From a virus, in the IMG/VR virus record IMGVR_UViG_3300010370_000185, positions 1 through 27,765 of that record: a stretch of DNA of 27,765 nucleotides, one strand, 5' to 3'. Positions 1 to 27,765 of the stretch are shown here, one piece after another (the stretch's first letter is position 1; the number at the start of each line of letters is the position of its first letter). The position numbers were made by a program, and so were the translations under genes. Below the pieces are notes generated by a model, which worked only from the letters and a program-made list of their open reading frames with translations, searched no databases and was not told the origin of the DNA.

Positions 1-759
1 AGCCGTTGCTGAGCCTAAGATGCTATCTACATAATCTTTAGGGGTAGCAGAGGATGAAACCATACCTGCTGAAGACAGACCTGTGATTACTGGTGTACCT
101 GATATTACAGGGCTTGTCAAAGTTTTATTGGTCAGAGTCTGGGTAGCATCAACAATGACTACCGTACCTGTGGTATTAGGTAGGGTGATTGTGTTGTCCT
201 GTGTTGGGTCAACTACAGTCAGGGTAGTCTCGTAGGCATCAGCAGTTGAGCCCTCAAAGACAATGCTGGTTTCAACACCAGATGTTCCAGTAATTGTAGG
301 GTTAGAAATTGTTGGGCTGGTAAGAGTCTTGTTGGTTAGCGTTTGTGTCTTAAGAGTGCCAACGACAACACCTTCTCCAGAGCCAATGCCGTGCATTGTG
401 TGACCAGAGCCACTGCCATCATTGTAATAGGCATCAGCCTCTGCGTGTAGGTTAGCGTCACGATAATCTCTGCCGATAGCCATATGGCGAACAACTGCAC
501 CAGCCGAGTGGTCTTGGCCAGTCGCACCATCAATGCCACGAGTAATCGTAAAGGTGTTAGTAGATACCGCCGTAGCATCGACAATTTCCTCGATGGCCGT
601 ATCTGGGTCAATGACCAGTGTAAAAGTTCTGCCCGACGGAATGGTTACGCCACCAAGCAGGGCGGAGCCAGACACCACTGTAATGGCTGTTGCTCCCGAA
701 GTAATAGCTCCAGTCAGTGTTGTCTGCTGAGAGCGGGACGAGTATTGGCGTGTTGTCAT
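1..759 (-). CDS. Tail fibre or appendage protein, C-terminus cut by window edge
   Basis: An open frame of 253 codons begins with ATG at 759 and runs off the left edge without a stop, so the C-terminus is missing. The protein is rich in Thr, Ser, Gly and Val and carries two copies of the motif TQTLTNKTLTSP (residues about 138-149 and 206-217). Similar LTNKTLT repeats are common in phage tail fibres and appendage proteins. Residues 50-100 include a DPDTAIEE segment and a TRGIDGATGQDHSAG segment of the kind seen in beta-rich phage surface proteins. It is the last visible gene of the late operon, 8 bases after the adaptor candidate, a position that suits a receptor-binding or baseplate-linked protein. 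The receptor cannot be predicted from the visible part. Confidence 0.75.
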   Translation of the reverse strand, partial: MTTRQYSSRSQQTTLTGAITSGATAITVVSGSALLGGVTIPSGRTFTLVIDPDTAIEEIVDATAVSTNTFTITRGIDGATGQDHSAGAVVRHMAIGRDYRDANLHAEADAYYNDGSGSGHTMHGIGSGEGVVVGTLKTQTLTNKTLTSPTISNPTITGTSGVETSIVFEGSTADAYETTLTVVDPTQDNTITLPNTTGTVVIVDATQTLTNKTLTSPVISGTPVITGLSSAGMVSSSATPKDYVDSILGSATA

Positions 760-767
760 CTATGTTC

Positions 768-1688
768 CTATCGGGTATAGTGAACTCGGGTTGGATACTG
801 AGCTTGTTGCGCCTTGACTTCTTCGTTGAGGCGCTGTTGATAAAGAGCGTATAGCTGGCGAGCAGCAGAGTTAGCAGAGCCGAATGAGCGCTTAGCATCA
901 ATCTCGTCAGCCTGTGGGCTAATCTGAGAGGCACGTGCTGGGTCTAGGTAGGCAAGGAGTCGATATGCTGCACCGAGTACAACCACATCTTTTGCCGATG
1001 ATGGTAGCCCAGTTACTGTCTCAAAGACATCGCTACCTGCAGATAGGGTTGATGGGCGTGTGGTGTACATTACCTTTACGGTACGGCCAGGTGTAATGAA
1101 GTCCCCGATAGTAACAGTCTGGCTTCCGCTTCCCCATGTAGCCACATCTGCAAATGGGTCAAAGTCCCAGCGACGGATGCGAATCCATTCTTTGGATGGA
1201 CCAATGTCCTGCCACATCATGGTGAGGATATTCTCAATGTCTAGATTTTCAAATTCATAAGTTGTAATAGCAGCATTGTATGTGAAGGTTGTCTGCTTGA
1301 TAGATAGCAATGAACCGCCTACCGCACGGATAGTGTCATTGATAGCATTCTTGACTACATAACGTGGGAAGATTGGAGAGACTGTAACCTTGGTATCTAC
1401 GGCAGCAGTGGCTGCGGTTGTTCCTAGGTAGCCACGTCCATAAGGGGCAATCGTTGCTGTGTTGGCAATACGGTCAAAGGAGTCAACCCACATTAGTTCG
1501 TCGCCAACCTCAACAATGCCCTTGCCAACATTGTCGGTAGAGCCAAGGCTTAGGATTGTGGGAGAGGAGCTCGGTGATGTGAGGGTAGTTACAGCAGCAG
1601 TGAGGTATGTGCTTCTGTCTTGCTGATAGGTGTAGCCAGAGAGGTTTACTAGAACCTCATCTACCATCTGATTGAAATTTGTTGTCAC
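768..1688 (-). CDS. Putative head-tail adaptor / neck protein
   Basis: A 306-residue protein with a GTG start at 1688, in a GTGA overlap with the preceding gene. The central part alternates hydrophobic and charged residues with a WIRIRRWDF motif and a GRTVKVMY strand near residues 205-215. A C-terminal helical region contains LPSSAKDVVVLGAAYRLLAYL and ends YQQRLNEEVKAQ. From memory this arrangement (beta strand ending in a VxVxY motif, then SSAKDVVxxGAAxRL and a YQQRLxEE helix) matches a family of phage neck or adaptor proteins lying after the capsid gene. Its position after the capsid cluster and before the tail fibre agrees. The exact role (adaptor, stopper or tail tubular protein) is inference. 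Confidence 0.6.
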   Translation of the reverse strand: MTTNFNQMVDEVLVNLSGYTYQQDRSTYLTAAVTTLTSPSSSPTILSLGSTDNVGKGIVEVGDELMWVDSFDRIANTATIAPYGRGYLGTTAATAAVDTKVTVSPIFPRYVVKNAINDTIRAVGGSLLSIKQTTFTYNAAITTYEFENLDIENILTMMWQDIGPSKEWIRIRRWDFDPFADVATWGSGSQTVTIGDFITPGRTVKVMYTTRPSTLSAGSDVFETVTGLPSSAKDVVVLGAAYRLLAYLDPARASQISPQADEIDAKRSFGSANSAARQLYALYQQRLNEEVKAQQAQYPTRVHYTR

Positions 1689-1960
1689 AGGTTAATGCTC
1701 CTTAGTGCATCAGTTGGTGATAGTCCAGTTGTCCCCGCTAGTTCATTGCAAATACCGCCAAGAGCTTTGTAGTCTTTAGGCTGACGATTAGCATCAGCTT
1801 TCTTGTTCAAGGCACCAACCAATGATAGCCCAGTAGTGGCAGCATATACATTGGCAGCCTCATTCGGTGCCTTGTAATTGATAAGTGCTGGATATGTCCC
1901 ACCATTAGCCAAGCGATTGAGTTCGCTGGTAAATGAACTACCTGCTGTGCCTGTTGCCAT
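1685..1960 (-). CDS. Small virion-region protein of unknown function
   Basis: A 91-residue protein starting with ATG at 1960. It overlaps the preceding gene by one base (TAATG) and the following adaptor gene by four (GTGA), so it is locked into the late operon. The sequence has two similar halves: ATTGLSLVGALNKKAD and AGTTGLSPTDALRSIN both contain TTGLSxxxAL. This may be a small helical duplication. The N-terminus (residues 1-30) is Gly/Ser/Thr rich. No enzymatic motif is visible. A minor structural or assembly role is inferred only from position. Confidence 0.7.
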   Translation of the reverse strand: MATGTAGSSFTSELNRLANGGTYPALINYKAPNEAANVYAATTGLSLVGALNKKADANRQPKDYKALGGICNELAGTTGLSPTDALRSINL

Positions 1961-2355
1961 TATCGATACCTTGCCGTTTTCTTTGCGATAGATTTTGGTT
2001 GCTTAGAAAATTGTTTGCCTTTGCGCAAATCTTCGCGCTTCTTGGCAGATGTCTTAGCGTACTCAGAAGCAGAAAGTTTTTCTCTAGCTGCCTTTGGTAG
2101 GTAACGCTCTCCGGTAGCCTTGCTACCTTGAGTGCTTGGCTTACCTGACTTAGTGCCCCACTTCTCTTTTGTCCACTTAGACAAAGACTTCTGTTTGCTA
2201 GTCTTAGCGCCGGTGTATCCACCGCCAGCCTTCTTGTATTCTTGTGCTACAATCTGAGCTTTGCGAGCAGACCATTGTCCAGCTTTGCCACCTTTGGTGC
2301 CAGCCATTACACGGTTCTTAATACGCTCTCTGAGCTCAGGCTTAGTGTATGCCAT
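1960..2355 (-). CDS. Lysine-rich DUF5872-like protein
   Basis: A 131-residue basic protein starting MAYTKPELRERIKNRVMAG. The ATG at 2355 overlaps the stop of the preceding gene (TAATG), so I prefer it to an upstream GTG at 2361. The central and C-terminal part (KWTKEKWGTKSGKPS, then GERYLPKAAREKLSASEYA, then KKREDxRKGKQFSKQPK) matches from memory the domain of unknown function DUF5872, found in phages and large viruses. The protein is full of Lys, Arg, Gly and Ser and lacks an obvious hydrophobic core, so nucleic-acid binding or packaging inside the capsid is plausible but unproven. It belongs to a run of small basic genes after the capsid gene. Confidence 0.75.
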   Translation of the reverse strand: MAYTKPELRERIKNRVMAGTKGGKAGQWSARKAQIVAQEYKKAGGGYTGAKTSKQKSLSKWTKEKWGTKSGKPSTQGSKATGERYLPKAAREKLSASEYAKTSAKKREDLRKGKQFSKQPKSIAKKTARYR

Positions 2356-2645
2356 TACCACTTCACCTTGTCAGCCCAGTATGCTGCAGACAATTTGCCT
2401 TTAGCAATGTTCTTGCTATGACGTGCTTTGAATGATGCACGCTTCTTCTTCATTCTGTCAGACTCTCCAGCCTTAGGTGCACCAGCAGTCTTTGCTCCCT
2501 GCTCACCAAAACGGATTGTCTTAATAGTGTCCCCTTGTTTAGCCACAACAATGTGTGACTTCTTCGGGTGATTAGGTGTGCGCTTAGGCTTGTTGAAGCC
2601 GGATACTCCAGCTCTAGCTAGCCTTGGGTCTTTCTTGCTTGCCAT
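2355..2645 (-). CDS. Small basic DUF6321-like protein
   Basis: A 96-residue protein taken from the ATG at 2645 (MASKKDPRLARAGVSGFNKP). An ATG three codons upstream, at 2654, is also possible and has AGGA four bases before it. The sequence KSHIVVAKQGDTIKTIRFGEQG followed by RASFKARHSKNIAKGKLSA and AAYWADKVKW matches from memory DUF6321, a short family in phages and cyanophages. The FKARHxKNIAKGKxSAAYWAxKVKW ending is the strongest family mark. The gene overlaps the 50-residue gene before it by 32 bases and the DUF5872-like gene after it by one base. A structural or DNA-associated role is inferred from charge and position. Confidence 0.75.
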   Translation of the reverse strand: MASKKDPRLARAGVSGFNKPKRTPNHPKKSHIVVAKQGDTIKTIRFGEQGAKTAGAPKAGESDRMKKKRASFKARHSKNIAKGKLSAAYWADKVKW

Positions 2646-2766
2646 ACTCACCATACTTTCCTAGTACTGTTCTTACTGTGCCATTCTTGTTAAGCCGCAC
2701 CACATAGCCATCTTTGATTTGTACAGAGTTGAAACCACGATGCGGCTTATACTTTCCTGATGACAT
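2614..2766 (-). CDS. Very small protein, 50 residues, unknown
   Basis: This frame runs from ATG at 2766 to TAG at 2614. The start overlaps the stop of the DUF6496-like gene (TAATG), the junction used throughout this operon, and the frame fills the otherwise empty space up to the DUF6321-like start. The product begins MSSGKYKPHRGFNSVQIKDG and continues with YVVRLNKNGTVRTVLGKYGEYG, which reads like a small two-strand beta hairpin. It overlaps the next gene by 32 bases. I do not recognise a family. The coupling and gap-free tiling are the main evidence that it is real. Confidence 0.55.
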   Translation of the reverse strand: MSSGKYKPHRGFNSVQIKDGYVVRLNKNGTVRTVLGKYGEYGKQERPKAS

Positions 2767-2927
2767 TACTTCTTTTTCTTTTTAGCCATGCCTGCTTGAG
2801 ACAATGCAATGGCTACTGCTTGCTTCTTTGACTTAACCTTCTTGGAAGACTTACCAATGTTAAGCTCGCCTTTTTTGAACTCACGCATAACCTTGGAAAC
2901 TTTCTTTTGTTTCGCAGTCTTCTTCAC
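2766..2927 (-). CDS. Small lysine-rich DUF6496-like protein
   Basis: A 53-residue protein with a GTG start at 2927 in a GTGA overlap with the preceding gene; its TAA stop overlaps the next ATG. The core VSKVMREFKKGELNIGKSS followed by KKVKSKKQAVAIALSQAG matches from memory the DUF6496 family (VxKVMxEFKxGxL, then KVKSRKQAIAIALSEAG). That family occurs in phages and bacteria and has no established function. The tail is a run of five lysines. It is one of the shortest members of the post-capsid cluster of basic genes. Confidence 0.7.
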   Translation of the reverse strand: MKKTAKQKKVSKVMREFKKGELNIGKSSKKVKSKKQAVAIALSQAGMAKKKKK

Positions 2928-3100
2928 TTCTGCTTGCCCTTCTTGTCGTACTGACGTGCCTGTAGTACTGCACCCCAGAACTGTCCGGCATCAGACTGTG
3001 TTCTTCCGCGCTCATTCCACTGCGCATATTCCTTTGCCACATTCTGAATGTATCGAGCAATAGTTGAACGATTTTCAGCTACTCTTGTTTTTCCGGCCAT
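2924..3100 (-). CDS. Small protein of unknown function, 58 residues
   Basis: The frame runs from ATG at 3100 to TGA at 2924 and overlaps the DUF6496-like gene by four bases (GTGA). Two bases separate it from the gene before. The product starts MAGKTRVAENRSTIARYIQN, continues VAKEYAQWNERGRTQSDAGQ and ends in a basic tail (YDKKGKQK). It looks mostly helical, with a FWGAVLQAR segment near residues 41-49. I do not recognise the family. Its placement in a gap-free run of coupled genes supports translation. Confidence 0.6.
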   Translation of the reverse strand: MAGKTRVAENRSTIARYIQNVAKEYAQWNERGRTQSDAGQFWGAVLQARQYDKKGKQK

Positions 3101-3102
3101 GA

Positions 3103-3267
3103 TTACTTCTTCTTCATCTTCTTAGCAGCCATCTTCTTGACAGCCTTCTTCTTGGCTGACTTCATCATCATGGCTTTCTCTTCCATCTTCTCAGCCTTGG
3201 CATACATCTTAGCTGCCTTCTTACCCTTAGCTGTATATGGGAATTTCTTTTCGCCTACTTTTGGCAT
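3103..3267 (-). CDS. Small lysine/alanine-rich protein (MPKVGxKKFPYT type)
   Basis: A 54-residue protein from ATG at 3267, preceded by AGGAG nine bases upstream, to TAA at 3103. It opens MPKVGEKKFPYTAKGKKAA and continues as a Lys/Ala/Met helix (KMYAKAEKMEEKAMMM, then repeated KK and AAKK) ending KMKKK. Short proteins with the MPxVGxKKFPYT start are frequent near phage structural genes, from memory, but without known function. The composition resembles histone H1 tails or other DNA-condensing peptides, so packaging-associated DNA binding is a reasonable guess and no more than that. Confidence 0.65.
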   Translation of the reverse strand: MPKVGEKKFPYTAKGKKAAKMYAKAEKMEEKAMMMKSAKKKAVKKMAAKKMKKK

Positions 3268-3269
3268 TG

Positions 3270-3581
3270 TTATACTCCTAGTTCTTTCATTACCGCTGCT
3301 GATTTTTCATTGATTGTCTTAGCTGGTGGCATCTTGCCTGCATCATATGGTCTACCCATAATCTCGCTAGCCTTGACTGCCTCTTGAATCTTCGTCATAG
3401 AAGTTCCATTTGGCTGAATGCCTTGGGCTCTAGCCTCTTTATAGGCATTCAATTCTTTGTTGAACGCTTTGTTCGGCATACTTCTCCGACTATCAGCGTC
3501 TCCTGCATTCATCTGGATGGACAGTCCCTTGCACCCAAAGCATCCGTCCACAGGCTCTGGATGATGTTCCCAATGTTTCAT
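3270..3581 (-). CDS. Small CxxC protein of unknown function, late operon
   Basis: A 103-residue protein whose ATG at 3581 overlaps the stop of the preceding gene (ATGA). The N-terminus HHPEPVDGCFGCKGLSIQMN carries one CxxC pair with nearby histidines (H3, H6, H7), which could bind a metal. A GCFGCK-type start followed by a helical body is, from memory, recurrent in actinophage genomes. The C-terminal half (TSMTKIQEAVKASEIMGRP then a Lys-rich segment) looks helical. Function unknown; it is translated as part of the capsid-region operon. Confidence 0.65.
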   Translation of the reverse strand: MKHWEHHPEPVDGCFGCKGLSIQMNAGDADSRRSMPNKAFNKELNAYKEARAQGIQPNGTSMTKIQEAVKASEIMGRPYDAGKMPPAKTINEKSAAVMKELGV

Positions 3582-3850
3582 GCTAGTGTAAAGTTCGCCT
3601 CTGTTACTCCGACGTCACCGGCAATCAAAGAAGCCTTAGTGGCGTCATCTACTATATGTGTATATCCACCGCTGTAGACTACAGGGTAGTAATCTAAATC
3701 ACTATCAACAGCATAGCGAATCTGTGCCCAGTCGCCATCTGTGTCTCGTACTATTGTAACACCTCTGTCAAGTTTATAGAACTGAAAAAGGCGCTCTTCC
3801 CCAGCAGGCCCCTCCTTGACGGTAGGTGTGGTAAAAATCCAGTTTGCCAT
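3578..3850 (-). CDS. Small structural-region protein (possible capsid accessory)
   Basis: A 90-residue protein immediately downstream of the major capsid gene. It starts MANWIFTTPTVKEGPAGEER and is rich in beta-type residues (LFQFYKLDRGVTIVRDTDGD). A GGYTHIVDDATKASLIAGDV segment follows. The start has TCCTCC on the plus strand (GGAGGA on the coding strand) about eight bases upstream, a strong ribosome site. Its size, its beta-rich character and its position right after the capsid gene would fit a decoration or head-completion protein, but no family was recognised. Confidence 0.65.
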   Translation of the reverse strand: MANWIFTTPTVKEGPAGEERLFQFYKLDRGVTIVRDTDGDWAQIRYAVDSDLDYYPVVYSGGYTHIVDDATKASLIAGDVGVTEANFTLA

Positions 3851-3878
3851 TTGTCCTCCTTAGTGGACTCACCCCGAA

Positions 3879-3902
3879 GGGATAGGTTTCAAGGCCTATC
3901 CC
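3879..3902 (-). terminator. Stem-loop after the capsid gene
   Basis: A perfect 8-base stem (GGGATAGG with CCTATCCC) around an 8-base loop lies between the capsid stop at 3917 and the next start at 3850. No uridine run follows it in the direction of transcription. It may therefore act as a weak terminator, RNA-stabilising 3' end or processing site that sets capsid message above the downstream genes, rather than as a full stop. Confidence 0.4.
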
Positions 3903-3916
3903 TCAGAGTCAATCAA

Positions 3917-5119
3917 CTAGAGAGCAGCGATTGAAGAACCAGTTTCGATGCGATACAACGCTTCTTCACGGTAGCGAGCGAAGCCGAGTACGCCGTACCA
4001 GCCCATTGGGCGGAAGCGCATCAACTTGTCGGTTACGTTACCGATAACGATGTGTGGCTCTTCTGCGACTGCTTCGGCTAGTGCCTGTTGTCCACAGAGG
4101 AGAGTATCGAATACACGGGTTACTGGAGTTACAGTGACTACAGTTGTAGCAGTAACAGCAGCGGTGAACGCTGTGTCTACAGTAAAGGTTGTTGTTGAAC
4201 CAGATGTGCTGATTGCAGTAATCTTGGAACCTGAAGCGATTCCTGTACCTGCAACCTTGTCGCCAACCTCTGCACGGGTTGCGATAACAGCAGAAGAAGC
4301 AACACCGAAGGTGAAGCCTGCTGATGTACCAGCAACGGTTACAGCGGTTGTAGCGAGAGCAGTCTGGTCAGCGCCATCCTTAGCAGATGGGATACGTGAG
4401 GACTCAACGAAGAATGCGCCTTCGTAGTCTCCGATTTCGCCAGCCCAAATCTTGTCTGCAGCCGGAGCTGTTTGCGCATGGACGAAGTTCCAGCCCATGT
4501 TTCCGGTTTCTGCACGAAGGTCGTGTGAAACTTCTGGGTGAATACCGCACCAGTAGTAAGAGCCACGGCGAGCCTTGGCCTTGTTTGCACGGAGCTTAGC
4601 AACAGCCTTACGGATATCTGCTGAGTCGATTGTGTCAGAAGCGGTGATGGTTGCTGTAGAAGTACGAGCACCACCGTAGATTACGTTTGTTCCGCCAATG
4701 AGAGTTGTGGATACTACGTCATCGATAGAGTCAGCAAGGTTGTACGCAATGATGTTTGCGATAGCTGGGTCTACGTCTGCAAGTGAGAACAACTCAAGAG
4801 CGCGGGTTACAAGAACTGCGTTACCGTACTCGTTAAGAGTAATGGTAACAGAAGTCGGTGTTGTGAGCGCTACTGCATCTGGGTCAACTGTCTCAGATAG
4901 AGTAGAGGTCTTTGGGTCCAAGTCAACGTAGCGTTGTAGAACTACGGTTGAGCCTGGGATTGCTTGGCGAGCTGGGCGCTTATCTGCAACCGAACGAAGT
5001 AGGGGTTCGGAACGAAGAGCAAACTCGAGAAGACGGTCATACGCCTTCTGTACGAGACCAGCGCCACCAACGGAACCACCGAGCGATGTGCTCGCGGTTG
5101 ATGTATATTGGTTTGACAT
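3917..5119 (-). CDS. Major capsid protein, N4-gp56-like, with inserted domain
   Basis: A 400-residue protein, start ATG 5119 with AGGAG upstream. Residues 20-245 and 335-400 fit the N4 gp56-type HK97-fold capsid family: a helical N-terminus (AYDRLLEFALRSEPLLRS), PGSTVVLQRY and VTITLNEYGNAVLVTRALEL near 90-110, and a YYWCGIHPEVSHDLR segment. IVIGNVTDKLMRFRPMGWYG and FARYREEALYRIETG come near the end. Residues about 248-334 look like a separate insert, almost all Ala, Thr, Val, Ser and Gly with VGDKVAGTGIASGSKITAIS. This suggests a small beta-sandwich exposed on the capsid surface. It follows the scaffold gene directly, the classic order for capsid assembly. Confidence 0.88.
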   Translation of the reverse strand: MSNQYTSTASTSLGGSVGGAGLVQKAYDRLLEFALRSEPLLRSVADKRPARQAIPGSTVVLQRYVDLDPKTSTLSETVDPDAVALTTPTSVTITLNEYGNAVLVTRALELFSLADVDPAIANIIAYNLADSIDDVVSTTLIGGTNVIYGGARTSTATITASDTIDSADIRKAVAKLRANKAKARRGSYYWCGIHPEVSHDLRAETGNMGWNFVHAQTAPAADKIWAGEIGDYEGAFFVESSRIPSAKDGADQTALATTAVTVAGTSAGFTFGVASSAVIATRAEVGDKVAGTGIASGSKITAISTSGSTTTFTVDTAFTAAVTATTVVTVTPVTRVFDTLLCGQQALAEAVAEEPHIVIGNVTDKLMRFRPMGWYGVLGFARYREEALYRIETGSSIAAL

Positions 5120-5151
5120 TAGTTTTAGTCTCCTAGACTATGAACGGATTA

Positions 5152-5622
5152 TTATTGTGAGCGGAGGATTGATAGGATTTCATCCGGTGACTGTGCTTGC
5201 GCTAGTCTCTGGTCTAAATCCATTCCTTGCTCTGGGGTATAGGCATTTCCAGTTAGAACATCTTGCTGGCGTAGTGCCGCAAGCTCTGCTTGGTTTACTG
5301 CAGACTCTTCCTTCTTTAATCCAAACAAGTCTCCGTTATCATCGAGCCAGCGTGATACTGACTCCTCGTTAACTTCGTCCAAGTCCTTCATAATTAGGCG
5401 AGCTGCTTTCTCGCTTACACCCTTCTTGGTTAGGGTTTCTTTGACAACTTGCTCACGCTGCGCCTTGGTAAATGTCTCAAGTTGCTCTGTGAGTTCCTTA
5501 ATACGCTTTTCATCAGCTCTCTTTGCTTTGCGAAGCTTCTTAAGTAAATCGCTTCCATCACCAGGGAACTGGTCCTGTGTATCTAGGTCGTCGTCTTCAT
5601 CATCCCAGTAGTTGTTGCTCAT
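5152..5622 (-). CDS. Capsid scaffolding protein
   Basis: A 156-residue protein starting MSNNYWDDEDDDLDTQDQFP, with a strongly acidic N-terminus. A charged coiled-coil-like stretch follows (LLKKLRKAKRADEKRIKELT, then EQLETFTKAQREQVVKETL). A helical tail ends in SPDEILSILRSQ. The acidic head, central coiled coil, lack of cysteines and position 32 bases before the major capsid gene are typical of phage scaffolds. A scaffold guides procapsid assembly and is lost or cut before DNA packaging. No protease domain is seen here. Sequence identity in scaffolds is low, so the call rests on composition and synteny. Confidence 0.75.
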   Translation of the reverse strand: MSNNYWDDEDDDLDTQDQFPGDGSDLLKKLRKAKRADEKRIKELTEQLETFTKAQREQVVKETLTKKGVSEKAARLIMKDLDEVNEESVSRWLDDNGDLFGLKKEESAVNQAELAALRQQDVLTGNAYTPEQGMDLDQRLAQAQSPDEILSILRSQ

Positions 5623-5641
5623 AGCAACGTTCCACCCTTCT

Positions 5642-5671
5642 ATTGTAGTTAGTCGCAGGCCTCACTGCCAT
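5642..5671 (-). promoter_or_regulatory. Possible internal promoter before scaffold-capsid genes
   Basis: On the coding strand ATGGCA (5671 to 5666, four of six matches to TTGACA) is followed after 18 bases by TACAAT (5647 to 5642). The start of transcription would fall about 13-15 bases before the scaffold ATG, next to its AAGGGTGG ribosome site. This would boost capsid and scaffold messages. The short leader and imperfect -35 make it tentative. Confidence 0.25.
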
Positions 5672-5724
5672 TCGGGGTAATGGAGTGGCTCCTACTATCG
5701 GTCTGTTACACTGGCGGGGCCGAT
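5663..5724. repeat. Two stem-loops in the gap before the scaffold gene
   Basis: The 118-base gap 5623-5740 is the largest in the late operon. It holds one stem-loop at 5663-5687 (CACTGCCATT with AATGGAGTG, one bulged base, loop CGGGGT) and a weaker one at 5697-5724 (ATCGGTC with GGCCGAT, one GU pair). They may end or process the upstream message while the scaffold-capsid part continues. No uridine tract follows either. Confidence 0.4.
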
Positions 5725-5740
5725 GGGTCCGCTCAGGATT

Positions 5741-7138
5741 CTAGAATTGCGCTCTGTTATCTTCGGTTAAGGAAGTTCTTCCTACACCTGATTGTCCGCT
5801 AAATGCGGCACGCTCACGCTCAACGAGTCGTTGACGTCTACGCTGTGCTGAGGCTAGCTGGTTGAAGACTTCTTGTTCCGCTTCTGGTAAACCATAGCGG
5901 CCCAACTCTTCCCCATAGATATCGCTTAGCTTCTCTGCTGTTGGTAGAATCTCTGCAATAGTAGCGTATCCACGCTCTGCCTCTTGCTGAGTTACACCTT
6001 GTGCTGCAAGTTGTTCTGCTACATCTCTTCCAATATTCAAACCCTGTCGTCCTGCTGCTGCGCCAATTCCTGCTGTCGCAATTGAGCGCTGGATTTGTGG
6101 AAGCTGCGTCTTTGGGTCAAGTATCGCTGCGAGCATATCAGAATCATTAAGCCCGTAGAATCTCTTGAGCGTACTAGTGATTGCAGGGTCAGCCATCTGT
6201 AGTCGATTAACCGCCAAGGATACGCGCTCGGTTAATTCTTCTGGCCTAATATCATTTTCTATAAATTGAGATACGTACGCATCGTTGTCAAACTGCGTTA
6301 GGCCATAAGCGCGAAGAGTGTTTCGATAAGCATCTTCATTGCGGATATAATCAGCTTCACTAAGAGCAGCTAAACCCTTCTCTAAGCGTTTCGTATTTGC
6401 TTTAAAGCGCTGTTGATATTCTGGACTATTGCGCAGCTCAATAATAAATTGGCTAGGTGGAACATCTTTCTCAATCAATCCTTGGACCGTCTTGACCAAT
6501 GAACCTAAACCATACTTATTAAACTCTACGAGTAGGGCATCATATGCTGACTGACGCTCGGCCTTGGCCGCTGCGGATACATTTGATATACCGCTGACAA
6601 AGTTCATTCCAAGATAAGCCCCAGTAAATGGAACACCATTATACTTTAGTGGGTCTCCAGTTGTACCTGAGCCAGTATACCCAGTAGGTGCTACTGACGC
6701 GGTAGATGCGGAAGATGCGGTAGCTGCTCCACTTTCTGCTGGTGTTGGAATTGAAACAAAACCACCACTGCTGGTTGGCTTAACGTAAGCAGATGGGAAC
6801 ATCTGGCCGCCCTGGGCTGAACTCTTTAAAATTATCTGACCTGTTTTAGGTTCAATAATATATCCAGTTACATTCTTAAAAGGATTGTAAGCATTCGGGT
6901 CCTGCCAGGATGGAGCTAATTGCTTCTTGATATCATCAGGTAGTCCAGCAAAGCTTCCAGTCTCAATCCAAGGAATAGCTACTGAGCCTTTTCCTCCAGC
7001 TACCGAGCCATAGCTTTTACCAGTCTTAGGGTCAATGCCCTCACCCATGGTTATAGCATACTTTGCATTACCACCAGCTTCAGTGAATCTTTTATTATCT
7101 GCTGGGTTATTAAGGTCCGCGCTAAATGTCTCTGGCAT
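5741..7138 (-). CDS. Probable internal virion / DNA-ejection protein
   Basis: A 465-residue protein. The N-terminal 150 residues are Gly, Ser and Thr rich. Then comes NGVPFTGAYLGMNF (about residues 168-181), a motif also present in the next protein upstream. Residues 195-400 are helical, with YGLGSLVKTVQGLIEKDVPP, the segment NSPEYQQRF, and LSEADYIRNEDAYRNTLRAY. The C-terminus is Arg/Glu rich (QRRRQRLVERERAAF). From memory the NSPEYQQRF and ADYIxxExxYRxxLRxYGL pattern recurs in large phage virion proteins thought to be ejected with DNA. Its position between portal and scaffold fits an internal head or ejection role. No catalytic motif is visible. Confidence 0.6.
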   Translation of the reverse strand: MPETFSADLNNPADNKRFTEAGGNAKYAITMGEGIDPKTGKSYGSVAGGKGSVAIPWIETGSFAGLPDDIKKQLAPSWQDPNAYNPFKNVTGYIIEPKTGQIILKSSAQGGQMFPSAYVKPTSSGGFVSIPTPAESGAATASSASTASVAPTGYTGSGTTGDPLKYNGVPFTGAYLGMNFVSGISNVSAAAKAERQSAYDALLVEFNKYGLGSLVKTVQGLIEKDVPPSQFIIELRNSPEYQQRFKANTKRLEKGLAALSEADYIRNEDAYRNTLRAYGLTQFDNDAYVSQFIENDIRPEELTERVSLAVNRLQMADPAITSTLKRFYGLNDSDMLAAILDPKTQLPQIQRSIATAGIGAAAGRQGLNIGRDVAEQLAAQGVTQQEAERGYATIAEILPTAEKLSDIYGEELGRYGLPEAEQEVFNQLASAQRRRQRLVERERAAFSGQSGVGRTSLTEDNRAQF

Positions 7139-7140
7139 TA

Positions 7141-8916
7141 TTACCCCTGGAATCCGAAGTCTTGTAGAATCTTCAAGCCTGCATCAAATGTTTCTTGATA
7201 GGCCTTGTTACTGTATCCAAAACGTGGGTCTTGGCGAACTATCTTACGGTAATCAGCCAAACTGAGTTCTCCCTTTTCACCAAAAGCCTTATTGAGCAAG
7301 GTATCATTTGCCATAATGGTCTCTGGGTTGATACCCAGTTCTGACGCAATTGTGTTCTTATAAGGCGTTAAGATTACGTCTAAGTCTACTCCGAGACCCA
7401 TTAGAGAGCGTACTGTTTCTGGACGCCCAAGTGACGCAGCCTGACGGATTAAACGATTAAAGGTTTCAATATCTTCACCTTGTGATAGGCGCTTTAACCA
7501 AGTTTCAATCTGTGAGCCAAACTGTGCATCCAAATCTAAACCATTACGGGCTGCAGTTTGGCGTAGGATACTAAGTCTGTTTCCACTTACACCGCCTAGC
7601 TTTACGCCAGGTGAGTATGTAAACTTTGCACGAATAAGACTCTTGACATAAGGGGATTCAATGCCTAACCCCATAGCCAAGATGTTATTCAGCAAGTCCT
7701 CGACAGCGTCATCATTTAGCTCAAAGCCTTCGCTCATAGCGTAGTCCATGATTCCTTGACGTAAGCTCTTTACATTGAATTCTGCGGCACCGCCTGTGCC
7801 TTTGTAACGAGCATCGCTATTTACTAGGCTTTCAAATTGAGTCAGGTTCATTCCTGTACCGTCTTTGAATACCTGAGATAATAGTGGGTCGTCTAGCTTA
7901 ATGCTATCTGCTGACACTTTAAACTTGTTTGCCATCAACGTAATGTATCTATCATAGACACTGCGTAGGTTATTGCCATCAGCAAGCAACTGCTTGACGT
8001 ATGGGTTCTCTACCTTCTCAGCAGCTCTATCTCTAATGCGCTGATAGAATACTGAGATGTCCTGTCCATTGCGGATATTCTTTAACCAGGTATCAAGTTC
8101 ATTGCCAAACTCTTGCTGTAGGTTAACATTGTTAGCCTTAGCTACTACTTCGAGTAGTCTACGGTTTTCCATGCCTGGAGCTCCGAAGCCAACGCCACTA
8201 CCACCAACTGCGGCATTAAAGGTTTCGGTAAGAATTACATCTTCGCCAGTTCCGTTTAGGTAGTACTCTTCTAGTTTAGCTTCGTTAACTGGTAGGTTTT
8301 CGGCAAGTAGAAGTTTGCGCATCTTGTCGATGAATGACTTAAGGTCATTGGCATACTCTTGGCTTCCTTCTAGCTTGCCAAGTTCTCTCTGCTGAGATGT
8401 TTTGCCAAGCTTAGCCCAAGCAGTCTTAGCCAATAAATCTTCTGCGGCAGTATACTTCTTCTGCTTCCATAAGTCAAATACATCTTGTAATCCTGGGACA
8501 TAACTGGCAGAACCTTTTGTGCCAGTTCCTGTGGCCCACTTGCTTTTAAGTAGAGCCTCACCTAGTCCAAGCTTTGCTCTAATTGATTCTTCTTTGACTT
8601 CATCTCCAGGAGGAGTAACTACTTCTTTTCCATCCTTATATTGCTTACCATTGTACTCACCGGTGAAAGGCACATTGTTCTTAGTTAAAATTCCTTGTTC
8701 ATCTGTTTCGTACTTATCAGCAGGTGGGTTGTTGTCCTTAGCGCCACTATTATTAACATTAGTATTGTTGTTACTGACATTAATATTATTATTAGCAGAA
8801 ACACTTACGTCAGTACGCATTTCTGGTGGTAGGTTATCGTAAGATTCTCTGTCCTCGAGCGGCAGCCTCTTTTGAAGATTATCCCATTCAGCTCGAGTAT
8901 ATTTCTTTTCAGCCAT
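7141..8916 (-). CDS. Probable internal virion protein with duplicated C-terminal domain
   Basis: A 591-residue protein; the ATG at 8916 overlaps the preceding stop (TAATG), so I prefer it to a start 21 bases upstream. Residues 36-62 are an Asn-rich low-complexity linker. NNVPFTGEYNGKQYKDG at about 80-97 resembles a motif in the following 465-residue protein. Residues about 254-396 and 450-586 are two copies of one domain: FGNELDTWLKNIRNGQDI matches FGSQIETWLKRLSQGEDI, and SDARYKG matches QDPRFGY later in each copy. The protein is almost cysteine-free and helical. Position and shared motifs suggest an internal head protein that leaves with the DNA, as inference. Confidence 0.6.
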   Translation of the reverse strand: MAEKKYTRAEWDNLQKRLPLEDRESYDNLPPEMRTDVSVSANNNINVSNNNTNVNNSGAKDNNPPADKYETDEQGILTKNNVPFTGEYNGKQYKDGKEVVTPPGDEVKEESIRAKLGLGEALLKSKWATGTGTKGSASYVPGLQDVFDLWKQKKYTAAEDLLAKTAWAKLGKTSQQRELGKLEGSQEYANDLKSFIDKMRKLLLAENLPVNEAKLEEYYLNGTGEDVILTETFNAAVGGSGVGFGAPGMENRRLLEVVAKANNVNLQQEFGNELDTWLKNIRNGQDISVFYQRIRDRAAEKVENPYVKQLLADGNNLRSVYDRYITLMANKFKVSADSIKLDDPLLSQVFKDGTGMNLTQFESLVNSDARYKGTGGAAEFNVKSLRQGIMDYAMSEGFELNDDAVEDLLNNILAMGLGIESPYVKSLIRAKFTYSPGVKLGGVSGNRLSILRQTAARNGLDLDAQFGSQIETWLKRLSQGEDIETFNRLIRQAASLGRPETVRSLMGLGVDLDVILTPYKNTIASELGINPETIMANDTLLNKAFGEKGELSLADYRKIVRQDPRFGYSNKAYQETFDAGLKILQDFGFQG

Positions 8917-9641
8917 TAACCGGCACCACCCATCCACTTAAAGAAGTCAACACGTTGTTTACGCTCAACGTCTGCCTTGTATTCCGGAGCTGCGATGATA
9001 GCCTCCTCTACGGCTTCCTTACCCATTTCGCGGGTAAAGCCTGGGGTTGTCTCTGTGCGGAGTTCACCCTTCTTGGTTAGGCTTTGTGTAGTGCGGCTAC
9101 CCTTAGCCATAAGAGCTTTCTGGATTGGAAGGAACTTAGCCTTCTCTTCAGGTGTAAGAATAGCACCTAACGCTGACAGTGAGGCTTCGTCGATGTCTGA
9201 TTCAAGCTCTGTGTCCGGGACATTGTACACGTCAATCCGTGGCACATATTCTTTAGGGCCCTTACCTTCTTTTGGAATCAACTGAGCTGCCAATGATTTG
9301 TAGAACTTACTGAAACTGCTAGTATCTAAATCGGTAAAGTTCTCAGATATCTCAGTCTCAACATTCTCTACGGTTCGAATCGTAAATCCAGCTTTACGCA
9401 TTAAGGAAGCTAACGTTCTCTTTTGTGCGCCAGACAGTCCTGAGATAAACTCGTCGGTCTGCACATCTGGTACAGTATTAACATTAAAGTCCTGGAAACC
9501 TTTAGTACTGGTTATCCAAGAGTTAATCGCATCAATAGTAGTGTTACTAGCGGTGCCTCTGCCTAAGGTAGGGAACTGGAGGCTTGGCTTAGCTGGTGGC
9601 TTATTGCTACCTGTGCTGCCTCTTCCAACAACTTCTGTCAT
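8916..9641 (-). CDS. Virion-region protein of unknown function
   Basis: A 241-residue protein, ATGA overlap with the 1609-residue gene before it and TAATG with the gene after. The first 35 residues are Gly, Ser, Pro and Thr rich and probably disordered. The rest is mixed helix with FISGLSGAQKRTLASLMRKA near residues 65-84. A similar pattern (LGAILTPEEKAKFLPIQKAL) comes near 155-174. These two helix pairs resemble repeats within ejection proteins. The C-terminus ends FFKWMGGAG. No family is recognised. Tight coupling with its neighbours suggests it works with the two large virion proteins. Confidence 0.55.
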   Translation of the reverse strand: MTEVVGRGSTGSNKPPAKPSLQFPTLGRGTASNTTIDAINSWITSTKGFQDFNVNTVPDVQTDEFISGLSGAQKRTLASLMRKAGFTIRTVENVETEISENFTDLDTSSFSKFYKSLAAQLIPKEGKGPKEYVPRIDVYNVPDTELESDIDEASLSALGAILTPEEKAKFLPIQKALMAKGSRTTQSLTKKGELRTETTPGFTREMGKEAVEEAIIAAPEYKADVERKQRVDFFKWMGGAG

Positions 9642-12600
9642 TCGTTACCCTCCACGACATAGTCAAATGTATCTCTTGCAAAGTATCTATCATAGAATTT
9701 ACCGAAGTTTAGGTCTGTTCTACGAAGGTTGTATACAAACTCATCTACGTCTTGACGTAGGTCTTTCGCTCTAGGCGAGTCAATCGTAGTCTTTCGACGC
9801 TTTAATTCATCGTAGATGCTGTATCTGAAGTTCAGATAATTAACTACGTTGGTCCAACGTGGAATCTTCTGTAGGTCTTTCCAGAGCTCAGGGTCATTAG
9901 CTGCCATAGTCAAAGCCTGGACTGTAGCATTGCGCTTAGACGCACCTTTAATTGAGCCTAGGTTATCCCACTCGTTCCACCAGACATTGTTCTTAACCTT
10001 CTGCTGTTCGATGTAGGCTTCCTTGTACTTATCAAACAGAATCTTGCCATACCCTGAAGCCGCTGTGCGGCCAGGTAGCAACTCTTCAATGGCTACTGTT
10101 ACAGTCTCAATAAATTTATTGTACTTCTTCCAGCCATCATTTACCACACCTGAGCGCTCAGCTTCTAGAGCTGACGCTGAATTCTTAAAGAATGTTTCAG
10201 TTCCAGGTATCTTCTTGCTCGTCAGATAAGCATTGGCTGCGGACGAAAAAGCATAGTTGTCGTCATTGAAGATTGCTCCAAGCACGCTAGCATTCTCGAC
10301 ATCTAGTGTACCTATCAGTCTACGGATAAACTTCGGATTCTTTTCAACCAAGGCACGTGATGTCTTGTCTGGAATCAATCCAGATGTATTATCAGATAGT
10401 GAGCGAGCAAGTAGGAAGTACTCTGGGTTTTCTTCCATCCACTTATCTTCACCATTGATTGGGTCAGCTTCTCTTGCTTTATATAAACTATCAATATATG
10501 GCTGCAGTGGAGTAACATATTGTGGCTGAGTTGGAAGCAAGAATGAGTTACGAGCCCTAGCCCATGCCAACGATACAGCATCTGCCATAGCCTCTTCATT
10601 AAGTTCGGCTAACTCAACACCATTTGGCTCACGACCCTCTTCCTTAATAAAGTCGAAGCGCTTTTGCTGTAGGAACTTAGCAGTATCCTTGTTTAACTGA
10701 GGGCCACTCTTGAGTAGTTGAGCTCTAAATGCCTGGCCTGTACGCTTAATTGTATTCGGCAGAAGAAGCATTCCTGTTTCTTCTTGGGTTCCAAACGGAA
10801 GCATCCAGTTAGTAACAGCATTCTCAACATTCATTGTCTTGGATACAAAGTTACCAATGGCTGCCAGGCCTGGGCCAGCAGATACAATACTTGGGCTACC
10901 TGTTGGATTAAACGGGTTAAACCAAGAAGCTGGCAAACGATGTGTCGTGCCTTCTGGCCCACCGATGAGTGGCAAGGTTACCTCTACATATTCGTTGCCA
11001 AATGAATCCTCTTGAGCTCCAAGATATTGATTTGGAATCATTGCAATCTGAGTTGCCTTGACCAAGAAGTCTGGGTTCTCCAAAGCAATGCGGCCATATG
11101 CACGGTACTGCTCTACGACTGCAGGGAAGAAGGCTAGCAAATAGTTAACTACGCCACCATAGTTCATATCACGATGAAAGGAGTTTAGCTTTTCGCGGAA
11201 CTCTCTCATGGCATAATTACGAGCAGTCTTCTCAAAACGAGCTTTGTCTTCTAGGGTTAGTTTGCGTCCCTGTACATTTGCGATATGTACCATTGTCTGA
11301 AGTTTTCTATTATACTTCACGGCAAAGTAAGGGTTAAACATCAAAGCTGCAGTAGGCTTAGTAGATAGCCAGGCAACGCCTGCCCTTACGGCATCTCTGC
11401 CCTTCTTATATGCCTCACTTAGGTTTCCTCCAGCAGGGCTATTATCGCGTACTAGGTCTGTCAGTACAGGAGGACGCGTAGCTGGGTCTGGGAATAGCTT
11501 TGTTAAGGATGCTGGGGTTACCTGGTTAGCTAATACCAACTTGTGAATATCTTTAGTTGGGGCAAACATATCCACGATTGCTTTAATTTTATTATACTGT
11601 AAGCCTGCGTCAATACCGCGAAGACCCATCTCGTCCATATATCCAAAGCCTTTAGAGCTTTGTAGGTACTTAACTATTTCTTTACGGGTAGCGCCTTCCA
11701 TATACATACGAGCCACTGGGTCAAAACCCAATATGTCGCGCAGAGTAGTTACCCACTCTTGCATATGTAAGGACTCATCAACTGTAGCAAGTAGCGAACT
11801 GCTGCCAGTTCTAGTCTTGCGTACGTTGTTTACGGCAAGCTCCTGAGCTGAGCTTAACGCACGAATAATGTCACCAGTACCTGATATGTTCTGTGCGGTT
11901 ATATCAGCAAAGCGTCCGGAGAAAGCTGCAGGGAATTCTTCGCCATAAAAACGAACAGTCTTATCTCTTCCTACTGGGGCAGATATTTTACCAGAAATGA
12001 TAGCATCGCGTTGACGACGTAGTTCAGCAGTAGATAGTTTTAGTTGGTCAAGATACTTTAGATTTTCACGAACCAGTGGGTCCTTTGGAATCTTCTTTGG
12101 CGGCTTCTTTACATCATAGCCAGCATCTTTTAACTGCTTCTCTGTTGTGCGGATAGATGCCTCAAACGTAAGTATCTTATTAGCTATCTTCTTCTCTTGA
12201 CGCTTCGGATTACCGATACCTTTAATAGCAGAGGATATAGCTGATGCACTATTATCTGTGCGGACAAGTTTCTCTACCGTGCTCTGAGATAGTTCTTTGA
12301 TTGTATCAAATAGAGCATTATCTCCATAAACGCGAAGCGTCGAGTCACGGATAATGTTGGCTGGATATCCACCACGTAGAAGGGTAAACCCACGCCATAG
12401 TACGTTAAACTCTTCTGCTGCTTCAATAGCTGCATAGGCGGGGCTCATTGGAACATCTGTTTCGCCTTCACGCTTTGCCGCGTAGCGCTTGAAAGCTTTA
12501 TCCCATTGCTTTACATCTGGCAAAAATGCGCTGTTGGCTAGTTGTGTAATAAGTTGTGGGTCAGCTAGGATATCATTTATTCCATCAGGACCGAACATAT

Positions 12601-14467
12601 ATCCTCGGCCTGCTGCTGCCGCCTCGTAGGCGGGAAGTAAAATATTCTTTCTTACTTGTTTATCATATTCATCAAGTACGGCCTTCAATACTTCCGACCC
12701 AGGCGGAACTCCATTCTTCTTAGCAACACCAGTGGCTACCTTTTTAGTATACTCTTGAACTAGAAGATATTTTTCACCATTTGAGCGAGCTGACAAGAAG
12801 CTATTGTATAAGTTTACGCCATCTTGAGGAGTAATCGCACCTGCTACTGTGGCGCTGCGGATACCTGTACGGAATCTTTCGGCGCTCTGTAGAGGGTCAT
12901 CAAAGCGTACAATATTACGAGGGGCATCGTCCATCCATCTATCTACACGACGAATGAGTGGAGAGAATGGGTTCTTTTGGTAGACTGTCTGCATGACATC
13001 ACCAAAGCCGGTTTCTCTTTTTGTTAAATCTGTAGTTTCAGTCTTGCGAGCTAGGCGCTCTTTAGCTAAATCGTTCTTAACCTTCTCAACCCACGCAATA
13101 GGGGAGACGGTTCTATCTTGCATCTGGCTATCTAGCTTTAGGGCATCATCTATCCAGCGATTCTTAGCACGGAGTGCATCGATTTCTGCCTGCACTGCGT
13201 CACGATTGTCCTTAAATCGTGGAGATATAGCAAGTACTTTGTCTTTAAAATTAAGGCTGTAGATACCGCCACTCTTTGATACCTGAAGAGCACCATCAAG
13301 TCGGTTAATTTCGTTAACCAAATCCATGCTGTTGCGTTCAAGTTCTTTGAGAGCAGTCTTGTCACCAAGTCCGGCTCGTAGGGCTAGTCCGATTTCCTCA
13401 CGACTACGACCAGCAAGTATGGCTGCTGCATCATTTCCGAGTACCGTACGAAATTCTGGGCGCTGAGCCACAACTGCAGGTGTATTGTTCTCTAAAAGCG
13501 AGAACAGTGGTGTCCATTTTGTCTGTTCCCCAGCTACAGTCTTCTTAATTAAATCTGTTTCATTTGCAATGCGTTGATTCGTTAGCTTTACATTGCGTCC
13601 TTCGAGGACTCGGTTTATTAAACCACCCTCAACAGGCTTAACTGGAGCCTTAAGAGCTCTTTGTCCAATACCGCCGACAAGCTTACCAGCTCCGATGTCT
13701 GGCGTCATACCGAACTCGAATACTATGTTAAGTAAACCTGAGGTAATTGCGCCAATACCTTTGTCAGTTTTAGCAGCTTCTTCCCAACCTACAAGCTTTG
13801 CGCCACTTTTTACAACATCTCGACCAAAGTTATACTTGTTTTGGCCTTCTTCTGTTATGGCTAGTTCTGCGGCTTGCTGTGCTGTTCCGCCAAGTACGCC
13901 TTCTTGTGAGACTTCACGGCCAACTTTACCAGCAATACCTGCACCTACTGCTACAGCACCACCAACAGCAAAGGCTGGTAATCCAATAGTAGCAGCTAAA
14001 GCTCCTGTACCAACACCGGCGCCAATCATTCCGAGCGCTGCAAGCAGTCCCATACCACTAGAGTTGGCTTCAATGTCTCTCCACCAAGCATAGTTAGAGC
14101 GCAGATTCTTAACGCTTGCAGTTAAAACTTTTGTCAACGCACCGTCAGTTGACTTATCTAGTGCTTCGTATCCTTTACCAATAAGGTCATTGGGGGTTAT
14201 GTTCTTTCCAATTTTTGATACACCAACACGAAGTGTTTCAATCGAGTCATTCCAGCCACCAGGGTTAGCTGGTACGTTTTTAGCGATGTCTGCCATAGAC
14301 GCAAAATTGCTACGCGTAATGCCTACGTTCTGTGGCGTAGTGCGTTGCACTGTGTCTGGTCTATAGGCGGCAGAAGGAATCCTCTGACCCGCCTCGGCTA
14401 CTGGCTTGTAATTAGGTTGCTCCGTGAGAAACCTAGCCAGCTTGCCAAGTCTGTCAAAAAAACTCAT
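9638..14467 (-). CDS. Very large virion protein, probable DNA-ejection protein
   Basis: A 1609-residue protein, the longest gene in the window. Residues about 138-181 form a Gly/Ala-rich hydrophobic stretch (MGLLAALGMIGAGVG, then ATIGLPAFAVGGAVAVG) long enough for one or two membrane passes; the rest is charged and helical. Recognisable phage-type blocks include WRGFTLLRGGYPANIIRDS near residue 690 and a MNYGGVVNYLLAFFPAVVEQ segment past residue 1080. I saw no lysozyme, protease or polymerase motif. Its place after the portal, its size and its membrane-active segment resemble T7 gp16- or N4-type proteins that form a channel for DNA entry. That assignment is inference. Confidence 0.6.
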   Translation of the reverse strand: MSFFDRLGKLARFLTEQPNYKPVAEAGQRIPSAAYRPDTVQRTTPQNVGITRSNFASMADIAKNVPANPGGWNDSIETLRVGVSKIGKNITPNDLIGKGYEALDKSTDGALTKVLTASVKNLRSNYAWWRDIEANSSGMGLLAALGMIGAGVGTGALAATIGLPAFAVGGAVAVGAGIAGKVGREVSQEGVLGGTAQQAAELAITEEGQNKYNFGRDVVKSGAKLVGWEEAAKTDKGIGAITSGLLNIVFEFGMTPDIGAGKLVGGIGQRALKAPVKPVEGGLINRVLEGRNVKLTNQRIANETDLIKKTVAGEQTKWTPLFSLLENNTPAVVAQRPEFRTVLGNDAAAILAGRSREEIGLALRAGLGDKTALKELERNSMDLVNEINRLDGALQVSKSGGIYSLNFKDKVLAISPRFKDNRDAVQAEIDALRAKNRWIDDALKLDSQMQDRTVSPIAWVEKVKNDLAKERLARKTETTDLTKRETGFGDVMQTVYQKNPFSPLIRRVDRWMDDAPRNIVRFDDPLQSAERFRTGIRSATVAGAITPQDGVNLYNSFLSARSNGEKYLLVQEYTKKVATGVAKKNGVPPGSEVLKAVLDEYDKQVRKNILLPAYEAAAAGRGYMFGPDGINDILADPQLITQLANSAFLPDVKQWDKAFKRYAAKREGETDVPMSPAYAAIEAAEEFNVLWRGFTLLRGGYPANIIRDSTLRVYGDNALFDTIKELSQSTVEKLVRTDNSASAISSAIKGIGNPKRQEKKIANKILTFEASIRTTEKQLKDAGYDVKKPPKKIPKDPLVRENLKYLDQLKLSTAELRRQRDAIISGKISAPVGRDKTVRFYGEEFPAAFSGRFADITAQNISGTGDIIRALSSAQELAVNNVRKTRTGSSSLLATVDESLHMQEWVTTLRDILGFDPVARMYMEGATRKEIVKYLQSSKGFGYMDEMGLRGIDAGLQYNKIKAIVDMFAPTKDIHKLVLANQVTPASLTKLFPDPATRPPVLTDLVRDNSPAGGNLSEAYKKGRDAVRAGVAWLSTKPTAALMFNPYFAVKYNRKLQTMVHIANVQGRKLTLEDKARFEKTARNYAMREFREKLNSFHRDMNYGGVVNYLLAFFPAVVEQYRAYGRIALENPDFLVKATQIAMIPNQYLGAQEDSFGNEYVEVTLPLIGGPEGTTHRLPASWFNPFNPTGSPSIVSAGPGLAAIGNFVSKTMNVENAVTNWMLPFGTQEETGMLLLPNTIKRTGQAFRAQLLKSGPQLNKDTAKFLQQKRFDFIKEEGREPNGVELAELNEEAMADAVSLAWARARNSFLLPTQPQYVTPLQPYIDSLYKAREADPINGEDKWMEENPEYFLLARSLSDNTSGLIPDKTSRALVEKNPKFIRRLIGTLDVENASVLGAIFNDDNYAFSSAANAYLTSKKIPGTETFFKNSASALEAERSGVVNDGWKKYNKFIETVTVAIEELLPGRTAASGYGKILFDKYKEAYIEQQKVKNNVWWNEWDNLGSIKGASKRNATVQALTMAANDPELWKDLQKIPRWTNVVNYLNFRYSIYDELKRRKTTIDSPRAKDLRQDVDEFVYNLRRTDLNFGKFYDRYFARDTFDYVVEGNE

Positions 14468-14916
14468 ATTTTGGTCCTAAGAAACCTAACGTAGTCTTTG
14501 GTTGTTTGAGGTGTTCCTGGCATGCTTGCCCAGAATTCCATTGCTGGAAGGTAGCTGCGGATTAATTGTGTGTCAGTATCGTCTGGTAACATCTGACCTG
14601 GCTCAGGCAAGATACCTGGCAGGCCTGCTTGAGGAGGCGTGCCCATTGGTTGGTCAGGATAGAGTGTTGGTTCTGTAATACCAACGACTGATTGATTTGA
14701 AGAAATTCTTGCTGGGGCTGCTGATGGCGTCGGAGATGAAATAGGAGCAGCTTCTCTCTGTTGATTGATAGCTTGGTTCATTCCATAACCAAAACCAGTA
14801 TAATCAATATTTCCACTTTGGCCATTACCGCCAAGAGGATTTACATTCATAGGATTATTCTGAGGAGCAGTGGGGCGATTACCGCCGCGATTGTCCATAG
14901 GTTGTGTCATCGACAT
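14464..14916 (-). CDS. Proline/asparagine/glutamine-rich small virion-region protein
   Basis: A 150-residue protein whose ATG overlaps the stop before it (TAATG) and whose stop overlaps the next start (ATGA). Residues 1-115 are low complexity (Pro, Asn, Gln, Gly, Ser) and likely disordered. The last 35 residues (IRSYLPAMEFWASMPGTPQT and TKDYVRFLRTKI) look folded and helical. A disordered body with a short folded tail suits a linker or portal-associated protein. A second in-frame ATG two codons later is also possible as start. No family recognised. Confidence 0.6.
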   Translation of the reverse strand: MSMTQPMDNRGGNRPTAPQNNPMNVNPLGGNGQSGNIDYTGFGYGMNQAINQQREAAPISSPTPSAAPARISSNQSVVGITEPTLYPDQPMGTPPQAGLPGILPEPGQMLPDDTDTQLIRSYLPAMEFWASMPGTPQTTKDYVRFLRTKI

Positions 14917-15176
14917 TAGTCATCATCCTCTTCATCGAAATCATCCAATGGATTCTTGATTGGGTCTTTAGGGTCAACTATCCAATCAGGATAGCTGGAG
15001 CGGTCCATAGCAAAAGCTAAAGCTGTTCCTTCATCCATGCCTGCTCTACGTAGAGAGTCATAAACTTCTTTAGTTGCAATAGCCCAGAAATCTAGCTTTG
15101 TCAGTACGGGTTCCTTTGTAGTTCTTCTACGCTTAACTACTGGCTTAGCTTTTTTACGCTGTTTAGGCTTAGGCAT
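14916..15176 (-). CDS. Small portal-adjacent protein
   Basis: An 86-residue protein with a very basic N-terminus (PKPKQRKKAKPVVKRRR) and a very acidic C-terminus (DDFDEEDDD). Between them lies VYDSLRRAGMDEGTALAFAM followed by DRSSYPDWI. This central pattern (a short helix, then ALAFxMDRxSYPDW) is one I recognise from small proteins next to portal genes in actinophages, without a defined function. It starts 14 bases after the portal stop with an AGGAG-type site on the coding strand. Confidence 0.65.
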   Translation of the reverse strand: MPKPKQRKKAKPVVKRRRTTKEPVLTKLDFWAIATKEVYDSLRRAGMDEGTALAFAMDRSSYPDWIVDPKDPIKNPLDDFDEEDDD

Positions 15177-15190
15177 TATCCCCTCCTGAC

Positions 15191-16942
15191 TTATCTACGT
15201 CGAATACTTCTTACGCTTGCTGTTGCTTCTCCTGTGCCTGTTAGGCCAGAAAGTAAACTCATAATATCTGGAGCTCCTCCCATAGGAGAAGCGCCTCCTG
15301 CCAACGCTTCGGGAGCAGGGGACGGTTGCTCAACCATTGGAGCGCCAGCAGGAGGAACCTGTTGCTCAGGCATGAAGATATCTTCAATAGCATCTTCGAT
15401 AGCCCGTCCCTTTTGACGCGCCTTAATTACCTGTGCAATCTTGGTAACTATCTGGCTAGCGTCTCCGCCACCTGCTGCAATCGATGGAATTGCCTGAGTA
15501 TACTGCTGTAGTGCTGCAAGAAGCGCAGCACGCATATCTTCAATTTCAATCTTCTCAACTTCTTGACTGACGTTGACTGTGAATGGTAGCTCACGCATTG
15601 CCATGTCTTTAGAGATGAGTTTACCACCCAAAGCCTGTAGCATGAATATCAAGCCCTGTGCTGGGTTGAGACCTGCAAGCATACCGTAACGAACATCAGC
15701 GCTGTAATCGCCCTTGATGTCCTTCTTTGGATTGTATGTAATTTCATATGGAGCACCAGCGTCAACACCACGAATGGTCTTCTCTGCTGGGAAAATCTGT
15801 TCATCAACTTGGAAGCAAATCTGAATGACATCACGGAGGGCGCTGGCAAAGACAGCCTGTGCAGATTTGACCTGAGTGTCGAACGCACCCATGAGGGCCT
15901 GTACGCCCTGACCCGTGACAATCGAGGCGTCGATGTTACCTGTACGTCCCTCAGGATAACGAGCACCAACGCGCAATTCCTGGTTGAGTAATGTCTGTTC
16001 TGTAAATGCACCCTGTGGTAGGGTAAGCTCTACGCGGCGTACACCTGCTGGTTGGCTCGTACGGATAACCGCATCGCCACCAAGCTGTAGCTCTTGTACA
16101 TCCATAGGAAGTACGATAGGAGCCTGTACGGACTTCTCTGCTGCTTCCATTGCAAGAAGAGCAAAGCGGTTGCGGAGCAACTGGATACCGATGATGTCAT
16201 CGAATTGTCCACGAAGTTCTCCGTCGATGGACGGCTTACGTGCAACAACGACCATCATCTTACCAAGTGGGTTCTTTGCCTTAGACAAGACAAGGTTGTC
16301 TTTATCTGGCAAGTAGATTACCGACTGGTCTTTATCGTAATAGCGTACCATCTCAATGAGATAGTTCAAATCCTGCTTATAGCCAAGGCCACCTAAGAGC
16401 TCGCGCTCGAACTCAGGGAACTGTGTTACGAGTTCTCCAAGAGTCATGGAGTAGCGCTTTGCAAATGCTACGCATCGTCCATAGCGGTCAAATTCTGGGT
16501 AAGCACCCAGTGGGTTTTCTAGGCGGATGCGAGGCAGGTTTGCTTCCTGGTCCAGTTCAATCATGAACGGCAGGAATCCGTAGGTTATATACCAGTCCGC
16601 TCCCGAGTACATCTGGACGGCCAGGTCAGCATGAGCAAAATAATTGCTAGCGATGCGAGTACGCTTATCAGCAAATGCACGAGCGCGGTCAGACGTTTGG
16701 TTTGCCGCTGAGCAGTTGACTGCAGGCAGAGGCGCCATAACCTCAGATAGGTCTCGAGCAACAACGTCAATAAAATTCGCAACGACATTCGCATCTACTC
16801 CATCTGGAAAGAACTCTGGATAGACGGTAGCAATCTCACCTTTGCGTACGGCAAGGACATCCTTGTTGCGGGCGTCCCTGTCCGCATGACGATAGCGTAG
16901 CGATTCAACGCGTGCGCTAATCTGGTCGATTGTTAGTGCCAT
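15191..16942 (-). CDS. Portal protein
   Basis: A 583-residue protein directly after the large terminase gene (6-base gap). The N-terminal 350 residues contain NVVANFIDVVARDLSEVMAP and an LENPLGAYPEFDRYGRC segment. Later come IIGIQLLRNRFALLAMEAAE near residues 260-280 and QGVQALMGAFDTQVKSAQAV near 360-380. This layout (early helices, a wing with PxxxYP, a long helix, a late Gly/Gln stem) is that of phage portals. The portal forms the 12-subunit ring through which DNA enters and leaves the head. The last 80 residues are Pro/Ala/Gly rich and probably disordered. Synteny (terminase, portal, ejection proteins, scaffold, capsid) supports the call. Confidence 0.82.
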   Translation of the reverse strand: MALTIDQISARVESLRYRHADRDARNKDVLAVRKGEIATVYPEFFPDGVDANVVANFIDVVARDLSEVMAPLPAVNCSAANQTSDRARAFADKRTRIASNYFAHADLAVQMYSGADWYITYGFLPFMIELDQEANLPRIRLENPLGAYPEFDRYGRCVAFAKRYSMTLGELVTQFPEFERELLGGLGYKQDLNYLIEMVRYYDKDQSVIYLPDKDNLVLSKAKNPLGKMMVVVARKPSIDGELRGQFDDIIGIQLLRNRFALLAMEAAEKSVQAPIVLPMDVQELQLGGDAVIRTSQPAGVRRVELTLPQGAFTEQTLLNQELRVGARYPEGRTGNIDASIVTGQGVQALMGAFDTQVKSAQAVFASALRDVIQICFQVDEQIFPAEKTIRGVDAGAPYEITYNPKKDIKGDYSADVRYGMLAGLNPAQGLIFMLQALGGKLISKDMAMRELPFTVNVSQEVEKIEIEDMRAALLAALQQYTQAIPSIAAGGGDASQIVTKIAQVIKARQKGRAIEDAIEDIFMPEQQVPPAGAPMVEQPSPAPEALAGGASPMGGAPDIMSLLSGLTGTGEATASVRSIRRR

Positions 16943-16948
16943 AGTTTC

Positions 16949-18817
16949 CTATCCGTATGTCTCAGTCCATTGTTCAGCTATAGCATCATCAAGGTTAATC
17001 GCAAAGCGACGTTCCTTCTGAGCTCTAGTTGCCCAACGGTTGCTCATCCACTTAGCAGACTGTGAGTTCTGCTGCATTAATTCTCTAACTCTGATAATTG
17101 CAAACCATAGTGCCATCACACAGTCAGAAGGGTTACGAGTCTCAGGCTTCCAAGTAATCAACTGCTGTACTAGAGCCTTGAGTCCTTCGCTACCTTCGTT
17201 GCTTGGTAACTCTATGATGTTGTTGTCTTGATGTCTTCCATCTCTAAGGCTGCCAAAAAGGCTTGCCATAGAAGCCACACCGAAAGAAGTATCCCACTTA
17301 TTCTTACCAGTGAAGTGAGAATTAAGCTGACAGCCGTAGGCTGCAAGCCAGTTACGCAAGTCGTCGTCGAGTGCGTATGCTTTCTGGTGTGCATTGATTT
17401 CGATTCTTAATTCTTGAGGACGGAACTTCTGTACCCATTCTTCAATCAGGGCACGAATCTTCATAGGAGTTGGGTCAGTCATATTGACTGCATCCAAAAC
17501 ATAAATTCTACTATCACCACGGTTATAAGTCAAGACCACCGCTGCCGTGTTCCCCGTCATCGCAGGGTCTAGACCAATAACCGTATACGGTGCGTCTAGT
17601 CTTTGAGGATGCCCCGGAGCGCCCGGCTTAAGAGGTCCGCGCTTTCGCATACCGTTGACACATCCAGCGATTGCTGCTGGCGCAAAGATAGCGTCTTCGA
17701 CGACGTCTTCTTGTTGATAGACCATTGCCCAGACAGAAGGCGCCACTTCGCTGCGTCGAGTGAAGAGAGCCCCTCCGTCCCACTTGGGGTATAATCCTTG
17801 CTCATTCGGTTCATCTTTCTCACCCTCGGGCCTGTCCGTCCACGGCCATAGGGTTTTCCAATTCTTAGGTTTTTCATCGAACTCTAGTACGGCTGGCTGG
17901 GCAAAGTAAGTAAACGGGCTCTTGCCGCCGGTCCACTGCTGGCCATCTCGTATCATCTTGTACAAGTCTACTGGCGCAACACGGGTCCCTACGATAAGTA
18001 GTTTCCCGTGTCGGCCTAAGCGTGTGATGACTTCCTTCTGAAGCCATTCAATTTGCTTCTCCCATTCATGGGCGTTTGAGTTCATCACAACATCGTCGAG
18101 GATAATCAAATCTGCACGTGCTCCGTAGATTTGGCTACCAAAGCCTAGAGCCTGGACGGTAGGGTCTTTTTCCCCTGAGTCACGTCCACTACCTAGGTAA
18201 ATCATGTCAGCAGACCACGTCTGGGAATCTGCCTTGTATCCCCCATTGGGGCCGAAGGCCGTCTGTAGCTTAATCCAGTTAGGATGGCTGAGCCTTGTCT
18301 TGATGGCCGAGAGGAACTTGCGGGCCATGCCCTGGGTTTTTGAAACTACAATAATTCGGACATTTGGGTCAACAGCTAGTCGGTAGGTCACATAGTTAAT
18401 CGTGATGACTGTGGACTTGGCGTGCTCGGGCGGAACGTTAATCAGGACTCGGTTGGCCGCACTCGGTTCATAAATCATACTGGGGTGGAGCCATCTAGGC
18501 TCCCTACCCTCAATCAAGTCTACCCAGTCGAGGTGATGGTCAAAGAGCTTGGTATCTAGGAACTGCTCAGAGAACTCCTCGAAGCTGATGTCCTTAAGGT
18601 TCTTCAAGTCGGCCTTGACGCCCTTGCCTTCCAGGCGGGCCTCGTCGGCCCTCTGCTTGAACTCTGGGTCCTTTAGGGACCACTGGCGGAAGGTTACATC
18701 GTTTCGGTTAACAGAGGCCATAGCCTGGGTAATGGTGCTACCCTGGGCTAGAAGGGTCAGGACCCGCTCTTTAGCCTCGGCCATAGGTATATCTACCTTA
18801 CCTGGCTTTCGTCCCAT
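16949..18817 (-). CDS. terL: Terminase large subunit with N-terminal helix-turn-helix
   Basis: The 622-residue protein starts at ATG 18817, preceded by GGGGGG; a longer frame to 18925 would add an unlikely Ile/Tyr-rich leader. It is the DNA-packaging motor. The ATPase part has a Walker A-like PPEHAKST (residues 129-136), Walker B LIILDD (237-242) and the coupling motif IVGTR (275-279). The nuclease part has GLDPA (415-419) and IEIN (472-475), the expected acidic positions of the RNase H-like fold that cuts the concatemer. Residues about 11-50 (TITQAMASVNRNDVTFRQW, then DPEFKQRADEA) resemble a helix-turn-helix of the small-terminase type. No separate small subunit gene is visible, so recognition might be fused here. 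Confidence 0.9.
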   Translation of the reverse strand: MGRKPGKVDIPMAEAKERVLTLLAQGSTITQAMASVNRNDVTFRQWSLKDPEFKQRADEARLEGKGVKADLKNLKDISFEEFSEQFLDTKLFDHHLDWVDLIEGREPRWLHPSMIYEPSAANRVLINVPPEHAKSTVITINYVTYRLAVDPNVRIIVVSKTQGMARKFLSAIKTRLSHPNWIKLQTAFGPNGGYKADSQTWSADMIYLGSGRDSGEKDPTVQALGFGSQIYGARADLIILDDVVMNSNAHEWEKQIEWLQKEVITRLGRHGKLLIVGTRVAPVDLYKMIRDGQQWTGGKSPFTYFAQPAVLEFDEKPKNWKTLWPWTDRPEGEKDEPNEQGLYPKWDGGALFTRRSEVAPSVWAMVYQQEDVVEDAIFAPAAIAGCVNGMRKRGPLKPGAPGHPQRLDAPYTVIGLDPAMTGNTAAVVLTYNRGDSRIYVLDAVNMTDPTPMKIRALIEEWVQKFRPQELRIEINAHQKAYALDDDLRNWLAAYGCQLNSHFTGKNKWDTSFGVASMASLFGSLRDGRHQDNNIIELPSNEGSEGLKALVQQLITWKPETRNPSDCVMALWFAIIRVRELMQQNSQSAKWMSNRWATRAQKERRFAINLDDAIAEQWTETYG

Positions 18818-18846
18818 ATAGCCCCCCCATAAATCACACAAATAAC

Positions 18847-18864
18847 GCCCGTCAGATAACGGGC
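18847..18864. repeat. Stem-loop in the terminase leader
   Basis: GCCCGT and ACGGGC pair perfectly over six bases around the loop CAGATA. It lies 30 bases before the terminase start and would be in the 5' leader of the late message. Confidence 0.6.
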
Positions 18865-18875
18865 AGAACTTCCCC

Positions 18876-18912
18876 ATATATAATATAATTATATATAATA
18901 TTATATATATAA
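18876..18912. other. 37-base pure A/T tract
   Basis: Every base from 18876 to 18912 is A or T, mostly alternating. Such tracts melt easily and are typical of DNA-unwinding elements or strong -10 regions. It borders a stable GC-rich stem-loop. Confidence 0.8.
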
Positions 18913-18940
18913 GCGAGCGAGCCATAAAGCGAAGCTCGCT
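18912..18940. repeat. Stem-loop AGCGAGC/GCTCGCT
   Basis: A 7-base perfect stem around a 15-base loop. Allowing a two-base bulge (CT), the flanking A/T sequence can extend the pairing by five more base pairs out to about 18906-18947. It sits beside the A/T tract. Confidence 0.6.
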
Positions 18941-18970
18941 CTTATATGGAATTATTATTACATATAAGAT

Positions 18971-19003
18971 AACCTGTTCAAATCGGAAAACCGAACAGGT
19001 TTT
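18971..19003 (+). terminator. Terminator-like stem-loop with T run, rightward
   Basis: AACCTGTTC and GAACAGGTT form a perfect 9-base stem around a 13-base loop. In the rightward direction it is followed directly by TTTTCC. In the leftward direction no uridine run follows. It could end an unannotated rightward transcript from the A/T-rich tract, or block antisense transcription. No rightward gene precedes it. Confidence 0.45.
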
Positions 19004-19033
19004 CCTAATATATTTTTAGGGTTATACCTATAA

Positions 19034-19049
19034 CTGGGCAAAAGCCCAG
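19034..19049. repeat. Tetraloop hairpin CTGGGC-AAAA-GCCCAG
   Basis: Perfect 6-base stem with an AAAA loop. An outer pairing of CCTATA (19027-19032) with TATAGG (19064-19069) could enclose it. It is just downstream, in the leftward sense, of the TATAAATA box. Confidence 0.6.
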
Positions 19050-19059
19050 GTCAGAGGCA

Positions 19060-19067
19060 TATTTATA
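19060..19067 (-). promoter_or_regulatory. TATAAATA box, candidate late promoter
   Basis: The minus strand reads CCCCTATAAATATGCC here. TATAAATA is the exact -10 consensus of T4 late promoters, read by a phage sigma factor without a -35 element. No TTGACA precedes it. Transcription would run leftward through a leader of about 240 bases into the terminase gene. A phage sigma-like gene at 25391..26077 could recognise it, but this link is inference. Confidence 0.3.
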
Positions 19068-19068
19068 G

Positions 19069-19117
19069 GGGCGGCTTATAACAGAAAATTTTAGGGTGAG
19101 TATTATAACAGCCGCCC
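19069..19117. repeat. Long-range stem GGGCGGCT/AGCCGCCC
   Basis: A perfect 8-base GC-rich stem closes a 33-base loop. TTATAACAG occurs as a direct repeat at the start of the loop and at its end, partly within the stem arms. Confidence 0.55.
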
Positions 19118-19150
19118 TCATAAGTTTATCAAACACCCCCTCAAAACAAT

Positions 19151-19252
19151 TCTGAGAGTTACTGTAAAGTAACCTTAGAGTTTCCTGAGAATATCCTGAG
19201 AGTATGTTGTTAGGGGTATTCTGAGAGTTTCCTGAGTATTTACTGAGCGATA
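19151..19252. repeat. Iteron-like array of CTGAGAG repeats, about 11-base period
   Basis: Degenerate copies of nCTGAGAGTwT begin with CTG or CTT at 19152, 19162, 19174, 19185, 19196, 19221, 19232 and 19243. Most spacings are 10 to 12 bases, with one larger gap of 25. Exact TCTGAGAGTT occurs at 19151-19160 and 19220-19229. Helical phasing puts the copies on one face of the DNA, as expected for cooperative binding by an initiator or repressor. Confidence 0.6.
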
Positions 19253-19354
19253 GACTCTCCCCCCACCCTATCCTAAATGTCCGTTTTGCCCCCCTTTATA
19301 CTGTTATGTTATTATTCGCCCCTTATGTCTGGACACTCCCGAATTGTAGGATAC

Positions 19355-19383
19355 TTGACAATATCCCCCGCCTATGCTATAAT
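19355..19383 (+). promoter_or_regulatory. Consensus sigma70-type promoter 1, rightward
   Basis: TTGACA at 19355-19360 and TATAAT at 19378-19383 are separated by 17 bases, a perfect match to the housekeeping consensus. A CGACACGC-like box (GGACACTC, 19331-19338) precedes the -35 by 16 bases. The host polymerase should read it strongly, as expected for an immediate-early promoter. Confidence 0.8.
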
Positions 19384-19451
19384 GCGGAATGTCCGATTTA
19401 TCCCTTTTGTCCATGTGTGACGCACCTCACAATTTCCTCGGTGTGTCGTAC

Positions 19452-19481
19452 TTGACACGCTAGGGGGTGGGGGTGTATTCT
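19452..19481 (+). promoter_or_regulatory. Promoter 2, rightward
   Basis: TTGACA at 19452-19457 and TATTCT at 19476-19481, spacer 18 and rich in G. Four of six -10 positions match. It follows promoter 1 by about 97 bases. Confidence 0.5.
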
Positions 19482-19537
19482 TCTCCCTGTCATGAAATAC
19501 CCGCGAGGGTAGCACGACACGCCGAAGGGTGGCAGAC

Positions 19538-19566
19538 TTGACAAGGGTCAAGCGATACGCTACAAT
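19538..19566 (+). promoter_or_regulatory. Promoter 3, rightward
   Basis: TTGACA at 19538-19543, a 17-base spacer and TACAAT at 19561-19566. The box CGACACGC at 19515-19522 ends 15 bases before the -35. Confidence 0.75.
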
Positions 19567-19625
19567 AGGCGCAACAAGTAAATAAGGGAGAGAGTTAGGT
19601 CAAGCGGTATCGCTCACCTAGACTC

Positions 19626-19659
19626 GCTATCTAGTAGCAACGAGTCGCTCGTGGATAGC
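19626..19659. repeat. Nested stem-loop in the early leader
   Basis: GCTATC (19626-19631) pairs with GATAGC (19654-19659), and inside it ACGAG (19640-19644) pairs with CTCGT (19648-19652) around TCG. GACTCG and CGAGTC at 19621-19626 and 19641-19646 offer a competing pairing. It lies in the transcript of promoters 1-3. Confidence 0.45.
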
Positions 19660-19697
19660 ACTAGGAAAGTGTCCGACACGCCCGATTCTCTCTCGAC

Positions 19698-19727
19698 TTG
19701 ACACTAGGTTAGACACTATGATAGACT
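19698..19727 (+). promoter_or_regulatory. Promoter 4, weaker, rightward
   Basis: TTGACA at 19698-19703 and TAGACT at 19722-19727, spacer 18. The box CGACACGC at 19674-19681 ends 16 bases before the -35. Its -10 equals that of promoter 5, which supports it. Confidence 0.5.
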
Positions 19728-19762
19728 TACGCAAGTAAGTTAGAGAGAAGGGAGAAGGTAGC

Positions 19763-20092
19763 ATGACCCGCCCATATAGCGGGTCGGGTAGTTGGGCAAC
19801 AGTACCGCCAACCATTAGGGCAACCCGCCCATGGGGTAAGCGTAACTACAACCTAACAGGGGCACAATGCTCACCTGTTACAGTAACCGATAGACTAGGC
19901 AACACGCGAGTTGTCGCACCCCTAGTTCATGGTCAGGTAGTACGCCTACACAAGCGCAACCATAAAGTTGCTATGGCTGGCGAGCGCAACCTAACTCCCG
20001 ACTTGACAGAAGCACAAGAGCGTGAGATACTTGCCCAACTAGCGAGCAACCGCACGCCCCTAAAGCAAGGGTTCAACATACACGAGAAGTGA
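19763..20092 (+). CDS. First early gene, unknown function
   Basis: A 109-residue basic protein with a good ribosome site (GGGAGAAGG) seven bases before ATG 19763. The N-terminus (MTRPYSGSGSWATVPPTIRA) is Ser, Gly and Pro rich. A beta-rich centre follows (VTVTDRLGNTRVVAPLVHGQ). The C-terminus is helical and charged (LTEAQEREILAQLASN). It is the first gene after four tandem promoters, so it is probably made very early. I do not recognise a family; a small host-takeover protein is only a guess. Confidence 0.7.
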   Translation: MTRPYSGSGSWATVPPTIRATRPWGKRNYNLTGAQCSPVTVTDRLGNTRVVAPLVHGQVVRLHKRNHKVAMAGERNLTPDLTEAQEREILAQLASNRTPLKQGFNIHEK

Positions 20093-20098
20093 GGACAC

Positions 20099-20269
20099 AT
20101 GGCACGAAGTATTGAGGAAATACTCGCGGACTATGAGCGACTCAACCGCGCTCAAGAGCGAGAGCAGAAGCGAGAAGTATTCGGGCAACGAGTACGCCTA
20201 GCCCGACAGGATTGGAAGCCAGCGAGTAGACAGACCCGACTCGTGGGCATGAAGTTAGGATTATCCTAG
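20099..20269 (+). CDS. Small early helical protein, 56 residues
   Basis: Runs from ATG 20099, preceded by GAGGACAC, to TAG 20269, six bases after the first early gene. The sequence MARSIEEILADYERLNRAQE is followed by a charged Arg/Gln/Glu helix (REQKREVFGQRVRLARQDW) and a short tail. The Arg-rich amphipathic helix could bind nucleic acid or another protein. The frame, its ribosome site and close packing support it. No family recognised. Confidence 0.6.
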   Translation: MARSIEEILADYERLNRAQEREQKREVFGQRVRLARQDWKPASRQTRLVGMKLGLS

Positions 20270-20276
20270 AAGGATA

Positions 20277-20335
20277 GTCGCGCACCGATAGACGGCGAGG
20301 GTTCATGACCCTAGCGCGACACGCGGAAAGTCCGC
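20277..20335. repeat. Stem-loop cluster before promoter 5
   Basis: GTCGCGC (20277-20283) and GCGCGAC (20314-20320) form an outer stem. AGGGT and ACCCT (20298-20302, 20308-20312) make an inner hairpin. GCGGA-AAG-TCCGC at 20323-20335 makes a third. No T run follows, so this is not a standard terminator. The outer arm overlaps the CGACACGC box. Confidence 0.5.
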
Positions 20336-20339
20336 ACGC

Positions 20340-20368
20340 TTGACATACTCAAGGGGGTATGCTAGACT
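20340..20368 (+). promoter_or_regulatory. Promoter 5, rightward
   Basis: TTGACA at 20340-20345, a 17-base spacer and TAGACT at 20363-20368. CGACACGC at 20317-20324 ends 15 bases before the -35, as at promoter 3. The ATG of the next frame follows the -10 directly, so transcripts from here would start inside that frame and lead to the gene at 20515. Confidence 0.6.
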
Positions 20369-20515
20369 ATGGATAACTTCATAGAGTTTAGCGTGAGCGA
20401 TTGGGGTATAACCTTCAACAGCGCACCGCTATACTTCAACCTATCGTGGGGGCTAATCGCCCTAGCGATTGGCGTAGTAATCGCTCGCAAGATAATCAAG
20501 GTTAGGCGAGGATAA
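20369..20515 (+). CDS. Small single-pass membrane protein, 48 residues
   Basis: From ATG 20369 to TAA 20515. Residues about 22-40 (YFNLSWGLIALAIGVVIAR) are one hydrophobic membrane segment, followed by a basic tail KIIKVRRG that would stay in the cytoplasm. Such small phage membrane proteins can be holin-like, superinfection-exclusion or anchoring factors; the sequence does not decide. The stop overlaps the next ATG (TAATG), which supports translation. Promoter 5 lies too close to drive it, so it needs a transcript from further upstream. No ribosome site is visible. Confidence 0.5.
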   Translation: MDNFIEFSVSDWGITFNSAPLYFNLSWGLIALAIGVVIARKIIKVRRG

Positions 20516-20748
20516 TGACACCCTTCAACCTAACCACCCACGAGGGCGCGAATCCTGATGATTTCATCATAGTGCTAACGCCCAACGAAATGGAATACCT
20601 ACGCACTAGCTTACGCAACGAGTCGGCACGACTCAAGCGAGAAGGCTTCACAGGGCTTCAAGCCTATGTGGATAACCTTAGAGATAAGGTGTCCAACATG
20701 ATGATAGAGCAAGCCCAACAGAGATTTGACAGCAAGGCTAAAGTGTAG
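20515..20748 (+). CDS. Small early protein, unknown
   Basis: A 77-residue protein, TAATG-coupled to the gene before. An N-terminal part with FIIVLTPNEMEYLRTSLRNE is followed by helices (LQAYVDNLRDKVSNMMIEQA) and a charged end. The mix of acidic and basic helix suggests a small dimer or helical bundle. Promoter 6 lies inside its 3' end and extends just past its stop. No family recognised. Confidence 0.65.
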   Translation: MTPFNLTTHEGANPDDFIIVLTPNEMEYLRTSLRNESARLKREGFTGLQAYVDNLRDKVSNMMIEQAQQRFDSKAKV

Positions 20749-20754
20749 TACAAT
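20726..20754 (+). promoter_or_regulatory. Promoter 6, before the amidoligase gene
   Basis: TTGACA at 20726-20731, exactly 17 bases, then TACAAT at 20749-20754. Transcription would start near 20761, giving a leader of about 30 bases with the ribosome site at 20770-20782. It gives the amidoligase and amidotransferase genes their own promoter. Confidence 0.75.
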
Positions 20755-20769
20755 TAGACAACGACAACA

Positions 20770-20782
20770 CCTAGAGGGGGTG
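20770..20782 (+). promoter_or_regulatory. Ribosome site of the amidoligase gene, shared 13-mer
   Basis: CCTAGAGGGGGTG precedes ATG 20790. The same 13 bases occur at 22012-22024 before the amidotransferase gene, so the two partner genes share one initiation signal and may be made at matched levels. Confidence 0.7.
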
Positions 20783-20789
20783 AGATAAT

Positions 20790-22016
20790 ATGTCTGATGA
20801 AGAAGATGAAGTCACCACGCACCAATGCGTAGTGTGTGACGGACAGTATGAAGAAGATGACCTTAGCACCAACGACGACGGCGATTGGATATGCTCTGAT
20901 TGTATCCGCACTTGCGAGCGTTGCGAGCGTATCGGTAGTCACCAAGACGATTGGTATGTAGTAGACGACTACTCGTGGTGCGAGGGTTGCTGGGAAGACC
21001 ACTCATGGACTTGTAGGCGTTGCGACTATTGCTATGACGGCGATAGAATTGGCTACAATACAGTATTCGGTAACTCGTGGCGTGAGGATTGGTGCGAGCA
21101 TTGTATCAGCGACAACGCCCACTATTGCGATAACTGTGACGAATACACGACAGATGACCATGAAGGGTGCGCTCGTTGTGGTGAGAATGAGGATAGTAGC
21201 GGTATTATCCACAACTACTCACACAAGCCTAACCCTATATTTCATGGTACTAACGACAGCAACCTGTACATGGGCTTTGAGCTGGAGATGGAACTCAACA
21301 ACACCAACGATTTCAGGGGTGCTGTATCTCTGGTCAAGCCACTTGAAGAAGCAGATGTATGCTATCTAAAGTCTGACGGAAGTATTAGTGGGCAGGGCTT
21401 CGAGTTAGTGACACACCCACATACGCTCTATGCGTATGAGCAAGCCAATGACTTGTGGAATTATATCGAGAGACTACGCACCGAGTTCAATGCTCGCTCG
21501 TGGGACACCGACTCATGTGGGCTTCATGTCCATGTGTCACGCTCGGCGTTCAAGTCGGGCGCACATACTCACCGATTCCTCTCGCTCATCTATCGTAACC
21601 CTAAAGAGATGATGAAGTTAGCAGGGCGCAAGAACTCAAGATTCGCTAGGTTTGATGATGTCTACAAGCCTGACGACTGGGGTATCCCTCAGATGAACTT
21701 GCGTGATAAAGTCCATGCTGGTTTCCGCACCGAGAGATACTCGGCGGTCAATACCAACAATGACTACACACTAGAATTGCGCTTCTTCCGTGGCAACATG
21801 AAGCGCGAGGGTGTCATGACGGCACTCGAACTATGCCACGCTTCGGTAGAATATACCCGAGACTTGTCCATATCTGATGTCAAGTTAGGTATGCTCAAGT
21901 GGGAATGGTTCGCCGATTGGGTAGAAGCCAACAACGGCAGATACCCTAACCTATACCTACGCATGGCTAGAGTGCCTAGCGTAACTCTCAATACCAAGCC
22001 ACTAATCAACGCCTAG
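20790..22016 (+). CDS. COOH-NH2 ligase (amidoligase) with N-terminal zinc ribbons
   Basis: A 408-residue protein. Residues 1-135 contain eight CxxC pairs (13/16, 35/38, 42/45, 64/67, 75/78, 102/105, 113/116, 127/130), about four zinc-binding ribbons. Residues 160-340 are an amidoligase domain of the glutamine synthetase-like fold: GFELEME (162-168), KSDGSISGQGFELVTHP (194-210), CGLHVHVS (243-250), RYSAVNT (316-322) and TLELRFFRG (327-335). Family members use ATP to join a carboxyl to an amine, making peptide or isopeptide bonds. Linkage to class-II glutamine amidotransferases is known from comparative genomics. Here that partner follows directly. The substrate is unknown; the zinc ribbons may hold a protein or nucleic-acid target. 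Confidence 0.85.
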   Translation: MSDEEDEVTTHQCVVCDGQYEEDDLSTNDDGDWICSDCIRTCERCERIGSHQDDWYVVDDYSWCEGCWEDHSWTCRRCDYCYDGDRIGYNTVFGNSWREDWCEHCISDNAHYCDNCDEYTTDDHEGCARCGENEDSSGIIHNYSHKPNPIFHGTNDSNLYMGFELEMELNNTNDFRGAVSLVKPLEEADVCYLKSDGSISGQGFELVTHPHTLYAYEQANDLWNYIERLRTEFNARSWDTDSCGLHVHVSRSAFKSGAHTHRFLSLIYRNPKEMMKLAGRKNSRFARFDDVYKPDDWGIPQMNLRDKVHAGFRTERYSAVNTNNDYTLELRFFRGNMKREGVMTALELCHASVEYTRDLSISDVKLGMLKWEWFADWVEANNGRYPNLYLRMARVPSVTLNTKPLINA

Positions 22017-22024
22017 AGGGGGTG
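22012..22024 (+). promoter_or_regulatory. Ribosome site of the amidotransferase gene, shared 13-mer
   Basis: CCTAGAGGGGGTG, the same 13 bases as at 20770-20782, here containing the TAG stop of the amidoligase. It begins 15 bases before ATG 22027. Confidence 0.7.
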
Positions 22025-22026
22025 TT

Positions 22027-22941
22027 ATGTGTCTATTAGTTGTCTGTAAGCCTAACGCTATACCAAAGCGCGAGGAACTTACAGAAGGCGCGTGTTCTAA
22101 TCCACACGGCTACGGGTTCGCCATGATAATTGACGGCAAGATATTCCGTTATCGTACCATGTCTGCTCGTAAAGCCGTGAGTAAGTTTATACATATGCGC
22201 CAACAATATCCACAAGGTTATGCCATCTGGCACGCTCGTTATGCTACGCATGGTGTAAAGAATGAGGATAACTGTCACCCATTCCAAGTGGGTGATGATG
22301 TTGATACTGTACTAGCGCACAATGGTGTGCTAGATACTTTCATAGCCAATGGAGATAAGCGTAGCGATACGCGTGTGTTCGCTGAGGACACGCTTCCACG
22401 GCTAGGTGGTGTCTTAGCCCTAGAGGACGAGAACATCTACCGCATGGTTGAGGGGTGGGCAAGCGGTTCTAAGATAGCCGTGCTCACCACCAACCCTAAA
22501 GCCCAATACCAACTGTATCTACTCAACGAACGGCTAGGTCATTGGGACGACAATGGTGTATGGTGGAGTAATTCTTCTTATAAACGAAGCACCTATTCGC
22601 ATAAGACTTATTACTCGCCAGCACCTATCACTACCGCTACCACTAAGCCTACTAACGAGGCGGACTATGTACTAGAACAAGAGTACTACAATGACCTTCT
22701 CCTAAAGGGAGACGACGAGTACCTAGTGATAGACCAATGCCCCTCTTGCGAGGCTCTAGTAGATATTGACAGAAGCTCAGAGTACTGCCAGTACTGTGAC
22801 ACTTGTATGTCATGCTCTAGCACATGGCAAGATTGCCTGTGTTACACACCACACTCAGCCCGCGAGAAGCATAACGAACTTGACTTTGACAACCAATGGG
22901 TAAGAGTGTATAATAAATCATACGACCCAATACTTTACTAA
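22027..22941 (+). CDS. Class-II glutamine amidotransferase-like protein
   Basis: A 304-residue protein starting MCLLVV, with Cys2 as the N-terminal nucleophile once Met is removed. NPHGYGFA (25-32), WHARYATHG (68-76), CHPF (83-86), AHNG (97-100) and SDTRVFAEDTLP (113-124) follow the Ntn-hydrolase glutaminase pattern. Residues 239-273 add a Cys-rich ribbon (CPSC, CQYC, CMSC, CLC). Glutaminases of this class release ammonia from glutamine. Next to an amidoligase the protein may supply or remove amino groups, or hydrolyse an amide product. There is no synthase domain, so the acceptor must come from elsewhere. It starts 10 bases after the amidoligase stop. Confidence 0.82.
   Translation: MCLLVVCKPNAIPKREELTEGACSNPHGYGFAMIIDGKIFRYRTMSARKAVSKFIHMRQQYPQGYAIWHARYATHGVKNEDNCHPFQVGDDVDTVLAHNGVLDTFIANGDKRSDTRVFAEDTLPRLGGVLALEDENIYRMVEGWASGSKIAVLTTNPKAQYQLYLLNERLGHWDDNGVWWSNSSYKRSTYSHKTYYSPAPITTATTKPTNEADYVLEQEYYNDLLLKGDDEYLVIDQCPSCEALVDIDRSSEYCQYCDTCMSCSSTWQDCLCYTPHSAREKHNELDFDNQWVRVYNKSYDPILY
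22886..22914 (+). promoter_or_regulatory. Promoter 7, perfect consensus, inside the amidotransferase end
   Basis: TTGACA at 22886-22891, 17 bases, TATAAT at 22909-22914. Both boxes match the consensus fully. It lies in the last codons of the amidotransferase gene and would start a message near 22921 for the small genes from 22967. Confidence 0.75.
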
Positions 22942-22966
22942 CCAACTAGAGAGAGAATAAAGTCCC

Positions 22967-23239
22967 ATGACAACCAGCACAACAGAAGTAGTAGCCGAAC
23001 AACTACGCACCCTAGCACTTGTACTAGACCTTGAGTCTGTACGCCAAAGCATAAGCGACGAGCCTGAGTACCTACCTTATGGCGCAATCGTCAAAGCACT
23101 ACCAGACCAGACACGCTTCAAGCCTAAGTCTATGTGGGTATCACTAGGCGACGGCACTTACCGCCACCTCAATGGCAAGAAGGGATTGGTTACAACACAT
23201 GACAGACTCGACGGATACACCGAAGTCATCTTCCAGTAA
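22967..23239 (+). CDS. Small early protein, unknown
   Basis: A 90-residue protein from ATG 22967, with a purine-rich GAGAGAGAATAAAG before it. The first 30 residues are a helix (STTEVVAEQLRTLALVLDLE). Then come YGAIVKALPDQTRFKPKSMW and a beta part with SLGDGTYRHLNGKKGLVTTH. No family recognised. It is the first gene behind promoter 7. Confidence 0.65.
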   Translation: MTTSTTEVVAEQLRTLALVLDLESVRQSISDEPEYLPYGAIVKALPDQTRFKPKSMWVSLGDGTYRHLNGKKGLVTTHDRLDGYTEVIFQ

Positions 23240-23438
23240 TCGTATCGTAGTAGCTGAGCCACTAGCGGGTATGCTGGTGGCTGGCTATGCGGTGCTAGTA
23301 TTTCCCAAAGAAACATCAGAGCGTTCAGTATTCTACGGACCCTTTGATACAGAAGAGAAAGCCCTTGACTGGGCAGACTTGCTGACTGGTATAGTTACAG
23401 TCCACCCATTACACGCAGCGACTATGAATCGAGGCTAG
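23199..23438 (+). CDS. Small early protein, unknown
   Basis: A 79-residue protein if the start is ATG 23199 (MTDSTDTPKSSSSNRIVVAE); an upstream in-frame ATG at 23172 has no better ribosome site. It overlaps the gene before by 41 bases in another frame. The core (GMLVAGYAVLVFPKETSERS, then FYGPFDTEEKALDWADLL) reads as a small alpha/beta domain with a GPFxTxEEAxxWA pattern often seen in short phage and bacterial proteins. Its TAG stop is followed at once by the WhiB-like ATG. Confidence 0.6.
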   Translation: MTDSTDTPKSSSSNRIVVAEPLAGMLVAGYAVLVFPKETSERSVFYGPFDTEEKALDWADLLTGIVTVHPLHAATMNRG

Positions 23439-23759
23439 ATGATAGGCTTATGTACTGGACACCCTAACCCAGACTTGTGGTATCCTGAACAGCCACAGGG
23501 CAGACCCTCTAATGCCAAGCGCAAGCAACTTGCTGAACAGGTAATGCTTGCCTTGGCTATCTGTCAAGAGTGTCCCGTCAGGCAACAATGCCTAGACGAG
23601 GGTATGCGCCCTGAGAATCTTGACTACGGAATATGGGGTGGCTTGATGGCTGGAGAACGCATAGTTATCTCTGGCGTAAAGGCTAACTCAACAACCCGAA
23701 CCGATGCGATAGTGTTCGCAGAAGGAGTAAGGAAATGGCAAGAAATATTATTAGACTAG
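23439..23759 (+). CDS. WhiB-like iron-sulphur transcription regulator
   Basis: A 106-residue protein with four cysteines at 5, 42, 45 and 51 in the pattern C-x36-C-x2-C-x5-C, and GIWGG at 64-68. These are the [4Fe-4S] ligands and the turn motif of the Wbl family, which is confined to actinobacteria and their phages. Wbl proteins bind the housekeeping sigma factor region 4 and adjust transcription. Phage-borne copies such as WhiBTM4 are known to inhibit host WhiB function and cause superinfection exclusion. This one could redirect host polymerase early in infection. It is the best host marker in the window. Confidence 0.9.
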   Translation: MIGLCTGHPNPDLWYPEQPQGRPSNAKRKQLAEQVMLALAICQECPVRQQCLDEGMRPENLDYGIWGGLMAGERIVISGVKANSTTRTDAIVFAEGVRKWQEILLD

Positions 23760-24136
23760 GAGCATTGGGTACATTCGTTGTAGCCTTTACCCTGCTAATT
23801 GTAGAGCCACTAAAGCAGCCACATAAATATCCAGTACAAAAGACTTGGACTACCGACGATAGTAAAGCATATGCCTACGACAAGCTAGGTGTATGGCGTG
23901 ACAAACAGATGTCCTGCCTCAAGAAATTGTGGGGTAAAGAATCAGCATGGAACCCTAACGCATACAATAAAACAAAAGTCATGGGTCGCAACGCTGGTGG
24001 TATCCCACAAATCTTGGGGCTTGACCCAAGCACACCCCCCACCAAGCAAATCGACAGGGGGCTTGAGTATATCTACCATAGATATCACACCCCTTGTCGA
24101 GCTTGGCAACACTTCAAGAAGAAGGGCTGGCACTAA
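23735..24136 (+). CDS. Membrane-anchored lysozyme/transglycosylase-like protein
   Basis: A 133-residue protein starting inside the end of the WhiB-like gene behind GGAGTAAGG. Residues 9-25 are a hydrophobic segment after two N-terminal Arg residues, a signal anchor or uncleaved signal. Residues about 57-132 resemble the short SLT-like domain of Gram-positive secreted proteins: LWGKESAWNPNAYN with Glu69 as likely catalytic acid, GGIPQILGLDP, then a GLEYIYHRYHTPCRAWQHFK end. That fold cleaves peptidoglycan glycan strands. C61 and C121 could form a disulphide outside the cell. It may be an endolysin exported by its own signal or an early cell-wall factor. Confidence 0.75.
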   Translation: MARNIIRLGALGTFVVAFTLLIVEPLKQPHKYPVQKTWTTDDSKAYAYDKLGVWRDKQMSCLKKLWGKESAWNPNAYNKTKVMGRNAGGIPQILGLDPSTPPTKQIDRGLEYIYHRYHTPCRAWQHFKKKGWH

Positions 24137-24339
24137 TGGCTAGTCTGAAAGATAGAGGCGTGGTATTATGTGAGTCGTGCTCAAAACCATTGGGCGATGA
24201 ATACATATTGGTGCGTGCCGACAAAAGAGATTATAAATATCATAATGATTATAGAGCGTGCGCAGAAGCAGAGCCCTTACGAAAGGATTGGTATCGACAG
24301 AGTGGAAAAACCAAGACACATAACAGAACTCAAGCCTGA
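24136..24339 (+). CDS. Small CxxC protein
   Basis: A 67-residue protein from ATG 24136, which overlaps the previous stop (TAATG); a longer upstream frame at 24094 is less likely. VVLCESCSKPLGDEYILVRA has one CxxC pair. A later H (in KYHNDYRACAE) and C could complete a zinc site. Small treble-clef or ribbon proteins like this are common in phages and often have no known role. Confidence 0.6.
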   Translation: MASLKDRGVVLCESCSKPLGDEYILVRADKRDYKYHNDYRACAEAEPLRKDWYRQSGKTKTHNRTQA

Positions 24340-24532
24340 CTATCAGAAGGCTATGGATATCAGGGGAAACCCAACAACTGTATGCCCATGTAGTTCAGAG
24401 ATATGGAACCTCAAGACTATCTTCAACAAAGATGATGGCACGATAGAGTTGTACTTTACTGACATGGAGTGTGCTCAATGTGGTACACTGGCTACCGCGC
24501 CTACCCCTGAGGGTAGTACGCTGGAGGGATAA
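24302..24532 (+). CDS. Small zinc-ribbon protein (VCPC...ECAQCG type)
   Basis: A 76-residue protein if GTG 24302 is the start; ATG 24245 would add 19 residues and overlap the gene before by 95 bases. The core RPDY-like KPDYQKAMDIRGNPTTVCPC, then IWNLKTIF and FTDMECAQCGTLATAPTP, is one I recognise from many phage genomes, where proteins of this type begin close to the KPRHI segment. CPC and CAQC could bind one zinc ion. No function is established to my knowledge. Its TAA stop lies one base before the next ATG. Confidence 0.7.
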   Translation: MEKPRHITELKPDYQKAMDIRGNPTTVCPCSSEIWNLKTIFNKDDGTIELYFTDMECAQCGTLATAPTPEGSTLEG

Positions 24533-24533
24533 T

Positions 24534-24707
24534 ATGCCAACGTATGAATACAGATGTGGTAAGTGCGACTCACTTACTATACTTTCCCGTAGCATAGATG
24601 AACGAGATGAACCAGTCTCGTGTGTCTGTGGCTTTGAGTCAACAAGAATATACAACGCACCCGGAATCCAGTTCAAAGGTACTGGATTCTATAAAACAGG
24701 AGGATAA
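24534..24707 (+). CDS. FmdB-type zinc-ribbon protein
   Basis: A 57-residue protein starting MPTYEYRCGKCDSLTILSRS. It has CGKC (8-11) and CVC (30-32) as zinc ligands and ends APGIQFKGTGFYKTGG. This is the FmdB putative regulatory protein pattern (MPxYEYxCxxC, a second Cys pair, APxIxFKGxGFYxT). Family members are small and abundant in bacteria and phages; a regulatory role is presumed rather than shown. The second Cys pair is CVC rather than the usual CxxC. GGAGGG lies six bases before the start. Confidence 0.8.
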   Translation: MPTYEYRCGKCDSLTILSRSIDERDEPVSCVCGFESTRIYNAPGIQFKGTGFYKTGG

Positions 24708-24899
24708 ATGCCAACCTATAAAGTAGTAGCAAGAGAAAAGCTACGCACCATGGGTATCTATGATGCGGAGTCAAGGGAAGAAGCAAAAGAAATGTTTAGA
24801 AAAGACTACCTGAAAATAGATTGGAAGCAGAGCGGTCTGCTACATCTTGTATCAGGATATAACCCAAGAGCATACCTATATACAGAAGAGGAAGAATGA
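24708..24899 (+). CDS. Small protein, unknown
   Basis: A 63-residue protein starting directly after the FmdB-type stop, with GGAGG in the preceding bases. MPTYKVVAREKLRTMGIYDA, then ESREEAKEMFRKDYLKIDW is a short beta-helix arrangement with alternating charge. A hydrophobic LLHLVSGYNPRAYL segment follows and the end is acidic (EEEE). Its stop overlaps the next start (ATGA). No family recognised. Confidence 0.65.
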   Translation: MPTYKVVAREKLRTMGIYDAESREEAKEMFRKDYLKIDWKQSGLLHLVSGYNPRAYLYTEEEE

Positions 24900-25345
24900 T
24901 TACTCATACACTAAACTTAGATGAAGTATCGAATCTAATCGTAGACAACCTCTACGAAGATGCCGAAGTTGGCTTGACAAAAGATTTAGAAGGGCCATTC
25001 TATGTGCTGATTAGCTCAAGCGCAATGGCTGACATATCATTGTGGGCTACTGGCAGTGATATCATAACTATTACACAGGATAGATATGAGTTCGCTAAAG
25101 AACGCGTATTGTCCAACGGATTTACGCCACTAGTTATAGTGGCTACGCCTGAAGGTATCTTCGAGTTCAATCTAGATGTAATAAAGCTAGACTTCGAGGC
25201 TTACTCTGACGGAGACAAACCAGATATCATGGTTGCTGAACTACCTATCAGTAGTGGCAAGCAAGTCTTAGAGTTCTACCCTGAGTTTGCTAGCCACGAA
25301 GAATACTTAGACTCACTGATGTCCGATGCTGAACCCTCAGTATGA
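24896..25345 (+). CDS. Protein of unknown function, last plus-strand gene
   Basis: A 149-residue acidic protein, ATGA-coupled to the gene before it. Residues 1-80 alternate strands and helices (LNLDEVSNLIVDNLYEDAE, then GPFYVLISSSAMADISLWA). Residues 90-150 contain PLVIVATPEGIFEFNLDVIK and an acidic tail. It ends the plus-strand block; the 45 bases to the convergent sigma-factor gene show no clear terminator. No catalytic motif or known family is visible. Confidence 0.6.
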   Translation: MITHTLNLDEVSNLIVDNLYEDAEVGLTKDLEGPFYVLISSSAMADISLWATGSDIITITQDRYEFAKERVLSNGFTPLVIVATPEGIFEFNLDVIKLDFEAYSDGDKPDIMVAELPISSGKQVLEFYPEFASHEEYLDSLMSDAEPSV

Positions 25346-25390
25346 GATGATGGTGACGCTTGGTAAAGTTCATCAAAACCCTAGCGATAT

Positions 25391-26077
25391 CTACTCTTCT
25401 TCTGTGGTATCTTGTTGTTGCTGGGGCTGGTCTTCTGTATCTGTTTGGTGTTCGGACTCTTTGAAGTCCTCATCAAAGTAAGGCCGACGGCCACCCAGTT
25501 TCATGATGAGACGCTTGACTGCACGCTTGTGTCTCATACGGGCAGCATCCTCACTGCCAAGAGATAGATAGTTGGCTATCTCTTTGAAGTCGCAAGACTC
25601 TGCGTGTCGCAGGAAGATTATTCTCCTGTCTTCCTTGGATAACTTCCAATACGCAGAGTCGATTTCAAGTAGCATAACCTGAACATTACCACCCTCCGCA
25701 GGAGCAGATGGTCTACCAATCTTACCAAGGTTTAGCTTGGGTGCAATATGAAAGTTACCCATCAACACAGTAGGTAACAATGCTTCGACCAATTCTTGGT
25801 CATAATAATATACATCAGAGACATCATAGCCGACGCTCTTAGCCTTCCATCGCTGGCAATAATCAAGCGCATGGTTACGAAGGCTACGATAGATTAGATT
25901 CTTAGCGTCCTTCTCACCCAATGCCTTCCATTGTTGCAACTTATTAGGGTGCTCAGCAAACCATACATAGAGAGCCTGCTTGATATCCTCAAGCTCACAC
26001 ATAGGGAACTTCCTGTAGTACTCAGAGGCAACTGCTACTACGATATAATCCCACTCTTCAATATGTTCCCAGTTCAT
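25391..26077 (-). CDS. Phage RNA polymerase sigma-like factor
   Basis: A 228-residue protein. Residues about 20-85 (EYYRKFPMCELEDIKQALYV, then DAKNLIYRSLRNHALDYCQR) fit region 2 of ECF-like sigma factors. Residues 148-195 (KEDRRIIFLRHAESCDFKEI, then ANYLSLGSEDAARMRHKRAV) fit region 4 with its helix-turn-helix. This split layout with a YYYDQELVEALLP linker is typical of actinophage sigma factors. The last 28 residues are Gln, Glu and Asp rich. It would direct host polymerase to phage promoters, perhaps the TATAAATA box of the late operon. It overlaps the nuclease gene by four bases. Confidence 0.8.
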   Translation of the reverse strand: MNWEHIEEWDYIVVAVASEYYRKFPMCELEDIKQALYVWFAEHPNKLQQWKALGEKDAKNLIYRSLRNHALDYCQRWKAKSVGYDVSDVYYYDQELVEALLPTVLMGNFHIAPKLNLGKIGRPSAPAEGGNVQVMLLEIDSAYWKLSKEDRRIIFLRHAESCDFKEIANYLSLGSEDAARMRHKRAVKRLIMKLGGRRPYFDEDFKESEHQTDTEDQPQQQQDTTEEE

Positions 26078-26466
26078 GGCTTATCGTTCTTATACTTTCT
26101 TGTGCCTGTCAATAAATCTTCAACTGTAATCAGATAACCCTTAGACTTATTAGGTGGAACCTCGCAGGTTATCTCTCTGCCTAGTGTCTCGACTGTCTTC
26201 TTAAGGATGTGTGTTGGCACGATAAAGGTGGACTGTTCTAGTACGAACGCCCAGTACGCAGCTTCCGTCACCGACAACCCCGAAGGTTCCCAAGACTGCG
26301 ACTTATTATACCAACACTCAACCTCGATGTATAGGTTGTTGGTTATCCACCACTTCCTATCACGCTTCACTTCGACAGTGCGCCCACCGGTCAGCAACTC
26401 CTCGACCAACTGCTCACCCTTGCGTCCGTATCCAAAGTCTAAATCAAACGAGGAGTTCTTTACCAT
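26074..26466 (-). CDS. PD-(D/E)XK-like nuclease
   Basis: A 130-residue protein. DLDFGYGRKGEQLVEELL (residues 8-25) offers early acidic residues. TVEVKRD (30-36) gives the E-x-K signature and IEVECWYNKSQSWEPSG follows. This D...ExK core on a small alpha/beta frame is the mark of restriction-like and Holliday-junction or RecB-type nucleases. In phages such short versions act in recombination or DNA repair. One base separates its ATG from the DUF1599-like stop upstream. The exact substrate cannot be told. Confidence 0.65.
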   Translation of the reverse strand: MVKNSSFDLDFGYGRKGEQLVEELLTGGRTVEVKRDRKWWITNNLYIEVECWYNKSQSWEPSGLSVTEAAYWAFVLEQSTFIVPTHILKKTVETLGREITCEVPPNKSKGYLITVEDLLTGTRKYKNDKP

Positions 26467-26868
26467 TTACTTATCCCACTTATCTCTCAGTACTAGTAGT
26501 GCTATGATTGCATAGTTAGCTAAGTCTTTGAAAGAATCCTCAAGGGATTCGTATTCAGCATTGCGCTTGTTATCAATTAGATTATTGATACGAGCCACTT
26601 TATCATGTATCCTAACACGTAAGCCATTAACAGGCCCACCAGGAGCGTCCGCAATATTACGGGGCCCATAGTCACGATGCTTCTTAAGTAGTACCGACAT
26701 AAGTTCATCATAGATTATCCTAACGTCTTCTTCGAATCGGGTTGGGTCACGCGGTAACTCTTCTTGCTCAAGAGGGGTACGGATAGGGTGACCGTAAGCG
26801 TCCCGTCCTCTTTGTTGATGGACGTAATTTTGTAGCCCATCCCAGCTAGGTGTTCTGTAATCTGCCAT
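26467..26868 (-). CDS. DUF1599-like (nucleotide-modification-associated) protein
   Basis: A 133-residue protein. Residues about 45-130 contain LLKKHRDYGPRNIADAPGGP, then NGLRVRIHDKVARINNLIDN and LEDSFKDLANYAIIALLVL. This is the DUF1599 pattern (KxxDYG, then RxxDKxxRxxNL, then DLANYAI), a MazG-like helical fold linked with nucleotide modification or clean-up in phages. The first 45 residues (GRDAYGHPIRTPLEQEELPR) are extra and may be disordered. GAGGAG lies very close to the start, so the start is less sure. A shorter overlapping frame at 26715..26885 competes with the N-terminus. Confidence 0.75.
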   Translation of the reverse strand: MADYRTPSWDGLQNYVHQQRGRDAYGHPIRTPLEQEELPRDPTRFEEDVRIIYDELMSVLLKKHRDYGPRNIADAPGGPVNGLRVRIHDKVARINNLIDNKRNAEYESLEDSFKDLANYAIIALLVLRDKWDK

Positions 26869-26885
26869 ATCTCCTCATTCTCCAT
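26715..26885 (-). CDS. Possible small overlapping gene
   Basis: A 56-codon frame from ATG 26885 to TAG 26715 in a different frame from the DUF1599-like gene. It begins inside the end of the CxxC gene. The product MENEEIWQITEHLAGMGYKI and then TSINKEDGTLTVTLSVPLLS reads like a plausible helix plus beta hairpin. Either this is real and the DUF1599-like start lies further in, or the DUF1599 N-terminus is right and this is chance. Low confidence. Confidence 0.3.
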   Translation of the reverse strand: MENEEIWQITEHLAGMGYKITSINKEDGTLTVTLSVPLLSKKSYRVTQPDSKKTLG

Positions 26886-27222
26886 TCTTGAATAAGTTCT
26901 TGAGTTCGTCATCTAGATTCTCCATCGCGTCGTCTACAATAATATCTCTAACCACAACAGGTAAATGCTCAGGCATAAACTCTGACATAGCAAGAGTTGA
27001 ATAACAATCCTGAACAAGCTGTGACACAAGTGCTGGTCGTCGTCTATTCTCATAGATGAGGCGAAGTAATGAGCCGAGCATTAGCTTCAATCCACCAGGT
27101 AGTATGTATACTGGGTCGAATGTCTCGTCGTCTTCTAGTAAGTGGTCAATAGAATCAAAGATGTTATCAAACTTTTCGCCACACTCAGGGCATACTGGTA
27201 TTCTGCCATCTTCATCGAACAT
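26875..27222 (-). CDS. CxxC protein of unknown function, next to primase
   Basis: A 115-residue protein. RIPVCPECGEKFDNIFDSID then HLLEDD is a zinc-finger-like start with one CxxC and a downstream histidine. The rest is helical (LPGGLKLMLGSLLRLIYENR, then LVSQLVQDCYSTLAMSEF) and ends acidic. Proteins with VCPECGxxFD...HLLEDD then LPxGxxLMxGSLLR recur beside replication genes in actinophages, from memory, without a defined role. It overlaps the primase end by 11 bases, so both are translated from one message. Confidence 0.7.
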   Translation of the reverse strand: MFDEDGRIPVCPECGEKFDNIFDSIDHLLEDDETFDPVYILPGGLKLMLGSLLRLIYENRRRPALVSQLVQDCYSTLAMSEFMPEHLPVVVRDIIVDDAMENLDDELKNLFKNGE

Positions 27223-27765
27223 TTAGTCCTGCTTTCTGAAGTATTGCTTCCGACCCATGGCTAGTATAGAATGAGTTAGCATCTTCTCCGTCGGGGAATT
27301 GGACGATAGTAACAGGGAGTTCTCTTGCAAGTGAGTTGGCAAACTCTTTGCCTGGCTGGTCTCCGTCCGCAAAGACAAAGACTCTTTCGAAATCGGCAAG
27401 GAGTCTCGTGTAATGTTTCTTCCAACTATTAGCGCCTGGCACGCCAACACAAGGAATACCGACACAGGAACTAAGAGTAAGAGTATCCAGTTCACCTTCA
27501 CAAATACCAATGTAATCGCCAGCACGCTCAATATCAAGGACATTATACATTTTAGTATCAGCCCCAGTGAGTCCCATGTACTTAGGCTCCACCGCAGGAT
27601 TGAGCGAACGAAACCGTAAGTCCACAACGCCGGTCTTAGTAGTGTATGGTATGCTAAGTCTGCCAGTATATATCTCATGCCCAACCTCCGCCTCCACGAC
27701 TACGCCTAATCGTGCCAATCGTGCTGCCTCCATTGGAATACCCCTGCTTTTTAGGTAAGCTTCTG
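27212..27765 (-). CDS. DnaG-type primase, TOPRIM part, N-terminus beyond window
   Basis: The frame stays open to the right edge: upstream of the first in-window ATG (27733) it reads EAYLKSRGIPMEAARLARLG, a primase-type YLxxRGIxxExAxxxxLG, so that ATG is not the true start. The TOPRIM core has YIGICEGELDTLTL (the acidic EGE-D motif), GVPGANSW and VFVFADGDQPGKEFA with the DxD pair. The end is FPDGEDANSFYTSHG, also primase-like. It would make RNA primers for phage DNA replication; a zinc or helicase part may lie outside. It closes the leftward replication block in this window. Confidence 0.8.
   Translation of the reverse strand, partial: EAYLKSRGIPMEAARLARLGVVVEAEVGHEIYTGRLSIPYTTKTGVVDLRFRSLNPAVEPKYMGLTGADTKMYNVLDIERAGDYIGICEGELDTLTLSSCVGIPCVGVPGANSWKKHYTRLLADFERVFVFADGDQPGKEFANSLARELPVTIVQFPDGEDANSFYTSHGSEAILQKAGLNVR

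Follow-up and report, generated by a model that had tools for sequence, protein, structure and literature searches.

Organization of the locus

The window, an IMG/VR fragment, comprises 27.8 kb (27,765 nt). On its + strand an amidoligase gene (20790..22016, ATG start, 408 aa) is followed, after a gap of 10 nt, by a class-II glutaminase gene (22027..22941, ATG start, 304 aa, Met-Cys at the N-terminus), both recognized as ORFs and by Pfam. An earlier note on this DNA had described these adjoining genes, and both reading frames are open where it placed them. It had also described a 13-base ribosome site common to both genes, which was found as an exact repeat: the sequence CCTAGAGGGGGTG lies at 20770..20782 (+) as a ribosome-binding-like site for the amidoligase gene, and a second exact copy at 22012..22024 (+), overlapping the amidoligase stop codon, is the putative ribosome site of the glutaminase gene. 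The whole window holds no other exact copy. G-rich Shine-Dalgarno-like sites recur in relatives. The perfectly spaced promoter reported upstream of the pair is present as a putative sigma70-like sequence, TTGACA-17-TACAAT (20726..20754, +), which agrees with 11 of 12 consensus positions and lies directly upstream of the pair, overlapping the 3′ end of the preceding ORF. Promoter-like sites are frequent in this region (20 seen versus 8.3 expected from shuffling, both strands counted), so the candidate promoter of the pair is not unique. Two 12/12 promoter-like sites, TTGACA-17-TATAAT, occur at 19355-19383 (+) and 22886-22914 (+).

The preceding ORF (20515-20748, +) encodes 77 aa. Of 108 loci, 76 have it immediately upstream of the pair and 32 have no recognizable copy, and its C-terminus is not conserved; on these grounds it was rejected as a peptide substrate. 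A 90-aa ORF (22967-23239, +) follows the pair immediately in 77 related loci. Its product is conserved, with the motif GTIVKALPxQxRFKPKSMWVSLGDGxYKHLTGKKGL, and has no Pfam or PHROG match. This ORF was likewise rejected as a peptide substrate: it is conserved, yet recognized in just those 77 loci. Downstream of the pair lie a WhiB-like gene (23439-23759, +; in 102 related loci), a gene for a small FmdB-type zinc-ribbon protein (24471-24707, +; conserved in 92 related loci) and, on the opposite strand, a gene with a profile match to DUF1599, ‘nucleotide modification associated domain 1’ (26467-26868, −). The DUF1599 gene is kept in three relatives without the pair (L246, L268 and OX376640), and a functional link between it and the pair was rejected for that reason. 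Linked to the pair we found neither a substrate gene nor an export signal nor a gene of wall synthesis, in agreement with the earlier note, to which no substrate was visible. An actinobacterial host is likely, given the WhiB gene and a terminase that shares 47% identity with those of Streptomyces phages. We infer an early position of the pair solely from its orientation, divergent to the terminase, and from its WhiB neighbor.

Motifs and predicted folds of the two proteins

The amidoligase scores above the curated cut-off of Pfam Amidoligase_2 (PF12224; E=1.2e-5, 25.8 bits, cut-off 22), and the GS/GCS2-type motifs ExE, DGS, HxH, R and TxExR are invariant. In the window protein these are GFELE (162-166), DGS (196-198), GFE (203-205), GLHVH (244-248), R280, N321 and TLELR (327-331); among 117 ligases, E164, E166, D196, S198, G203, E205, H246, H248, R280, N321, T327, E329 and R331 are ∼100% conserved. 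The ligase domain of GS/GCS2 fold occupies residues about 160-400. An AlphaFold model (pLDDT 87) gave YbdK, glutamine synthetase and PafA/Dop as top PDB fold matches, with the amidoligase of phage tf also among the matches, which bears out the assignment as a COOH-NH2-type ligase. BFVD already holds a phage ‘Amidoligase enzyme’ with 47% identity. Residues about 10-130 form a Cys array, in which, as had been reported, eight CxxC pairs precede the catalytic motif without overlapping one another (13/16, 35/38, 42/45, 64/67, 75/78, 102/105, 113/116 and 127/130); a ninth, 78/81, overlaps and is poorly conserved (7%). Nearly all members of the branch containing the window and the mobile-element copies, those in ICE and prophages included, have the array. 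The array resembles LIM domains through a weak profile match (E 0.007) and partial fold matches (E about 0.03), and as a LIM-like array it would presumably bind metal.

The glutaminase matches GATase_6 (E=7.6e-7) and GATase_4 (E=3.4e-6), both above cut-off. Cys2 (the predicted nucleophile), the GlmS-like R..T.G, HP, HNG and SD motifs and an Ntn fold place it among the class-II glutamine amidotransferases (PF13522/PF13230). The corresponding residues are R71/T74/G76, H84, N99/G100 and D114, of which R71/T74/H84/N99/G100 align with RWATHG...HPH...HNG of GlmS, the window protein reading RYATHG. Among 120 glutaminases, R71, T74, G76, H84, H98, N99, G100 and D114 are 98-99% conserved and C2 is present in 97%; the shortfalls across motifs include truncated or misstarted ORFs. 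The AlphaFold model (pLDDT 80) matches the folds of GlmS/GFAT, PurF and EgtC, and the GlmS glutaminase domain ranks first by fold and among the first by sequence. The protein is thus a Cys2 class-II glutaminase, as had been claimed, and its Cys-rich tail is also confirmed, with eight Cys at 238-272 (238/241, 254/257, 260/263 and 270/272). In actinobacterial genomes every glutaminase copy (21 of 21) has three or more CxxC, and only 2 of 59 other copies have even one; judged from sequence, the tail is an actinobacterial trait.

The earlier note had named loss of the catalytic Cys2 or of the ligase acidic residues as evidence that would count against it. Such loss was not seen; the motifs are intact and near-invariant across more than 110 relatives. 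Between close relatives, differences at third codon positions are two to three times as frequent as at first and second positions, which indicates purifying selection. Taken with the intact motifs and the predicted folds, this pattern suggests that both enzymes are very probably active.

Occurrence of the two genes as a unit

Using either the ligase or the glutaminase as query, we assembled 126 dereplicated loci, mostly IMG/VR contigs. Both genes are present in 118, and in all 118 the ligase comes first and the glutaminase is the next gene downstream, in the same orientation. This is the opposite of what the earlier note had named as its other possible refutation, namely that homologous phages never have both genes. 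Of the eight loci without a full pair, seven run into the end of their contig, and the remaining one belongs to a Clostridioides phage. In this phage (AR1086-1, L005:4689-6878) the amidoligase has neither a Cys array nor a glutaminase beside it, and the next gene is nucleotidyltransferase-like. Since a sample seeded with the ligase or the glutaminase is biased, the terminase was taken as an independent anchor. On this basis 28 loci extend far enough past the terminase to be scored: 23 had both genes (in 3 of these the glutaminase is cut by the contig end), 5 had neither and none had one alone. Adjacency is also kept in 73 of 77 assessable loci on bacterial contigs. The amidoligase and the glutaminase are a genuine unit, present both or not at all and in one order, and the functional pair proposed earlier is upheld to this extent.

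In the five pair-less loci and in OX376640, other small genes occupy the interval between the terminase and WhiB genes, and this interval is a hotspot of gene exchange. A ∼207-aa protein with an HETAH metallopeptidase-like motif was observed there in L244, L245, L246 and L268. The five loci may belong to one clade, in which case the absence of the pair may be one event.

Distances between ligases correlate with those between glutaminases beyond the terminase background (partial correlation 0.75, partial Mantel p 0.001). However, values of 0.65-0.75 are obtained in the same test for the 90-aa and SLT genes close by. Because some adjacent unrelated genes correlate nearly or equally well, we rejected a specific co-evolution of the two enzymes and take the correlation as linkage, not as evidence of contact.

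Known relatives of the pair

The pair is a member of a phage family that has been described before. Mycobacteriophage Marvin (gp105/gp106) and its cluster relatives (19 records) likewise have an amidoligase followed by an adjacent Cys2 class-II glutaminase on the same strand, with identities to the window proteins of about 33% (ligase) and 30% (glutaminase). Marvin gp106 has an 8-Cys tail like that of the window. In gp105 the Cys array is shorter (10 Cys, 4 CxxC) and a C-terminal extension is present, and its gene lies at the genome end. The order is also the same in LUZ24 (gp18/gp19) and phiEco32 (gp84/gp83), both with distant similarity to the window proteins (for phiEco32, P-values of 8e-5 for the ligase and 4e-6 for the glutaminase). 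Unlike in the window, the ligases of these two phages have no N-terminal Cys array and the glutaminase is much longer. Their ‘peptidoglycan modification cassette’ (LUZ24 gp16-gp22, phiEco32 gp77-gp86) adds a COOH-NH2 ligase, a RimK-like ATP-grasp protein and GGCT. Profiles for the COOH-NH2 ligase (PF14395) and GGCT (PF06094) detected the LUZ24 and phiEco32 controls and matched none of 20 near-full-length relatives of the window, itself a fragment; the RimK-like profile (PF08443) gave no match and was uninformative, as it also missed the LUZ24 control. The window-type pair is a stripped version next to the LUZ24/phiEco32 cassette, and since the cyclotransferase and second ligase are absent from 20/20 relatives, the role of the cassette may not carry over.

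In the Methylophilales phages MEP401/402, gp06/gp07 are adjacent PF12224 and PF13522 genes near replication genes (PMC10580990), as in the window; they differ in having few CxxC pairs in both proteins and a large N-terminal extension. Mobile elements of Firmicutes and actinobacteria and ∼150-kb mycobacterial plasmids also carry the pair in the same order and with close spacing. The bacterial-contig copies share the ligase Cys array with the window, while Firmicute glutaminases are without the Cys tail. Where the neighbors of bacterial copies can be recognized, most are genes of mobile elements (DUF4192, Prim-Pol, SSB, ArdC, integrase and serine recombinase) and not wall genes; they were rejected as a clue to the substrate. 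Some Nocardia have 2-3 pairs in tandem (three each in L274 and L280), and the bacterial contigs L278 and L289 have two each. A separate substrate per copy would be one possible explanation.

The idea of the pair is not new: LUZ24, phiEco32, Marvin and MEP401/402 all have it, and an action on the cell wall has been suggested. Such pairs have been described as a putative cell-wall-modification or superinfection module (PMC10580990, PMC5498523, PMC11945000). In the literature we found no experiment on, and no substrate for, any member. PADLOC profiles of known anti-phage defense systems gave no significant match (best E 0.016, partial). The takeover or defense-evasion system suggested in the earlier note gained no support from the analysis.

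Proposed function

We tentatively propose, as a reading that is quite possible though still short of probable, that the two proteins form a glutamine-dependent, ATP-driven two-component amidoligase. After removal of Met, Cys2 of the glutaminase would attack glutamine and yield glutamate and ammonia. The GS/GCS2-fold ligase would use ATP to activate a carboxylate as acyl phosphate, which ammonia (or another small amine) would convert to a carboxamide. An ATP-dependent ligase and a separate glutaminase also make a carboxamide in MurT-GatD, which amidates peptidoglycan D-iGlu (PMC6113224); the folds there are unrelated (Mur ligase, class-I glutaminase), so this is an analogy only. The LIM-like array, probably zinc-bound, would dock either the partner or a peptide or protein substrate. 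We infer the physical complex, the ammonia transfer and the zinc binding from the features above. The target might most plausibly be a free carboxylate of the host peptidoglycan stem peptide, and the purpose might be to alter the wall at an early stage of infection, for instance to counter superinfecting phages or foreign lysins.

A related chemistry would involve no transfer of free ammonia. EgtA of ergothioneine synthesis is a GCS2-family ligase, and by analogy the ligase could add a gamma-glutamyl group to an amine, with an EgtC-like Ntn partner later removing it. EgtC and YbdK are indeed among the fold matches of the glutaminase and the ligase, respectively, gamma-glutamyl cyclotransferase is part of the LUZ24/phiEco32 cassettes, and an EgtC-like gamma-glutamyl hydrolase would have similar glutaminase motifs, which counts against our proposal. 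However, the window glutaminase carries the GlmS-type RYATHG and ranks closest to GlmS by fold, and none of the 20 near-full-length relatives has the cyclotransferase. A steady glutaminase without a cyclotransferase favors ammonia-to-carboxamide chemistry, and we consider the gamma-glutamyl route unlikely. The Cys array makes modification of a protein a serious rival reading, if a somewhat unlikely one. Here the array would recruit a specific protein of host or phage, and the pair would amidate that protein, or couple it to an amine, at an Asp/Glu side chain or the C-terminus, disabling a host function or a defense protein. The presence of the LIM-like array, by fold and sequence, in nearly all relatives, the GS-fold protein ligases PafA/Dop among the fold matches and the retention of the pair by many kinds of mobile elements all fit this view. 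Against it, the LIM resemblance is weak, the array is not needed for the core reaction since the LUZ24 and phiEco32 ligases do without it, and no Pup-like conserved small protein was found, the 77-aa neighbor having no conserved C-terminus and being missing from 32 of 108 loci. A narrower version, in which the pair is a compact amidation system spread across mobile elements and apart from the LUZ24-type cassette, its array aiming the ligase at a specific host (perhaps defense) protein whose carboxylates are amidated with glutaminase-derived ammonia, seems distinctly improbable to us. Modification of a nucleotide or DNA base had been among the candidate roles in the earlier note; the pair would amidate a carboxyl-bearing base or nucleotide and so evade restriction. 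The DUF1599 gene in the window is in its favor, but that gene does not track the pair and no base-modification gene was identified beside the pair, which leaves nucleic-acid modification very unlikely.

Amidation of a carboxylate by the two-component enzyme is the reading that we prefer. Phages that infect Actinobacteria, Methylophilales, Pseudomonas, Escherichia and Acinetobacter carry the pair, as do ICE/prophage-like regions and plasmids. Because its genes occur together or not at all, and because it consists of two genes and dispenses with the rest of the cassette, the pair offers a convenient minimal system for finding the substrate, and the substrate of this minimal pair would also inform the larger cassettes.
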